From: an uncultured Alphaproteobacteria bacterium
Lineage (GTDB): Bacteria; Pseudomonadota; Alphaproteobacteria; SP197
Direction of reading: 5' to 3'
Length of the DNA stretch: 64,000 bases
Assembly (NCBI GenBank): GCA_943787175.1
Contig: CALSLK010000006.1
Coordinates: 248,001 to 312,000, forward strand
Shown here: in pieces, positions 1 to 64,000 of the stretch
Layout of the letters: the number at the start of each line of letters is the position of its first letter
Position numbering within the stretch: position 1 is the first letter of the stretch
The notes under the pieces: model-generated
Database searches by the model: none
Told to the model about the DNA's origin: nothing
The model's input: the letters and a program-made list of their open reading frames with translations, nothing else
Program-made: the position numbers and the translations under genes

Positions 1-106
1 GAGAACGTTCTTCTCCGTATCTCTGTGTGATCCGATTCTTGGTCACTTCTTTCCTTGTTTCTCTGCGCCTCTGCGTCTCTGCGTGAATCCCTTGTTGGGT
101 TCCTGC
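1..106. repeat. Dispersed CTCTGCG-type low-complexity repeat, noncoding
   Basis: The stretch just beyond the stop of the Rieske gene is built from CTCTGCGCCTCTGCGTCTCTGCGTGA-like units (about 60-87). The same type of unit recurs at about 2890-2990 and, inverted, near 2708-2726. No coding potential is evident. Similar strings occur dispersed between genes in many environmental bacterial genomes and give rise to spurious ORFs. Function unknown. Confidence 0.55.
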
Positions 107-1315
107 CTACTCCGCCGCCATCTTCATGCCCGGCCCATCCAGCGGAACGAAATCGAGAATGTTGGCCTGGAACCAGGTAAGTGCGGTTTCGCCGACATCG
201 GCCATGGGGCCGGCCGCCATCATGGGTGAGTGCAGGGCCTTCTGCTGCTGTTCGCACACCCACATGTCTTCGATCTGGAAGTCGAGCGTTTCCATGGCAT
301 GGCACGACAGCGTGTCGATCGAGATGTAGCGTTTGCCGTCCTCCATGATGTAGCCGTGGCCCGAGGTCGAAGATGGCTTGCTCGGTTTCTTGGCCGGGTC
401 CTGCTTTTCGCGCGGCATCATCCAGGTGCGCAGTTCCAGATAACACTGCTCAGGACCGACCGGCACGATGGTGTAGGCCGAGAAGAAAATGGGCGAGGAG
501 AGCACGCCAGAATTGGGGAAGAACTGGTAGACCACGGGATAGGGTTTGCTGGTATCGACGCCGGGAATGCGCGTGAAGTGGCTGTCCATGCGCGCATCGC
601 TTTCGGGGTTGGCAAAGGTCACCCAGTGACGCCCCACCGCGTCCCAGCGCTGGTCCTCGATATCGGGACCCATCAGCGTCTTGTCATGCAGATAACTCAG
701 GTGATAGCCGTCCATGGCGTTTTCGCAGAACGCCTTCCAGTTCGCCCCGAAGTCATAGCGCACCGGCCGTTTCTCCGAGAGTCCGTCGAGCGAATGGGGC
801 CACATATGGGTGTCCCTCATGCCGCCCAGCCACATCTCGAAATCGTCTTGCGGCAACTCCTGGGGATTGACGAAGATGAGGTCACCCAGCACCCCGACGG
901 TGCCCTTGTGGAGGCTCAACTCCTCCATCTTCAGGCCGGGGAAGGCCAGGTCCTTCTTGGGCAACCCGCGCAGGGAGCCGTCATCCACGTTGTAGGTCCA
1001 GGCGTGATAGGGGCACACGATGCCGTGGCGGCAGTTGCCGTCCTTCTCGAAGATCGTCGTACCGCGATGCCGGCAGGTGTTGTGATAGGCCCGGATCGAC
1101 CCGTCCCTGGTGCGCACGATGAACATGGCATAGCGGTTGATCTGCACCGCCTTGTAGTCACCGGCTTCGGGGATGTCCTGCACGACACAGGCAAAGGTCC
1201 ACGACCGGCTGAACAGCTCCTGGTGTTCCCGCTCGAACCACGCGTCCGAGAAGTAACACTCCTTGGGCAGCAACTGCCGGGCACGGGTCGGCACGGGCGG
1301 AATGGTCTGGGGCAT
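107..1315 (-). CDS. Rieske [2Fe-2S] aromatic-ring-hydroxylating / betaine-type oxygenase, large subunit
   Basis: Cytoplasmic non-heme iron oxygenase of about 402 aa. The Rieske cluster ligands are visible as C-x-H (CRHRG, about residues 81-83) and C-x2-H (CPYH, about 101-104). The mononuclear iron site follows near residue 195 in NWKAFCENAMDGYHLSYLH, with two His, and a C-terminal Asp is plausible in QIEDMW. Length and layout match the alpha subunits that include glycine betaine, carnitine and stachydrine oxygenases as well as aromatic dioxygenases. No reductase gene is adjacent, so electrons must come from elsewhere. The ATG at 1315 is preferred to a TTG 45 bases upstream because the Rieske family normally begins close to it. 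Nearby amidohydrolase, TauD and ureohydrolase-fold genes favour a methylated-amine substrate, but this is inference. Confidence 0.85.
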   Translation of the reverse strand: MPQTIPPVPTRARQLLPKECYFSDAWFEREHQELFSRSWTFACVVQDIPEAGDYKAVQINRYAMFIVRTRDGSIRAYHNTCRHRGTTIFEKDGNCRHGIVCPYHAWTYNVDDGSLRGLPKKDLAFPGLKMEELSLHKGTVGVLGDLIFVNPQELPQDDFEMWLGGMRDTHMWPHSLDGLSEKRPVRYDFGANWKAFCENAMDGYHLSYLHDKTLMGPDIEDQRWDAVGRHWVTFANPESDARMDSHFTRIPGVDTSKPYPVVYQFFPNSGVLSSPIFFSAYTIVPVGPEQCYLELRTWMMPREKQDPAKKPSKPSSTSGHGYIMEDGKRYISIDTLSCHAMETLDFQIEDMWVCEQQQKALHSPMMAAGPMADVGETALTWFQANILDFVPLDGPGMKMAAE

Positions 1316-1398
1316 GGTTGGCTCTTGATGCTGGTTGTCAGATGACCTTACGACAGGCAATGCGCCTCGTTAACCGCTACCTGCGCACCCACTCCGTC

Positions 1399-1512
1399 CG
1401 TCATGGCCCCACTTGATGGGGTCATCCATACCGTTTGTCAAGCCACCCGCTCCGGCGGAATGTGGTGCCATGGTTTCGGCATGGATACCCCGGTCAAGCC
1501 GGGGCATGACGG
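1399..1512. repeat. Intergenic palindromic repeat (CGTCATGGCCCC...GGGGCATGACGG)
   Basis: The ends of this 114-base element are related inverted sequences: CGTCATGGCCCCACTTGATGGGG at the left and CCCCGGTCAAGCCGGGGCATGACGG at the right. Each end is also a short hairpin. It sits between two genes on the same strand. The style is that of the intergenic palindromic elements common in alphaproteobacteria. It may stabilise or terminate transcripts. Confidence 0.6.
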
Positions 1513-1537
1513 AAATGGGGAGAGTGGCGTTCTCCCG

Positions 1538-2614
1538 TCAGCCGTGGCCCTTGCCCAGCTTTCTCAACGCCAGGCCAGCCGCCATGTAAACAATGATCGA
1601 GACGATCACGCGATAGACCGCGGCGCTTCCCGGTGGGATGCAGATGAAGCTGAACCCGGTCAGGCCGCGCCGTCCCACTTCATGGGCAATGCGGATCACC
1701 TCGTAGTCGGTCATGGCGATGGGTTCGACCAGCTCACCCAGAATGTCGCCGGGAGCAGGCCCGGCACCGCCCATGACATCCATGTCGAAATGGGCATAGA
1801 CGCCCTTGGTGCCGTCCCAGGCGCGGTCCAGCTCCTTGACGCAGCCTTCAATGCCCAGACCGCTGCGCAGTTCCCATGAGCTGATAAACCGCGCGCCGTC
1901 TTTGAGGTAACGGCGGATGATGTCCTTGTCTTCGAGCATGCCGCGCTCGCCGATTTCGACCAGATTGCGCGGGTGCATGTTGTCGAGGAACTCGTACATC
2001 TTGTGTTTCCAAGACGAAGCCCCGGCAATGCGCGGATCACCGGTCAGGTGGTCCAGGTGATGCGCGTCCCAGTGGGTGTCCAGGCTGACGCAGCCGACCA
2101 TGCCGTCGACATTCTCCGAACAGGTCTTGGCAATGGCAAAGCTGCCGCACGGGCTGTTCTGGCCAATCACCACGGGCACGGCTCCGGCCTTCATGGCGTC
2201 GTTGCACTTGGACTCCACCGCTGCCTGAGCCTGCAGAATCAGCTCGGGCGTCTGGTTGGTCATCACCTCGATCGGGATGTCGGCATCCCCGTAGTCGACC
2301 ATCTTGATGTGTTCGAAGAGATCAAGATCGAAATCCTGAATGTAACCGCTGGGATACCGTGCCGATTGCTGACGCACGCGCTTGGGCGCCGCGATCCAGT
2401 CCTCCATGGGCACCCCGGCATACTTGCCGTCTTCGGCTGCGACATACGGCGCGCCGATGATGACGACATCAGCCCCTTCCAGATCCGCCGCTGTCTTGGC
2501 CACGGGCTGCGACATGAAGCTGGGCGTTTCCGGCGCAATCAGGGGAAAATCCCTGCCCGCCGCAAAGCTGGTCTTCATGAAGGTTTCCCAGTCTGGATAA
2601 TCAAACGCGCCCAT
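1538..2614 (-). CDS. Ureohydrolase (arginase/agmatinase) superfamily protein with altered metal site
   Basis: A 358-aa protein of the ureohydrolase fold, whose members hydrolyse guanidino compounds to urea plus an amine with a two-metal centre. Seen: D-x-H-x-D in LDTHWDAHH (about residue 180) and D-x-D in FDMDVMGGAGPAPGD (about 278), both expected metal ligands. Unusual: the first-ligand motif GGDHS is replaced by GQNSPCGS, removing the usual His. The DP after D-x-D is replaced, and the late catalytic Glu region reads FSFICIPPGS. The C-terminus looks hydrophobic (IVSIIVYMAAGLAL). A strong ribosome site (AGGAGAG) precedes the ATG at 2614. It may be a divergent enzyme of unknown substrate or a catalytically inactive paralogue. 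The neighbouring amidohydrolase and dioxygenases suggest a role with guanidino or amine compounds. Confidence 0.75.
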   Translation of the reverse strand: MGAFDYPDWETFMKTSFAAGRDFPLIAPETPSFMSQPVAKTAADLEGADVVIIGAPYVAAEDGKYAGVPMEDWIAAPKRVRQQSARYPSGYIQDFDLDLFEHIKMVDYGDADIPIEVMTNQTPELILQAQAAVESKCNDAMKAGAVPVVIGQNSPCGSFAIAKTCSENVDGMVGCVSLDTHWDAHHLDHLTGDPRIAGASSWKHKMYEFLDNMHPRNLVEIGERGMLEDKDIIRRYLKDGARFISSWELRSGLGIEGCVKELDRAWDGTKGVYAHFDMDVMGGAGPAPGDILGELVEPIAMTDYEVIRIAHEVGRRGLTGFSFICIPPGSAAVYRVIVSIIVYMAAGLALRKLGKGHG

Positions 2615-3043
2615 GGCTCTCTCCTAATGTGTCCGGGGCTGAGTGTTTCAAAGGATGAAGCACAAGCAAACAACTGTTTCGCGCTTTCACCCAAACAAGA
2701 AAATGACTCACGCGGAGGCGCAGAGGTCGCTGAGCCAGACGCCAGGGCCGAGTTCATTGGTCAGAGGCGAGGATCGGCTGGGCCGCATGGCGGCCCGATA
2801 ACAAACAAGGAACCGTGCAGAGGATTAACGGCGGGCACATCGATCCAACAGGTGAAAGACCTTTCCGCTGTGTATCTGTGTCTTTGTACCCTGTGCGAAT
2901 CCCTTCCTTGTTTCTCCGCGTCCTCCGCGCCTCCGCGTGAACCCACTTTTGTTTTCCCTTTTTCTCTGCGCCTCTGCGGCTCTGCGTGAACAACCTTGCC
3001 TGTTCCTGTTACCCTTGTTCCCAACGACTCGGGAGTGATCGCA
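2615..3043. repeat. 429-base intergenic region with inverted CTCCGCG/CGCGGAG repeats
   Basis: No gene is supported here. The region contains CGCGGAGGCGCAGAGG (about 2711-2726) and, in inverse orientation, tandem CTCCGCGTCCTCCGCGCCTCCGCGTGA and CTCTGCGCCTCTGCGGCTCTGCGTGA units (about 2916-2990). A transcript could fold through the two arms. The ORFs predicted through it are low-complexity (RRGAE, RRTRR) and are rejected as genes. The same repeat family flanks the Rieske gene at the start of the window. Confidence 0.5.
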
Positions 3044-4573
3044 ATGACAATTCTGGTACGCGGAAAATGGGTCATTCCCGATGCAGACAACGACGTCATC
3101 AACGATGGTGCCGTGGCAGTCGAAGACGGCAAGATCACCGCTGTCAGCAGCTTTGCTGATCTGCGTGCCGCCCATCCCGACGCCGAGATCACCGGCGGCG
3201 AGCATATGGCCGTCATGCCCGGTCTCATCAACGCGCACCATCACAGCGGCGCGGCCAGCCATGTCCAGCACGGCGGACCCGACATGCTGCTGGAAAGCTG
3301 GCTCAAAGCCCTGTGGCTCATGCGCCCTGGCCCCACGCGCTTCGATATCCTGTTCAGCGCCACCCGCCTGCTGCAAAGCGGCGTCACCTCGGTGGTCGAT
3401 CTCTATTCGCCGGTAGGCAGCCAGAAGGCCGTGGCGCAAGATTGCGCCACCGCCCTTGCCGCCTATGACGAAGTCGGCATCCGTTGCGCCTTTGGTCCCG
3501 GCATCAAGGACCAGGGTTTCCTGGGCGTCGGCCCCGGCGCCTGTGATGAAGACTTCCTGGCCATTCTGCCCGACGACCTTGCGGCACGTGCCCGCGCCCA
3601 TGCGATGCCCGGCCCCGATCACACCACGCCGGATCAGTATCTGGCCATCATGGATGACCTGATCCCCGCGTGGTCCGGGCACGATCGCATCGACGTCATT
3701 TATGGCCCGGCCGGTCCACCCTGGATCACCGACGGCTTCTTCACGAAAATCGCAGAAGCTGCCGAACGCCACGACGCCCTGATCCAGACCCATGTCTCGG
3801 AATCCTTCTATGAGAAACTCCAGGGGCCAAAGTTCACCGGCCGGCCCATGCTGCTCCACCTCCATGATCTGGGCCTGACCAGCCCGCGTTTCTCCATTGC
3901 CCACGGCGTCTGGATGACCGACGCAGAAATCGCCGTGATGGCAGGCACCGGTACGGCGGTCAGCCACAACCCATCCAGCAACCTGCGCCTGCGCGCCGGT
4001 ATCGCACCGCTCAATGCCTTCCTGGAGGCCGGTGTCACCACCGCCATCGGCATGGATTCCACCACAATCAACGATGATGAGGACATGTTTGCCGAAATGC
4101 GTCTGGCCCTGCGTCTGGCACGCACGCCGACCTATCATGAAGCCGCACCCGAACCTGCCGACATTCTGCGCAGCACCTTGCAGGGCGGCGCGAAACTGCT
4201 GCGCAAGGAAGGCAGTCTTGGCCGCCTTGCGCCCGGCTACGCGGCCGATCTGTTACTCCTCGACATGACCCAGGCCAGCACTCCCTGGATTGCGCCGGAG
4301 GTATCGGGCCGCGATCTGGCGATCTACAAGGCCAAAGCCGGTGACGTCCGCGATGTCATGATCGCGGGCGAGTGGGTTCTGCGGAATCGCAAGCCGACCC
4401 GCTTTGATCTCGATGCCGCCTCCACCGAGTTCAACGACATCATGGCAGCCCAACCCTTTCCGCAGGACGACCACGCCCTTGCCCAGGAACTGCTGCCCCA
4501 TATAGAAGCCTGGTACGGCGCCTGGGATCACGGCGAACGCAAACCCCACACCGCGATGAACAGCAAGGTATGA
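3044..4573 (+). CDS. Amidohydrolase family protein (cytosine deaminase / TRZ-ATZ chlorohydrolase-like)
   Basis: A metal-dependent cytoplasmic hydrolase of about 509 aa with the TIM-barrel amidohydrolase layout. The N-terminal beta domain (ILVRGKWVIPDAD) is followed by the metal motif NAHHHSG near residue 60. A central His follows in QTHVSE, then SHNPSSNLRL, and the catalytic Asp in GMDSTTINDDEDMF. The order matches deaminases and dechlorinases acting on purines, triazines, creatinine or related rings. The ATG at 3044 is chosen over an in-frame start at 2996 because GGGAG lies 10 bases upstream and the family begins at this point. Its stop overlaps the following dioxygenase start (ATGA), so the two are co-translated. 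The substrate cannot be named. Confidence 0.85.
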   Translation: MTILVRGKWVIPDADNDVINDGAVAVEDGKITAVSSFADLRAAHPDAEITGGEHMAVMPGLINAHHHSGAASHVQHGGPDMLLESWLKALWLMRPGPTRFDILFSATRLLQSGVTSVVDLYSPVGSQKAVAQDCATALAAYDEVGIRCAFGPGIKDQGFLGVGPGACDEDFLAILPDDLAARARAHAMPGPDHTTPDQYLAIMDDLIPAWSGHDRIDVIYGPAGPPWITDGFFTKIAEAAERHDALIQTHVSESFYEKLQGPKFTGRPMLLHLHDLGLTSPRFSIAHGVWMTDAEIAVMAGTGTAVSHNPSSNLRLRAGIAPLNAFLEAGVTTAIGMDSTTINDDEDMFAEMRLALRLARTPTYHEAAPEPADILRSTLQGGAKLLRKEGSLGRLAPGYAADLLLLDMTQASTPWIAPEVSGRDLAIYKAKAGDVRDVMIAGEWVLRNRKPTRFDLDAASTEFNDIMAAQPFPQDDHALAQELLPHIEAWYGAWDHGERKPHTAMNSKV

Positions 4574-5577
4574 CCATGGCAGTTGCCTCCCAGAACAGCG
4601 CCTGGACTGCCCAGGCCGTGGACGGCCCCGACAGCTTTGCCGTGACGTTGAGCGACAAGCAGCGCGACGCCATCGTTGTTGCCGCCCGGCGCATGGCGGC
4701 GCGCGGCATGACCATTGCCGATCTCTGGGGCCGCGACATCGGCCTGCCGGAGCTGCGCGGCACGATGCGAAAGATTATCCGGGAAGTCACACAGGAGAGC
4801 GGTCTTGTGGTGCTCAAGGGCATGCCGGTCGAGGAGCTTAACGAAGAGGAAACAGCCCTTGCCTGGCATCTGACCACGGCACCGCTGGGCCGCCTGCGGT
4901 CACAAAGCGGCTGGGGCGAGCTGATGGGCCGGGTCGAATATGTCGATGATGGCCGCGACTGGCGCGGCTACACCAAGACCAAGGAACTCAACTTCCACAC
5001 CGACCACGCCGATACCGTCGCCCTGCTCTGCGTGCGTCAGGGCCCTGCCGGCGGCGCAAGCCGACTGGTGAGCCAGGGCGCACTGCGCGAGATCATCGCC
5101 GAGGAAAACCCGGAGGCGCTGGCCCTGCTGAACCGTGGTTTTCCCTATGCCTGGTTCGAGGAAGGACCGCCCGATGCCTCAGGTCCGGTGAGTGATTTTA
5201 ACGTGCCGGTGCTGGTCGAGCACAAAGGCCGTGTGCAGGGCGTCTTTATCCAATCCTTCATGCTCGCCGCTGCCCAGGCCATAGAGCGCGTTCTTACCAA
5301 GGATGAGATCGCCGCCATCGAACTCGTAAGCCAGGTCGCCAACCGCCCCGGTATCGCGCTGGAGTTCCGCATGGAACCCGGCCACGCGCTCATCTTCGAC
5401 AACCTCTCCATGATGCACGCCCGTACCGCCTTCGAGCGCTCCGACAACCCGAGCGAAAGCCGTCTGCTTTACCGTCTGTGGTACGCCACCCAACCGCCGC
5501 GCCCACGCCAACCCGGCATCGCCCAATACGAAGACGCCCTCATGCGCGCCTACAAGGACCCGTCGCTGGCCGGGTGA
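4570..5577 (+). CDS. TauD/TfdA-family 2-oxoglutarate-dependent dioxygenase
   Basis: A 335-aa Fe(II)/2-oxoglutarate oxygenase. The facial triad is visible as H-x-D in NFHTDHADT (about residue 140) and a distal His in MMHARTAFERS (about 285), followed by the Arg-rich strand LLYRLWYAT that binds 2-oxoglutarate. The family hydroxylates taurine, gamma-butyrobetaine, alkyl sulfates or clavaminate-like substrates. It is translationally coupled by ATGA to the upstream amidohydrolase. A paralogue with the same motif lies about 400 bases downstream. The pair may act on related substrates. The exact substrate is unknown. Confidence 0.85.
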   Translation: MTMAVASQNSAWTAQAVDGPDSFAVTLSDKQRDAIVVAARRMAARGMTIADLWGRDIGLPELRGTMRKIIREVTQESGLVVLKGMPVEELNEEETALAWHLTTAPLGRLRSQSGWGELMGRVEYVDDGRDWRGYTKTKELNFHTDHADTVALLCVRQGPAGGASRLVSQGALREIIAEENPEALALLNRGFPYAWFEEGPPDASGPVSDFNVPVLVEHKGRVQGVFIQSFMLAAAQAIERVLTKDEIAAIELVSQVANRPGIALEFRMEPGHALIFDNLSMMHARTAFERSDNPSESRLLYRLWYATQPPRPRQPGIAQYEDALMRAYKDPSLAG

Positions 5578-5615
5578 TCTGCCTGTGCTCGGGCCTGTCG
5601 GTGACCGCTGGCTTG

Positions 5616-5747
5616 ACAGAGTTACACCAGGCTCTGAACAATCGGGCCAATCTATCGCTTTACAGAAGATATGGATTCGAAGACCTCGAGGTGATCGAAA
5701 CGCCTGATGCTCCACCTGTCTTTCCGATGCTGCGCAAGTCGCATTGA
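5616..5747 (+). pseudogene. 3' remnant of a GNAT acetyltransferase gene
   Basis: About 43 codons read ELHQALNNRANLSLYRRYGF and end in VFPMLRKSH. This resembles the last strand-helix-strand of GNAT acetyltransferases (N-x2-N-x2-LY-x2-YGF, then PPVFPM). No start or acetyl-CoA binding loop is present upstream; the preceding bases belong to the dioxygenase end. It is best read as a leftover of a deleted gene. A sequence comparison with GNAT families would confirm it. Confidence 0.5.
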
Positions 5748-5985
5748 CTGACTTCGTCATCAACGCTCTTGCAATGGCCGCAAATTGGCTGTGAACTTCG
5801 CCCTTCAAACGCCGGGTTGATCGCTGCGGGTTTGGCACATGGCTAGGCATCGATACCGCCACGCCGGAACGCCATACCATCGCTTGCGTGTCGCGGCGGC
5901 GGCAGAACACACGATCTACTTTGCATGGGGTTGAACCGGAGATTTTCTCCACCACCCCCATCGACAGGCCAGACAGGAGGCCTTC
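5748..5985. other. Noncoding gap before the second TauD gene
   Basis: No supported gene. It ends in a strong ribosome site (AGGAGG, 7 bases before the ATG at 5986) and presumably carries the promoter of the downstream dioxygenase. No clear -35/-10 pair could be picked with confidence. Confidence 0.4.
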
Positions 5986-7029
5986 ATGACCGAAACATTC
6001 AGTGATCGCATCGACCATCCCTCAGCCTGGAAGGCGAGCGATTTTGCCAGCCCGGATGATGTCTCCTTTGATATGGGCGAGCGCCATGTCGATGCCCTGC
6101 GCAGCGTTGTTGCGCGCGCAAAGGCGTCCGGGCGCGGCCTGCAGGAACTCACCACAGACGAAACCGCGATGCCCGAGATCGAGGGCGACCTTCTCGACCT
6201 GCGCCATGAACTGATGGAAGGGCGCGGTCTGTTGCTGGTACGCGGCTGGCCCATCGGTGAGATGAACGATGAGGAGCTGGCCCTGGCCTACTGGGCGATG
6301 GGCACCTATTTCGGGCGCGGCGTGAGCCAGAGCCCCATGGGCGACCGGCTGGGTTACGTCACCGATGTTTCCAAACCCGGCACTCAGGAGCGTGGCTATC
6401 GCAGTGCCAAGGAGCTTCACCTCCACACCGACAGCGACGACATTGTCGGCCTGCTCTGCATCCGCCAGGCTGAATCAGGCGGCCAGAGCCGACTGGCAAG
6501 CTCCATCGCCATCTACAACGAGATCGCCGCGACCCGCCCCGACCTGCTCAAGCCCCTGTTTGAGGGTTACACCTATCACTGGTTCGGCGAGCAGCCTCCC
6601 GACCAGGGTGTCGTGACGGATTACCCCGTGCCCGTCTTCGGACTTAAAGACGGCTATCTCTCCTGCATCTTCCTGCGCGAATTCATCCATATGGCGGTCG
6701 AGGAAACCGGCGTGGCCCTGACCGATGAGCAGGCCGAAGCGCTGACCCTGTTCGGTGACATTGCCGAGCGCGAGGACATCCAGTTCCGCTTCCACCTGGA
6801 GCCGGGCTGGGCAAGCTTCATCAACAACTACACCACGCTCCATTCGCGCACCGCATTCGTGGACTGGGAAGAGATCGAGAAGCGTCGCATGCTCCTGCGC
6901 CTCTGGCTCAAGGCCGAACCGGCACGGCCACGGGTCGAGAACCAGCGCCGCTATTACGGCGAAGACGGCATGCATGTCGACGGCCGCACCAACACCGTCT
7001 TCGACCCCAAGCGGGCGGCGGCGGAGTAG
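5986..7029 (+). CDS. TauD/TfdA-family 2-oxoglutarate-dependent dioxygenase (paralogue)
   Basis: A 347-aa Fe(II)/2-oxoglutarate oxygenase. The H-x-D motif is in HLHTDSDDIVGL (about residue 146) and the distal His in TLHSRTAFVDW. The 2-oxoglutarate-binding Arg lies in LLRLWLKAE. It aligns throughout with the dioxygenase about 400 bases upstream (shared GQSRL/GASRL region and LLCIRQ/LLCVRQ), so the two arose by duplication. A perfect Shine-Dalgarno (AGGAGG) fixes the start. A 13-bp palindrome follows the stop and may end the transcript. The substrate is unknown; methylated amines or sulfonates are possible. Confidence 0.85.
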   Translation: MTETFSDRIDHPSAWKASDFASPDDVSFDMGERHVDALRSVVARAKASGRGLQELTTDETAMPEIEGDLLDLRHELMEGRGLLLVRGWPIGEMNDEELALAYWAMGTYFGRGVSQSPMGDRLGYVTDVSKPGTQERGYRSAKELHLHTDSDDIVGLLCIRQAESGGQSRLASSIAIYNEIAATRPDLLKPLFEGYTYHWFGEQPPDQGVVTDYPVPVFGLKDGYLSCIFLREFIHMAVEETGVALTDEQAEALTLFGDIAEREDIQFRFHLEPGWASFINNYTTLHSRTAFVDWEEIEKRRMLLRLWLKAEPARPRVENQRRYYGEDGMHVDGRTNTVFDPKRAAAE

Positions 7030-7041
7030 AATACAGCCACC

Positions 7042-7072
7042 GTGTCATCCCGGCCTTGAGCCGGGATGACAC
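7042..7072. terminator. Perfect 13-bp hairpin, terminator-like palindrome
   Basis: GTGTCATCCCGGC (7042-7054) and GCCGGGATGACAC (7060-7072) form a perfect 13-bp stem with a CTTGA loop, 13 bases after the dioxygenase stop. There is no T-run, so it may act as a transcript-stabilising or Rho-assisted end. The same arm sequence recurs at 7668-7709 and 56343-56450. Confidence 0.6.
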
Positions 7073-7123
7073 ACGTTGGGTGTGGCACCGGTTAGTGATC
7101 CGTTCAGAACAATGGAAACAACA

Positions 7124-7651
7124 ATGACCGCGCCGAATTTCACCACCGAACGTCTGTCACTGCGACCCATCGCGCCAGAAGACATTGATGGCATGGCCGC
7201 CATGCATGCCGACCCCCAAGTCATGCGATTCATCGGTAACGGGACAATTCCTGAACCCGTTGCGCACCGTCAGGAACTGGTCAGCTGGATTGACGACAGT
7301 GAAGATCCGCCCGGCATGTCCATGTGGAGCGTACGCCCCCTGGCAAAGCCTGAACGTTTTCTGGGCTGGGTGATGCTCTACCCGCTTCCCGGCTGGGAGC
7401 CCGATGTCGAGATCGGCTGGCGCTTTACAAAGGCAGCCTGGGGCCACGGCTATGCCAGCGAAGCGGCCCGGGCAATCATGAGACACGGCTTCGAGAATGT
7501 CGGACTGGAAAAGATCGTTGCCGTTCTCGATCCCGGAAACCGGCGCTCACGGCGCGTTTGCGAACGGCTTGGCATGACGGACGCCGGCATCCTACGCGCC
7601 TATGATGTGGATTGTGCGTCTTATGTGAAGGAAAACGTCTCAGCTGAATGA
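7124..7651 (+). CDS. GNAT N-acetyltransferase (RimJ/RimL-like)
   Basis: An acetyl-CoA-dependent acetyltransferase of about 175 aa. It begins with the typical TERLSLRPIAPEDIDGM strand and helix. The acetyl-CoA loop is in RFTKAAWGHGYASEAARA (Q/R-x-x-G-x-G/A like). The end has VLDPGNRRSRRVCERLGM, the N-x2-S-x3-EK/RLGM signature of RimJ/RimL-type enzymes. ATGs at 7076, 7112 and 7124 are in frame; 7124 is preferred because the domain begins at once. It lies between two 13-bp palindromes and is probably transcribed alone. The substrate (ribosomal protein, small amine or antibiotic) cannot be told. Confidence 0.85.
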   Translation: MTAPNFTTERLSLRPIAPEDIDGMAAMHADPQVMRFIGNGTIPEPVAHRQELVSWIDDSEDPPGMSMWSVRPLAKPERFLGWVMLYPLPGWEPDVEIGWRFTKAAWGHGYASEAARAIMRHGFENVGLEKIVAVLDPGNRRSRRVCERLGMTDAGILRAYDVDCASYVKENVSAE

Positions 7652-7667
7652 GACCACCAAAGACCCC

Positions 7668-7709
7668 GTGTCATCCCGGATAAACGCTATGCAGTTTCCG
7701 GGATGACAC
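7668..7709. terminator. Palindrome between convergent genes, bidirectional terminator-like
   Basis: GTGTCATCCCGGA (7668-7680) pairs perfectly with TCCGGGATGACAC (7697-7709) around a 16-base loop. It sits between the ends of two converging genes (stops at 7651 and 7728), as expected for a bidirectional transcript end. It belongs to the same family as the hairpin at 7042-7072. Confidence 0.6.
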
Positions 7710-7727
7710 ACAAAGAGGGTGTATTCG

Positions 7728-8720
7728 TCAGTGCACCGATTCGCGGGTCAGCGGGCAGGTGGAGCAGTGGATGCCGCCGCCGTTGAGCTGGACCTTGTCG
7801 TAGTCGATCTCGATGATTTCGATATTCATCGAAGCCAGCGTCGAAGCGGTCTTGTTGGAAATGCCGCGCGGCATGATGACCCGGCCGGGGCTCACAGCAA
7901 GGCAGTTGATGATCCAGTGGTTGTCCTGATCGGAAACCTCGACCGTGCGGATGCCAAGCTCCTTCAGGCGCTCCAGAAACTGGAAGGGCAGGCCGTCTGG
8001 ATCAACGATCGCAACGTCCTTGTCGATCATGGTGAGGTGACCGTCGATATGGATCGAGTAGCCCGACATGTCGACGCGGATGAGTTCAACACCCTGGGCA
8101 TTGAGCACCTGTTCGATCTGATCGCAGCCGGTGTCGTTGTTGCAGATCGAGCGCCCGATGGCGGCCGTGGTGGAATTGAGCCAGGCAAAGCTGCCGCCCT
8201 CGGCCATGGCGTTGCCGTGGAGCGTGCGCAGGATCGGCATGCCCAGATTGGCAAGCGACCTGGAGACATGGGCTTCTTCGCCGCGCCGGATCGAACGGGC
8301 CAGGCGCGTCACGATGGCGCCGCCCTTGACCGCAAAGGAGGAATCGCGCGTGTAGACCGACTTGATGCCGTCTTCTTCCACGCTGTCGAGGAACACGACG
8401 TCGACGCCTTCTTGTCGCAGGGTCGCGACCAGACCGTCATGCTGCTCGCGGAATTCGTCCCAATCGGGCACCTCGTCGCTCTGGAAGTACCAGCCCTTCT
8501 TCAGGTCGCCATAGGAGCCGATTTCCTCGATGCGCTTGCTGCGGTCGATGATGTTCATTTCTTCGCCGGGACGATGCATCAGGCAGATGCCGATCTGGCC
8601 GACATCGTTGTCGCAGCCCCATTCGCGGCCCCACACGGCCTTCTGCTGCTCGGCGCTCTCGAAAATAGGCTCGGGCTGAGAGCCGAACATCTTGATGGTC
8701 TGGTTGTAGATACTGGTCAT
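7728..8720 (-). CDS. Guanidino-modifying enzyme (amidinotransferase / DDAH / arginine deiminase superfamily)
   Basis: A pentein-fold enzyme of about 330 aa. These enzymes attack guanidinium carbon with a Cys-His-acidic set. Seen: VYTRDSSFA near residue 105 (substrate Asp region), GNAMAEGGSFAWL (conserved acidic/Gly loop), the catalytic His in GYSIHIDGHLTMID, and the catalytic Cys at the end in GGGIHCSTCPL. The ATG at 8720 has GGGAGAAA upstream and starts the family; the in-frame extension to 8795 is ignored. Possible activities are dimethylarginine or arginine hydrolysis or amidino transfer. With the ureohydrolase-fold gene at 1.5 kb and the agmatine-deiminase-type gene at 62.7 kb, it is one of three guanidino-type proteins in the window. 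Confidence 0.85.
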   Translation of the reverse strand: MTSIYNQTIKMFGSQPEPIFESAEQQKAVWGREWGCDNDVGQIGICLMHRPGEEMNIIDRSKRIEEIGSYGDLKKGWYFQSDEVPDWDEFREQHDGLVATLRQEGVDVVFLDSVEEDGIKSVYTRDSSFAVKGGAIVTRLARSIRRGEEAHVSRSLANLGMPILRTLHGNAMAEGGSFAWLNSTTAAIGRSICNNDTGCDQIEQVLNAQGVELIRVDMSGYSIHIDGHLTMIDKDVAIVDPDGLPFQFLERLKELGIRTVEVSDQDNHWIINCLAVSPGRVIMPRGISNKTASTLASMNIEIIEIDYDKVQLNGGGIHCSTCPLTRESVH

Positions 8721-8833
8721 CGATTTCTCCCTGAGTGCACGCGGCAGCGCGGACCCTTTTTCCGACAGGGCGGGGCGATATGCAAGACCGACCACCTTGT
8801 GTCACCTTAACTGCGAGCCTCTGGAGACTCCGC

Positions 8834-10033
8834 CATGGCAACCCTGATCCGACAGTGCGAACCCTGGGGCGAAGGCATCTGCGACGTTCTGGTCAAGGAC
8901 GGGCGCATCGCCGAAAAGGGCATCTGATCTTTCTGCCGCCGGCGACGCTGTCGCCGTGATCGACGGTGCCGGTTGTGTCCTGCTTCCGGGCCTTGTCGAT
9001 GCCCACACCCATCTCGACAAGACGCTGATCGGCACGCCCTGGCACCCGCACAGCGCGGGCGAAAGGCTGATCGATCTGATCACCAACGAGCGGCGCGTGC
9101 TTGCGGAACTGGAGCTTGATCCCGCACTGCAGTCACGCCGCATGGTCCATCACATGCTCGCGCGCGGCACGACAGCGATCCGCAGCCATGTCGATATCGG
9201 CACCGATATCGGTCTGCGTCACTTTCCATGGTGTCGCGGCCACGCGCGAGGCCTGCGCAGACCTGGTGGCGATCCAGATCGTTGCCTTTCCCCAGACCGG
9301 CATGATGATCCTGCCCGGCGTTGCCGACCTCATGGAACAGGCGATCAAGGAGGGTGCCGAGGTGGTGGGCGGACTTGACCCCATCGGCATCGACCGCGAC
9401 CCCAGGGGTCAGCTTGATGCCATCTTTGCCATCGCCGAACGACATGGCTGCGAGATCGATATCCATCTCCATGATCTGGGCGAAATGGGTGCGATCACCA
9501 TCGAGATGATCGCCGAACGCACCGCCGCGCTGGGGCTGAATAGCAAGGTCTCGATCAGCCACGCCTTCTGTCTGGGTGACATCGACGAGGCGCGACTGGA
9601 CGGCCTGATCGCCCTGCTGCTCGATAACGACATCGCCATCGCAACCTGCGGTGCCGGTCACTACCCGATTCCGCCGATCCAGAAACTGCGTGCTGCAGGC
9701 GTGCGCATGTTTGCAGGCTCTGACGGCGTCCGTGATGCCTGGGGACCACTCAACAACGGTGACATGCTAGAGCGCGCCTATCAGCTCGCCTGGCACGGCG
9801 ACACGCGCGACGACCCGGGCATCGAAACCATGCTGGAACTGGCCACCTTTGGTGGTGCACAGGCCATGGGTGCAGCGGACTATGGACTGGAGGTGGGATG
9901 CCGCGCCGATCTGGTGCTGGTCGAAGCCGAAACGCCGGCCGAAGCCGTCTGCTATCACCCGCCCCGACGTTTGGTCATGGCCGGTGGGCGTGTTGTTGTC
10001 GAGAACGGGAGGAGTCTGTTGGACTCAATCTAA
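8834..10033 (+). pseudogene. Amidohydrolase (cytosine deaminase-like), two frameshifts
   Basis: Reading starts at ATG 8834 (MATLIRQCEPWGEG), shifts near 8919 within AAAAGGG, and continues as GASDLSAAGDAVAVIDGAG. It gives the metal motif VDAHTHLDKT near 9000, shifts again near 9232 (LRHF to HGVAAT), and runs on intact to 10033. The downstream part has DIHLHDLGEMG, SISHAFCLGD and the catalytic Asp in FAGSDGVRDAWGP, so all key residues survive. Joined length is about 400 aa, normal for the cytosine deaminase family. Both breaks are single-base changes, so this is either a young pseudogene or sequence error. It is divergent from the guanidino enzyme at 8720. Confidence 0.75.
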
Positions 10034-10036
10034 TGA

Positions 10037-11152
10037 TCACAACGCGCCGTAAATTGCGCGGATCATGCGCTTGTGGCGTTCGACCGCGTCTTCACCCCAA
10101 CCCAGCATGCGGTTCATGACATAGGCCACGCCAAGCCCGGTTTCAGGGTCGGCATAAGCGAATGCGCCGCCCCAGCCGGTGTGGCCAAAAGCGCCTTCGT
10201 TGGGGCCAAGCTGGCTTTCGGGTCCACCCAGCCGGTAACCCGCACCAAACCGGGTCGGCAGACCCATGGAGGCGTCAGGTCCGTTGTAACGCTCGGCCGT
10301 GGCGGCCTTGAGACCGTCGGGAGAAATGAGATCACCGCCGCCCTGAGCCAAAACACCGTAAAGGCGCGCCAACGACAGCGCATCGGACTGACCATTGCCG
10401 CCGGGGATTTGTGCAGCACGCCAGGGACGTTCGTTGGGGGTTGTTGCAACGGCGTCCGGGTTTTCCATGGCGTGGGGATAACCATTGCGCCTGAGCTCAT
10501 CGATCCAGGTGCTGGCATCGTCACTGGCGGTAATCTCGGCAGCGCGGTGATCGTGTTCCAGCGGCAGGCCGATGTGGAAATCGAGTCCCAGAGGGCCTGC
10601 GATCTCCTCGGCAACAAACTGGCCCGGCATGCGGCCATCGGCGCGACGCAGCGCTTCACCAACCAGATGACCATAGGAAAGCGCGTGATAGACGCAGCGG
10701 CTGCCGGGCTCCCACAACGGTTCCATGGCAGCCAGCGCGTCAACATAGGGATGCCATCCATACATACCGTCAAGATCCATCGGCACGGAAAGGCCATTGA
10801 GGCCGGCACGATGGGACATCACGAGATCGAGCGTGATGGCGCCCTTGCCCCCGGCGGCAAACTCCGGCCAGACCTGGGCCAACGGCGCGTCATAGCTGAG
10901 CTGACCGCGCTCCACGGCCATGGCAGCAGCCAACGCCATGACGCCCTTGGTTGTGGACCAGATATTGACCAGCGTATCGCGCGCCCACGGCCTGGTGCGT
11001 GCCCCATCGGCAAAACCACCCCAGAGATCGACCACGATCTCACCGTCCTTCACGACGGCCAGCGCGCAGCCCAGGTCGTAACCGTCGGCCAGATTGGCAG
11101 CCAATGCGTCGCGGCATTGCGTAAAGCGTGGATGTGTCGTGCCCTGAACCAT
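10037..11152 (-). CDS. Serine hydrolase, beta-lactamase / class C esterase (EstB-like) family
   Basis: A protein of about 371 aa with the class C beta-lactamase fold. The nucleophile motif S-x-x-K is seen in NIWSTTKGVMALA (about residue 77), the Tyr motif in YHALSYGHLVGE (about 170), and a C-terminal HTGWGGAF replaces the KTG box. Family members are esterases, D-aminopeptidases or carboxypeptidases rather than true lactamases. There is no signal peptide, so a cytoplasmic hydrolase is likely. The ATG at 11152 is preceded by AGGAAGGG; an in-frame start at 11254 is rejected. It converges on the broken amidohydrolase, with 3 bases between the stops. Confidence 0.85.
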   Translation of the reverse strand: MVQGTTHPRFTQCRDALAANLADGYDLGCALAVVKDGEIVVDLWGGFADGARTRPWARDTLVNIWSTTKGVMALAAAMAVERGQLSYDAPLAQVWPEFAAGGKGAITLDLVMSHRAGLNGLSVPMDLDGMYGWHPYVDALAAMEPLWEPGSRCVYHALSYGHLVGEALRRADGRMPGQFVAEEIAGPLGLDFHIGLPLEHDHRAAEITASDDASTWIDELRRNGYPHAMENPDAVATTPNERPWRAAQIPGGNGQSDALSLARLYGVLAQGGGDLISPDGLKAATAERYNGPDASMGLPTRFGAGYRLGGPESQLGPNEGAFGHTGWGGAFAYADPETGLGVAYVMNRMLGWGEDAVERHKRMIRAIYGAL

Positions 11153-11275
11153 GATGAACCCTTCCTGTGATGGGAAGGACCATAGGGAGCGTGTTCCGTG
11201 CGGGTCAAACGAGAACGTATGAACCCCGGGCCGATCCGATCTAGGATGCGCCATGCAAAGAACCCGGACAACTTC

Positions 11276-13285
11276 ATGACACAGGCTGGCTGGCGTGTCG
11301 GCATCGATGTCGGCGGCACCTTTACCGATATCGTTGCGGTGTCACCAGACGGTCGCGTTGCCAGTGCCAAGGCGACGACGGACACCAATGATGCCCTGGC
11401 GGCGTTGGCCCAATGTCTGTCTGCCATTGGCCTGGAATGGGAAGCGGTCGGTGACCTGGTGCATGGCACCACCCGCATCACCAATGCCATTGTCGAAGGC
11501 CATCTGGCGCGGGTTACGTTGATCGCTACTGAAGGATTTGCCGACGTGCTGGCCATCGGACGCCAGAACCGGCGCGACCTCTACAGCCTTTCTGCTCCGC
11601 CCAAGGCAACACCGCTGGTGCCCGGGGAACGGCGGCTTGAAGTAACCGAGCGGATGGGTCCGGACGGCGCCGTGCAGGTGCCGCTGCTCGAAGCAGAAAT
11701 CGATGCAGCTCTTAAAGCGCGTTGCGAACACGGATGCTGAAGCCATCGCGGTATGCCTTCTGCACGCCTATGCCAACGCGGATCACGAAGGGCAAATGGG
11801 TGCGGCCCTGCGCAAGAGGCACAAGCACGTCGCGCTTTCCCATGAGATCAGCCCGAAACACGAGAATACGAACGCATGACAACAACGGTCTTGTCGGCCG
11901 CAATCACGCCTTCCACTGACCGGTATCTGAGTCAGCTCGCGGGTGGGATTCCAGAGGGCGTCGGCCTGCACATGGTGCAATCGAATGGCGGCATGGCCTC
12001 GCCCGGCGCCATGGCATCAAAGCCCCTGGGGTTGGCCATGTCGGGCCCGGCGGCAGGTGTCACCGCCGTGGCGGCGGTAGCAAGGGATCTTGGTATCCGC
12101 CAGGCATTGGCCTTTGATATGGGCGGAACGACCACCGATGTGAGCCTTGTGCAGGACGGTGCGGTGACCATCACGGCACAGCGCACGATCGGCGAGACGC
12201 CGGTGCGCCGGCCCATGGTGGATGTGCGGTCCGTTGGTGCCGGCGGCGGCTCCATTGCAGCGGTGGCAGGCGGAGGATTGAAGGTGGGGCCGGCCAGTGC
12301 AGGGGCAGAACCGGACCTGCTTGTTACGGGCGTGGCGGGACCAACGCGACGGTGACCGATGCCAATCTGGCGTTGGGTTATCTCAAAAACGGGGCGGAAC
12401 TGGGCGCAGGCAACGTTCGGTTGGACCAGGCTGAGGCAGAACTGGCGGTTGGCACCATCGCGCATGCGCTTGGTGTTGATACCGATGCCGCAGCGCTGGG
12501 CATTCATAGAATCGCCAATGCTGCGATGGCACGTGCGGTGCAGACCGTGACCGTACAGCGCGGTGTTGATGCGCGTGACGCAACCTTGATCGCCTATGGC
12601 GGCGCAGGTCCGATCCATGCCGTACATCTGGCGCGCGAACTCGATCTTGCCCGGGTCGTTGTGCCACGCCTCTCAAGCGTGTTTTCGGCGCTGGGCTGTC
12701 TGGTGGCGCGCCCACTTTACCAGCAGCAAATCAGCGTGATCATGCAGAGCGACGCCTGGGATTCGACCCTGCTCGATCACGTGATCGCCGAACAGCGCGT
12801 CACCCTGTCCGGCGCCCTTCTGGCCTCGGGCCATAAGCAAGAGCATCTGGTGACCGATACCATCGCCCCTGGTGCGGTATGCCGGCCAGAGTTATGCGGT
12901 GGAAGTACCTCTTACCGACACCAGCGACCCCGAGACGCTGGGCCATGCCTTTTTGGCACGACACAAGGGCCTCTACGGCTACACCACCGATGAAGTATGG
13001 GAGATTGAGGCTCTGCGTATCGGTGTTGGGCTCAAGAAGCCACCCGTTGCCCTGATCCCAATGCCCGGCGGAGGCAGGGCCGGGCCCACCAGCGAGGCAC
13101 CCTGCCTTTTTCCTGAAGGCGACTGGGTGATGACGCCACGTTATGATCGCACAGGCCTGGATGAAGGCACCCGCATTTGCGGCCCCGCCATTATCGAAGA
13201 TACGTGGTCGACCGTGGTGCTGCCGCCTGGTGCGACACTGAATGTGAATGCATCAGGCGACCTGTTGATTGAGGTGCGATCATGA
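11276..13285 (+). pseudogene. hyuA: Hydantoinase/oxoprolinase subunit A (HyuA), about four frameshifts
   Basis: The pieces join into one ATP-dependent ring-opening subunit of about 670 aa. The N-terminal ATPase start is VGIDVGGTFTDIV (11294 on) with HGTTRITNAI. A shift near 11735 leads to LLHAYANADHEG. A shift near 11870 leads to MTTTVLSAAITP, QSNGGMASP, ALAFDMGGTTTDVSL and GAGGGSIA. A shift near 12345 leads to TDANLALGYL and AYGGAGPIHAVHLA. A shift near 12885 leads to MRYAGQSYAVEV and the end at 13285. All family motifs are present in order. The stop overlaps hyuB (ATGA). HyuAB act on N-methylhydantoin, oxoproline or similar lactams. It is inactive as written unless the shifts are sequence errors. 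Confidence 0.8.
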
Positions 13286-14892
13286 GCAGCCCCGATCCCT
13301 TCACCATTGAGGTCATCCGCCACGGCCTCACGCAGGCTGCCGAGGAAATGTCTCTGACAGTGATGCGTGCCGCCCGATCACCGCTGCTGCGCGAAGCCGG
13401 AGACCTCTCTTCAGCCATCACGGATGCTGATGGTCTGCTGATCGCACAGGGCCGCGACATTCCCATGCATATGGGCGTCATGAGTTTCACGGTGCAGGAG
13501 TTCCTTAAACATGTGCCTGCAGAAAAACTGGCACCCGGCGATGTGTGGTTCCTGAACCTACCCGAGATTGGCGGCAACCATCTGCCCGATGTGAAGGCCA
13601 TTCAGCCGATCTTCCATGATGGCAAACCGATCGCCTATGCCGTGAGTCTGGCGCACTGGGCCGATATCGGCGGCGCTGTAGCAGGCTCCTATGTGCCACA
13701 TGCCACCGATGCCTGGCAGGAGGGTGTGCGCATGCCACCCTTCCGCCTGTTTCATGCCGGTGGGCCCGATCGCGAAAAGCTCGACATGCTGCTTGCCAAC
13801 ATCCGTGGCCCGGCGGAACGGGAAGGCGACATTCTGGCACAGGCTGCTTCATGCCGTGGCGCGGTCGAGCGTGTCGATGCGATGGTTGCGCGCCACGGGG
13901 CCGACACCCTGCAGGCCGCCATCGAGGCGCTGCACGACCAGTCAGCCCGCCAGATGGCCGAAGCCCTGGCGACGTTGCCTCAGGGCACGTTCAAGGGTGA
14001 GGATTTCCTCGACGACGACGGACATGGCGGCCCACCAGCTGCGGTGCGTGTTACCGTCACGCTTTCCAACGGGCGCGCATGTTTCGACTTTTCCGAAACG
14101 GACGATGCCGTGCCCGGCCCGCTCAACACCACCCGCTTCATTGCCGCTGCCGGCGCCTATTACGCAGCAAAGGCATTGGCAGGGCCAGACATCCAACCCA
14201 ATGGCGGTCTTTACAGACAGCTCGACATCATCACGCGACCCGGGTCCTTGCTTGACCCGCCTACGCATCTGCCGGTGGTGGGTGGAAACCACGAAACCGC
14301 ACAACGCATTGCCGATGCCATCTTTCGGGCGTTTGAAGGCGTGTTGCCCGAACGGCTGACAGCCGGAGGGCCCACCACATCGGGCCTGTTGCTGTTTGCC
14401 GGGCGTGATCACCGCGACCGCTGGACCACGCTCTATGAAGTGCATGGCGGCGGCGAGGGCGGACGTGCAGAGCGCGACGGCATGTCGGTGGTGCGCGTCC
14501 ATATGGCCAATGTGATGAACACACCGGTTGAGGTGATCGAGCAGGACTATCCGCTGGCAGTGGAACGCCACGCGTTGCGCCGCGGCTCCGGGGGCAAGGG
14601 GCGCCATTGTGGCGGTGAAGGCCTGATCCGGACCTATCGCTGCGAAGGCGATAACATTTCGCTGACCACCATGTTCGAGCGGCGCATTATTCCACCCTAT
14701 GGCATTGCGGGCGGTGAGTCCGGCGCACCCTTTCGGGTTACGTTGGAGCGAGCCGGCGGAAGCCGCGAAGAACTGACAGGCAAGACCAATGTTACCCTGC
14801 AGCGCGGCGACCGCGTGACGCTGGAAAGCTGCGGCGGCGGCGGTTGGGGCGATCCCGACAGCGCAAAAACAACGAAGGAAACGACATCATGA
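13282..14892 (+). CDS. hyuB: Hydantoinase/oxoprolinase subunit B (HyuB)
   Basis: An intact 536-aa partner of the upstream HyuA. It begins DPFTIEVIRHGLTQAAEEMS with ARSPLLREAGDLSSAI. The central ALAGPDIQPNGGLYR and GNHETAQRIADAIFRA follow, and it ends in the glycine-rich LESCGGGGWGDP typical of the family. HyuB provides the lyase/hydrolase half of the ATP-dependent opening of hydantoin or oxoproline rings. It is coupled by ATGA both to hyuA and to the following SDR gene, so the three form one operon. Its intact frame next to a broken hyuA is notable. Confidence 0.9.
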   Translation: MSSPDPFTIEVIRHGLTQAAEEMSLTVMRAARSPLLREAGDLSSAITDADGLLIAQGRDIPMHMGVMSFTVQEFLKHVPAEKLAPGDVWFLNLPEIGGNHLPDVKAIQPIFHDGKPIAYAVSLAHWADIGGAVAGSYVPHATDAWQEGVRMPPFRLFHAGGPDREKLDMLLANIRGPAEREGDILAQAASCRGAVERVDAMVARHGADTLQAAIEALHDQSARQMAEALATLPQGTFKGEDFLDDDGHGGPPAAVRVTVTLSNGRACFDFSETDDAVPGPLNTTRFIAAAGAYYAAKALAGPDIQPNGGLYRQLDIITRPGSLLDPPTHLPVVGGNHETAQRIADAIFRAFEGVLPERLTAGGPTTSGLLLFAGRDHRDRWTTLYEVHGGGEGGRAERDGMSVVRVHMANVMNTPVEVIEQDYPLAVERHALRRGSGGKGRHCGGEGLIRTYRCEGDNISLTTMFERRIIPPYGIAGGESGAPFRVTLERAGGSREELTGKTNVTLQRGDRVTLESCGGGGWGDPDSAKTTKETTS

Positions 14893-15671
14893 TTCTGGAA
14901 GGACGCAAGGCGATCGTAACGGGTGCCGCAAAGGGCATGGGTGCGGCGATCACCACGACGCTGGCAAAACAAGGCGCTGATCTCCTGCTGACCGCGCGCG
15001 ATGTCGCAGCGCTGGAACCGGTTGCCGAAGAGGTCCGGGCCATGGGGCGCAGCGCAACGGTTGTGGCCTGTGACGTCACGGATGAAGCCGCGGTGGAAGC
15101 CATGGTTGCGGCAGCCAAGGAAGCCTTTGGTGGACGCATCGACATTCTGGTCAATGTAGCCGGTGCGACCGGGCCGATTGAAACGCCGGTCTGGGAAATT
15201 CCGGCTGACGGGTTTCGCGATGTTCTGGTGACCAACGTCATGGGCACCTTTCTGCCCATGAAACATGTGCTGCCCACCATGATCGCGCAGCACTACGGCA
15301 AGGTCGTCAACATCGGCGGTACATCGGGCCTGCGGGGTTATCGTTACCGCGCCGGTTACAGTTCATCGAAGTGGGGCGTGCGCGGTCTGACGCGGACCGC
15401 GGCAATCGATGCCGGTGAGTTCAACGTCAATGTCAATGTCGTGTGTCCTGGTATCGTCGAGACACCGCGCATGCGAAAGCTGGTGACCGAAAAAGCCCGC
15501 GTGCGGGGCTGGAGCGAAGAAGAGGTCGATCAGGAATATGTCGCGGAAATGGCGCTCAAGCGTGTCACCGTGCCCCAGGACATTGCCGAGGCGGTGCTGT
15601 TCCTGTCGAGCGACCTTTCCCAGAACATCGCTGGCCAGGAGATCACGGTTGATGGTGGCTGGGACGTCTGA
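14889..15671 (+). CDS. SDR-family NAD(P)-dependent oxidoreductase
   Basis: A 260-aa Rossmann enzyme. The cofactor motif TGAAKGMGAAI is near residue 12, NVAG near 90, the catalytic Ser in NIGGTSGL and the Tyr/Lys pair in YSSSKWG. The C-terminus GQEITVDGGWDV is typical of classical FabG-like SDRs. Translation begins inside the hyuB stop (ATGA). Position in the operon suggests oxidation or reduction of a product of the hydantoinase step. The substrate is unknown. Confidence 0.9.
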   Translation: MILEGRKAIVTGAAKGMGAAITTTLAKQGADLLLTARDVAALEPVAEEVRAMGRSATVVACDVTDEAAVEAMVAAAKEAFGGRIDILVNVAGATGPIETPVWEIPADGFRDVLVTNVMGTFLPMKHVLPTMIAQHYGKVVNIGGTSGLRGYRYRAGYSSSKWGVRGLTRTAAIDAGEFNVNVNVVCPGIVETPRMRKLVTEKARVRGWSEEEVDQEYVAEMALKRVTVPQDIAEAVLFLSSDLSQNIAGQEITVDGGWDV

Positions 15672-15698
15672 CACGTCAGGCACCAAACACATTACGAC

Positions 15699-17252
15699 AT
15701 GACCGAAACCACGCCAGACGAGGTTGCCACACCCGCAGCCCAGGCCGATCCGCCCATAGTCGAGCGCGTCACCATGCGCGGGATCGCAACAGTCTTCTGC
15801 GCGACCATGTGCACGGCGATGTTTGCCTTCACATGGAACTCGGTCAGCGTTGCCCTGCCCTATATGAAGGGAACGTTTTCGGCCACAACCGACCAGATTG
15901 CCTGGGTCATCATCGCCTATGTGATCGGCGCTTCCATGGTGACCGGCTGCGTCGGCTGGCTCTCGGCCCGGTTCGGGCGCAAGCAGCTTTTCCTGTTCTC
16001 GATTGTCGGCTTCATCATCACCCTGGTCGGCTGCGGTATGGCGACAAGTCTGTGGGAAGAGGTCTTCTGGCGTTTCGCCCAGGGCGTGGTTGCCGCACCG
16101 ATGGTTCCGATCGGCCAGTCGATTGCGGTCTCGGCCTTTCCCCGCGAACGCCACGGACAGGCGATCAGTCTGTGGGCCCTGGGCTTCGTTTCAGCCAATG
16201 TCATCGCACCGGTGCTTGGCGGCATCCTGATCGACGACTGGGGCTGGCAGTGGATCTTCTTCTTCTCGATCCCGGCGGGTGTGATCGGCCTGATCATGTC
16301 GTGGTTCCTGGTGCCCTGGACGCCGCCGGAGAAAAAACCGATGGAGTGGCTCGGTTTCCTCAGCCTGGTGATCGGTGTCGGCGCCTTGCAGTTGATGTTG
16401 GCCCGTGGCGAACGGCTGGACTGGTTCAGCTCGGGCGAAATCATCGTGGAGACGGTGATCGCCCTGGGCGCGCTTTACATCTTTATCGTTCACACCATCA
16501 CCGGCAAAAACACGTTCATCGATGGCAGCCTGTTCCGCAATCGCAACTTCGCGATGGGCCAGACTTTCATCTTTTTCATCGGTGCGGTGATGTTCCTGCC
16601 GCTGATTCTGCTGCCACTCCTGTTACAGCAAATTGGCGGTTACCCCGCCCTGGAGACCGGTTACCTGATGCTGCCGCGCGGGCTTGGCTCCATCTGCGGG
16701 CTGACCCTGATGGCCTTTCTGCGCGACCGTATCGACCCCAGGCCCCTGCTGTTCCTGGGCATCCTGGGCATCGCCTGGCCCGCCTGGGACATGGGGCACT
16801 GGACCACGGAGGTGCGACCCTGGGATGTCTCCTACACGACCTTCATTCAGGGCGTTGCGGCAGGTTTCATCTGGGCTCCGCTCAATACCCTCACCCTGTC
16901 GCGCTTGAACCAACGGGTGCAGGATCAGGGATTCGCGCTGTTCTATCTCATCTTCGATGTCGGAAGCGCGATCGGCATCGCTGCGGTGATCGGGCTGCAG
17001 ACGCGTTACAGTCAGATCAACCATTCCGAACTCAACGAGTTCGTCAGCCCGTTCAACGAATTGCTGCGTTACCCACAATTTTCCAACGCCTGGGATACCG
17101 GCAGTATCGCGGGGCTGGCGGCCCTGCAGGGAGAGATCGGCCGTCAGGCCTCGATGATCGGCTTTAACAATGCCTTCATGACCATTGCCGTGGTGATGGT
17201 CGTCTTACTGCCCTTTGTCTTCTTCTTCCGAAATCCGAAGTATTACGACTAG
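15699..17252 (+). CDS. DHA2-family (EmrB/QacA-like) MFS drug/proton antiporter
   Basis: A 517-aa inner-membrane carrier with about 14 predicted membrane segments. After a short cytoplasmic tail it has the DHA2 motif in TWNSVSVALPYMKGTF, the motif A loop GWLSARFGRKQLFLF and motif C-like APVLGGILIDDWGWQWIFF. It sits 27 bases after the SDR gene and probably belongs to the same operon. A second DHA2 carrier lies at 52.4 kb with closely similar segments (DQIAWV, FGRK, FVQG). No membrane-fusion partner is adjacent here, so export across the inner membrane alone is inferred. Confidence 0.9.
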   Translation: MTETTPDEVATPAAQADPPIVERVTMRGIATVFCATMCTAMFAFTWNSVSVALPYMKGTFSATTDQIAWVIIAYVIGASMVTGCVGWLSARFGRKQLFLFSIVGFIITLVGCGMATSLWEEVFWRFAQGVVAAPMVPIGQSIAVSAFPRERHGQAISLWALGFVSANVIAPVLGGILIDDWGWQWIFFFSIPAGVIGLIMSWFLVPWTPPEKKPMEWLGFLSLVIGVGALQLMLARGERLDWFSSGEIIVETVIALGALYIFIVHTITGKNTFIDGSLFRNRNFAMGQTFIFFIGAVMFLPLILLPLLLQQIGGYPALETGYLMLPRGLGSICGLTLMAFLRDRIDPRPLLFLGILGIAWPAWDMGHWTTEVRPWDVSYTTFIQGVAAGFIWAPLNTLTLSRLNQRVQDQGFALFYLIFDVGSAIGIAAVIGLQTRYSQINHSELNEFVSPFNELLRYPQFSNAWDTGSIAGLAALQGEIGRQASMIGFNNAFMTIAVVMVVLLPFVFFFRNPKYYD

Positions 17253-17359
17253 AAGGTGCCCTGACCGGCGCAAATCAATGGCGTCGCACTGGCACACAGA
17301 CCGCTAGCTGTGCCACGATCAGGGCCAACACATAAGTTTCCGAAAAAGGGGACGGACAC

Positions 17360-18221
17360 ATGAAGTATGAAGCACCCGATACGGTAGAGGCAGCAGTGGG
17401 CCTTCTGTCGTCAGCACAAGGCACGGCGCGCGTTCTGGCCGGAGGCACGGACCTGCTGGTGCAGTTGCGCGCCGGCATGGTCGAGCCTGACCTGGTGGTC
17501 GACATCAAGCGCATTGCCGGCATGGATGCGATCAGCCAAGAGAGTGGCGGGTTCCGGATCGGCGCTGCTGTTTCGGGCGCGCAACTGGGTGAACATGCCG
17601 GTGTGAAAGCCGCATGGCCCGGAGTTGTTGAAGGGGTCGAGCTGATCGGTTCGACCCAGGTCCAGGGCCGCGCGACCATGATCGGCAACCTGTGCAACGG
17701 CTCACCTGCCGCAGACAGCGTTCCAGCCATGATTGCCGCAGGCGCAACCGTGCATGTTGTTGGCCCTGACGGCAGCCGCGATGTCGCGGTGGGTGACATC
17801 GTGACCGGGCCCGGCAAGCTTTCGCTTTCCAGGGGCGAGCTGATCGCTTCGGTTTTTCTGCCCGCCCCGGCGCCACGTTCGGGCGATGCCTATCTGCGCT
17901 TTATTCCGCGCACGGAAATGGACATCGCCGTGGTTGGCGCAGGCGTTGCGCTGACCCTGGACGAGAGCGGCACGATCACAACCGCGCGTGTGTCGCTGGG
18001 GGCCGTGGCTCCGACTGCGCTGCTGGTGGATGCCTGCGCCCAGGCGATTATCGGTACGACGCTGGATGATGCCGCACAGGAAAATCTGGCCGCGGCGGCA
18101 TGGCGCCTGCAGCCCCATCGACGACAAGCGCGGCACGGTCAAGTACCGCATCAAGGTCGCGGGCGTTCTGGCGCGCCGCGCAGCCGTGATCGCCAAAGCC
18201 CGCGCAGGAGAAACATCATGA
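17360..18221 (+). CDS. Molybdenum hydroxylase FAD subunit (CoxM/XdhB-like), one frameshift near the end
   Basis: The medium subunit of xanthine oxidase-family enzymes, about 287 aa when joined. FAD-binding motifs are visible as VLAGGTDLLVQLRAG (about residue 27) and TMIGNLCNGSPAADS (about 108). The frame shifts near 18105, where AAAAW continues as RACSPIDDKRGTVKYRIKVAG to the stop at 18221. That stop overlaps the next gene's ATG (ATGA). It passes electrons between the iron-sulfur and molybdenum subunits and FAD. The start has GGGGACGG upstream. The shift is probably one base and could be a sequencing error, since the family's C-terminal domain is otherwise complete. Confidence 0.8.
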
Positions 18222-18691
18222 GCCGCACCCACATCACCACCACGGTCAACGGCGATACCGTCGAATTCCTGTGGACCCGAAGAGACGCTTCTGGATGCCC
18301 TGCGTGACCATCTGGGACTGACCGGATCCAAGGAAGGCTGCGCCTCGGGCGATTGCGGTGCCTGCACGGTCATGCTCGATGGACGTCTGGTCTGCTCCTG
18401 CCTGGTGCTGGCTGCTGAATCGGTCGGCCGCAAGGTCGAGACCATCGAAGGCATGGCGGACGGAGACGACCTGCACCCGCTGCAGCAGAAGTTTCTGGAG
18501 ATGGGTGCGCTCCAGTGCGGCATCTGCACACCAGGCTTTCTGGTCGCTGCAAAGGATCTGCTGGAACGCAACGATAACCCCAGCGAAACCGAAGTGCGTT
18601 ACTGGCTGGCCGGCAACCTTTGCCGCTGCACCGGTTACGACAAGATCATCCGCGCGGTCATGAGACCGCCGCCGACATGCGAGGAGCCTGA
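18218..18691 (+). pseudogene. Molybdenum hydroxylase [2Fe-2S] subunit (CoxS/XdhC-like), two frameshifts
   Basis: The small subunit, about 157 aa when joined. It starts MSRTHITTTVNGDTVEF, shifts near 18275, then runs ETLLDALRDHLGLTGSKEGC. The plant-type cluster Cys appear in GCASGDCGACTVMLDGRLVC and the second cluster in QCGICTPGF and LCRCTGY, so all eight cluster Cys are kept. A second one-base loss near 18663 alters the end; restoring it gives METAADMRGA and a stop at 18691, 2 bases before the large-subunit ATG. The gene order medium-small-large is the usual coxMSL order. Confidence 0.8.
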
Positions 18692-18693
18692 TC

Positions 18694-20969
18694 ATGCCTC
18701 TGGATATGGATCTCACCCCTAAGACAGTTTTTGACACAGTCGGCACCCGCCCGGTGCGCCCGGACGGCAACGACAAGGTCACAGGGCGTGCCCGCTATGG
18801 CGCCGATATGGCCATGGCCGGCATGTTGTTTGGCCTGGTGCTGCGCAGCCCGCATGCCCATGCACGAATTGTCAGCATCGACACGTCAAAAGCCGAAGCG
18901 CTGGAAGGTGTGAAGGCTGTGGTGACGGGCGATGACTTCCCCGCGCTGGATGGCAAGGACAGCGTCCATGCCGAGGCCGAGGAAAACCTGTGGGACGCCG
19001 CACGCAACGTGATGGCACGCGACAAGGCGCTTTATGACGGTCACGCCGTGGCCGCTGTTGCGGCAACCTCCATGGCGATTGCCAGAAAGGCGCTGAAGCT
19101 GATCGACGTGACCTATGAGGTTCTGCCCCATGTCACCGATGTCGATGCTGCCATGAGCGATGACGCCCCAGTGCTGCACGACGACCTGTTCACCGCGGGC
19201 CTGGAAACGACCCCGACAAAACCGTCCAACATCTGCGAATACACAAAGATCACCACAGGCGATGTGGCCAAGGGGTTTGAGGATGCTGATCTGATCGTCG
19301 AGCGTGACTTTGTCACCGAGGCCGCACATCAGGGCTATATCGAACCCCATGCCTGTGTCGCAGCGATTTCCCGGGACGGCCTGGCCGACCTGTGGGTATG
19401 CACCCAGGGCCATTACACCGTGCGCACCATGTGCGCAGCGATCCTGGGCATGAACCAGTCGGAGCTTCGCGTCACGTCATCAGAGATCGGTGGCGGCTTT
19501 GGCGGCAAGACGACCGTATTCTTGGAGCCGGTCTGCCTGGCTTTGGCAAAGAAATCCCATCGTCCGGTCAAGATGACCATGAGCCGCGACGAGGTTTTCC
19601 GCGCCTCGGGTCCGACCTTTTCGACCAGCATGAAAATCAAGATGGGTGTGACCCGCGATGGCAGGATCACGGCCTGCCAGGGGCGCTTCCACTATCAGCA
19701 CGGTGGCCTTCGCGGGTTCCGCCGCGGGCTTTGGCGCGACCTGTTCCATGTCAGGATATGATTGTGTGAACATCGATTTCGACTGTTATGACGTGGTGCT
19801 CAACCGGCCCAAGGCTGCAGCCTATCGTGCACCGAGTGCGCCGATGTCGTGTTATGCCGTCGAAAGCGTGCTCGATGAAATCGCCCAGAAACTGGACATG
19901 GACCCGATCGACCTGCGCCTGAAAAACGCGGTGAAGGAAGGCGATAGCTCGGTTTACGGCCCGACCTTCGGACCGATCGGCTTTGTCGAATGCCTGGAGG
20001 CAACCCGCGATCACCCCAACATGAAGGCCAAGCTTGGGCCAAACCAGGCACGCGGTATTGCGGCAGGCTTCTGGCCAACTTTGGCGGCCAGACCAGCGTT
20101 TCGGTCAACGTCACCGATGACGGCCATGTCCTGGTATCCCTGGGCACGCCCGATATCGGCGGCAGCCGCGCCAGCATGTGCATGATCGCGGCCGAGGAGC
20201 TGGGTATTCCCTATGACAGCGTTCAGGCGATCATTGCCGACACCAGCTCGCTGGGCTTCAACGACACGACCGGCGGCAGCCGCGTGACCCATTCGGCGGC
20301 ATGGCGACCATCGAGGCGTCGCGCAGGATTATGAGATTATGAAACACCGGGCCGCCCAGGTCTGGGGAATCGAGGCCGACGCCGGTGGTCTGGGAAGACG
20401 GGCAGGTGCGCCCGTCAGGACCCAATGCCGGTGACAACAAACCGATGTCCTTTGCCGAAGTCGCTGCCATCGCCGCCAGCACGGGCGGGCCGATCGCCGG
20501 CACTCCGAGATCAATGCCGAAGGTGCGGGTGCCAGCTTTGGTGTCCATGTTGCCGATGTCGAAGTCGATCCCGAAACCGGCCAGACCACGGTGCTGCGTT
20601 ATCTGGCCGTACAGGACGCCGGCAAGGCGATCCATCCAGATTACGTCGAGGGCCAGTATCAGGGTGGTGCGGTGCAGGGCATCGGCTGGGCGCTGAACGA
20701 GGAATACATCTACAACGCCGACGGCAAGCTGCAGAATCCAGGCTTCCTGGATTACCGCATGCCGGTCGCCAGACGACCTGCCCATGATCGATACGGTCAT
20801 TGTGGAAGTTCCCAATCCTGGCCATCCCTATGGCGTGCGGGGCGTGGGCGAAACTCCGATCATTCCGCCCCTGGCGACCATGAGCAATGCAGTGAGCCGC
20901 GCCATCGACAGGCGCCTGGGCGAAATCCCCATGTCGCCACCCCGCATCGTGGAGGCGATTGACGGCTAG
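18694..20969 (+). pseudogene. Molybdenum hydroxylase large (molybdopterin) subunit (CoxL/XdhA-like), several frameshifts
   Basis: The joined product is about 755 aa, the usual length. The first 355 codons are open (TRPVRPDGNDKVTGRARYG, EIGGGFGGKTTVF). Shifts follow near 19705, 20065, 20300, 20385, 20510 and 20770. The segments give AAAYRAPSAPMSCYAVES, VSLGTPDIGGSR, DAGKAIHPDYVEGQYQGG, VQGIGWALNEEY and GVRGVGETPIIPP, the C-terminal box that precedes the active-site Glu. The active-site loop reads AYRAPS, unlike the form I CO dehydrogenase loop AYRCSFR, so this is not a CO dehydrogenase. A purine, aldehyde or N-heterocycle hydroxylase is more likely. Non-functional as written. Confidence 0.8.
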
Positions 20970-20981
20970 GGGGACACGGCC

Positions 20982-21231
20982 GTGATCGAGGTTCAGCTTG
21001 GCGCGAACCTGCGTTCGATGGCAGGCGGGCGCACGTCTTTTCCCGTAGAGGCGGCCAGCATCAAGCAGTTGCTGGATCGCCTTGGTGAGACTTACCCAGA
21101 ACTCATGCCTCTACTGGAGCGCGGGGGTCGCGGTTGCCATTGATGGCAAACTCTACCGCGATTCCTGGCTGCAACCGGTGCCCGACCGGCGCGGAGGGTC
21201 TTCCTGATGCCGCGCGTGGCGCGGGGGCTGA
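20982..21231 (+). pseudogene. MoaD/ThiS-like small sulfur carrier, frameshifted
   Basis: From a GTG 12 bases after the large-subunit stop the frame reads IEVQLGANLRSMAGGRTSF and LLDRLGETYPELMPLLERG. A shift follows near 21126 (AIDGKLYRDSWLQPV), another near 21190, and then VFLMPRVAGGG before a TGA at 21229-21231 if one more base is restored. This is the beta-grasp layout with the C-terminal diglycine of MoaD/ThiS proteins (about 80 aa). It lies directly behind the molybdenum hydroxylase subunits and may help supply the cofactor. The reconstruction uses three assumed indels, so confidence is moderate. Confidence 0.55.
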
Positions 21232-21239
21232 GGGAGATA

Positions 21240-24200
21240 CTAAACCTCTCCCAGGCCACCACCGCCGGGGAGTTCCAGGATGAGGCGCGTCGCCGGCAGG
21301 GACGATCTGTTTACCCTTGCCCTTGAGGATCTTGCCGCTGGCCAGACGGATGGCGCCGGGTGCGGCATCACCGCCACCGTCGCGGCCACGGGCGGGATGA
21401 TCGATGCGGTCGAACAGGGCGAGCACGGCAAAGGGCGCGCCCTGACCATGTTCAAGTTCGATCACCTGACCGTCGCCGCCGGGATACTTGCCCTTGCCGC
21501 CGGAACCCGGCGGTGAGTTCCTTGCGCGTGAAGATGATGGGCGAGATCGATTCGGTGATTTCGACCGGTGTGTTTTTCACGCCTGACGGGAAGGCCGTTG
21601 CCGAAAGGCCGGGTTTGCCCGGGCGTCCTCCGGTACCACCGGAATGGAAGATGGTGACAGAGAATCCCTTGGCATCGCCATATTCGTGGTCGCCGGTTAC
21701 GCCGTGGCCACCCAGCAGGGATGGGTTCCACAGCGCTGGAGCTGCCCTTCTGCCGGCACACTGCCGGGAACGGCCTGGCCCAGGCAGCCCAGCACGACAT
21801 CAGGCAACATCTGTCCGATGACGTGACGCACCGTCACCGCAGCAGGACGCGGCGCATTGACGATGCAGCCTTCGGGTGCAGTGATGCGCACGGGACCGAG
21901 TGAGCCATAGTTGTTGGGCACTTCGCGCCCCGACCATGCTGCGGATGCCAAAGCTGGCATATGCCTGGGTATAGGTGAGCGGCACGTTGATGCCATAGGG
22001 CGAAACGCCCGACGTGCCGTCGAAATCGATATCGATACCGGTCATCGCCAATCGTCACGCTGGCCTTCAGGGTGACCGCCTTGTCGTAACCATCGACGGT
22101 CATGGACTGGTGCCAGATTCCACGCGGCAGGACGGCGGATTTCTTCGAGCATCGCGACCCGTGAGGTATCGATGATGTGATCGGCGATCTCGCCCAGACC
22201 ATTCATGCCGAATTCATCCATCAGACCGCGCAGACGCGGCAGCCGACATCGTTCGAAGTGGTGAGCGAATAGAGATCGCCCACGACCTGCACGGGTTCGC
22301 GCACATTGGCGCGCACGATATCGAACACGCTGTCGTTGGGCTCGCCGCCATCGAACAGGCGCATGATGGGAATGCACAGACCCTCTTCATAGACCTGGCC
22401 GGCGTCGGGCCCGAAACCGGGTCCGCCGATATCCACGACATGCACGGTCGAAGCAAACAGTCCGACCGGTGCCCCATTGCGGAAGCAGGGCGTGACCACG
22501 GTGAAGTCGAAGAGATGCCCGGTGCCCAGCCAGGGATCGTTGGTGACGTAGACATCACCATCTTTCATTTTTTCGGGCGTGTGTACTTCTCCAGGAAGAA
22601 TCCGACCGAGGCAGCCATGGCGTTGACGTGGCCGGGGGGTGCCGGTCACAGCCTGTGCGAGCATGCGGCCCTTGAGATCAAAGACCCCGGCCGAGAGATC
22701 GCCGGCTTCACGCACGGTGGTGGAGAAGGCGGTGCGGATGATGGCCTGGGCCTGCTCCTCAACAATCGCGATCATGCGGTCCCAGAGAACCTGCTGTCGC
22801 AGACCCGCGGCAAGGTCGGCCGTCATGGTGGCGGTCTTTGCTTCACGCACCAGGAACATGTCGCCTTCAGCGCTGACATCGCAACGCCAGCCCGGCGGCA
22901 CGATGGTGGTGGTCTGGTTTTCGCCAATCGCTGCAGGGCCATGACACGGTCACCGGCGACAAGCCCGGTGCGTTCGTGGAGACCCCGCGCAGGGCTGTCG
23001 GCATGGCCGGGGAACATGATGGCACGCTCACCGGTCGCCGCGACGACATGATCGCCCGTCGAGCCCGTTGCCGTGACATCGGGTTCTTGCCGACGTGCAA
23101 AGGCCGTAACCGACCAGGTCAGCACCTCGACTTCAAGGCCTGGAACCGAACGCCCGAACTGGGCGCGATAGGCGTCTTCAAAGGCATCGATGATCAGCTG
23201 GTTGTCGCCGGATTCCATGGCGCGATCTGGCAGATCGATCTTCACCTCATGGCCTGACCGACATAACGGGCATAGGCGTGACGGCGTTCCACAATGGGCG
23301 CACCAGCAGCACCCAGCGCGACGACCACGCGGGCTTCCTCGATCATGGGTGCCGAACAGTGTGTTCAGCGCAGCGGCATCAAAGGCCGACATCCGGACGT
23401 AACGGCTGCGCACGACTTCATAGGCCACCGGCGCCAGCAGGAAACCGATGGCTGAGCCCACACCGGCATTGGCAGGGACCACAACCTTTTCGACACCCAG
23501 CTTTTCGGCCAGACGCGCGGCATGCAACGGGGCAGGCACCGCCAAAGGCAATCATGGTGCGCTGCGCGATGTCCTTGCCGCTTTCCACGGCATGGACACG
23601 TGCCGCCGAGGCCATGTTTTCATCGACAATCTCGATGACACCAAGCGCGGCGGCTGCGGCATCAAGGCCCAGGGCCTCACCGACATGGGTGTGGAGGGCG
23701 CGATCGGTCGCGGCGCGGTCAAGCTTCATGGAACCACCGGCAAAACTGTCGGCATCCAGTCGGCCAAGGCCCAGATTGGCATCGGTTACGGCAGGACGTT
23801 CACCGCCACGGCCATAGCAGGCCGGGCCTGGTTCGGAAACCGGCGCTTTGAGGGCCGACCTGGATGCGGCCGAGGTGATCGACGGAAGCAAGGGAGCCAC
23901 CACCGGCCCCGATCTCCACCATCTCCACGACCGGGATCTTGAGCGGCATGCCGCTGCCCTTCATGAAGCGATGGGCGCGGTCGACTTCAAACGTGCGGCC
24001 CAGCAGGGGTTCACCGTCATCGATCAGGCAGATCTTGGCGGTGGTGCCACCCATGTCGAAGCTGACGACGCTGTCTTCGCCCAAGCGACGCGCAAGATGG
24101 CCTGCCAGAATGGCGCCACCGGCAGGGCCGGATTCAATCAGGCGCACCGGGAAGTCCCGTGCCGTCGCGATGGTGACCAGGCTGCCGCCCGAGGTCATCA

Positions 24201-24910
24201 TCAGGCAGGGCGCCGTGAAGCCCGTCGCCTTCAAACGGTTTTCCACATCGGCCAGATAGTCCGACATGATCGGTTTGACATAGGCATTGGCGACCGTGGT
24301 TGTCTGGCGTTCATACTCGCGAATTTCCGGGCAGACATCGCTGGAGAGCGAGAGCGCCATGTCCGGGAAATGTTGCGTGACAAGCGCACCGATGCGCTGT
24401 TCGTGAGCGGGATTGGGCATAGGCGTGGAGCAGGCCAACCGAAACACTGGTCACGCCTTGTTTCTTGAGAGTTTCGAAGTGGGCGACAACGGCTGCTTCG
24501 TCCAGCTCTATGAGGACTTCACCGGATGAATTGACGCGTTCAGGCACAGGCAGACGCAGGGAGCGCGGCACCAGCGGCGGCGTGCGGTCCGCCATGATGT
24601 CGTATTGGTCGAAGCGGTTCTCGTAGGCGATTTCGAGCGAATCGCGATGGCCCTGGGTCACGAAAAGTGCAGTGGCCGCGCCCTTGCGCTCGATCAGCGC
24701 ATTGGTGGCAAGCGTGGTGCCGTGGAGGATGAGGTCGAGATCACCGGGCGCCACGCCGGAGGCTTCAACAACCTCCATGACACCTTCCATGAAACCATCA
24801 GCCGGCGCCTGGGGTGTAGTGAGCACCTTGGCAGTGGTCTGCTCGCCGTGCCTGTCGAGCACGATATCGGTGAAGGTTCCGCCAATATCGACGGCCAAAC
24901 GAACACTCAT
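21240..24910 (-). pseudogene. 5-oxoprolinase/hydantoinase-like HyuA-HyuB, possibly one fused gene, many frameshifts
   Basis: The HyuA half starts at ATG 24910 (MSVRLAVDIGGTFTDIVLD, ILHGTTLATNALIERKG). It passes through LLHAYA, TSGGSLVTIATARDFPVR, VVSFDMGGTTAKICL, GAGGGSLASVD and TDANLGLGRL, reaching VPPGWRCDVSAEGD near 22880. The HyuB half runs from about 22826 (MTADLAAGLRQQVLWDRM, REAGDLSAGVFD, TNDPWLGTGHLFD) to ELPGGGGLGEV at 21240. At least eight shifts break the frames. At the A/B junction the reading frame is continuous with no stop, and the total of about 1,220 codons equals fused 5-oxoprolinases. It is therefore either a fused oxoprolinase or two genes whose boundary is obscured. It converges on the molybdenum hydroxylase operon. 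Confidence 0.75.
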
Positions 24911-24941
24911 GGCTCTCGCTCCAATTCACGTGTGTCCCTAG

Positions 24942-25127
24942 CTCACTCCGCTAGACAGAACAACTGCTGATGTTGCCAAAGCTCTCACCGCCCTCATGGG
25001 GATCAAGGATCCCATTGAAGCTCTCAGCGATCTTACAACTCGTCATCGATCCCTATTGCGACACGCGAGGCGAAAAACTAAGATCAACCGGGAGGTTGAA
25101 TTTTATGTCAGGATTAATCGAATCTGA
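24942..25127 (+). CDS. Small ORF of unknown function just upstream of drt3a
   Basis: An open frame of 61 codons ends in TGA at 25125-25127, 2 bases before the drt3a ATG. The composition is protein-like (TADVAKALTALMGIKDPIEA, then RHARRKTKINREVEFYVRIN), basic and probably helical. The first ATG is at 24996 (43 aa); no good ribosome site is seen, so it could be the tail of a truncated gene. drt3a has no ribosome site of its own, so coupling to this frame would explain its translation. I do not recognise the family. Confidence 0.4.
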   Translation, partial: LTPLDRTTADVAKALTALMGIKDPIEALSDLTTRHRSLLRHARRKTKINREVEFYVRINRI

Positions 25128-25129
25128 AT

Positions 25130-26388
25130 ATGTTTGACTCGTCTTTTACTATTCAAAGTTTGGGTCCTGAGATTCGCATCTCAGACTATCGAAAATTCCC
25201 TTTTCTCGGAAACGAGGTCTGCTAGACACCTTTTTTTGAACGCCACAGCATCTGCGGCCCAAAGTAGGACCGTTAGTCCAAATCTGGTTAAACATTACTA
25301 AGGCTGGTAGGGAAGTCTATATTGTATCCGATCTCGCATCCGACCTAATTTTGCGGAAGATCGCGGGAAATGTTACAAACGCCTACAGAATTCGCTCGCC
25401 CGATCGTCAATCAATAAGCCGATGTATTTCATCGCTCCTTGGTAAGGGGGCACCGTTTCAGGTGGTAACGATTGATATTCGGGATTTCTACGCATCCGTG
25501 GATCGTGACACCTTGCTAAAAATTTTGATACATGATGACATTCTAAATTCTGACTCCATACATATGCTGGAGAGTTATTTTCTTAAGTTGGATTCAGACG
25601 GTATTAGGGGTCTCCCACAGGGCCATAAATTGAGTGCAGTTCTTGCAAATTTCTATCTGAATGTTATTGATCAATCACTTATTCAAACAGCCGGTGTTAT
25701 TTTTTATTCGCGTTTTGTAGATGATATTGTTTTAATACGGACGCATGGTTCACATTCGAATAAAACACTTAGTTTTTTTGATTCTACCTTACCTCTAAAC
25801 CTAACAGTAAATATGTCTAAATTTAGACAGATAGATTTTGTATATAAAAAACCAAAACCGAATCCCGTTGTTGAAAGGTGGGTTTGATTTTCTCGGTTAT
25901 CATTTTTCTTGCACACATTTAAAGCGACTAAAAGTTGGAAATGGGTATCTGTAGAGATATTATAGTTGATATTGCAGATCGAAAAGTCAAAAAAATAAAG
26001 TCCAAAAGTCATTATTGCTGCCAAATCATACCTACGCGATAAAAATTTCAGCCTTTTTCTGTCTCGAATTCAGCTTCTCTCATCCAACTACCAAATGAAC
26101 GATTTCAATGCGAATCGATGGAGATTGTGCGGAATTTATTACAGCTACCCACTCCTATCGAAGCCAGAAGGTAGTGGCTTGGCGTCGCTAGATAAGTTTC
26201 TGATCGGCTTAGTTACAGGTTCAAAGCAGAGGCTTTCATTGGAACTCCGCAAATCGATCACTCGTAGGATGCGATCTGAAATTTTGTCTCACTCCTTCGT
26301 TGCTGGTTATCAGCAAAGAAGATTCTATCACTTTTCTACAGTTCAACTACAGTCCATTAATGAGTGTTGGAAAAATGTTAAACTCTAA
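25130..26388 (+). pseudogene. drt3a: Drt3a-like defence reverse transcriptase (unknown-group RT, UG3 type), frameshifted
   Basis: Joined frames give about 419 aa. ATG 25130 opens MFDSSFTIQSLGPEIRISDY, stopped by TAG at 25223. A second frame (25224 to about 25295) and a third (about 25291-25887) carry the RT core: VVTIDIRDFYASVDR, the GLPQGHKLSAVLANFYL box and the catalytic FVDD at 25714-25725. A shift near 25875 gives KGGFDFLGYHF. Further shifts near 25945-26015 lead to AAKSYLRDKNFSLFLSRIQ and the intact end from 26095 (CGIYYSYPLL, YHFSTVQLQSINECWKN). No maturase, HNH or retron-type C-terminus is present. Size, order before a second RT, and the N- and C-terminal features agree with Drt3a of DRT3 antiphage systems. 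Base composition is strongly AT-rich. Inactive as written. Confidence 0.7.
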
Positions 26389-26401
26389 ACGAAAAAAATG
26401 A

Positions 26402-28342
26402 ATGTGGATAGATAGGAAAAATTTTTTTCGCGTTCTCGTAACTGAAACTGCTCCTTATGATATGCCTTTTATTATTTCAAACAATGGATTCTATGAAAAT
26501 ATTAGAAACGTTATAAAATTTTCAAAAAATAACTATTATCTAATAGACAAAATAATTCTAAATAACAAAAAGAGATACACTATTCCATATCGATATAAAA
26601 TCGTTAAAAATGACACTGAATTCTGTTAGCTTTCACTTATACATCCATCAAATCAGGTATCTGCAGTCAAATTTTATGAGGAATTTTCTGATTTTATACT
26701 GTATTATTGCAGGAAAAGTCCATTCTCGATTAGAACACCGTACAAAATTGCTCAAAATTTTTTCCTCAAAGGCCCACGTTCGAATATCAATATGTTTCGC
26801 ATTGGCGCCGTTGACACGCATACACATGAATTAGAAGCGAGAAACCCATCGTCATATTTTGTTTACTCGCGCTATCGACGGCTTCACGAGTTCTTTTCGT
26901 CATCTGACCTTTATGATCTAGAGCGACGATATCCTTTGATGGTAATGATGGATATTACGAGATGTTTTCCAAGTATATATTCCCATTCGATTACTTGGGC
27001 TGTTGTTTCTACAAAATTTGCAAAAGATAACACGTCATCTATGGGTTTTGCCAATCGCTTTGACCGCTTTATGCAGAGTATGAATTATAACGAAACGAAC
27101 GGGATATGTGTTGGTCCCGAGTTAAGCAGAATATTTGCAGAAATTATTCTCACAAAAATTGACGTTGTTCTGGAAAGTTCCGCGACTGGAAAAAACCTTA
27201 GGCGAAGTTTGGATTATGAGATTAGACGCTATGTGGACGACTACTTTTTGTTTGTTAGAGATACAAAGGTCGCGCGATCTTTGTCTCGTCTCTTAGCCGA
27301 GGCTCTGGGCAGTGTAGGGCTTTCCTTGAATGAGCAGAAACTACAAACCCTGGGCCGTCCATTTCTGACTCCAACTTCACGAGCAATCTCGCTGGTTGGA
27401 ACAGTGTTCTCAAAATTTTCAGATCGCATACTTGAAAAGCGCCAGCCTGGAGATGCTCGCACTTCTGTTTACGTACCAAGGTACATTCGTGATGCAGGCC
27501 GGCTACGCAACAGCTTTCTCTTAGAGCTAAAGACTGCTTGCTCTGAGGTAGGAAGTGGCTATGAAGTTGTAGCAAATTACCTGGTGGCAGCTCTGACTTT
27601 ACGTATTGAGTGGGCGACTGATTGGATCGAAGAAGGCATCGAAGAAGGGATTGACCCGAAGCGATATGTAGATCTGATTCTTCTACTTTCAGATTTGGCC
27701 TTCTTCCTCTATACGGTGAAGCCGTCGGTATCGTCGTCGTATAGTTTATCTCGCCTGATCTTGCGAATAGAGGTATTAGTTGAATCGAACTTGTCCGAAT
27801 ATCGAGGATACATTGTAGATTATTTGTCAAATTTGGTCATAATACTTCACAATTCTGATTCTCTTAAAAACCTAATTGAATACGATGCGAAAATTCCAAT
27901 TGAATCATTGAATATTTTAGTTGCGTTTAGTTCGATTACAAAGAGGGACATATTTTACCGCTCAACAATTCAATCCTATGTGGCCGAAAACTCAAATTTC
28001 GAATACTTTCAAACTGTCTCGATATTATATTGTATTGGTAGTGATATTCGATTTGATGATCTTCGCTACAACTTGGTTGATCATTTATTAAATCGCGCGG
28101 TCATTGACTTAGATCCAGAAACTTCTGCACATGATGCTCATTTGCTACTGGATATGCTCTCTTGTCCCTATGTCAATTTGTCTGATCGGCAAGAGCTCCT
28201 CGATAAGATTAGGACGCGCCTCTCTCTTCCCAAGCTGTCAGCTGCGGAACTTGGGGCATCAGTCAAGGAGATGGAGGAGAATCCCTGGTTCGTTCAGTGG
28301 AGTGGCCCTGGGTTGTTTAACCTTCTTCAAAAAAGGAATTGA
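26402..28342 (+). CDS. drt3b: Drt3b-like defence reverse transcriptase (UG8 type), interrupted by one in-frame TAG
   Basis: One reading frame of 646 codons from ATG 26402, 13 bases after drt3a. The N-terminal 75 codons (RKNFFRVLVTETAPYDMPFI) end at TAG 26627-26629. The same frame resumes at once as LSLIHPSNQVSAVKFYEEFS and YYCRKSPFSIRTPYKIAQNF, and stays open to 28342. RT motifs: VMMDITRCFPSIYSHSITW, the box ICVGPELSRIFAEIIL and the catalytic YVDD at 27230-27241. A long helical C-terminal half follows. Since both sides of the TAG are in frame and homologous in style, one base change (for example CAG or AAG to TAG) explains it. If read as separate genes, the downstream part has its first ATG at 26792 and would lack the N-terminal region. 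AT-rich like drt3a. The DRT3 partner role is inferred from pairing and motifs. Confidence 0.72.
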
Positions 28343-28363
28343 ATTCGGTGTATTGACGCTTTA

Positions 28364-28522
28364 GTGCGAGCGTGAGGGGTTCGGTCGTCGCTTTAACGCG
28401 CGCCACACTGGTCGCGTCTTACAGTGCACTTTGAATCGTCGAGTCGTTCAACTCGACTAGGATGAGTGTATTGGGTCGAAAGACACACACAGCAAGTGGC
28501 ACCGTTCTCCTCACCTTCGCAC
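28364..28522 (+). ncRNA. Candidate DRT3 templating noncoding RNA with ACACACACA
   Basis: Starts 21 bases after drt3b and is more GC-rich than the RT genes. The outer arms pair: GTGCGA (28364-28369) with TCGCAC (28517-28522), then a 2x2 internal loop, then GTGAGG (28372-28377) with CCTCAC (28509-28514). Inside is a perfect 7-bp hairpin, GTCGAGT (28438-28444) with ACTCGAC (28451-28457). A GTC-GAAA-GAC tetraloop hairpin (28475-28484) runs straight into ACACACACA (28483-28491). DRT3 systems, as I recall them, use an ACACAC template in an ncRNA for poly(GT) synthesis by Drt3a. The position, fold and repeat fit that model. No promoter was identified. Confidence 0.6.
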
Positions 28523-28610
28523 CACCTACGCCAATGACCAGTCGAGATGGAAGTCGAACGCGCTGGCAAGGATTGCCTTGAGCTCCTGCCCCTTTGCGTC
28601 GGGCAGAGCA

Positions 28611-29438
28611 TCAAGGGGCGGGCCGCACGGTCTTCCATCGCTGATCGCCCGTGGCATCGGCCAACAGCCATTTCATGGCCGGGATCGGGCCAAAGGGCTG
28701 GACGGCAACGCGGAACGCCTTGACCCGCGCCTGGCGCTCATCGGCATCGTCACCCTGCCAATTGGCAAAGATGCCGTGGATGGCCGATGCGTTGATATTG
28801 GCCGTGGCTGTGATGCAGCCCGACGCGCCCATGCGCAGGGCTTCAAGAAGCGGGACTTCCGAGCCGGGGAAGGTGTGGAGTGACGGCACGGCTTCCAGGA
28901 TCGCCTTGGTGTTGTCCCAGTCGCCGGAACTGTCTTTCAGGCCCACGACATGTTCGGGGAAATCTGCCTGCAGGCGGGCGATGAGATCAAGGCCAAAGCC
29001 GATCACCGCAATAGGGGGGATGTGATAGAGGTAGATGCGAATCTGAGGCACAGCCTTGATGAGCGCGGCAAAATAGGCGTGGATACCGTCGTCACTGACG
29101 CCCTTGAAGTAGAACGGCGGCAGGACCATCACGCCGATGCAGCCCAGATCCATGGCATGGCGCGAAAGCTCTGCGGTGTCGGGCAGGTTGGTAAGACCCG
29201 TGCCAACCATCAGCCGGTCTGCGGGAATGCCATCAGCAATCAGCGCTTCAAGAAGATGTTTGCGCTCGGCCATGCCGATGGAAAGGGCTTCACCGGTGGT
29301 TCCGAACGGCGTAATCGCCGCGCAACCCTGATCGAGCAACCAGTGGGCGTGGCGCAGATAGAGGTCCTCTGCAACGCTCAAGTCATCGTTGAACGGCGTC
29401 AGATTGGGCGAGACGATGCCCCGGAGTTTTTCGGCCAT
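28611..29438 (-). CDS. Dihydrodipicolinate synthase / N-acetylneuraminate lyase family aldolase
   Basis: A class I aldolase of 275 aa as written. Key features: FGTTGEALSIG (about residue 45), the Tyr in IYLYHIPP (about 136) and the Schiff-base Lys in VGLKDSSGDWDN (about 163). Family members make or cleave 2-oxo acids. The C-terminus ends early in WKTVRPAP. One base lost in the C-run near 28615 would restore RP-LDALPDAKGQELKAIL and a stop near 28526, the more usual length, so a terminal frameshift is likely. The extended end would abut the candidate ncRNA, marking the right edge of the AT-rich island. It is probably co-transcribed with the upstream aminotransferase (24-base gap). Confidence 0.85.
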   Translation of the reverse strand: MAEKLRGIVSPNLTPFNDDLSVAEDLYLRHAHWLLDQGCAAITPFGTTGEALSIGMAERKHLLEALIADGIPADRLMVGTGLTNLPDTAELSRHAMDLGCIGVMVLPPFYFKGVSDDGIHAYFAALIKAVPQIRIYLYHIPPIAVIGFGLDLIARLQADFPEHVVGLKDSSGDWDNTKAILEAVPSLHTFPGSEVPLLEALRMGASGCITATANINASAIHGIFANWQGDDADERQARVKAFRVAVQPFGPIPAMKWLLADATGDQRWKTVRPAP

Positions 29439-29462
29439 GGTTTCTCTCGAGAGCTGAAGGTT

Positions 29463-30842
29463 TCAGGCGACCTGTTTGTGGACCATGGCCCAGGCATCGT
29501 CCAGTGCAAGGGTCAGGCGGCGCACGAATTCCTCGATCTCTGCCAGTTTGATGACCTGGGGCGGCATGCAGGAGATACGATCACCGATCGCGCGGATGTA
29601 GAGACCGTGCTGGTGCGCGGCGTTCATCACCATTTCGCCGACCTTCATGGCGGGGTCGAAGGGATCGCGTGTTGTCTTGTCGGCAACCAGTTCAAGACCG
29701 TAAAACAACCCGACGCCGCGCGCCTCACCAACCAGGGGATGGTCAGCCAGTTCGTTCATCAGCTCCATAAAGCGCGGTGCGACGCGGCGAATGTGGCCGA
29801 TATAGTCGATTTCTTCATAGATCTTGAGCGTTTCAACCGCGACGGCAGCACAGACGGGATGACCGGCATAGGTGTAGCCATGGCCGAACACGCCGTTCCG
29901 ATTGCTCTGATCAACCATGATGTCGTGCAACTCTTCGCCAAACAGCAGGGCCGAGATGGGGAGATGGGCGGCCGAAAGAGCCTTGGCACAGGTCATCATG
30001 TCGGGCTTTAGACCGAAGGTTTCGCTGGCCCAAAGGTTGCCGGTGCGTCCAAACCCGGCAATGACCTCATCAACCAGGAAGGTGATGTTGTATTTGCGGA
30101 TCACCGCCTGCATGGCATCCCAGTACCCTGCGGGCGGGACCAGGGCGCCGCCGCCGCCCATGACAGGTTCGGCAAAGAAGGCCGCGATGGTGTCGGGTCC
30201 TTCGGCCAGCACCAGCTCCTCGAATTCCTGTGCCATGCGCCCCGAGAACTCTTCCTCGGATTCCCCATCGACATGGAAACGATAGTAGTTGGGGTTGGAA
30301 AGGTGGCGAAACATGGGGAGCGGCAAACCGAACCCGGCATGCATGTGAGGCTGACCCGACAGGCTGACCGAAGCAATCGTGTTGCCGTGATAACCCCTGA
30401 TGCGCCCGATGATCTTTTTGCGCTGGGGCTCACCCATGGCTTCGCTGCGATACCAAAGCAGCTTGATCGCGGTGTCGTTGGCTTCTGATCCCGAACACTG
30501 GAACAACACACGGCTCAGCCCTTCGGGCGCAATGTCGGTCAGTGCCTCGGAGAGCTCCACGACCTTGGGATGCGTGCGGCCATAGAACGTCGGCGAAAAG
30601 GCCAGTGCCTCCATCTGATCGGATGCAGCCTGGGCAAGACGTTTGTGGCCGTAACCCAGGGAATTGCAGCCCAGCCCCGAGATACCGTCGATGTATTCGC
30701 GGCCTTCCTCGTCATAGATAAAGACGCCCTGACCGCGCTCGATCACGACGGGACCGGTTTCGCGGATCACAGCCAGGTCGGTCTGGGGATGCACGTGATG
30801 GACAAGATCCCGGGCCTGCCAGGAATTGGGCGCATGGGTCAT
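29463..30842 (-). CDS. Class III (omega) PLP-dependent aminotransferase
   Basis: A 459-aa fold-type I transaminase. Seen: the PLP-phosphate region CSGSEANDTAIKLLWYR (about 115), DEVIAGFGRTGNLWAS with the PLP-pyridine Asp (about 258), and the Schiff-base Lys in MTCAKALSAAHLPIS (about 288). The family includes beta-alanine, taurine, putrescine and 4-aminobutyrate-pyruvate transaminases. GGAGAGG precedes the ATG. It is divergent from a LysR regulator (gap 128 bases), which likely controls it. With the DapA-like aldolase downstream, the pair could process an amine to a 2-oxo acid and then cleave it. Confidence 0.9.
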   Translation of the reverse strand: MTHAPNSWQARDLVHHVHPQTDLAVIRETGPVVIERGQGVFIYDEEGREYIDGISGLGCNSLGYGHKRLAQAASDQMEALAFSPTFYGRTHPKVVELSEALTDIAPEGLSRVLFQCSGSEANDTAIKLLWYRSEAMGEPQRKKIIGRIRGYHGNTIASVSLSGQPHMHAGFGLPLPMFRHLSNPNYYRFHVDGESEEEFSGRMAQEFEELVLAEGPDTIAAFFAEPVMGGGGALVPPAGYWDAMQAVIRKYNITFLVDEVIAGFGRTGNLWASETFGLKPDMMTCAKALSAAHLPISALLFGEELHDIMVDQSNRNGVFGHGYTYAGHPVCAAVAVETLKIYEEIDYIGHIRRVAPRFMELMNELADHPLVGEARGVGLFYGLELVADKTTRDPFDPAMKVGEMVMNAAHQHGLYIRAIGDRISCMPPQVIKLAEIEEFVRRLTLALDDAWAMVHKQVA

Positions 30843-30970
30843 GAATTTCCTCTCCGGGCCGCGGAAACGCGGCGCTCACCATAAGGTCCGCAATTTTTAC
30901 TTGAATACCAATCGCCTTTTTGGCCGAGTCTTGTGAGAGATTTTCAGCCAAAGGCAACGGGAACAGCGCC

Positions 30971-31900
30971 ATGACGGCTTATCTGGATGTGCGTCACCTG
31001 CAGATGCTGCGCGCCATCGCCACGACCGGCCGGGTTACCGATGCGGCAGAATTGCTGGGTCTGACGCCTTCGGCGCTCAGCCACCGCATCCGGGAAGCCG
31101 AGCGCCGGCTGGGGGTGACGTTGTTTGTGCGCCTCCACAAACGCCTGCGCATGACACCCGCCGCAGAGTATCTGGTGCAGGTCGCCGACCGCATCCTGAC
31201 CGACCTGGAACGGGCCGAGGCAGATGTTCGGCGCATGAGCCACGGCGTGACCGATGTCGTGCGCCTGGCAGTAGAGGCCTACAGCTCCTATCACTGGCTA
31301 CCGCATTTCCTGCAGCATCTGGGCAGCACAAGAACCGATCTGGACCTGCAGATCATGGCCGATGCCAGCCAGAACACCCTGCACCATCTGCTGAACCGCC
31401 ATATCGATCTGGCCGTCCTGCCCAGTGGTGTGCCCCAGGCAGGCACCGTTGCAATACCCCTGTTTGCCGACGAGATCGTCTTCATCATGGCGCCGGATCA
31501 TCGCCATGCCGGCAAAGCGTTCATTGAGGCCGGGGACCTGGAAGGCGAGGACCACATCACGACCCAGCTGACGCCAAGCCCGAACCAGGAGTTCATGCGT
31601 GTCATGCGGCCGGCCGAATCCTATCCGCGCTGGACGACGCCAATCGAGCTGCCTGAGGCCATTGTGGAACTGGTCGCAGCGGGGCTGGGCACCAGCATGC
31701 TGGCACGCTGGGCGGTCGAACCGACCGTTGCCACCGGCCGTCTGGCCATGGCCCGTCTGACCGCCGATGGCTTGCCCCTGGAATGGTCTGCCGTGATCCG
31801 TCAGGAAGACGCTGAAAACACCGCAACCCGCACCATGGCTGATCTTCTGGTCGCATGGTGTACCGCAGACAAGCTGGGCTTTCGCCGCGCGCAGGCCTGA
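30971..31900 (+). CDS. LysR-type transcriptional regulator
   Basis: A DNA-binding regulator of 309 aa. The N-terminal winged helix-turn-helix reads HLQMLRAIATTGRVTDAAEL, LGLTPSALSHRI and EAERRLGVTLFVR, close to the MetR-like group. The effector domain follows (IDLAVLPSGVPQAG, AGLGTSMLARW). The ATG at 30971 is preferred to 30920 because the helix-turn-helix must start there. It is divergent from the class III aminotransferase operon and precedes a 3-hydroxyisobutyrate dehydrogenase-family gene by 28 bases, so it probably regulates one or both. The inducer is unknown. Confidence 0.9.
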   Translation: MTAYLDVRHLQMLRAIATTGRVTDAAELLGLTPSALSHRIREAERRLGVTLFVRLHKRLRMTPAAEYLVQVADRILTDLERAEADVRRMSHGVTDVVRLAVEAYSSYHWLPHFLQHLGSTRTDLDLQIMADASQNTLHHLLNRHIDLAVLPSGVPQAGTVAIPLFADEIVFIMAPDHRHAGKAFIEAGDLEGEDHITTQLTPSPNQEFMRVMRPAESYPRWTTPIELPEAIVELVAAGLGTSMLARWAVEPTVATGRLAMARLTADGLPLEWSAVIRQEDAENTATRTMADLLVAWCTADKLGFRRAQA

Positions 31901-31928
31901 ACGCTTCCCCATTCAAGGAGACGACATC

Positions 31929-32810
31929 ATGCAGATAGGTTTCATCGGATTGGGCACCATGGGATTGCCCATGGCATCAACGCTTGTTGCCGCCGGCCAC
32001 GGTGTTGCAGGCTTTGACCTTTCGAGCACTGCCCGAAATGCCTTCGGGCAAGCCGGCGGCACGCCGACCGACAGCCCTGCCGATGCCATGGCCAACGCAG
32101 AGGCCATTGTCACCATGCTGCCCGAGGGTCGTCATGTGCGTGAGGTCCTGAGCACCGAATTCCTGAATAACCTGCCGGCCGGACGTCTGCTGGTCGATTG
32201 TTCGACCATCGATGTCACCACGGCGCGCGACCTTGCCAAGCTCGCCCAGGAACTGGGCCACGGTTTCGTCGATGCCCCGGTTTCCGGCGGTGCCGAAGGT
32301 GCGGGCAGTGGCGCGCTTGCCTTCATGACAGGGGGCGAGGCCGACGCGGTGGCACGTGCCCAGCCGTTGTTCGATGCCATGGGCAACAAGACGCTCCACT
32401 TCGGGCCCGCAGGGGCGGGACAGGCGGCCAAGGCCTGTCACAACATGATCTGCGGTATCACTGCCCTTGGCGTGTGCGAGGCCTTTGCTCTTGCCGATGG
32501 TCTGGGACTGGATCACGACGCCTTCTTTGACCTTTGCCGCAACGCTGCCGCGCAGAGCTGGATTCTGGAAAACCGCTGTCCCGTGCCCGGACCCGCGCCG
32601 GCGGCACCGTCCAGCAACGGTTATGCGCCGGGCTTTGCTGCACGCCTGATGGCCAAGGATCTGGGTTTGGCACAGGAGGCCGCCAAGGCTTGCGGCCAGG
32701 AAACACCTTTTGGTGCGCAAGCAGCGCGCAGGTTTGCAGCCTTCACACAAGAGAGCGGCGGCAATCTCGATTTCTCAGCGATCTACGAGACGGTCCGCAA
32801 GTCGAGGTAG
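31929..32810 (+). CDS. NAD(P)-dependent 3-hydroxyisobutyrate dehydrogenase-family oxidoreductase
   Basis: A beta-hydroxyacid dehydrogenase of 293 aa. The Rossmann motif IGFIGLGTMGLPMA is at the N-terminus. The substrate loop FVDAPVSGGAEGAGSGAL is near residue 115, and the catalytic Lys lies in AGQAAKACHNMICG (about 165). The C-terminal KDLGLAQEAAKACGQETPF is typical. The family oxidises 3-hydroxyisobutyrate, tartronate semialdehyde or related acids. The ATG is preceded by AAGGAG. Its 3' end overlaps the convergent sulfatase gene by 36 bases. Confidence 0.9.
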   Translation: MQIGFIGLGTMGLPMASTLVAAGHGVAGFDLSSTARNAFGQAGGTPTDSPADAMANAEAIVTMLPEGRHVREVLSTEFLNNLPAGRLLVDCSTIDVTTARDLAKLAQELGHGFVDAPVSGGAEGAGSGALAFMTGGEADAVARAQPLFDAMGNKTLHFGPAGAGQAAKACHNMICGITALGVCEAFALADGLGLDHDAFFDLCRNAAAQSWILENRCPVPGPAPAAPSSNGYAPGFAARLMAKDLGLAQEAAKACGQETPFGAQAARRFAAFTQESGGNLDFSAIYETVRKSR

Positions 32811-34244
32811 GGTAAGGGCGTGGTCGCCATAGTCATGCATGGCGGCCTGCAGGCCCTCGAGCATCCGTAACAGCCGCTCGCCATGTTCCGGTTCGTTGGC
32901 AAGGTTCCGGCATTCGGCGGGGTCGGTTTTGAGGTCGTAGAGTTCGATGAACCCGTCTTCCTGCACCACCAGCTTCCAGGTGTCCTGATGCCATGCGCGT
33001 TGCAGAACGGGTGCGTGGAGTCCGTAATGCTGGGTCATCAACCCCGTGCGCCACGATGGTTCTCCGGTCCGCAGTAACGGCATCAGACTTTGGCCATGGA
33101 GCGATCTCCCGGCATTGAGCCCGCAGGCCTCAAGGATGGTGGCCGGGACGTCCATGCTTGAGACCAGAGCATCCCGGCGCGCACCTTGCGCCACACCGGG
33201 ACCACGCAGGGCCAGGGGAATGCGCAGGGTTTCCTCAACCATCAGGCCGCCCTTGTTGGCGACACCGCCGTTCGACGCGACGGCATCGCCATGGTCGGTG
33301 TTGAAGATGACGAGCGTGTTCTCGGCAAGGCCCAAACGGTCGAGCGTATCGAGAACGCCGGCCAGCGCTACTTCAACAAGAGCGGTCTGTTCCAGGGCAC
33401 GCCGGGCCATGAGCCGCCAGCCGGATTCATCAAGACCAAGCGCGCGGTGCCAGCCATCACGATAGTCACGATGATGTTGCGGGCGATGCGACAGATCCAA
33501 GTTGAAGATCTCAGGCAGGACGACATCGTGTTCGGGGATCATGCCGTCGAACGGTTGTGCGGTGATGTAGGGCGGATGGGGACCCCAGGGATCAACACGG
33601 ACGAAAAACGGTTCGCCCGTGAGAGACTCGATCCAGTCCTGCGCCAGGCGCGAAACAAAGAAGGCTTCGTGAGTCTGGGCAAGGGACTGCAAAACCGCCG
33701 AACCGGACTCGTAGGCAAACCAGTCATCGACTTCAGCAAGGTTACAGGACGCGCCCGCCGTTGCTCTGGTTTCACCGGGTAACTCGATGGTCGCGACAGG
33801 GTCGGGAAATCCGTGACGATCGAGGTAGGCGCGATAGGCCTCTTCGCCGTAGGGATAGCCGTAGCCCAGCACGGACCAGCCTGCAAAACCGAAATCCCCG
33901 GCGGTCCGATGATTGTCGACATGCCACTTGCCGAACCATGCGCAACGGTAACCGGCTTCCAGCAATGGCTGGTGGATCATCCAGTCTGTGGGATCGAGGC
34001 TCTCGCGCCCACCGAAGCGACCATCGTTTTCCGTGAGGCCGTGGGCATGCGGATAGAGGCCCGTGAGCATGCTGGCGCGCGCGGGGCTGCAGATCGGCAG
34101 TGCCGTATAGGCGCGATCGAAACTTGTTCCTTCACGCGCAACACGCGACTGCAGGGCAAAGGATGTTGCAACGGGCCCGCGATTGGCAAGCGGCTGATGA
34201 TCGGCAACCAGCCAGACGATGTTGGGTGGTTGCGTTTCCGTCAT
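32775..34244 (-). CDS. Sulfatase (choline-sulfatase / arylsulfatase family)
   Basis: A 489-aa sulfate-ester hydrolase. The formylglycine signature CSPARASMLTG is near residue 52 and the second signature GYRCAWFGKWH near 97. A late metal Asp-His is in FNTDHGDAVASNGG (about 317). The Cys-type active site needs maturation by a formylglycine-generating enzyme that is not in this window. There is no signal peptide, so it acts in the cytoplasm like choline sulfatases. Its start overlaps the stop of the upstream oxidoreductase (ATGA), linking sulfate-ester hydrolysis with methylamine oxidation. Release of choline from choline sulfate for betaine catabolism would fit but is unproven. Confidence 0.88.
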   Translation of the reverse strand: MTETQPPNIVWLVADHQPLANRGPVATSFALQSRVAREGTSFDRAYTALPICSPARASMLTGLYPHAHGLTENDGRFGGRESLDPTDWMIHQPLLEAGYRCAWFGKWHVDNHRTAGDFGFAGWSVLGYGYPYGEEAYRAYLDRHGFPDPVATIELPGETRATAGASCNLAEVDDWFAYESGSAVLQSLAQTHEAFFVSRLAQDWIESLTGEPFFVRVDPWGPHPPYITAQPFDGMIPEHDVVLPEIFNLDLSHRPQHHRDYRDGWHRALGLDESGWRLMARRALEQTALVEVALAGVLDTLDRLGLAENTLVIFNTDHGDAVASNGGVANKGGLMVEETLRIPLALRGPGVAQGARRDALVSSMDVPATILEACGLNAGRSLHGQSLMPLLRTGEPSWRTGLMTQHYGLHAPVLQRAWHQDTWKLVVQEDGFIELYDLKTDPAECRNLANEPEHGERLLRMLEGLQAAMHDYGDHALTLPRLADRLVDR

Positions 34245-36652
34245 GCCTTGAGTTTCAGATTTTCGGGATCATAGGGCGCTTCACGCAATCGGCGCGCGGG
34301 ATGGTCCTGGCCCAGCATTGCGATCATCAGATCATCGCGTTCGGCTGCATGGGTTTCAACAAAGCCCAGCGCGATGCAGCGTCCGGTGCGATAACCCGTT
34401 GTTCCCGAGGTGACGAACCCGACCGGTGCACCGCCGGCCATGACCGGGCTGTTGGCATGGGGATCGCTGTCGCCGGGTTCGACCTCCAGCATAACAAAGG
34501 TCCATGCAGGTTCTGCCCCGCGCCGGGCGAGTGTTGCATCCCGGCCGCGGAAATCACCCTTGTCGGAAGCAACGAAGCGTTCGAGCCCGGCATCGAACGG
34601 GGTGTACTCAATGCCAAATTCGGCCTGCCAACCGTGGTAGCCCTTTTCGACCCGCATGGCGTTCAGGGCATAGGAGCCGAAATCGGCCAGACCCAGATCC
34701 GCACCTTCGCGCCAGAGCGCTTCATAGATGGCTGGCATCTCTTCCATGCTCATATGGAGTTCCCAGCCCAGTTCCCCGACAAAGCTGACGCGCAGGGCCA
34801 GCACGGGAACCCCGGCAACGGTGATCTCTGATGCTGACATCCAGGGCGCAGAGGCAGCGGAGAGATCGGCATCGGTCAGGCGGGTGAGCAGATCGCGCGA
34901 GCGCGGACCCATGACCATCAGGGTAGCGCGGGTGCCGGATTCATCGCTGAGACTGACGCTGCCGTCATCGGGAAGGAGGCGACGGAAGGCATCGAAGTCG
35001 CGTTTCTCGGCAAGCGTGGGACCCAGCAGCAGGAAGCTGTTTTCGGCCAGACGGGTGATCGTGGCCTCGGTGAAGACCATGCCCTTGTCGGAGAGGACAT
35101 AACGCAGCCCGACACGTCCAACTCTGGGAAGACGCCCGCAGAACAGCCAGTCGAGCCAGGCTGCGGCACCGGGTCCCTCAACGCGATAGCGGGTGAAACC
35201 GCAATGGTCCATGACGCCAACGCGATCGCGCACGGCCTCACATTCGGCACGCACCGCAGGTTCCCAGCCTTCGTGTCGGAAGCTCAGATGGCCGGTGTCG
35301 CGCACCGTGTCGGTCTGGAACCAGAGCGCGCGTTCCCAGCCGCCGATCTGACCATGGACCGCGCCTTTGGCCATCAACGTGTCATGCAGGGGGCTCGTGT
35401 TGACGGGCCGCCCGGCCTTCCAAAGGCGGTGGGGATAGGGAGCGGCATACTGGTGTTCGTAGAGTTCGCTGATGCGGTTGGCGGCATAGTCCTGAGTCGC
35501 CCAGCCGCCGAAACGTCGTGGATCCCAGGCCCAGGTGTCCCATTCGGTTTCACCATGCAGGATCATCTCGGCGATGGCCTTGCCGGCGGCAGGTCCCTGA
35601 CAGAAGCCGATCTGGATGGCGCAGCAGTGGTAGGCGTTGGCAAGGCCATCGGCGGGGCCAACCAGCGGCTGTGCGTCGGGCGCATAGGGGATGGGGCCGT
35701 TCACGAAACGCTGGATGCCAGCCTCTTCGAGCATGGGAAACATCCGGGCTGCGCCGTCATAGATGGCTTCAAGCTGGGAGAGATCGTCGGCAAACAGCTC
35801 CTGTCCGAACTCGGGCGGCACACCATCCAGCCAGACCAGATTGGTCTTGTGACCGTAGGAGCCCAGCAACAGGCCCCCGCGTTCCTGACGGAAATAGAAC
35901 TCCTTGTCGGGGTCACGCACGATGGGGAAGCGATCGGTGCGTTCGGCTACCGCAGCCATATCTTCGGTCACGACATACTGGTGCGCCAGGCTGACGATGG
36001 GGAGGTTCTGGCCCATCATGGCGGCAACCTCACGGCCCCGGAAACCGGCAGCGTTGACAATGATCTCGGCGCGGATGTCGCCGTTGCGGCAATGGAGGTT
36101 CCAGCTGCCGTCGGCCGCCTGATCCATCGACTCCACCGGATTGTGGCGCACGATCCGTGCGCCGAGGCCACGCGCGCCCGTGGCAATGGCATGCACGATC
36201 TGGGCGGGGTCGATGGCGCCCTCATAGGGGTCGTGCAACCCGCCGACCAGGCCATCGCCTTTCAGGAAGGGATGCAGGCGTTCCATCTCTGCGACATCGA
36301 TGATCGGCATCTCCAGACCTTGGCCGCGGGCAATGCCGGCAACGGTGTGGAGGTGGTCCATGCGCTCAATGGTGTGGGCGGGATAGAGGCAGCCATCGAT
36401 GTGGTAGCTGAAGGGGTAGTCGACGTCGCGAGCGACCTGCTCGTAAAACCCCTTGGCGTAGTGCTGGGCGCGCATGTTGCCCCAGTTTGCCGAAAACGGC
36501 GTGACGTGGCCTGCCGCATGCCAGGACGAACCCGAAGTCAGCTCCTCGCGTTCGACCAGCAATACGTCGGTCTCACCGGCCAGGCAGAGCTGATAGAGAC
36601 AGCAGACTCCTGAGATGCCACCACCGATGATGACGATACGCGCCTGCTCCAT
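34241..36652 (-). CDS. FAD-dependent dimethylglycine/sarcosine dehydrogenase-like oxidoreductase with GcvT domain
   Basis: An 803-aa two-domain enzyme. The N-terminal DAO-type FAD domain starts IVIIGGGISGVCCLYQL and has the flavinylation-type region SGSSWHAAGHVTPF. The second half is a folate-binding GcvT-like domain (RDRVGVMDHCGFTRYRVEGP about 425, GYHGWQAEFGIEYTPFDAGL about 672, GTTGYRTGRCIALGFVE near the end). Such enzymes oxidatively demethylate dimethylglycine or sarcosine and pass formaldehyde to tetrahydrofolate. It is coupled to the sulfatase gene by ATGA and lies 3 bases from the upstream isomerase-like gene. Together with MttB it suggests a betaine demethylation route. Confidence 0.9.
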   Translation of the reverse strand: MEQARIVIIGGGISGVCCLYQLCLAGETDVLLVEREELTSGSSWHAAGHVTPFSANWGNMRAQHYAKGFYEQVARDVDYPFSYHIDGCLYPAHTIERMDHLHTVAGIARGQGLEMPIIDVAEMERLHPFLKGDGLVGGLHDPYEGAIDPAQIVHAIATGARGLGARIVRHNPVESMDQAADGSWNLHCRNGDIRAEIIVNAAGFRGREVAAMMGQNLPIVSLAHQYVVTEDMAAVAERTDRFPIVRDPDKEFYFRQERGGLLLGSYGHKTNLVWLDGVPPEFGQELFADDLSQLEAIYDGAARMFPMLEEAGIQRFVNGPIPYAPDAQPLVGPADGLANAYHCCAIQIGFCQGPAAGKAIAEMILHGETEWDTWAWDPRRFGGWATQDYAANRISELYEHQYAAPYPHRLWKAGRPVNTSPLHDTLMAKGAVHGQIGGWERALWFQTDTVRDTGHLSFRHEGWEPAVRAECEAVRDRVGVMDHCGFTRYRVEGPGAAAWLDWLFCGRLPRVGRVGLRYVLSDKGMVFTEATITRLAENSFLLLGPTLAEKRDFDAFRRLLPDDGSVSLSDESGTRATLMVMGPRSRDLLTRLTDADLSAASAPWMSASEITVAGVPVLALRVSFVGELGWELHMSMEEMPAIYEALWREGADLGLADFGSYALNAMRVEKGYHGWQAEFGIEYTPFDAGLERFVASDKGDFRGRDATLARRGAEPAWTFVMLEVEPGDSDPHANSPVMAGGAPVGFVTSGTTGYRTGRCIALGFVETHAAERDDLMIAMLGQDHPARRLREAPYDPENLKLKA

Positions 36653-36655
36653 CCT

Positions 36656-37360
36656 CTAGTGATCCGCCAGCAGCGTGCCGAAGCCAGGCACCGATTCCTT
36701 GATGCCCAGCGTGCGCAAGGTGTGCCAGTAGAGCGCGGCATTGCAGGCGACGATCGGTTTGTTGTGCCGGGCTTCCAGTTCCCCGATCAGGGCGACCAAC
36801 GGCAGGGCGGTCCCGACCTGCAGGATGGCGTCGATCTCATCGGACGCCACGGCGGCAAAGACATTGCGGATATCCGCGAGCGAGGTTTCGACAATCTCCG
36901 GCAGGGACGGTGCTTGTGTGCCCTTGATCGCGACAACTTCGAACCCGGCATCTTCCGTGTTGGCTTTCACGCGGGCATCGACCTCGGCATCGAACGGCGT
37001 GACAACGGCGATGCGCCTGGCGCCCAGAACACGCAGCGCTTCGTAGTCGGCTGCCGAGGCATTAAGGACCGGGATGCCGACCTTCTCCTGCAAGGCAGCA
37101 CAACGGGCCGCCAGCTTGGCAGGACCGCCTGGTCCGGCATCGGTCGTCAGGCCAATGGCAAGCGCAGCGGGACTGGCATCCATGAGCTTGTCTGCTTCTT
37201 CAAAGAGATCATCGGAGATGTTGTCGCCGCCCAGACGGAAACGCTGCATCTGATTGGTCACACCATCGGGGCGCAGCGTGTTGAGCTCGGGCTCCACGAC
37301 CGTGTTCATGGCCGGTGTCATCACACCGATCACGGCACGGTGGCCAAGGGTATCTGTCAT
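36656..37360 (-). CDS. Maleate isomerase / arylmalonate decarboxylase / Asp-Glu racemase superfamily protein
   Basis: A protein of 234 aa. It starts HRAVIGVMTPAMNTVVEPEL, has LTTDAGPGGPAKLA and IPVLNASAADYEALRVLGARRI (catalytic-loop region), and ends in PIVACNAALYWHTLRTLG. The C-terminal catalytic Cys is plausible in ACNAA; the first Cys of classical racemases appears replaced by Thr/Asp in LTTDAGP. That resembles decarboxylase- or isomerase-type members. The ATG at 37360 is chosen over 37477 because the family starts there and the longer form overlaps the next gene. The operon context is methylated-amine catabolism. The substrate is unknown. Confidence 0.75.
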   Translation of the reverse strand: MTDTLGHRAVIGVMTPAMNTVVEPELNTLRPDGVTNQMQRFRLGGDNISDDLFEEADKLMDASPAALAIGLTTDAGPGGPAKLAARCAALQEKVGIPVLNASAADYEALRVLGARRIAVVTPFDAEVDARVKANTEDAGFEVVAIKGTQAPSLPEIVETSLADIRNVFAAVASDEIDAILQVGTALPLVALIGELEARHNKPIVACNAALYWHTLRTLGIKESVPGFGTLLADH

Positions 37361-37379
37361 GGCATTGTCCTTTCCGGTT

Positions 37380-37814
37380 TCACCGGCCAAAAAATTCCTG
37401 CATGCCTGCAAAGCCGTTCTCGAAAATGCCGACGCCCACGACTTCTGCCATGGCCTCGGCATTTTCCGGGGCAACATCGAAACGCACTTCCCAGCTTGCG
37501 AAGGTTCTGTCGCCCATGGTCACGGGCACGAAGCGTTGGGTTGCGACGTAATTCCAGACAGGCAGAGGCGATTCCACGATGTCATAGGTAAAGCTCATTT
37601 CCCGATCGTCGAGTGCCAGCAGAGTTTCACGGATGACACCGCCATCAGGCAGGACCAGGCGGCGCAGGCAGCCGACCTGATCGCTCGCCTTGCCCCCCTC
37701 GATCTCGGCGGAGGCAACGCCGGGATTCCATTCCACGACGCCATCGAAACGGCGCAGGACGGGCCAAATTTCGGCAATGGGCGCATCGATCACCGCACTC
37801 TTGAAGAGATGCAT
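37380..37814 (-). CDS. SRPBCC (START-like) family protein
   Basis: A 144-aa single-domain protein of the polyketide-cyclase/Bet v1 type. It begins MHLFKSAVIDAPIAEIWPVL, then RRFDGVVEWNPGV, and ends in a long helix (ENAEAMAEVVGVGIFENG). Such proteins bind hydrophobic or ring ligands; many have no known reaction. Its ATG shares one base with the stop of the upstream MttB-family gene (TGATG), so it is co-translated with it. A ligand-binding or accessory role to the methyltransferase is possible. Confidence 0.85.
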   Translation of the reverse strand: MHLFKSAVIDAPIAEIWPVLRRFDGVVEWNPGVASAEIEGGKASDQVGCLRRLVLPDGGVIRETLLALDDREMSFTYDIVESPLPVWNYVATQRFVPVTMGDRTFASWEVRFDVAPENAEAMAEVVGVGIFENGFAGMQEFFGR

Positions 37815-39346
37815 CAGCGTTTCCTTTCGGGCAGCAGGATGGGGAACCGTTCGCGGATCGCACGGTCCGCATCGGCTGGGACATGGCCGGACATGGGTTC
37901 AGCCAGAATCGCGGCAACCCGGTCGCGTGCACGGTCCCACAGGGTGGGTGAGCCGTCCTTCTGCCAGTCGGCGACGCTGCGGCGGTCACCCAGATCGGGA
38001 TAGAGGTAGTCGCGTTTCATCAGGCGCATGGTCTGGTCGGTACCCAGAAAATGACCCTCGCCGTGGACCACCGATTCGATGACATCGACCGAGAGTGTTT
38101 CGGGCGAAACCTCGATGCCGCGCACCGTGCGCAGGATGGCGCCATGCATGTCGTTGTCGATGACAAAGGCTTCGGCGGACGCAGCCATGATGCTGCCCAG
38201 CATGCCAGCCGAGAGGTTGACCATGTTGGATCCGGCATGGGCCGTCAGCGCGACGGTGAGACCCTTCTCGTAACCGGCCTGATTGTCGGCCTGCTTGGCA
38301 TCGGTCATGCCGGCACATGCGGTCGAGGGCAGACCAAGACGATGGAGCAGTTGCGACGCGGCCGCGCTGGCGATCGCGCATTCGCCCGAACCGCCGGTCA
38401 TGGCCCCGGTGCGCAGATCCGAGATGAACGGCATGAAGGCCGAGATCACGGGATGGCCGGGTTTGATAGCGTTGACATAGATGACACCGGCCAGACATTC
38501 GGCCAATCCCTGTGCCAGGGCACCAGCCAGTGCTGCGGGGCTGGTGGCGCCGGCCTGCCCTGCCGAGCAAGTCTGGATCGGCATACCGCGCGCGATGGCA
38601 CGCTCCATCACCAGGCAGCCTTCGGTGGCAAACCGCATGGGCGGCACGACATGGACGGCTGCCACAAAACAGGCCGGGCGTTCCGCAAAGGGTGCACCGG
38701 TTGCCATGGCGATCATATCGGCGACGTCGTCCACCGTGTCGGGGCCAGTAAAGGAAAGGCCAATGGGTTTGGTTGTGCCCGAGAGGCAGGCATAAGCGGT
38801 GTTGATGTCGAGCGTGCGATCATCAGGCATGTCACGTGCGACGGTGGGCCGCAGGAAATAGTGGATGTTGTCGCAGACATCGACCACACGGGCGAGGTCC
38901 TGGAGATCAAGCGCGGTGGAGTCCCTGAACTGGCCCGTTGCGCCATCAAGCACCTGCACCGCTGCACCGCCGACCCCCAGATGGACCCGCTGGCCCCCGA
39001 CGTTGAGGTCCCGATCGGCGCGGAAACCGAACACGGTGGTCTCCCGTGGGGCGAGCGCAAGCGTGGCTTCAGCCATGGCGCGGGACAGATAGACACGACC
39101 ACTGTCATCAACTCTGGCACCAGCTGCCACCATGGCGTCGATACCGCTTTGCGGCGCACCGGCAAAACCGACACGCTCGAGCAGTTCAAACGCCGCATCG
39201 ATCACCTGATCGGCGGCACGGTCATCGAGAGGGCGCAGGGCACCTCCGGGAAGGCCTGGAACGACGACCGGCGCTTCGTCGCTGGCTGACGCCCTGGGCG
39301 CGCGGCGGCGTCCCGGTCGTGCCTGTGTGCTGGCGGAATCATCCAT
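37814..39346 (-). CDS. Trimethylamine methyltransferase (MttB) family protein, non-pyrrolysine type
   Basis: A cobalamin-dependent methyltransferase-family protein of 510 aa. Family features: FELLERVGFAGAP at the N-terminus, YLSRAMAEATLALAPRETTV, TTKPIGLSFTGPDTVDD and IDNDMHGAILRTVRGIEVSPET near the C-terminus. No in-frame TAG is present, so it belongs to the non-Pyl branch, several members of which demethylate glycine betaine or other quaternary amines. No corrinoid protein gene is adjacent. It is the first gene of an operon with the SRPBCC protein and, further on, the isomerase-like, dehydrogenase and sulfatase genes. A basic N-terminal tail (residues 8-20) is unusual and may be disordered. 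Confidence 0.88.
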   Translation of the reverse strand: MDDSASTQARPGRRRAPRASASDEAPVVVPGLPGGALRPLDDRAADQVIDAAFELLERVGFAGAPQSGIDAMVAAGARVDDSGRVYLSRAMAEATLALAPRETTVFGFRADRDLNVGGQRVHLGVGGAAVQVLDGATGQFRDSTALDLQDLARVVDVCDNIHYFLRPTVARDMPDDRTLDINTAYACLSGTTKPIGLSFTGPDTVDDVADMIAMATGAPFAERPACFVAAVHVVPPMRFATEGCLVMERAIARGMPIQTCSAGQAGATSPAALAGALAQGLAECLAGVIYVNAIKPGHPVISAFMPFISDLRTGAMTGGSGECAIASAAASQLLHRLGLPSTACAGMTDAKQADNQAGYEKGLTVALTAHAGSNMVNLSAGMLGSIMAASAEAFVIDNDMHGAILRTVRGIEVSPETLSVDVIESVVHGEGHFLGTDQTMRLMKRDYLYPDLGDRRSVADWQKDGSPTLWDRARDRVAAILAEPMSGHVPADADRAIRERFPILLPERKR

Positions 39347-39456
39347 GCGGGCGGTCTTTCACCTGTCGTCTTGATCAGGCTAGGGAAAGTCCTTGCATGT
39401 ACGCAATTGCATAAAACCGATGATCTTGTGAATTTTGTTCCTGAAACAGACGCAAT

Positions 39457-40818
39457 TCACGACAACACGAGATAGGTGTCGTACTCCAGACGGCTCGCAA
39501 TAGCGTCAAATTCGGCCATTTCGGCGCGTTTTATCGCGGAAAAGGCCTGATGCAGCTGTGATCCCATCAATTCGGGGATCAGCGTGGAGGCTTCGAACCG
39601 TTCGATGGCGGTGGGCCAGTGGCGCGCCATGGCTGGGCCACTGGCGTGCTCCTCTCCGGGTTCACAGGCGGGGCCGGGATCGAGCTTGTTTTCGATGCCG
39701 TGGGCCATACCGGCCAGAACGCTGGCAAGGACAAGGAAGATATTGGCATCGGCGCCGGCAATGCGGTGCTCGACACGGCGCGCTTCCGGCCCGCCGCGCG
39801 GAATGCGCAGGGCGACGTTGCGGTTGTCATGGCCCCAGGTCGGCGCCATGGGCGCATGGTGTCCGCCGGCAAAGCGCCGGTAGGAATTGTAGTGGGGCGC
39901 GAACATCAGGAAGGCATCAGCCGCCATGGCGCCCAACCCCGCCACGGCATGGCGCAGCAGGTCTTCATTGGCACCAAAGGCGTTCTTGCCCGCGTCATCG
40001 ACCAGACTGGCGTGCACATGCAGGCCGCTGCCCGCGAGTTCACGGGAAGGTTTGGCCATGAATGAGGCGATGAAACCGTGTTTGGCCGCCACGCCCTTGA
40101 TCACGCGCTTGAGCATCTGGGCATCGTCAGCGGCCTGCAGAAGATCACCGTTGTGGTGCAGGTTGATTTCGTACTGGGCCGGCGAAAGCTCCTTGACCAG
40201 GCTTTCCAGCGGCAGGCCCATGGCGACACAGGTTTGCTGCATCTCGGAAAGAAGCGCGTCCTGTTCCTGCATCAGATCGGCACTGAAGAGCTGGCCGCCG
40301 ATCTGGGTATTGCCGTTGAGGCGGGTCGCGGGCAGGCGGGGTGCGCCATCCTCGTCGCGCTCTTCCCGGAACAGGAAGAATTCCAGTTCCGGAGCGACGA
40401 CGGCGTGAAGACCATGGCCAGCCAGTCGGTCGATGGCGTTGTGCAGGATTGTGCGCGGATCCAGCGGCCAGGCATTGCCGTCTTCATCATGCATATGAAC
40501 GATGAGCGATGCGGTCGGGCGTGCCAGCCATGCGAGGCGCTGGAGCGAGGACATGACCGGGCGGCAGACGCCATCGCCTTCGCGCGTGCCTTCGATGACG
40601 GCAGGCACGTCGCGGCCCCAGATATCGCAGGTCGCAAGATCGATGGTCATGCCGGTGGTGCCGCCGGCAATCTCGACCAGCTTGGACACAGGCAGCCATT
40701 TGCCGCGCACGACGCCGTTGAGATCGGTCATGACGATCTCGACGGTTTCGATATCGGGGTTTTCCTGCAGGAACTGGCGGGCCGTTTCCTGGGCTGTGCT
40801 GGCGTCAAAGGTGGTCAT
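39457..40818 (-). CDS. Glutamine synthetase-family ligase (gamma-glutamylpolyamine synthetase-like)
   Basis: A 453-aa ATP-dependent amide ligase. Seen: VMTDLNGVVRGKWLPVS (beta-grasp), the metal Glu in APELEFFLF (about 143), NLHHNGDLLQAADD, the ATP region FMAKPSRELAGSGLHVHASL (about 260) and the Arg-rich YRRFAGGHHAPMAP (about 318). The relaxed beta-grasp resembles PuuA-like enzymes that glutamylate putrescine, ethanolamine or other amines rather than true glutamine synthetase. A PuuB-like oxidase lies at 43.8-45.1 kb, supporting a polyamine or amine route. The gap to the MttB-family gene (110 bases) holds nothing recognisable. Confidence 0.88.
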   Translation of the reverse strand: MTTFDASTAQETARQFLQENPDIETVEIVMTDLNGVVRGKWLPVSKLVEIAGGTTGMTIDLATCDIWGRDVPAVIEGTREGDGVCRPVMSSLQRLAWLARPTASLIVHMHDEDGNAWPLDPRTILHNAIDRLAGHGLHAVVAPELEFFLFREERDEDGAPRLPATRLNGNTQIGGQLFSADLMQEQDALLSEMQQTCVAMGLPLESLVKELSPAQYEINLHHNGDLLQAADDAQMLKRVIKGVAAKHGFIASFMAKPSRELAGSGLHVHASLVDDAGKNAFGANEDLLRHAVAGLGAMAADAFLMFAPHYNSYRRFAGGHHAPMAPTWGHDNRNVALRIPRGGPEARRVEHRIAGADANIFLVLASVLAGMAHGIENKLDPGPACEPGEEHASGPAMARHWPTAIERFEASTLIPELMGSQLHQAFSAIKRAEMAEFDAIASRLEYDTYLVLS

Positions 40819-40913
40819 GGCAATATCCGGTTTCGTTCACAGAGGCTTTGCCCGGATTTGCGCGGAATCGCAATCTTCGTGATAAAGTCGCGCGACTTCA
40901 CGGGGGCTTTTTC

Positions 40914-41795
40914 ATGACCGATCTCAAAGGCATTTTTGCCGCGCTGACGACACCATTTGACGGCAGCGGTGAGGCCATCGACGAAGGCCGTTATCGCGAC
41001 CATATCGATCATCTGATCGAAAGCGGCCTGCACGGGTTGGTGCTGTGTTCGGGCACGGGCGAATACGCCTATCTGCGCCCGGAAGAACGCCGCTGGCTGA
41101 TCGACGAAGGGGTGCGCCATGTCGACGGGCGCGTGCCCACCATTGCGCAAACTACCGAACTCTCGACCGCGACCTGCGTGGAAAACGCCAGGGCAGCCGA
41201 GGGTGCCGGTGCCAGTGCGATCATGGTGATGCCGCCTTATCTGGAGCCACCGGGACCCGACGGCGTTTTTTGCCACTACGAAACAATCGCCAAGGCAGTC
41301 TCGATTCCCGTGGTGATGTACAACGTGCCCGCCCAGGCAGCGCCCCTGTCGCAAGATCTCTATCGCCGTCTGCTGGAGGTGCCGGGTCTCGATTACGTCA
41401 AGGACAGTTCCGGCGAACTGGCCACCCTTCAGGGGTTCATCCGGGTTGGCGGCAAGGTGCTGTGCGGCATAGACAGCTATGCGCCCTATGCCCTGGTGGA
41501 GGGTGCGGTGGGCATGATCTGGGGCGCCACGAACTTCATGCCGCGTGAATGCGCGACGCTTTATGATCTGATTACTGCCGGTGACCTCAACGGTGCCATG
41601 GCCTTGTGGGCCAGGATGCGCCCGGTCTGCCTGTGGCTGCTCAGCAACAGCCATGGCGTCGACTACCTGACCGGCGTGAAGGCCGCGACCGGACTGGCCG
41701 GGCACCCCATGGGACCGCACCGCCGCCCCCTGACAGCACCCAGCGACGCCGCCATGGCCGAACTGGCGCAGGCCATGGAGCACCTGAAGACATGA
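40914..41795 (+). CDS. Dihydrodipicolinate synthase/N-acetylneuraminate lyase family aldolase (second copy)
   Basis: A class I aldolase of 293 aa. CSGTGEYAYLRPEER replaces the TTGE loop near residue 45. The Tyr is in VVMYNVPAQAA (about 137) and the Schiff-base Lys in DYVKDSSGELATL (about 163). It is distantly related to the aldolase at 28.6 kb. The ATG at 40914 fits the family start; 40848 is rejected. It is divergent from the ligase (gap 95 bases) and coupled by ATGA to the following SDR gene. Possible substrates are 2-oxo acid or hydroxyproline-derived compounds. Confidence 0.88.
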   Translation: MTDLKGIFAALTTPFDGSGEAIDEGRYRDHIDHLIESGLHGLVLCSGTGEYAYLRPEERRWLIDEGVRHVDGRVPTIAQTTELSTATCVENARAAEGAGASAIMVMPPYLEPPGPDGVFCHYETIAKAVSIPVVMYNVPAQAAPLSQDLYRRLLEVPGLDYVKDSSGELATLQGFIRVGGKVLCGIDSYAPYALVEGAVGMIWGATNFMPRECATLYDLITAGDLNGAMALWARMRPVCLWLLSNSHGVDYLTGVKAATGLAGHPMGPHRRPLTAPSDAAMAELAQAMEHLKT

Positions 41796-42535
41796 ACGCG
41801 GATCTGCCGGCCAGGACAGCCCTGGTGACCGGTGCCAGCAGTGGCATCGGTATGGCGACAGCGCGCGCCATGCTGGATGCTGGTGACCGGGTGATATGCA
41901 CGGCGCGGCGCACAGAACCCATGGGAAAAGCGTTCGGGGGCGATGCAAACGCACTGGTCCTGGCGCTGGACGTTACTGATGACGCGGCCCTGGCTGCCCT
42001 GCCCGGCAGCCTGCCGGAGGGCTGGCGCGACATCGACGTGGTGTTTGCCAATGCCGGGTCCGACCAGGGCGGACGCGCGCATTTTCTGGACGGCTCCATG
42101 TGCGATTACCGCAACACCATGGCAGTCAACATCAACGGCGTGGTCGGACTGGTGCATGCTCTGTTGCCCGCCATGCTGGCGCGCGGGTCAGGCGACATTG
42201 TGGTGACAGGTTCGGTTGCGGCGCTGGCGACCTATGCAGGCGGCAGCATCTATGCCGCCAGCAAACATGCCGTGCATGCCTTCTGTGACGGTCTGCGCAA
42301 GGACCTGGCGAACGAACCCGTACGTCTGATCGAGATCATGCCGGGAACCGTGGAAACCGGGTTTGCCACAGCGCGCCGTCACGGCAATGAAGCCGAGGGT
42401 GAAGCATTCTACCGTGCCTACCCTGCCGTACTGAGTCCTGAGGATATCGCGCAGACGATTCTGTCCGTGCTGGCACTGCCACAACACATCAATGTCGACA
42501 GCCTGGTTGTCAGGCCGACAGGCGACAAAGGCTGA
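41792..42535 (+). CDS. SDR-family oxidoreductase (YdfG-like)
   Basis: A 247-aa classical SDR. The cofactor motif TGASSGIGMATARAM is near residue 14, NAGSDQGG near 87, the catalytic Ser in VTGSVAALATYAGG and the Tyr-Lys in YAASKHAV. The segment RLIEIMPGTVETGF is typical of the YdfG group that reduces or oxidises 3-hydroxy acids. It starts within the stop codon of the aldolase gene (ATGA), so a linked pathway is likely. Confidence 0.9.
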   Translation: MNADLPARTALVTGASSGIGMATARAMLDAGDRVICTARRTEPMGKAFGGDANALVLALDVTDDAALAALPGSLPEGWRDIDVVFANAGSDQGGRAHFLDGSMCDYRNTMAVNINGVVGLVHALLPAMLARGSGDIVVTGSVAALATYAGGSIYAASKHAVHAFCDGLRKDLANEPVRLIEIMPGTVETGFATARRHGNEAEGEAFYRAYPAVLSPEDIAQTILSVLALPQHINVDSLVVRPTGDKG

Positions 42536-42542
42536 GGCGGCC

Positions 42543-42899
42543 ATGGGCATTCTGAATTTTCTTGCTGAAACCAACATCCGCGCGTGGTTGCAACGACCCA
42601 AACCGGCGGTGCCCAAGGCTTCGACGCCGTCTGGCGGAACCAAACTCGGCAAACCCTTCGAGCAGCACCTTCTCAACGAAATCAAGGATTTGCTCAAGCA
42701 GGCTCATCATGAGAAAGGCGAAACGAAGAGGAAGGCGCTGCTTACCAAAGCAAACAATCTTCAGATTCAGCTTGTGGTTTCCTATGAGGCGCAGGGCCAG
42801 CACCTGCTGGCCAGAAGGGCCGAGCAATCAATCCTGCACTTCAGAAACACACTTGGCGTAGCGCAAGCACGACAGGCAATTGAGGAAGTCCAGGCATGA
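42543..42899 (+). CDS. Hypothetical protein, small helical
   Basis: A 118-aa basic protein with no recognised domain. After a proline-rich linker (about 18-32) it is almost all helix (FEQHLLNEIKDLLKQAHHEK, then AEQSILHFRNTLG), which may form a coiled-coil bundle. The stop overlaps the ATG of the desaturase gene (ATGA), so it is translated with it. It could be a partner of that membrane enzyme, but nothing in the sequence shows this. Confidence 0.7.
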   Translation: MGILNFLAETNIRAWLQRPKPAVPKASTPSGGTKLGKPFEQHLLNEIKDLLKQAHHEKGETKRKALLTKANNLQIQLVVSYEAQGQHLLARRAEQSILHFRNTLGVAQARQAIEEVQA

Positions 42900-43759
42900 C
42901 CCTGAACACCATGAAGCAGGAAGCGGAAGCCGCACGACGGCATACCCCGGCCTTTGCCTGGCCAACGGTGGTTTTTGCGGTCGTGGCGCTTGCCGGATTG
43001 GTCTTGGTGACGTGGCTGGGCGCGGAGCGCATCCTTCCACTCTGGTTGGCGGGTGTACTGAACGGCATGCTGATGTTTGCGATCTACACGCCCCTGCACG
43101 ATGCCAGCCACAACGCCATCCTTCCCCGACGCAAGGGCTGGATGTGGGTCAACGCGGCCGTGGGCATGGCAAGTGCTGCTCCGATTTTCATGTTTCATCA
43201 CCACCACAAGAAATCCCATATCCAGCATCACAACCTGGCCAGCACCGACGAAGACCCCGACCAGTATGGCTTCGTTGGTTTCTGGTCGGCGTTTCTGGTG
43301 AAAATTCCGATGACCCTGCTGCACTATCTCAACCCGGTTACCCTTTGGCGCGAGTGCCACCGGTTCAAGATGCCTGCCGGAGAGATCGCGATCACGATGT
43401 CGCTCTATGTGGTCTATGTCGCGGTGATCGCCCTTGTGCTGGCGATGGGCTACTGGCTGGAGTTCATCGTGCTTTGGCTGGTGCCGTGGTTCCTGGGCAA
43501 TCTCATCATGCTGATGACCTTCGGCTGGGCACCCCATCAGGTTGACCGCGCCCAGGGCCGGTATCACGACACCCGCATCGCGCTGTTCCCAGGCGGCGAC
43601 ATCCTGTTCCTGTGGCAGAACCTGCATCTGGTCCACCACATGCTGCCCATGGTGCCGTTCTACAACTACCGCAAGCTTTTCACCGACATCCGCCCCATGA
43701 TCGAAGCCCATGGCGGGCGTATCGAGGGCCTGGTGCCTGGCAGCAAGCCCCGGGGTTAG
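42896..43759 (+). CDS. Fatty acid desaturase-family membrane di-iron enzyme
   Basis: A 287-aa inner-membrane enzyme with several hydrophobic segments. The three His boxes are visible: HDASH (about 66), HHHHKKSHIQHH (about 101-112) and NLHLVHHM (about 245). These bind the di-iron centre of desaturases and carotenoid hydroxylases/ketolases. No ferredoxin gene is adjacent. It is co-translated with the small helical protein upstream. The substrate may be an acyl chain or a carotenoid. Confidence 0.88.
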   Translation: MTLNTMKQEAEAARRHTPAFAWPTVVFAVVALAGLVLVTWLGAERILPLWLAGVLNGMLMFAIYTPLHDASHNAILPRRKGWMWVNAAVGMASAAPIFMFHHHHKKSHIQHHNLASTDEDPDQYGFVGFWSAFLVKIPMTLLHYLNPVTLWRECHRFKMPAGEIAITMSLYVVYVAVIALVLAMGYWLEFIVLWLVPWFLGNLIMLMTFGWAPHQVDRAQGRYHDTRIALFPGGDILFLWQNLHLVHHMLPMVPFYNYRKLFTDIRPMIEAHGGRIEGLVPGSKPRG

Positions 43760-43797
43760 AGCGGATCGTCAGCGGTTCGATGCAGGCTTGATATGCT

Positions 43798-45147
43798 CTA
43801 GAACTCCACGCCTGCACGCCAGGATTTCCAGGCGAGCAGCGCGTTGGCACCCAGACTTGCGATGGGTTCGGGCGGCAGGTGTTCGGGTTCATCAAAGGCC
43901 AGCATGTCAGCGACCATGGGATCGTTGCCACCGGCGGCAAGATCGGCAGCCAGCATGCCCGACAAGGTGCCTTTTGCGATGCCGACACCGTTCTGGCAGC
44001 AGGCGCTGAAGAGGCCGGGTTCGAGTTCTCCGAACGCGGGCACGCCATTGCGTGACAGACACAGACGCCCGCCCCAGCGGTGCTCCATGGTGACGCCATC
44101 CAGCATGGGGAAACGCGCAGCAAAACTCCGGTCATGACCGCGTGCCACCCAGTCCATGCGGGCCTGACCGACTTCCATGGACGGATCGTAGGTGAAGCGG
44201 TTGCGGATCAGGATGCGGTCGCCACCGACACCGCTGACCCGGCGCACGGTTGTGCCCTGGGGATCTGCGGGGGTCGCTGCCCAGTGTGGCTCGCCGCCCA
44301 GTGTGCGCACTTCATCGGCGCTGAGCGCGCGGGTGAGCGAGGCATAGGTGAAGATGTGCATCAGGCGGTTTGGATAGAAACCGAAGCTGTTGGCGTGACC
44401 GTTGACGGAGAGGATCACGCGCGGTGCCGTGACCGAGCCTGAAGGCGTCGTTGCACACCAGTCCGGCCCCTTCTGTTCGAGCCTGGTGACCGGCGTGGAC
44501 TCATAGAGATCGACCACGGGTTCCAGACCTCTGGCGATACCGCGCACAAAAATCGCAGGCTGGATCATCACGGTGCCGGGCGCATAGAGCCCGCCGCGAT
44601 AAAACGCCGTGCCGGTGATGCGTCGCATTTCGTCGGCATCAAGCAGCGTGTGGTCTTCACCCAGTGCCGTGAGGTGGGCTGCAAACGATGTGTTGTTGGC
44701 CAGGCCTTTGTCGGTCACCGCGGCATTCATCTTGCCGACGGCCTGGAAGGCTTCCCCTGGCAGCTCGTATTCCCGGACGGCATCAGCGGCAAAGGCGATG
44801 GCGGCCCGGTTCATGGCGATCTGTCGCTTGTCGCGTTCCAGATCGCTACCGTAACCGTCCGAAGAAATGTCATGGGGCAGGTCGATCATGAACCCGGCAT
44901 TGCGCCCGGATGGCCCGGTGCCAATGCGCACGGCATCAAGCACCACGATCCGGTCGGCCTGATGCAACTGGGCCAGACGCCGGGCGGCGGCAAGCCCCGC
45001 AAAACCCGCACCGATAATCAGCCAGTCTGCTGTGATCGCCTCGTCGAGCACGCGCGGCAGCGGCGGTGTCTCGAGCAGGGCGTTCCAGCCACTGAGGCCG
45101 GGATCACGCGGCAATCGTGAAACGTCCGGGCTGATGCGTTCGGTCAT
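43798..45147 (-). CDS. FAD-dependent amine oxidase (gamma-glutamylputrescine oxidase-like, DAO family)
   Basis: A flavoenzyme of about 449 aa. The dinucleotide-binding motif is ADWLIIGAGFAGLAAARRL (about residue 41) with GPSGRNAGFMIDLPHD. The C-terminal part has MEHRWGGRLCLSRNGVPAF and SACCQNGVGIAKGTL, as in PuuB/OrdL-type oxidases. ATGs at 45147 and 45153 are close alternatives; no strong ribosome site is visible. A longer in-frame form reaches 45264, but its extra 39 residues do not resemble the family. With the PuuA-like ligase it may oxidise glutamylated amines. Confidence 0.82.
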   Translation of the reverse strand: MTERISPDVSRLPRDPGLSGWNALLETPPLPRVLDEAITADWLIIGAGFAGLAAARRLAQLHQADRIVVLDAVRIGTGPSGRNAGFMIDLPHDISSDGYGSDLERDKRQIAMNRAAIAFAADAVREYELPGEAFQAVGKMNAAVTDKGLANNTSFAAHLTALGEDHTLLDADEMRRITGTAFYRGGLYAPGTVMIQPAIFVRGIARGLEPVVDLYESTPVTRLEQKGPDWCATTPSGSVTAPRVILSVNGHANSFGFYPNRLMHIFTYASLTRALSADEVRTLGGEPHWAATPADPQGTTVRRVSGVGGDRILIRNRFTYDPSMEVGQARMDWVARGHDRSFAARFPMLDGVTMEHRWGGRLCLSRNGVPAFGELEPGLFSACCQNGVGIAKGTLSGMLAADLAAGGNDPMVADMLAFDEPEHLPPEPIASLGANALLAWKSWRAGVEF

Positions 45148-45321
45148 ACCCATCGCACTACCGGGTCGCCACGTGGCGCGCAAGAGACGCCGCACGGCCC
45201 CCGGAAGCAGGCGCCAGACAGACCCGCCAGGTTTGCCAGCAATGGTGAACAGTGCGAACGTCAATGCTGGGTCGGTCAGCTTGGCGGAAAACCAACTGAG
45301 CCATGGGTTGGGAGAAATCAG

Positions 45322-46604
45322 ATGTCGAATATGGCCAAGATCGCGCTCATGTTTGTCGTTTTTGTCGACATGATCGTACAGGGCCTGGTCTTTCCCATCA
45401 TCAATGCGCTGATGATGGATGCATCAATGCGCTGATGATGGATGCGTCTACGGGTTTCCTGCCTGCAGACACAACGATGAACGCCCGCCATTTCAACTAT
45501 GGCCTGGTGATCGGTATCTTCTTCCTGGCTTGGTTCATAGGTGTCATCTACGTCTCCAAGGTTTCCGATTCGATCGGCCGCAAGAATGCATTGTTGATCT
45601 GCCTGGTCGGCGCCCTGGCAGGTTATGCGATCACCATCGCCGCACTCTTTCTCGACAGCCTGTGGCTCCTGATCCTGGGCAGGGTCATCACCGGCTTTAC
45701 CGCAGGCAACCAGCCGATCGCACAGGCAGCGATGGTGGATGGCAGTCTCAATGATGCCGACCGTGACCGGAACATGGGTTTCATTGTAACCGGCGTGAGC
45801 TTTGGAATGGTGGCTGGGCCGATCCTCGGCGGACTGCTTTCCGACCCCGGCCTGATCGGCAGCGTGGCGAGCTTCAAGCTGCCGTTTTACATCGCGTTCG
45901 TTCTGGTCCTGATCGCCATCGGGCTTGTGGTCGTCTTTTTCCAGGACGTGCGCACCGAACGCACACCTTTTGTCTTCCGGCCGCGTGACATCACCGACAG
46001 TTTCTGGCGCGTGACCAAACATCCCATCGTCCTGCGGATCATGCCGGTCTATTCCTTTTTCATGATCGCGAATGTCACCTTCTACATCTTCATCGACAAC
46101 TACCTGACCAGCGCATTCGGTTACGGTGTGGTCGGAGGAAGCGCGGCAATGCTGGTGATCGGTGTTGCACTGGCGATCAGCAGCACCTTTCTGGTCAAGC
46201 CGGCACAAAGCCGGTTTGGAAAGCGCGAGATCATTGGTGCCAGCCTGATCATGATGGTGACCTCATCGATGGCCTTCATCCTGCTTCCGGGACCCTATCT
46301 GGTCTTTGTTCCGATCTTCCTGTTCTACTTCATGTTCGGTTTGTCCTATCCCACGCTTCTGGGCGTCTTTTCGGCCAGCGTGAACGAGGCCGAGCAAGGC
46401 TGGGTCATGGGTGTTACAACCGCCGTCTTCTGTCTTGCCGGGGGCATCATGTCGCTGATTGGTGGCGGCCTGATGGAGTTCGACATCCGCATGCCGTTCT
46501 ACATTGTGGCGGTGACCGCACTTGTTGCCTTGGTGCTTCTGGTCATGACATGGGGCAGCCCAATGATCCGCAAGGTCACGGGGCGCAACGACGCCACTTC
46601 CTGA
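45322..46604 (+). CDS. MFS transporter (TetA/multidrug type), broken by a 23-bp tandem duplication
   Basis: From ATG 45322 the frame reads MSNMAKIALMFVVFVDMIVQ, typical of the first membrane helix. A 23-base perfect duplication (45400-45445) then shifts the frame. Past it, the sequence continues open as STGFLPADTTMNARHFNYGL, with the motif A loop VSKVSDSIGRKNALL and about 12 membrane segments to 46604. Deleting one copy restores one ORF of about 419 aa. As written, translation stops at 45433 or must restart at ATG 45478, losing the first helix. The family exports drugs or metabolites. It is divergent from the FAD oxidase. Confidence 0.8.
45400..45445. repeat. 23-bp perfect tandem duplication inside the MFS gene
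   Basis: The 23 bases at 45400-45422 (beginning ATCAATGCGCTGATG) are repeated exactly at 45423-45445. Because 23 is not a multiple of three, the second copy breaks the transporter reading frame. Replication slippage or an assembly error are both possible. Confidence 0.9.
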
Positions 46605-46619
46605 CTCCAGCAACGAGCC

Positions 46620-48056
46620 TTAACGGAACGCCGGTTCGTCGAGGCTGCGCAGCTTACGAGAATGCAGCGTGTCAACGCCGGCCTCGCGCAGGCGCTCGAC
46701 GGTTTCGAGTGCGATGGTGAGATGCTGGCTGATGCGTTCGCGGTAAAAGGCATTGGCCATGCCGCGCAGCTTGATCTCGCCATGGAGCGGCTTGTCGGAA
46801 ACACAGAGCAGGGTGCCGTAGGGCACGCGGAAGCGGAAGCCGTTGGCAGCAATGGTAGCCGATTCCATATCGATGGCGATGGCGCGCGACTGGTTGAAGG
46901 CAGGCCGGATTTCAGCCAGGCGCAGCTCCCAGTCCCGGTCATCGGTGGTGAAGATCGTGCCGGTGCGCAGCCGCGCCTTGCGTTCCTGCCCGGCCAGTCC
47001 CGTGACGTTGCTGACCGCTGCATGCAGCGCCTGCTGCACCTCTGCGATGGGCGGCACGGGAACCCATGCGGGAAGGTCGGCTTCGAGCACCTGATCGGCG
47101 CGCACATAAGCATGGGCCAGTACATAGTCACCCAATTGCTGGGTCGAACGCAGGCCGCCGCAATGGCCGATCATGAGCCAGCAATGAGGGCGCAGGACGG
47201 CCAGATGATCGGTGATCGTCTTGGCGTTGGAGGGGCCAACGCCAATGTTGATCAGCGTGACGCCATGGTTGTCGGCACGCTTGAGATGATAGGCTGGCAT
47301 CTGCGGCAGGTTTGCCGGTGCAACGCCTGACGTGGAACCATCAGGCAGCGTTTCGACATCACCGGGTTCAACAAAGGCGTTCCACTCGTTGGATTCGGTA
47401 ACCGCAGCGCGACCCAGTGCAACAAACTCGTCCACGTAGCGCTGGTAGTTGGTGAACAGGACAAAATGCTGGAAGTGTTCGGGTGCCGTGGCGGTGTAGT
47501 GGCTGAGGCGCACGAGCGAATAGTCGATACGTTCCGCCGGAAACAGCGAGAGCGGTTTGGGTGCGCCGGGCAAACGCTGGTGACGGCCGTTGGCAATGGT
47601 GTCGTCGATCTGACCGATGCGCGGCAAGGTAAAGATGCGCTGCATCGGCTCGACATGATCGTGGGTGATGCCTTCGGCAGCCTCCTCGACCGCAAAGGGC
47701 AGCGGGATCGGGCGGTCGCTCACGCCGATCTCCAGCGGCACGTCGTAATGGCGCAGCAGAAGATCGAACTGCTCGCGCAGATAGATGGCATAGAGTTTCG
47801 GGCGCGTGAGCGTGGTGGCGTAGCGGCCCGCCGATGTCACCACACCGTAAGACAGATGGGGTCCGGGCAGCCGCGCCGAACCATCGGTTTCGATCGCGAC
47901 ATAGGGATAACACGCATCGGGCGCAGGCGTTTCGTGATCACCGGCGGCAAAGGCCTGGAACCGCGCATCAAGCCCGGCGACCGCGTGATCATAAAGCTCC
48001 ATGACCCGCGCGAGGGCCTGGTCCGCGTTGGTAAAGGTCTTTGTCTGTTGATCCAT
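46620..48056 (-). CDS. amn: AMP nucleosidase
   Basis: A 478-aa enzyme that cleaves AMP to adenine and ribose 5-phosphate in purine salvage. The N-terminal regulatory half has YPYVAIETDGSARLPGPHLS and LTRPKLYAIYLREQFDLLL. The catalytic half is of nucleoside phosphorylase type, with LINIGVGPSNAKTITDHLAV, MIGHCGGLRSTQQLGDYVLA, DMESATIAANGFRFRVPYGT and SDKPLHGEIKL. Length and motifs match Amn closely. The ATG at 48056 is chosen; an upstream start at 48101 would overlap comM. Confidence 0.93.
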   Translation of the reverse strand: MDQQTKTFTNADQALARVMELYDHAVAGLDARFQAFAAGDHETPAPDACYPYVAIETDGSARLPGPHLSYGVVTSAGRYATTLTRPKLYAIYLREQFDLLLRHYDVPLEIGVSDRPIPLPFAVEEAAEGITHDHVEPMQRIFTLPRIGQIDDTIANGRHQRLPGAPKPLSLFPAERIDYSLVRLSHYTATAPEHFQHFVLFTNYQRYVDEFVALGRAAVTESNEWNAFVEPGDVETLPDGSTSGVAPANLPQMPAYHLKRADNHGVTLINIGVGPSNAKTITDHLAVLRPHCWLMIGHCGGLRSTQQLGDYVLAHAYVRADQVLEADLPAWVPVPPIAEVQQALHAAVSNVTGLAGQERKARLRTGTIFTTDDRDWELRLAEIRPAFNQSRAIAIDMESATIAANGFRFRVPYGTLLCVSDKPLHGEIKLRGMANAFYRERISQHLTIALETVERLREAGVDTLHSRKLRSLDEPAFR

Positions 48057-48097
48057 GGACCGATCTATAACGCAGTTGCGACGTGCTCCCGAGTCTT

Positions 48098-49608
48098 TCA
48101 CCGCTCCAGCGCGATGCGCCGATAGCCCAGGGCCTCGGCAATATGAGATCGCCCGACATGCTCGGCACCGGCAAGATCGGCGATGGTGCGTGCGACCTTC
48201 TGGACGCGATGCCAGCCGCGGGCCGACAGCTTGAGCCGTTCGGCGGCCTGGGTCAGCAGCGCCCTGCTGTCTGCATCCAGACCGGCGACGGTTTCGAGCA
48301 ATTCGCCTTCAGCGCGGGCGTTCACATAGACCCCGGCGTGATCGGTGTAACGTGCGGTCTGGATCGCGCGGGCCGCCGCGATTCGCGCGGCCACATCGGC
48401 TGAGTTCTCCGAGGGCGGCGGCAGCGCAAGGTCCGCAGCGGCAACTTCGGGCACCTCCACATGAAGATCAATGCGATCGAACATGGGGCCCGAGACACGG
48501 GCCTGATAATCGGCGGCGCAGCGTGGCGCGCGGGTACAGGCGCGTCCGGAATCCGACAACCAACCGCATTTGCAGGGGTTCATTGCGGCCACCAACTGCA
48601 CGTTCGCCGGGTAGGTGACATGGCGGTTAGCGCGCGCGACGGTGACGGTGCCGCCCTCCAACGGTTGGCGCAGCGCCTCCAGCGCCGGGCGGGCGAATTC
48701 GGGCAATTCATCCAGGAACAGCACGCCGTAATGGGCCAGCGAGACCTCGCCCGGCTTGGCCCGGTGCCTCCACCAACCAAGGCTGGCACGCTGGCGGAAT
48801 GGTGCGGGTCGCGGTAGGGCGGGTAGCGCAGGATCTGGCCACCGACCAGATTGCCGGCGACGGAGTGGATCATGCTGACTGCCAGCGCCTCCGCGGGTGT
48901 GAGCGGCGGCAGGATACCGGGCAGGCGTTTGGCCAGCATGGATTTGCCCGAGCCTGGCGGGCCGATCATCAACAGATTATGACCCCCTGCTGCGGCAATT
49001 TCGAGCGCACGTTTGGCGGCTTCCTGACCCTTGATATCAGCCAGATCAAGCAGCGGGCCTTCGTCTTGCGCCAGTTCGGCTTTGGGTGGCGTCAGGACCT
49101 GCGTGCCTTTCCAGTGGTTGATCAGCGCAATCAGGTGATCGGGGGCGAGCACCGGGGCCTGGCCGGCCCAGGCGGCTTCCGAACCGTTGGCCGCGGGGCA
49201 AACCACACCGCGCCCCAGACGGCCCGCAGCGATGGCAGCAGGCAGGACACCGGCGACCTGGCTGATGCGCCCGTCGAGCGAGAGTTCACCCAGGATGAGA
49301 TTGTCCTCACCGACATCGCCCGGGACCGCGCCCAGCGCCAGCAGAAGCGCGACAGCGATGGGAAGGTCGAAATGGCTGCCTTCCTTGAGCAAATCAGCAG
49401 GCGCCAGATTGACCGTGATGCGCCGACCCGGCAGAGCCAGACCAATCGCCGTCAGTGCCGAGCGCACCCGCTCCCGGCTTTCGCCCACGGCCTTGTCTGG
49501 CAGGCCGACGATGGTGAAACTGGGCTGGCCCGGCACAAGCGAAACCTGCACCTCGACCGGCAAGGCCTCGACACCCGACAACGCCACGGTGGTAACCGGT
49601 GCAACCAT
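48098..49608 (-). CDS. comM: YifB/ComM-family Mg-chelatase-like AAA+ ATPase, one frameshift
   Basis: About 503 aa when joined. An N-terminal Lon-substrate-like domain (VEVQVSLVPGQPSFTIVGLP) is followed by the AAA+ core with Walker A GPPGSGKSMLAK. The frame shifts near 48760, where one C lost from GGCACCGGGCC turns VGGGT-RAKPGEVSLAHYG into another frame. It then resumes with Walker B LFLDELPEF, the Cys cluster NPCKCGWLSD...TRAPRC and the sensor region to 48098. ComM promotes branch migration during natural transformation in other bacteria. Everything except one base is intact, so a sequencing error is quite possible. Confidence 0.85.
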
Positions 49609-49745
49609 GGGATGAGGCTAAAGCGGATCAGTTCCCATGGGAACCTGCGAGAAATATGGTTTGCCACCCGAATGCTGGTCCTGTGTGGAGGTGGGGTACG
49701 GTGGCTTCAGATTCGTCAAAACCATGGTCAGATGCAACAGTGTTC

Positions 49746-49775
49746 TTGCGAATGATTTGCATTCTCGATTTATAG
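49746..49775 (+). promoter_or_regulatory. Possible sigma-70-type promoter
   Basis: TTGCGA (49746-49751) and TTATAG (49770-49775) are separated by 18 bases, in the AT-richer divergent gap between comM and the 170-aa hypothetical gene, 22 bases before its start. The match is partial and was found by eye only. Confidence 0.3.
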
Positions 49776-49797
49776 TTTGTAGGTTTTCCACCCGTCA

Positions 49798-50310
49798 ATG
49801 AGGTCAGCGATGCCCGCCATGAGCTTTATCAGCCGTCTTCCTAGGAGCCAGCGCCATCACAGTCAGGCCCTGCAGGTCATGCTGGATACCATGCGTGCCC
49901 TGATGCGTGATCCAGAAGCCCTGACACAGTTTTCCGGCAATATCGGACGGGTGTTTGGCACACAAAGCGGCCCTGCATTGCTGCATGCTCTGGCAGAATT
50001 CTGTACTGCACTGGAATTCGGAGCCCGGCGGAGAGTGCGCTGCGCACCGCAAGGTAGCCCGCGCCTGACCTGTGATGAACGCTGCGTTCTGCAGTTCCTT
50101 ACCTGTGTCCAGGCGGGTCATGAAGAAGAGTGTGCCATCCGTTGCCAGTCGCTGATGGCCCCGTCTTGGCAAAAGCAGGCTCTTGCCACGGCGCAGGACG
50201 TGTCCAGGGTGTTGATGCGGGCCAATGTGCGGGTCCCCAAAGACACAACCGCAACGCCTGTCCCTGACACGCCTCTTGCAATGGATCATCCCTCACTGAT
50301 GGCCGTCTGA
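49798..50310 (+). CDS. Hypothetical protein
   Basis: A 170-aa protein without a recognised domain. An alternative ATG at 49810 would shorten it by four residues. The N-terminal half is helical (HHSQALQVMLDTMRALMRDP, then ALLHALAEFCTALEFG). The middle has several Cys (LTCDERCVLQFLTC, EEECAIRCQSL), which could bind metal or a cluster. The C-terminal tail is proline/threonine-rich. It is divergent from comM and followed by a convergent sulfotransferase. No function is assigned. Confidence 0.65.
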   Translation: MRSAMPAMSFISRLPRSQRHHSQALQVMLDTMRALMRDPEALTQFSGNIGRVFGTQSGPALLHALAEFCTALEFGARRRVRCAPQGSPRLTCDERCVLQFLTCVQAGHEEECAIRCQSLMAPSWQKQALATAQDVSRVLMRANVRVPKDTTATPVPDTPLAMDHPSLMAV

Positions 50311-50336
50311 CACACGCCCATGGGCATGCATCAACG

Positions 50337-51077
50337 TCAGACCCGCCAGTCCGAGCAGTCCCAGCCCAGCAACGCTTCGATGGCGTCGGTTTCACTGGCA
50401 TAGAACGCAAGCAGGCGTTGGCGCATGTCTGCGCTCATGGCCTGTTTGTAGGTGTTGGCAAAAAGGTGGGGCTGGTCATCGGGCGCGGCACGGCGCACGC
50501 CCAGGAAGTCGCAGATCTCGATGAGATGCGGGCGGGCATGGGTGCGGAAGTCTTCGGATTTCACGACATGGAGCTGGTCGCGCGGGAAAAGCTGCAACAG
50601 GCGGGCAAGCTGGCCGGAATAAAGCCCGCGCGCGACATAGGCCTTTTGCGCGCGGCTATAGGGTTTGCGCGCTTCCAGCTGGGCCAGATCGGCAGCCACG
50701 GCGTCTTCGAACGCCAGGGGCTCGCGCCCGCGCGTGCTGGCCATGGTCCACTGGGAATAGGCGCGATCGACGGGATGGCGCAGCAGAACGATGAACCGCA
50801 TGGCCGGGTTGTAGGCGCGGATGCGCGACAGGGACGGTGGCCACCACAGGTAATCGGGCGTGGCTTCCCCGGTCATCAGGGCATCGGGACGTTCAGGAAA
50901 CTGCGCGTGATAGGCCGCATAATCCGGCTGATCGCGGAAGTTGGCTTCCGCATCAAAGAAATGGGGCTCCTTCACATCGCACAGGGCAAGATCGGGATGG
51001 TTGCGCAGCACGGCGTTGAGTGCGGAGGTTCCGCCCTTCTGGGCACCGGGGATCATGAAGGTGACACGCGGAATCAT
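50337..51077 (-). CDS. Sulfotransferase domain protein (PAPS-dependent)
   Basis: A 246-aa cytoplasmic sulfotransferase resembling the heparan N-/O-sulfotransferase group. The 5'-phosphosulfate loop is FMIPGAQKGGTSALNAVLRN at the N-terminus. The 3'-phosphate motif is RFIVLLRHPVDRAYSQW (about residues 94-110). A catalytic acid may be the Glu in VKEPHFFD or GEATPDYL. The acceptor may be a cell-surface sugar or lipid. It is divergent from the membrane-fusion protein gene. Confidence 0.88.
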   Translation of the reverse strand: MIPRVTFMIPGAQKGGTSALNAVLRNHPDLALCDVKEPHFFDAEANFRDQPDYAAYHAQFPERPDALMTGEATPDYLWWPPSLSRIRAYNPAMRFIVLLRHPVDRAYSQWTMASTRGREPLAFEDAVAADLAQLEARKPYSRAQKAYVARGLYSGQLARLLQLFPRDQLHVVKSEDFRTHARPHLIEICDFLGVRRAAPDDQPHLFANTYKQAMSADMRQRLLAFYASETDAIEALLGWDCSDWRV

Positions 51078-51220
51078 GCGGTGTTTTCACCCGAACTGCA
51101 GGACATGACAAGTTCAGCCGGCGATCAGGACGTTGTCACTCTGATTGCCAAATCAGGCAATTCGGCGTAATGGCGAAAGGCAGGTCGCATACCGCGACCT
51201 GATGGAGGCGGACAGAGCGC

Positions 51221-52288
51221 ATGAAACGCGTCAGGCGCATCCTCTTACGCGTGGTCCTGATGGTCGTGATCCCCGTGATCGCACTTTGGATCGTGGTCGA
51301 GGCATATCTATCAGGCGGTCGCTATGTGACGGCCGACAACGCCTATGTGAAGGCCGACATCGTCAACATCGGTTCGGAAGTCGATGGACGTGTGGTGCAG
51401 GTCTTTGTCAACGACTACCAGCACGTCGAATCCAGCCAGCCCCTTTTCGAAGTCGACCCCGAGCCATTCGGCATCGCGATTGCCGCCGCTGAGGCAGAAA
51501 TGGCAGCCGTCGAGCAGGAAGTCGCCGGCCTGCGTGCGCTTTATCGTCAGGGCGAGGCAGAAATCCGGGCAGATGAAGAAGACATCCGTTATCTGACCGT
51601 CGAGCTTTCACGCCAGCAGGAACTGGTTGATCAGGGTGCCGGAACCCAGAGCAAGCTGGACGCCGCCGAACATGCCCTGGCCGCGGCCAAGCGCGATCTT
51701 ATCATTCTGCGTGAACAGAACGCGGTCGTGCTGGCCGATCTGGGTGGCTCGCTCGAATCGCCGATTGAAGACCAGCCGATGTATCGCGCAGCCGAAGCCA
51801 TGCGCAGGGACGCCGCCCTGAAGCTGACGCGCACCCTGGTGACCGCACCCATGAACGGCACCCTTTCCCAGGTCCTGCTGGAAGTCGGCGAATACATCGA
51901 AGCCGGTGACCCTGTGTTTGCCCTGGTTGCCACGGGCGAGCCCTGGATCGAGGTCAACCTGAAGGAAGTCGACCTGACCCATGTGGTCGAAGGCCAGATG
52001 GCAACCGTGGTGGTCGATGCCTATCCCGATGTCGTGTGGACCGCCGTGGTTGATGCCATCAGTCCTGCGACCGGTGCCGAGTTCGCGTTGCTGCCACCAC
52101 AGAATTCAACCGGCAACTGGGTCAAGGTCGTCCAGCGCATTCCGGTACGCCTGAAGTTGGAAGAGGGCCACGATACCGAACTGCTGCGTTCAGGCATGAC
52201 CGTCTCGGTCTCCATCGACACAGGCCAGGAGCGCACCTTTGACGGCGTCGTGGACGGCGTGCTGGCCGACGTCCTGCCGGGTCAATGA
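51221..52288 (+). CDS. HlyD/EmrA-family membrane fusion protein
   Basis: The periplasmic adaptor of a drug exporter, 355 aa. One N-terminal membrane anchor (RILLRVVLMVVIPVIALWIV), the lipoyl half AYVKADIVNIGSEVDGRVVQ, and a coiled-coil hairpin (about 90-165, EQEVAGLRALYRQGEAEIRA) follow. The second lipoyl half is TLVTAPMNGTLSQVLLEVGE and the beta-barrel ends with PVRLKLEEG. It precedes a DHA2 carrier gene, the classic EmrA-EmrB pair. An outer-membrane factor is not evident, though an outer-membrane protein gene follows the carrier. Confidence 0.9.
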   Translation: MKRVRRILLRVVLMVVIPVIALWIVVEAYLSGGRYVTADNAYVKADIVNIGSEVDGRVVQVFVNDYQHVESSQPLFEVDPEPFGIAIAAAEAEMAAVEQEVAGLRALYRQGEAEIRADEEDIRYLTVELSRQQELVDQGAGTQSKLDAAEHALAAAKRDLIILREQNAVVLADLGGSLESPIEDQPMYRAAEAMRRDAALKLTRTLVTAPMNGTLSQVLLEVGEYIEAGDPVFALVATGEPWIEVNLKEVDLTHVVEGQMATVVVDAYPDVVWTAVVDAISPATGAEFALLPPQNSTGNWVKVVQRIPVRLKLEEGHDTELLRSGMTVSVSIDTGQERTFDGVVDGVLADVLPGQ

Positions 52289-52444
52289 TGCCGACGGTCG
52301 CAAAGTCAAACCCATCGGTTCGCCTATGCGCGCCCTCAAGCGCCGGGCGGGATGCCTCCGTATCCCTTGGCTGCGCGCAACGATGCGCGGGCCGCAGTCG
52401 CGGCCTTCCCAAAATCCGATGAGACGACCTCATCGGCCCTTGGT

Positions 52445-54028
52445 ATGACCGAGGCGGCCATTGCGGCCGAACCTGCTGAACCACCCCGCCCCACGGGCTT
52501 ACGTTTTGTCCTGCTGGTGTTTTTCGCCACCATGGCAACCACGGCCTATGACTTTACCTGGACCGTTGTGTCGGTCGCGCTGCCCCACATGCAGGGCACG
52601 TTTTCAACCACGCCGGACCAGATCGCCTGGGTCCTGATCGGCTTCATGCTGGGAAGTGCCACGGCAACCGCCAGCGCTGGCTGGTTCTCCAACCGGTTCG
52701 GGCGCAAGAACCTGTTTCTGTTTGCCACTGCCGGTTACACAATCACGCTGATCGGCTGCGGCATGTCCGAAACGCTGATCGATGCCACGGTCTGGCGCTT
52801 TGTGCAGGGTCTGGTCGGCGCACCACTGATCCCGCTGGGCCAGACCATCGTGGTCGATGCTTTCCCCAAACATCTCCACGGCAAGGCAACCTCGATCTGG
52901 GGGATCGGCGTCATGGTAGGGTCTGTGGCCGGACCCGTCGGTGGCGGCTTCCTGCTGGAAGATTACAGCTGGCCCTGGGTTTTCTATGTCACCGTGCCGG
53001 TGGGCGTCATTGCCTTCATCGGCACCTGGATCTTTGTGCCCGCTTCCAAACCCGACAAGAGCCAGAAGTTCGACTGGTTCGGATTCATGACCCTGGTTGG
53101 CGGTGCGGGCATGCTGCAGCTGGCCCTGGCACGCGGCGAACGCGAAGAGTGGTTCGAATCGACCGAAGTGGTGATCGAATTCATGGCTGCGGCCTTCCTG
53201 ATCTACCTGTTCATCATGCACACGATCTTTGCAAAACGCCCCTTCGTCTCACGCGAGCTGCTGAGTGACCGCAACTTCATGATCGGCATGTTGTTTGTCG
53301 CCATCATCGGTTCGATCATCGTCTTGCCCAACTTCCTGCTGCCGCTTCTGCTCCAGCAGGTCGCAGGCTATCCCCCGGCCGAAACCGGCTGGATGATGAT
53401 GTACAGGGGTGCGGGCGTGCTGTGCGGCCTGATGGTGGTGGGCCAGATTGCCGAGCGGTTTCCACCCAAGACACTGATCGTCTTTGGGCTCACGCTCATG
53501 GCCGTCCCTACCATCTTCATGGCCCAATGGACCGTGCAGTTACCGGTACATGAGGTCGCCTGGACCAACTTTGTTCAGGGACTGGGCGGCAGCTTCATCT
53601 GGGTTCCCATCAGCACGCTGGCGCTGGGCCATCTGGGTCGCAAGGTGCAGGACCAGGGCTATTCGCTGTTCTACCTGTTCTTTGAACTTGGCAGTTCCAT
53701 CGGCGTGGCACTCATCGTGGGCCGACACGTGCGCGACACCCAGATCAACCACGCTGCCCTGACCGAACACATCAACCCCTTCAACGAACTCTTCCGCTAT
53801 GAAGCCATTGCACGCAACTGGTCCCATGACGATGCTGCAGGCCTTGCCGCCCTGGAAGCTGAAATCGGCCTGCAATCGACCATGATTGCCTACAACAACG
53901 CCTTCTTCACCACGCTCTTGTTGGCCGTGGCCCTGATTCCCGTGCTTTATCTGTTCCGGACGGGCAAGAAGAAGCTTGCGGCTGCAACAAACCCGGAAAT
54001 CGAACCTCCGCCGGTTGCAGCCGAGTAG
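52445..54028 (+). CDS. DHA2-family MFS exporter (EmrB-like)
   Basis: A carrier of about 527 aa with 14 membrane segments. DHA2 motifs: TAYDFTWTVVSVALPHMQG, GWFSNRFGRKNLFLF, PVGGGFLLEDYSWPWVFY and a long C-terminal loop. ATG 52445 is preferred to 52352 because it places about 19 residues before helix 1, as in the related carrier at 15.7 kb; no clear ribosome site separates the options. Together with the upstream adaptor it should export hydrophobic compounds by proton exchange. Confidence 0.88.
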   Translation: MTEAAIAAEPAEPPRPTGLRFVLLVFFATMATTAYDFTWTVVSVALPHMQGTFSTTPDQIAWVLIGFMLGSATATASAGWFSNRFGRKNLFLFATAGYTITLIGCGMSETLIDATVWRFVQGLVGAPLIPLGQTIVVDAFPKHLHGKATSIWGIGVMVGSVAGPVGGGFLLEDYSWPWVFYVTVPVGVIAFIGTWIFVPASKPDKSQKFDWFGFMTLVGGAGMLQLALARGEREEWFESTEVVIEFMAAAFLIYLFIMHTIFAKRPFVSRELLSDRNFMIGMLFVAIIGSIIVLPNFLLPLLLQQVAGYPPAETGWMMMYRGAGVLCGLMVVGQIAERFPPKTLIVFGLTLMAVPTIFMAQWTVQLPVHEVAWTNFVQGLGGSFIWVPISTLALGHLGRKVQDQGYSLFYLFFELGSSIGVALIVGRHVRDTQINHAALTEHINPFNELFRYEAIARNWSHDDAAGLAALEAEIGLQSTMIAYNNAFFTTLLLAVALIPVLYLFRTGKKKLAAATNPEIEPPPVAAE

Positions 54029-54085
54029 AACAGATCCAAATACAAGCAACCTGCGTATCCCTTAGCCACCCTGGAGTTTGCCCCG

Positions 54086-55009
54086 ATGCGTCTCGCCTCC
54101 CTTTCCGCTGTGGCTGCCATCAGTCTGACCGTGTCACTAAGTCCTGTTCTGGCTCAGGAATCAGAAGGCACCATGCCTTCACGCTGGGTCGGCTTCGGTG
54201 AAGCCCAATTCGATCATGAGTTCGAAACCGACATCGACAGTGGCGGCACGCTTGCCGAGACCAGAGCCCGGTTCGAGCTCGGCGCGATCTATATGAAAAG
54301 CCCGCGCGACAGCATCGGCATTGCCGTGCGTTATGGGCATCATGACTATGAATTCGGCGGAACAGCGGGGTTTGGCGGTCTGGCGCCCTGGGACAACATC
54401 CGCGAGACCGCCGTGGCGGTACCCTATCGCCTGGGCATCGGCGCCGATTGGGACCTGTTGGCCATCGCCAGTGTGCAGGGGTTTTCCGAAAGCGGGACAT
54501 CCTGGGATGAAGGCGTGACCGCCAGCGGCATTCTGGCCACGACCTACAAGGTTTCCAATGACCTCAAGCTTGGCGGCGGCCTGGGCATCTCGACCGAGAT
54601 CGAAGATGACGTCAGTTTCTTTCCGATCCTGCTGGTCGATTGGCAAATGACCGAATCGCTGAATTTCGCCACGCGCGGCGCAAGCCGCGCCGTCGATGGA
54701 CCCCAGGCGGTCCTGTCCTGGCAGGCCGACCCCATGTGGTCCCTTGGGTTGGGAGCCGGCCATGAAACCAAGCGCTTCCGGCTGGACAACAGCGGCGTGG
54801 CGCCAGGCGGGGTCGGCGAGGAAGAGGCCTATCCTGTCTTTGCCTCCCTGACCTATGGCAAGGAGCGCGGCGGCTTTCAGGCCTTCCTGTTCGGCGGTTA
54901 CAAACTCGCTGGAGAACTGACCCTGGAAGACCGGAACGGCACCTTTGTCGCGGGATCGGACTATGAAGACACCCCGTTTGTTGGCGGCGGCCTGCGCCTG
55001 ACCTGGTAA
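54086..55009 (+). CDS. Outer-membrane beta-barrel-like protein with signal peptide
   Basis: A 307-aa secreted protein. A signal peptide (RLASLSAVAAISLTVSLSPV) is probably cleaved after VLA before QES. The rest alternates polar and aromatic residues in short strands separated by turns (RFELGAIYM, IAVRYGHHDYEF, GGYKLAGELTL) and ends in the aromatic GGGLRLTW, as outer-membrane barrels do. No specific family is recognised. It lies 57 bases after the exporter gene and may be co-transcribed. Confidence 0.75.
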   Translation: MRLASLSAVAAISLTVSLSPVLAQESEGTMPSRWVGFGEAQFDHEFETDIDSGGTLAETRARFELGAIYMKSPRDSIGIAVRYGHHDYEFGGTAGFGGLAPWDNIRETAVAVPYRLGIGADWDLLAIASVQGFSESGTSWDEGVTASGILATTYKVSNDLKLGGGLGISTEIEDDVSFFPILLVDWQMTESLNFATRGASRAVDGPQAVLSWQADPMWSLGLGAGHETKRFRLDNSGVAPGGVGEEEAYPVFASLTYGKERGGFQAFLFGGYKLAGELTLEDRNGTFVAGSDYEDTPFVGGGLRLTW

Positions 55010-55112
55010 CAAGACGGCGACTTGAAGCATCCTGACGCCCTCTGGCCTTGATCTGACGGGCAAGCACCCCTTATCTGGAAGGCCGCAGTTTTCCAGATTG
55101 TCAGGAGTTCCC

Positions 55113-56324
55113 ATGCCCGGTCCCCTTCACGGCGTTCGTGTCATTGATCTCACCAGTATGGTGTCGGGGCCAGCGACCACCATGGTGCTAGCTGATCAGG
55201 GTGCTGATGTCATCAAAGTCGAGAACCCGGCTGCGGGTGGCGACCACACACGGGTGGTGTCCAAAAGCGGTGAGGGATTGGCGGCCTCGTTTCTGAACAA
55301 CAACCGCAACAAACGTTCGATCACGATCGATCTGAAGAAACCCGAAGGATTGCCCGCACTGCTGCGTCTGATCGAAGGTGCCGATGTGCTGGTGCAGAAC
55401 TTCCGGCCCGGTGTTGCCGAGCGCATCGGGGTGGGTGAGGCAGCGGTGCGCGAGCGCGCGCCCGAGATCATCTACACCTCGATCACGGGTTTTGGATTTA
55501 CCGGACCCTATGCCGCCAAACCAGTCTATGACCCGCTGATCCAGGCGCTTTCTGGCCTGGCATCCATTCAGGCCGGATCGGACGAGGACCGCCCGCGTCT
55601 GGTGCGCACGATCCTGCCCGATAAGCTGACCGGCGCGGTCGCGTCCCAGGCCATTACCGCGGCACTATATGCGCGCGAAAAGACCGGCCAGGGCCAGGCG
55701 ATCCATCTCTCCATGCTCGACAGCGTGGTGTCGTTCCTGTGGGGATCCGACATGGAAACCCAGACCATGGTCGACAAGGCGATCCCCCAGCAGCGCGCCC
55801 AGAGTTTCATCGATCTGATCTATGAAACCGCCGATGGTTACATCTCGGTCGCCGTGCAGCAGGACAAGGAATGGCTGGCGCTGACCCGTGCGCTCGACAA
55901 GCCCGAATGGCTGGAAGACGAGCGGTTCAAGACCGCGACCGGACGCCATCAGAACATCAACGCCAGGCTGGAGCTGACCCAGGAGGCGCTGCGCACCCGC
56001 ACGGCTGCCGAATGGTTGGAGATTCTGGAGGCCCAAGGTGTGCCCTGTGCGCCGGTCCTGACCCGCAGCGCCATGATCGAACATCCCCAGATCGTGGCCA
56101 ACGGCATCATCTTCGAGCACGAGCATGACTTTGCCGGGCATCTGCGTCAGGCCCGCCCGCCGGCGCATTTCTCCAAAACCGATTTCGAACTGCGTCATCC
56201 CGGCGCATTGCTGGGCGAGCATACCCAGGAAGTCTTCCTGGAGGCCGGCTTCACCGACGCGGAGATCGCTGACCTGCGTGCAGCCGGTGTGTTGGGAACA
56301 GAACAACGGCAGGCGGCGGAGTGA
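55113..56324 (+). CDS. CaiB/BaiF-family (type III) CoA transferase
   Basis: A 403-aa CoA transferase. Seen: LHGVRVIDLTSMVSGPATTM, VIKVENPAAGGDHTR, NNNRNKRSITIDLKKPEGL and the catalytic Asp region PVYDPLIQALSGLASIQ. The C-terminal half carries HQNINARLELTQEAL. The family moves CoA between carboxylic acids such as carnitine, formate/oxalate or aromatic acids. TCAGGAG precedes ATG 55113; the TTG at 55098 is rejected. It is separated from the GST gene by a palindromic repeat. Confidence 0.9.
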   Translation: MPGPLHGVRVIDLTSMVSGPATTMVLADQGADVIKVENPAAGGDHTRVVSKSGEGLAASFLNNNRNKRSITIDLKKPEGLPALLRLIEGADVLVQNFRPGVAERIGVGEAAVRERAPEIIYTSITGFGFTGPYAAKPVYDPLIQALSGLASIQAGSDEDRPRLVRTILPDKLTGAVASQAITAALYAREKTGQGQAIHLSMLDSVVSFLWGSDMETQTMVDKAIPQQRAQSFIDLIYETADGYISVAVQQDKEWLALTRALDKPEWLEDERFKTATGRHQNINARLELTQEALRTRTAAEWLEILEAQGVPCAPVLTRSAMIEHPQIVANGIIFEHEHDFAGHLRQARPPAHFSKTDFELRHPGALLGEHTQEVFLEAGFTDAEIADLRAAGVLGTEQRQAAE

Positions 56325-56342
56325 TGGACCTTGCCAGAAAAC

Positions 56343-56450
56343 GTGTCATTCCGGCCAAGGGAGCGAAGCGCGTACGCGCCGGGATCTCGGTCCGCACGTT
56401 GCTTCTGAAACGCGTCATGACGAGATCCCGGCTCAAGGCCGGGATGACAC
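56343..56450. repeat. Intergenic palindromic repeat, GTGTCATTCCGGCC...GGCCGGGATGACAC
   Basis: The outer arms GTGTCATTCCGGCC (56343-56356) and GGCCGGGATGACAC (56437-56450) are inverted and nearly perfect. Inside are further halves (GCGCCGGGATCTCGG and GACGAGATCCCGGC). It is a longer relative of the 13-bp palindromes at 7.0 and 7.7 kb. It lies between the CoA transferase and GST genes. Confidence 0.65.
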
Positions 56451-56465
56451 ATTGAAGGGCCCGGC

Positions 56466-57173
56466 ATGATCGACTTCTATTACTGGCCGACGCCGAACGG
56501 ATGGAAGGTCGCGATCCTGCTGGAGGAACTGGGCGAGCCCTACAATCTGATCCCGGTCAACATATCGAAAGGCGATCAGTTCAAGCCGGAGTTCCTGGCG
56601 ATCAGCCCCAACCACCGCATGCCTGCCATCGTCGACCACGATGTCCCTGGCGAGCCCGTGACGGTGTTCGAGTCCGGCGCCATCATGTTTTACCTGGCAC
56701 GCAAGACCGGCCGGTTCATGGCCGATGACCCGGTGCTGGAAAAGGAAACCCTGGAATGGCTGTTCTGGCAGACCGGGAACCAGGGGCCCATGGCGGGCCA
56801 GCTCTCACATTTCGTCAACTATGCGCAGGGCGAGAATCCCTATGCGCTGGAGCGCTACCGCAACGAATACGACCGCTGCCTGGGCGTCCTGGAACGACGC
56901 CTGGAGGGCCGCGACTGGATCGTGGGATCAGATTGTTCCATCGCCGACATGATCTGCTGGCCTTGGGTCCTGATCGCCAAGCCGCTCACCGCAAGCCTGG
57001 ACGACTTCCCCAATGTCAGCCGCTGGAGAAAGGCCGTGAAGGCGCGTCCCGCCGTCCAGCGTGGCGTCGATCTGGGTAAGGAATTCCGACGCAACGCGGC
57101 GCCTGACGAGGAGGAACGCAAGATCCTCTTCCAGCAGAACGCACGCACGGCCTCTGAACAATCAGGAAACTGA
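56466..57173 (+). CDS. Glutathione S-transferase family protein (Ure2p/YfcG-like)
   Basis: A 235-aa GST. The thioredoxin-like N-terminal domain starts IDFYYWPTPNGWKVAILLEE and includes SPNHRMPAIVDHD (cis-Pro) and VFESGAIMFYLARKTG (glutathione gamma-glutamyl contact). The helical C-terminal domain has CSIADMICWPWV, the N-capping box. Residues NGW in the TPNGWK loop resemble the YfcG/Nu-class active site. It overlaps the end of the convergent sterol-desaturase gene by 12 bases. Confidence 0.9.
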   Translation: MIDFYYWPTPNGWKVAILLEELGEPYNLIPVNISKGDQFKPEFLAISPNHRMPAIVDHDVPGEPVTVFESGAIMFYLARKTGRFMADDPVLEKETLEWLFWQTGNQGPMAGQLSHFVNYAQGENPYALERYRNEYDRCLGVLERRLEGRDWIVGSDCSIADMICWPWVLIAKPLTASLDDFPNVSRWRKAVKARPAVQRGVDLGKEFRRNAAPDEEERKILFQQNARTASEQSGN

Positions 57174-58172
57174 CGGCTTCCCCGCCTTCATGCGCAGGTT
57201 CTGCTTCATGATCCGCGTCGTCGCCTCGGCCGTGCCATCATGGAAGCTTCCAAACCACTTGTCGAGCGGCACCTGCATCTGGCCGTAGTTGCAGTTGTAG
57301 TAACGGTGATGGAGTTGATGGAACAGGTTGCCCACATTCATCACATTGCGCCCCTTCACATCAACGTTCTCGTAGCCGGTGTGTCCGGTGCTGGCACCGA
57401 TTGTCAGGAAGAAGCTCTGATAGAGCATGTGGAGCGGGTGGGTCGCGATCACCAGATGCAGGATCATCGAGCTTAGATAGATGATGTGCTCGACCGGATG
57501 CATCGCAATGCCAGACCACGGACCAATGTTGACGTTGTTGTGGTGCAGGTCGTGGAAGCGATAGAGCGGCTTCCAGTGCAGCAGGCGGTGCACGAAGTAG
57601 AAATGCGCCGACTGGATGAACGTCAACACGAAGAAGAGCGCAACAAACCAGACCGGGCCGTCATCCCAGGTGAACAAGCCGACATAGCCGTTGGCCCAGG
57701 CCCACCAGATCAAGACCTCATAGGCTGTCACCACGGTGACGCCGCTGGCCAGGCACCAGAAGACATTGTCCCAGAGCTGGTTCCCAAACAGGAACTTCGG
57801 GTTGTGCGTGTCGAGCGGCTTGGGATCATATTTTCGCCTGTCGCCCTGTCCCCGGAAGGTGTGGAACCAGAGATGCAGACCGCCGGTGACCACAGTGAAG
57901 AGCACCGCGTTGCGCAGCCAGATCTCTGCAATCCAGCCGGCTTCGAAACTCGCCATACGTTCGAACGCGGGTGTGAAATACCAGGCAATCGCCGCCAGCC
58001 CGACAAACAGCATATACTGGGAGAACAGGACCCCGCGCCCGAAAAGCCAGCCAAGAAAGGCGATGGGCCGGGGCGGCCAGACCAGGACCGGTGGATACTG
58101 GATCGGCAGTTCGGGATGCCAGAGCCAGGGTTTGCGGGGGTCGCCCGGTGTGAACTCTGTGGAATCGGTCAT
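57162..58172 (-). CDS. Sterol desaturase / fatty acid hydroxylase-family protein (copy 1 of 3)
   Basis: A 336-aa inner-membrane di-iron protein with about five membrane segments. The His clusters are HFYFVHRLLHW (about 188), FHDLHHNNVNIGPWSGIAMH (about 207) and LFHQLHHRYYNCNYG (about 287). It begins TEFTPGDPRKPWLWHPELP, almost identical to copy 2. The family hydroxylates or desaturates sterols, hopanoids, lipids or carotenoids. It is the third gene of a tandem, same-strand array. The gap to copy 2 is 81 bases. Confidence 0.88.
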   Translation of the reverse strand: MTDSTEFTPGDPRKPWLWHPELPIQYPPVLVWPPRPIAFLGWLFGRGVLFSQYMLFVGLAAIAWYFTPAFERMASFEAGWIAEIWLRNAVLFTVVTGGLHLWFHTFRGQGDRRKYDPKPLDTHNPKFLFGNQLWDNVFWCLASGVTVVTAYEVLIWWAWANGYVGLFTWDDGPVWFVALFFVLTFIQSAHFYFVHRLLHWKPLYRFHDLHHNNVNIGPWSGIAMHPVEHIIYLSSMILHLVIATHPLHMLYQSFFLTIGASTGHTGYENVDVKGRNVMNVGNLFHQLHHRYYNCNYGQMQVPLDKWFGSFHDGTAEATTRIMKQNLRMKAGKPSVS

Positions 58173-58253
58173 GGGATGCCTCGCCCTGGCGCATTGCTCC
58201 CCTGGACGCTGCCGTCATGCCAGACGCAGTGCAAGAAAAAACGCGTGGCGGCT

Positions 58254-59279
58254 TCAGTCTCCCGAGGCAGGCGTGCCCTTGGGTACACCAGCCTTCATGC
58301 GCAGGTTCTGCTTCATGATGCGCGTGGTTGCTTGGGCCGTACCGTCATGGAAGCTGCCGAACCACTTGTCGAACGGAACGACCATCTGGCCGTAGTTGCA
58401 GTTGTAGTAACGATGATGGAGTTGGTGGAACAGGTTGCCCACGTCCATCGCGTTTTTCCCCTTCACATCGATATTCTGATAGCCGGTATGCCCGGTGCTG
58501 GCACCCGTGGTCAGGAAGAAGCTGTGATAGAGCATGTGAAGCGGGTGGGTAGCGATCACCAGATGCAGGATCATCGAGCTCAGGTAAATCACATGCTCAA
58601 CCGGATGCATCGATAGCCCCGACCACGGCCCGATATTGACGTTGTTGTGGTGAAGGTCATGGAACCGATAGAGCGGCTTCCAGTGCAGCAGCCGATGCAC
58701 GAAATAGAAATGCGCTGACTCGAACAGCATGATCACAAAGAACAGGGCGATGAACCAGACGGGACCATCGTCCCAGGCAAACCAGCCGACATAACCGTTG
58801 GCCCAGGCCCACCAGACCACGGCCTCATAGGCGGTCACGATGGGGATACCGCTGACCAGGCTCCAGAACACATTGTCCCCGAGCTGATGGCCGAAGAGGA
58901 ACTTCGAACTGCGCGTCTCCAACGGCTTGGGATCGAACTTGTGCTTCGTTCCCTGGGCCCGGAAGGTATGAAACCAGAGGTGCAGGGCAGCGGTGAAGAC
59001 CGTGAACAGCACAAGATTGCGAAGCAGGATTTCGAGAATCCAGCCAGCCTCGAACGTGGTCATGCGCTCAAGCGACGGCGTGAAGACCCATGCGATCGCA
59101 GCCAGCCCGATATAGACCATGTGCGAGGAACACATAATTCCGCGGCCAAGGAACCATTTCAGGAAGGCGACAGGCCGTGGTGGCCAGACAAAAACCGGTG
59201 GCGATTGCATCGGCAGTTCGGGATGCCATAGCCAGGGTTTGCGGGGGTCGCCCGGTGTAAACTCGGTGGAATCGGTCAT
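58254..59279 (-). CDS. Sterol desaturase / fatty acid hydroxylase-family protein (copy 2 of 3)
   Basis: A 341-aa paralogue of copy 1, close over nearly its whole length. The same His clusters occur: HFYFVHRLLHW, FHDLHHNNVNIGPWSGLSMH and LFHQLHHRYYNCNYG. The main differences are in the membrane segments and the last residues (AGVPKGTPASGD). High similarity to its neighbour indicates a recent tandem duplication. The gap to copy 3 is 67 bases. Confidence 0.88.
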   Translation of the reverse strand: MTDSTEFTPGDPRKPWLWHPELPMQSPPVFVWPPRPVAFLKWFLGRGIMCSSHMVYIGLAAIAWVFTPSLERMTTFEAGWILEILLRNLVLFTVFTAALHLWFHTFRAQGTKHKFDPKPLETRSSKFLFGHQLGDNVFWSLVSGIPIVTAYEAVVWWAWANGYVGWFAWDDGPVWFIALFFVIMLFESAHFYFVHRLLHWKPLYRFHDLHHNNVNIGPWSGLSMHPVEHVIYLSSMILHLVIATHPLHMLYHSFFLTTGASTGHTGYQNIDVKGKNAMDVGNLFHQLHHRYYNCNYGQMVVPFDKWFGSFHDGTAQATTRIMKQNLRMKAGVPKGTPASGD

Positions 59280-59346
59280 GGGATGCCCCGCCCAGGAAAG
59301 ATGCGTCCACGACGCTGCCGCGAAACCAATCCTGCTGCAATCAAAA

Positions 59347-60375
59347 TCACGTGACGGGCGGTCCGTTCGGGCGAGCCACCTTTGCGTTCAGATTTCGCTT
59401 CATGATCCGCGCCGTCGCCTCGGCCGTGCCGTCATGAAAGCTGCCGAACCACTTGTCGAACGGCACCATGCGTGAGCCGTAGTTGCAGTTGTAATAGCGA
59501 TGATGGAGCTGGTGGAAGAAGTCGCTCAGATCCATGGCATTGCGATCCCGCATCCGCAGATCATTGAATCCGGCGTGGCTGATCGCGGCGCCCACGGTCA
59601 CGTAGAACCCCAGCGTGATGAGATGGATCGGGTGCGTGGGAACGACGAAAGGAATGAGCAGGATGCTGAGATATAGGACATGCTCGACCGGGTGCATGGA
59701 AATGCCCGACCACGGTCCGATGTTGACGTTGTTGCGGTGCAGGCGATGAAAGCGATAGAGCGGGCGCCAGTGCAGGGGCCGGTGAATGAGATAGAAATGG
59801 GCCGCCTGGACGAAGGGCAGCAACAGGAACCACAGGACAAACCAGAGCGGGTCCCGTGATGGGCTGAGCCACAGGGCATGGCTGTTCGCCCAACCCCACC
59901 ACACCAGGACCTCGAAGGCAGTCCAGATCGTCACGCCGCTGATCAGGCTCCAGAACACATTGTCCCGGACCTGATCGCTGAACAGAAACCTGGCGTCATC
60001 GGTCACCATGGGCCGACGGTCGAACTTGTGCGTCGTGCCCTGACCGTCAAACGTGAAAAGCCAGAGGTGAAGTCCACCAACGATCAGCGTGAAGAGCACG
60101 AGGTTGCGCAGCCAGACCTCCAGAATCCAGCCAATCTGGAATGTCGCCATCGTCTCGAGCGCAGGAGTCAGGAAGTACCAGACCAGGACACCAAGAGCGA
60201 TATGGAGCGCATTCTGTGACAGCAGGTAACCGCGCCCCAGAAACCAGCCAAGTAGCGCGAGAGGCCGGGGAGGCCAGGCCATGTTGGGCGGGTCGGTCAA
60301 CGGCAGAGCAGGATGCCAGTCCCAAGGCTTTCGCGGATCGTTTGGTGTGAACGTCTGTGTCTCTGTCTGGGCCAT
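59347..60375 (-). CDS. Sterol desaturase / fatty acid hydroxylase-family protein (copy 3 of 3)
   Basis: A protein of about 342 aa and the most divergent of the array. It keeps FTPNDPRKPWDWHPALP, HFYLIHRPLHW, LHRNNVNIGPWSGISMH (one His of the HHNN box is replaced by Arg) and FFHQLHHRYYNCNYG. The ATG at 60375 is preferred to 60447 because it matches the paralogues' N-termini. As the 5'-most gene it may lead the operon. The different middle box may reflect another substrate. Confidence 0.86.
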   Translation of the reverse strand: MAQTETQTFTPNDPRKPWDWHPALPLTDPPNMAWPPRPLALLGWFLGRGYLLSQNALHIALGVLVWYFLTPALETMATFQIGWILEVWLRNLVLFTLIVGGLHLWLFTFDGQGTTHKFDRRPMVTDDARFLFSDQVRDNVFWSLISGVTIWTAFEVLVWWGWANSHALWLSPSRDPLWFVLWFLLLPFVQAAHFYLIHRPLHWRPLYRFHRLHRNNVNIGPWSGISMHPVEHVLYLSILLIPFVVPTHPIHLITLGFYVTVGAAISHAGFNDLRMRDRNAMDLSDFFHQLHHRYYNCNYGSRMVPFDKWFGSFHDGTAEATARIMKRNLNAKVARPNGPPVT

Positions 60376-60550
60376 GGCGATGCTTTGTGTTGTCGCTTCA
60401 CCACGACGCTGGAGCGAAGTGGATGGAGCAACAAGCGAAATCGACATGGATGCATGACACGACCGCTCCTGCAGACTTAAGGTTCAGGGACCGCACGTTG
60501 GAGCTCACCATGATGATTTCCCAAAGTCCGTGTTGCTGTAGCGCACGACG

Positions 60551-61642
60551 ATGACGTCAGGCTACGTCAAGGATCTCTCGGCGCTGACCATGCTGGCTTC
60601 CGGCGTGGAAATGCCGCTGGATCGCCAGGACGATCTGGTCACGCCCAACGACCGGTTCTTCCTGTGTCATGTCGAACCCACGCCCGTGGTCGACGAACAG
60701 GGATGGGAACTCGCCATTGCGGGCGATGCCGTCAGCAGACCCACCACGCTATCGCGCGCCGACCTTCAGGCCATGGAGCAGGTTGACCTGCGATGCGTCA
60801 TCGAATGTGCCGGCAATCAGCGCCAGCTGTTCGAGGATGTGCTCAACGAACCGCTCAACCGCCGCCCTGAAGAAACAGAACTGCGCTGGACCCTGGGCGG
60901 GGTCGGCATGGCCGACTGGCGCGGCGTGCGCTTGAAAGATGTCCTCGAGCTGGCCGGTGTCACGCCGGACGCCCATCACGTCACGCCCTTTGGTGTCGAT
61001 ACCAGCGACGAAGAACCAGACGGCAGCTGCATCCCTCTGCCTGCGGCCAAGGCGCTTGATCCCGATACCCTGATCGCCCTGGAGATGAACGGTGAGACGC
61101 TGCCGGTCGATCACGGGTTTCCCGCGCGCCTGATCACGCCGGGCTGGGTCGGCACCTATTCGATCAAGTGGTTGCAACGCATCGAGGTCACCCGCGAACA
61201 CCGCTGGGTCAGCCGCAACACCATCCGCTACGTCATGATGGGCGATGCCTGGGCCGATGGGGACTGGGGCCCCGCGCGCGGCCCCCAGATTACCGAACAC
61301 CCGGTGCGCAGCTCCCTGGCCCTGCCGTGGTCGGGCGCAACCCTTTCAGCAGGGCATCACCGCCTGCATGGTTTTGCCCGTAGCGGCGAAACAGCCATCG
61401 TCCATGTCGCGTGGAGTTGCGATGATGGTGTCACCTGGCACGATGCCGAACTGCTTTCGCCAAGCCAGAAATTCGCCTGGGTTCGGTTCGCCGTTGATTG
61501 GGATGCCGTGCCCGGCAAACACACGATCATGACGCGCGCGACCGATGCAGCAGGTCGCACGCAGCCCATGACCCAGCCCTTCAACGATGGCGGTTACCTC
61601 TTCCACATGGTGCACCCGCACCCGATTTTCGTGACGGACTGA
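60551..61642 (+). CDS. Sulfite oxidase-family molybdopterin enzyme
   Basis: A 363-aa oxidoreductase of the sulfite oxidase fold. The molybdenum-binding Cys is in LRCVIECAGNQRQLFEDV (about residue 84). Substrate and cofactor strands follow in GGVGMADWRGVRLKDVLELA, LPVDHGFPARLITPGWVGTY and IKWLQRIEVTREH. The C-terminal Mo-Co dimerisation domain contains VHVAWSCDDGVTWHDAELL. No Tat signal or heme domain is visible, so a cytoplasmic or SorA-like relative is possible. It is divergent from the desaturase array. Confidence 0.9.
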   Translation: MTSGYVKDLSALTMLASGVEMPLDRQDDLVTPNDRFFLCHVEPTPVVDEQGWELAIAGDAVSRPTTLSRADLQAMEQVDLRCVIECAGNQRQLFEDVLNEPLNRRPEETELRWTLGGVGMADWRGVRLKDVLELAGVTPDAHHVTPFGVDTSDEEPDGSCIPLPAAKALDPDTLIALEMNGETLPVDHGFPARLITPGWVGTYSIKWLQRIEVTREHRWVSRNTIRYVMMGDAWADGDWGPARGPQITEHPVRSSLALPWSGATLSAGHHRLHGFARSGETAIVHVAWSCDDGVTWHDAELLSPSQKFAWVRFAVDWDAVPGKHTIMTRATDAAGRTQPMTQPFNDGGYLFHMVHPHPIFVTD

Positions 61643-61649
61643 CGCCCGC

Positions 61650-61866
61650 TCAGAACAGGAAGTAACGCTGTGCCATGGGCAATTCGCTGGCGGGTTCGCA
61701 GGTCAGCAATTCGCCATCGGCGCGGACTTCATAGGTCTGGGGATTGACCTCGATGACCGGCAGCGCGTCGTTCAGGATCATGTCTGATTTGCCCAGCTTG
61801 CGTGTGCCGTATGCGTATGACTTGCCAACGCCCTGCAGTTTCGCCAGACATGATCCAACAGACATC
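61650..61866 (-). pseudogene. ureC: 3' remnant of urease alpha subunit gene
   Basis: Seventy-two codons whose end is the unmistakable urease alpha C-terminus: [20 protein letters not shown], then [20 protein letters not shown] and RYFLF. The upstream 90 percent of ureC, with its metal ligands, is missing. The next gene (SDR) begins 20 bases beyond in the opposite direction. No other urease genes are seen. It is a deletion or rearrangement scar. Confidence 0.8.
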
Positions 61867-61886
61867 CGTTTCCCCAGGAGCAGACC

Positions 61887-62660
61887 ATGCAGGCAGAACC
61901 CCGGAATCGCGTCCTCATCACCGCCGGTGGATCGGGGATCGGTCACGCCATGGCCAGCGCCTTTGAAGCCGAAGGCGCAGAGGTCTGGGTGACCGATATC
62001 GACGGTGCCGCGCTGGCGTCGTGTCCCAACACCTGGCAGCGCAGCGAGATGGACGCCGCCGACGAAGCCAGTGTGGCGGACCTGTTTGCGCGGATCGCCG
62101 AATCCTGGGGCGGCCTTGATACCCTGTGCGCCAACGCCGGGATTGCAGGTCCGACCGCCGCCGTTGAGGACATCGACATGGAGGACTGGCGCCGCTGCGT
62201 CTCCGTCAACCTGGAGGGCGCGTTCCTGGGCGCCAAATACGCCGCACCGATGATGAAACGTCAGCAATCAGGTGCCATCATCATCACCTCATCAGTCTCG
62301 GGTATCATGGCCAATCCCCATCGCGCACCCTATGTCGCGGCCAAGTGGGGTATGGTCGGCCTGATGAAGACCCTGGCGATGGAACTGGGCGGCTACAACG
62401 TCAGGGCCAATGCCATTGCTCCGGGCCCGGTCAACGGTCCGCGCATGGACCGTGTGCTTGCTGCAGAGTCCGACGCCAAGGGGATTGATGCCGAGATCCT
62501 GCGCGAGGCCTATGCGTCGGGCACGTCGATGGGGAAGTTCGTGGACGCCAGCGACATTGCCGACATGGCGGTGTTCCTTGCTTCACCCCGTGCGCGTCAT
62601 GTTTCGGGCCAGGTCATTGCGGTCGACGGCCAGACCGTCAATCCCGATCCGAAGATATGA
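61887..62660 (+). CDS. SDR-family NAD(P)-dependent oxidoreductase
   Basis: A 257-aa classical SDR. Cofactor motif [19 protein letters not shown] near residue 12, [18 protein letters not shown], the catalytic Ser in [15 protein letters not shown], Tyr-Lys in [11 protein letters not shown], and the end [23 protein letters not shown] precedes the ATG. Its substrate is unknown. It stands alone between the ureC remnant and the agmatine deiminase-type gene. Confidence 0.9.
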
Positions 62661-62670
62661 ACTGACAAAG

Positions 62671-63723
62671 TCAGCCCGCAACGGGCTGCTGCTGGCTGAC
62701 GCAATGCACGGCGCCACCTTCTTCGGTCAGCGTGACACAGGGGATGCGCGCAATCTCGCGACCGGGGAACTGTTCAGCGATGATCGCGCAGGCGCGGTCG
62801 TCATGGGCGTGGCCGAACACCGGCACCAGCACGACACCGTTGGTCACAAGGTAGTTGGCATAGGCGGCATCGGTCATGCGGGTTGATCCCGCGCCGCCGG
62901 CATAGGTTTCCGCGCTGATCTTGAAGACGTGGGGAGCGGGCAGCGGCACCAGATCGAGCGCGCGGCCATCGGGCAGACGGAAGGCTTCGAGCTGTTCCCT
63001 GTGCCGCACGAGATAGGGGTGGCGTGGGTCGCTGGTGTCATCGGTCCAGTTGTAGAGCGCCGTCGTCTCATTGGTGAACCGGGCTGCAATATCGACGTGC
63101 CAGTCGGTGTCGTCGCCCAGGCTCTCGCAGACTTCCAGCGATGCGCCGTCGAGCCAGCAGAACGAGCCCAGACCCAGATAACGCGCAAGCTCACCTTCGA
63201 TCCGCTCACCGTTCCAGTTGGGGTTGCGGTTCGTGTTGACGATTGACGAACGGGTCGCCAGCAGGGTCCCGGCGCCGTTGACCTCGATCGCGCCTCCCTC
63301 GGTCGTAATCGGCGTTTCGACAAGAGGAAGGCCGAGCAGGTCGGCAATGCGCCGCGATACCGTACGGTCACGGGTATGTTCCTGGCGTTCACCCCAACCG
63401 TTGAAGTTCCAGTCCGTGACGGCCATGCGGCCCGCCGCGTCCTTGACGAAAACAGGCCCGGAATCGCGTAGCCAGACGTCGTCGGTCGCCATGACATGCA
63501 GTTCAAAGGCGTCATCGGAAATGCCGAAGAAACGAAGGGCGCGGTCGACATGATCACGGGTTGCCTCGTCCTGCACGATAATGCGTACCAGAACACGCCC
63601 CGCCATGGCGGCCGTCATGGCGAGCCAGGTGCTTTCGAGCTTGATGGCATAAAACACACCCTGGAGGGCGCCAGAGGGCCAGCGCAGCCAGACGGCCTCG
63701 TGCGGCTCCCATTCGGCAGGCAT
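62671..63723 (-). CDS. Agmatine deiminase-family (porphyromonas-type PAD) protein
   Basis: A 350-aa pentein enzyme that hydrolyses agmatine-like guanidines to N-carbamoyl amines and ammonia. Seen: AEWEPHEAVWLRWPS, TDDVWLRDSGPVF (about 95), TTEGGAIEVNGAGTLL (about 157), the His in DTDWHVDIAARF (about 222) and the catalytic Cys in TLTEEGGAVHCVSQQQP at the end. All catalytic residues are present. It is 10 bases from the convergent SDR gene. It could act on agmatine or another guanidino compound. Confidence 0.88.
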   Translation of the reverse strand: MPAEWEPHEAVWLRWPSGALQGVFYAIKLESTWLAMTAAMAGRVLVRIIVQDEATRDHVDRALRFFGISDDAFELHVMATDDVWLRDSGPVFVKDAAGRMAVTDWNFNGWGERQEHTRDRTVSRRIADLLGLPLVETPITTEGGAIEVNGAGTLLATRSSIVNTNRNPNWNGERIEGELARYLGLGSFCWLDGASLEVCESLGDDTDWHVDIAARFTNETTALYNWTDDTSDPRHPYLVRHREQLEAFRLPDGRALDLVPLPAPHVFKISAETYAGGAGSTRMTDAAYANYLVTNGVVLVPVFGHAHDDRACAIIAEQFPGREIARIPCVTLTEEGGAVHCVSQQQPVAG

Positions 63724-63749
63724 GGTGGCGGTGCTGGCGTCGAATTGCG

Positions 63750-64000
63750 TTATGACAGGTCCTCCCCGGAACTGGTGTCGGCCTGCCCTTTTTTTAGACG
63801 CGAGCGGTACAAATCGCCAGCCTCCTCAAGAATCGGATAGGCGACACTGGTGAGATGCGCGTTGATCTGGGTGAGGTCGCGAAGAATGTCGAGATGGAGT
63901 TCAGAGGTTTCCAGACTGGCGGCAACACCCTGTTCCAGGCGCAAGTAATGGCGCTCCTGGGCGCGTCGCTCGTGATCCCTGAAGATCTCCTTATGTTGCA
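63750..64000 (-). CDS. Na/Pi cotransporter-family protein, C-terminal PhoU-like end (partial)
   Basis: The last 82 codons of a gene that enters from the right edge. The sequence KEIFRDHERRAQERHYLRLE, then ASLETSELHLDILRDLTQIN and AHLTSVAYPILEEAG, is the helical PhoU-type tail of bacterial Na/Pi cotransporters (NptA/YjbB-like). The membrane part lies beyond the window. A polar tail of about 20 residues precedes the stop. Confidence 0.75.
   Translation of the reverse strand, partial: QHKEIFRDHERRAQERHYLRLEQGVAASLETSELHLDILRDLTQINAHLTSVAYPILEEAGDLYRSRLKKGQADTSSGEDLS

Follow-up and report, generated by a model that had tools for sequence, protein, structure and literature searches.

The window, the whole stretch of 64,000 nucleotides that we analysed, carries two reverse transcriptase (RT) genes and a predicted structured RNA, one behind the other (Table 1). 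Judged by its sequence, the gene upstream of the RNA is drt3b, preceded by drt3a. The NCBIfam Drt3b model NF041748 gave 508 bits for 26630-28339 alone (cut-off 350) and 49 bits for 26402-26626, and an in-frame TAG lies between them at 26627-26629, at or beside the position of R71. Clear pieces of drt3a were found at 25351-25887 and 26095-26388; PADLOC matched Drt3a on the two pieces, in order, with E values of 6e-43 and 5e-22, and the NCBIfam Drt3a model gave 138 and 68 bits, each below the cut-off of 200 that applies to the whole protein. The drt3a start at 25130 is our reading. As assembled, both RT frames are broken, so activity at the locus is uncertain: drt3a runs through several frames, and the drt3b frame stops early, with the conserved C-terminal residues up to the tyrosine codon in another frame (to 28356). 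The codon of the priming tyrosine (Y666) is present a few bases on, outside the assembled frame.

We aligned the window Drt3b with that of the E. coli locus L126 (667 aa), whose numbering is used here and whose residues agree with those named by Wang et al. 2026 (PMC13174585). The results showed that D182, F187, R241 and YVDD are kept and that D stands in place of E22, so the residues for selectivity and catalysis (E or D at position 22, R241 and YVDD) are present in the window protein. The same paper reports D for E22 in a substantial fraction of Drt3b homologues, with partial activity retained.

An Rfam match to PYLIS_3 was observed at 38209-38308 on the reverse strand, within an MTTB-family gene (37850-39310) that has no in-frame stop. 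The pyrrolysine reading of the drt3b TAG, which this match prompted, was rejected: 12 of 12 MTTB-family matches in the genome are without an internal stop, and the gene therefore looks like a non-pyrrolysine branch and the PYLIS_3 match misleading.

Table 1. Features of the DRT3 locus, in positions of the window
Feature	Position	Strand	Basis or remark
Horizontally acquired DRT3 island, low GC, absent from four congeners	24912-28533	.	flank alignments, GC profile; ends +/- few bases
drt3a (RT, UG3 class), pieces in different frames as assembled	25130-26388	+	PADLOC and NCBIfam profiles
drt3b (RT, UG8 class)	26402-28342	+	NCBIfam Drt3b, PADLOC 1e-135
DRT3 ncRNA, predicted	28364-28522	+	fold -75.2 kcal/mol, z -5.92; GC-corrected energy best against 2130 tiles
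Closing stem, outer, 5' arm	28364-28379	+	15 bp with 28507-28522; predicted fold
Closing stem, inner, 5' arm	28382-28393	+	11 bp with 28494-28504; predicted fold
Stem-loop 1, 9 bp	28396-28417	+	arms 28396-28405/28409-28417; predicted fold
Stem-loop 2, 10-bp stem and apical 7 bp	28422-28473	+	10-bp stem 28422-28431/28464-28473; predicted fold
Stem-loop 3 (3 bp, GAAA cap), immediately 5' of template	28475-28484	+	arms 28475-28477/28482-28484; predicted fold
Predicted single-stranded template ACACACA	28485-28491	+	unpaired probabilities; conserved hexamer in relatives
Closing stem, inner, 3' arm	28494-28504	+	partner of 28382-28393; predicted fold
Closing stem, outer, 3' arm	28507-28522	+	partner of 28364-28379; predicted fold

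The acquired island

GC content drops from about 0.6 to 0.24-0.5 across about 25.0-28.4 kb. In four same-genus genomes (4/4 empty sites examined), both flanks are adjacent on one contig and the island is missing. The congener matches end at window positions 24901-24925 on the left and resume at 28534-28536 on the right; in L141 and L142 the flanks share 3 and 14 bases, and gaps of 23 and 144 bases separate them in L143 and L140. Because the congener flanks adjoin, the window holds an insertion of about 3.6 kb that consists of drt3a, drt3b and the predicted RNA, with 11-13 bases between the end of the RNA and the right-hand boundary of the island. No Drt3b was found at E 1e-60 in 15 further genomes of the order, one other genome in a phylum sample of 398 had a Drt3b at E 1e-40, and viral contigs queried with the window protein alone yielded no relative.

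Fold and AC run of the predicted RNA

The original prediction had placed a structured RNA directly behind drt3b, with outer arms closing a 159-base element, a 7-bp hairpin, and a GAAA-capped hairpin followed directly by ACACACACA. The structured RNA was borne out, with every named piece in its place. In the predicted fold, a two-part closing stem surrounds three stem-loops and then the AC run. The outer arms do close the element, pairing over 15 bp and continuing inward by 11 bp. The 7-bp hairpin (28438-28444/28451-28457) was also recovered, as the tip of the 10-bp stem in stem-loop 2; this base stem and the 9-bp hairpin of stem-loop 1 had both been missing from the earlier list. In the ensemble, the stem-loop 1 region shows an alternative pairing (centroid structure). 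The last part of the prediction held in part: the GAAA hairpin is present, with only 3 bp, and the 9-base run ACACACACA lies at 28483-28491, but it does not simply follow the hairpin, as its first AC belongs to the hairpin's 3' arm. Because this first AC is paired, the free template is ACACACA, with an unpaired probability of 0.99-1.0 for six of its seven bases and of 0.68 at 28486.

ACACACACA is the sole AC/CA/GT/TG run of at least 8 bases within the window. The 5'-ACACAC-3' that a DRT3 ncRNA needs is therein present directly behind drt3b, and in the predicted fold the template is unpaired, adjoins a stem-loop and lies inside a structured RNA.

The stability of 28364-28522 was compared with that of 200 dinucleotide shuffles. 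Its minimum free energy was -75.2 kcal/mol, whereas the shuffles averaged -50.2 (sd 4.2), and none of the 200 was as stable; likewise, none of the 2130 159-mers tiled over both strands of the window lay as far below its GC-expected energy. When the sequence on either side was shuffled but the AC run left as it is, the template arrangement appeared in the best fold of 40 of 1000 versions. The arrangement in the window sequence by itself is thus weaker evidence (about p 0.04), and it is the family that carries the case rather than the window sequence alone. No Rfam family was found at the element, either in the whole window at the gathering cut-off or in 28300-28700, where the single match was a chance one (E 7.5, opposite strand).

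AC motif and arrangement in related loci

Genomes, viral contigs, plasmids and E. coli supplied a further 126 loci in addition to that of the window, the genome loci being the best 80 of 468. Those with a Drt3b ORF of at least 500 bits against a profile of ten Drt3b sequences were kept (112/127, window included); because several are near-identical pairs, they are not 112 independent events. Among the 15 dropped, which scored below 500 (L008, L054, L055, L105, L106, L114, L115 and L117-L124), ACACAC occurred in the 400 nt behind the ORF in 5, and the others were mostly broken ORFs or other RTs.

The 260 nt that follow drt3b contain ACACAC in 107 of the 112 loci (genome loci best 80 of 468), against 6.0 expected from dinucleotide shuffles, which makes it 18 times commoner than expected; within 400 nt it was present in 109. 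The AC repeat, on whose conservation in related loci the original prediction had staked itself, is therefore kept. CACACA, the same run in the other phase, was found in 96 loci and GTGTGT in 2, and apart from ACACAC and CACACA every dinucleotide-repeat hexamer was found in at most 10 of the 112. The run is CACACAC in 77 of 109, and 88 of 109 runs start with C. The loci bearing ACACAC span Pseudomonadota, Bacteroidota, Acidobacteriota, Thermodesulfobacteriota and others.

Three loci had no ACACAC within 400 nt behind drt3b. Two of them, L034 and L036 (Snodgrassella), carry Drt3a and Drt3b ORFs that look intact and include YVDD, E22, R241 and the C-terminal Tyr, but no ACACAC was found in the stretch that reaches from 3.5 kb upstream of the drt3b stop to 400 nt downstream of it. 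The RNA of these loci may be encoded elsewhere, or its template may be an altered one, in which case what the system makes might be something other than a TG repeat. The third, L088, has only CACAC at the expected template place, inside a very strong fold (400 nt behind drt3b). The capacity of the repeat to change can be tested directly on these few loci without the AC run. In one clade (L003, L004, L008, L012, L014, L082-L083, L085-L087, L090, L092, L094, L109-L111, L127 and L128), the AC run follows the drt3b stop after only about 25-50 nt, and the ncRNA is shorter or arranged otherwise than the long type of the window. Among complete E. coli genomes, blastn detected DRT3 loci akin to that of Enterobacter hormaechei (L010) in 22 of 5426, all chromosomal; some E. 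coli loci (L125, L126) adjoin phage-satellite-like genes, namely integrase, ogr/Delta and polarity suppression.

A Drt3a-like ORF lies upstream of Drt3b in 109 of the 112 loci and is missing in the window, L097 and L084. In the tree of the 112 proteins, the window falls on a long branch in a mainly alphaproteobacterial clade of 25 rows (support 100), and its best identity among them is 38% (genome loci best 80 of 468). R241, D182, F187, Y276 and D278 do not vary across the 112 rows. At position 22, 85 rows have E and 25 have D; R at position 71 and Y at position 666 are each found in 110 rows, and position 279 has D in 102 rows and N, in place of the second Asp of YxDD, in 10. The gaps of the window in this residue table reflect its broken frame.

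For the arrangement, each sequence was folded alone, and the rule was that a stem-loop ends at most 4 bases before the free template, that the closing stem lies 2-14 bases behind it and that the loop holds at least two branches. A stricter first rule was satisfied by 41 of 108 loci and 2.1% of 1080 shuffles; the window failed it because this version began the hexamer with the first AC and kept no more than 40 nt of the 3' tail. We then relaxed the rule, in the same way for real and shuffled sequences. In this looser form it was satisfied by 59 of 108 loci, the window among them with three branches, compared with 52 of 1080 shuffled-flank versions, and failed by 49, E. coli L125 and L126 among them.

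Seven sphingomonad-type relatives (L005, L006, L016-L018, L020 and L028) were aligned by sequence alone (alignment A2), and pairs were taken from an RNAalifold-derived structure, excluding three that cover the template. Both sides had changed in 19 of 35 pairs, whereas shuffles gave a mean of 9.4, with 0 of 500 as high as 19, and slid partners gave 6-9. In the closing stem, 8 of 13 pairs vary on both sides, and these compensatory changes support a predicted closing stem in the seven relatives. A nine-row alignment fitted to R1, the covariance model of the seven relatives, leans to structure and had 26 of 35 pairs changed on both sides. R1 did not find the window RNA, its best match lying elsewhere (7.5 bits, E 0.74); it missed 21 of the 30 relatives tried and found 9, of which 7 are its own training rows. 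The conservation of stems in related loci, also part of the original prediction, thus held for the recurring arrangement but not for the individual stem sequences, which are not recognisably kept. Across the 112 loci, the AC hexamer behind drt3b is constant and the stem sequences turn over, indicating that the AC run together with the arrangement detects these RNAs better than sequence or any one covariance model does.

Interpretation and known DRT3 systems

We regard it as very probable that 28364-28522 encodes the template RNA of Drt3a, within an anti-phage DRT3 system ordered drt3a - drt3b - ncRNA. This reading rests on the gene identities, the position, the predicted fold, the conservation of the AC motif and the arrangement, and the shared island. 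The templating role that had been proposed for the AC repeat gains support from the identities of drt3b and drt3a, the near-universal ACACAC, the recurrent arrangement and the E. coli experiments of PMC13174585.

The locus may instead be decayed, with the RNA as the remnant of a working ncRNA, both RT genes broken and the system dead; we consider this possible, though somewhat doubtful. The TAG at or beside the conserved R71, the end of the frame before the priming Tyr and the several frames of drt3a are what decay would leave, and an RNA alone may stay intact for a while after its genes fail. The catalytic YVDD motifs and R241 are retained, however, and the breaks extend beyond the island: ORFs are short throughout 20-27 kb, in native genes as well as those of the island, and the breaks reach the neighbouring native gene (about 22.8-24.9 kb). 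In 4 of 4 congener loci (L146-L149), the counterpart stretch of this gene forms open frames that measure 818-987 codons between stops, some of them truncated where the locus ends. A common cause, such as a local assembly error, is therefore as good an explanation, and the pattern suggests that the broken frames over 20-27 kb are such errors. A poor assembly stretch accounts for native and island breaks together, which the decay of two unrelated neighbours does less simply.

It is very improbable that the element is merely a structured 3' end of the drt3 operon, a terminator or mRNA stabiliser, whose AC run is incidental and templates nothing. Strong folds directly behind genes are common, but the forward strand from 28522 to 28700 gave no match to a T-rich intrinsic terminator, and the excess of the AC hexamer behind drt3b falls in one defined place of the fold. 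A chance inverted repeat is hardly credible, since its one support is the share of shuffled-flank versions that reproduce the arrangement, and in our view the energy controls against shuffles and window tiles already refute it.

The DRT3 ncRNA reading can be set beside the mechanism described for E. coli. PMC13174585 reports that ACACAC in the ncRNA templates the synthesis of poly(dT-dG) by Drt3a, that mutating this segment abolishes both product and defence, that Drt3b, gated by E22 and R241, starts its poly(dC-dA) on a Tyr primer, that the poly(dT-dG) and poly(dC-dA) strands anneal, and that RecBCD keeps the product in check until it is released by an inhibitor of phage origin, e.g. Gam. The same template role is reported in a review (PMC13314766), from Deng et al. 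2026. Templating and its products have thus been demonstrated in E. coli by others, and we infer transcription, binding and activity at the window locus. Here the predicted RNA would be transcribed behind drt3b and would fold into the closing stem and three stem-loops, exposing ACACACA to Drt3a, which would copy it repeatedly into poly(dT-dG). Drt3b would make poly(dC-dA) without a nucleic-acid template, and the two strands would anneal. On a 7-base alternating AC template, the product could slip back two bases and be extended by two, in a telomerase-like manner.

A bolder reading seems unlikely to us. It would have DRT3 template RNAs diverge past sequence recognition with one architecture kept, some lineages, such as the Snodgrassella loci with a product that may not be a TG repeat, change their template, and the window AC run, by reaching two bases into the template-side hairpin, let Drt3a overrun the template in register.

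The template role is already in print (PMC13174585, PMC13314766), and the window is a divergent further case of DRT3 that extends its template RNA to a divergent alphaproteobacterial system. The window shares with the E. coli system the order drt3a-drt3b, the Drt3b residues D182, F187, R241 and YVDD, and an RNA directly behind drt3b in which ACACAC stands beside a stem-loop (stem-loop 4 in PMC13174585). It differs in its 9-base AC run with two bases in a hairpin, in D for E22 and in the frames broken as assembled, and no recognisable sequence similarity was found between the two RNAs. The sphingomonad-type ncRNAs share with the window RNA the place, the closing stem, the stem-loops and the AC template, and their Drt3b proteins fall with that of the window in the same clade of 25 rows; their shared motifs, e.g. 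CACTTGAG, TTCTCCCGT and GATGATGAGCC, are missing from the window RNA, which R1 misses. More widely, the DRT10 and DRT9 ncRNAs (and telomerase RNA) resemble it in that a class 2 UG RT copies a short confined RNA template over and over, as stated in PMC13174585. Their RTs and product repeats differ from those of DRT3.
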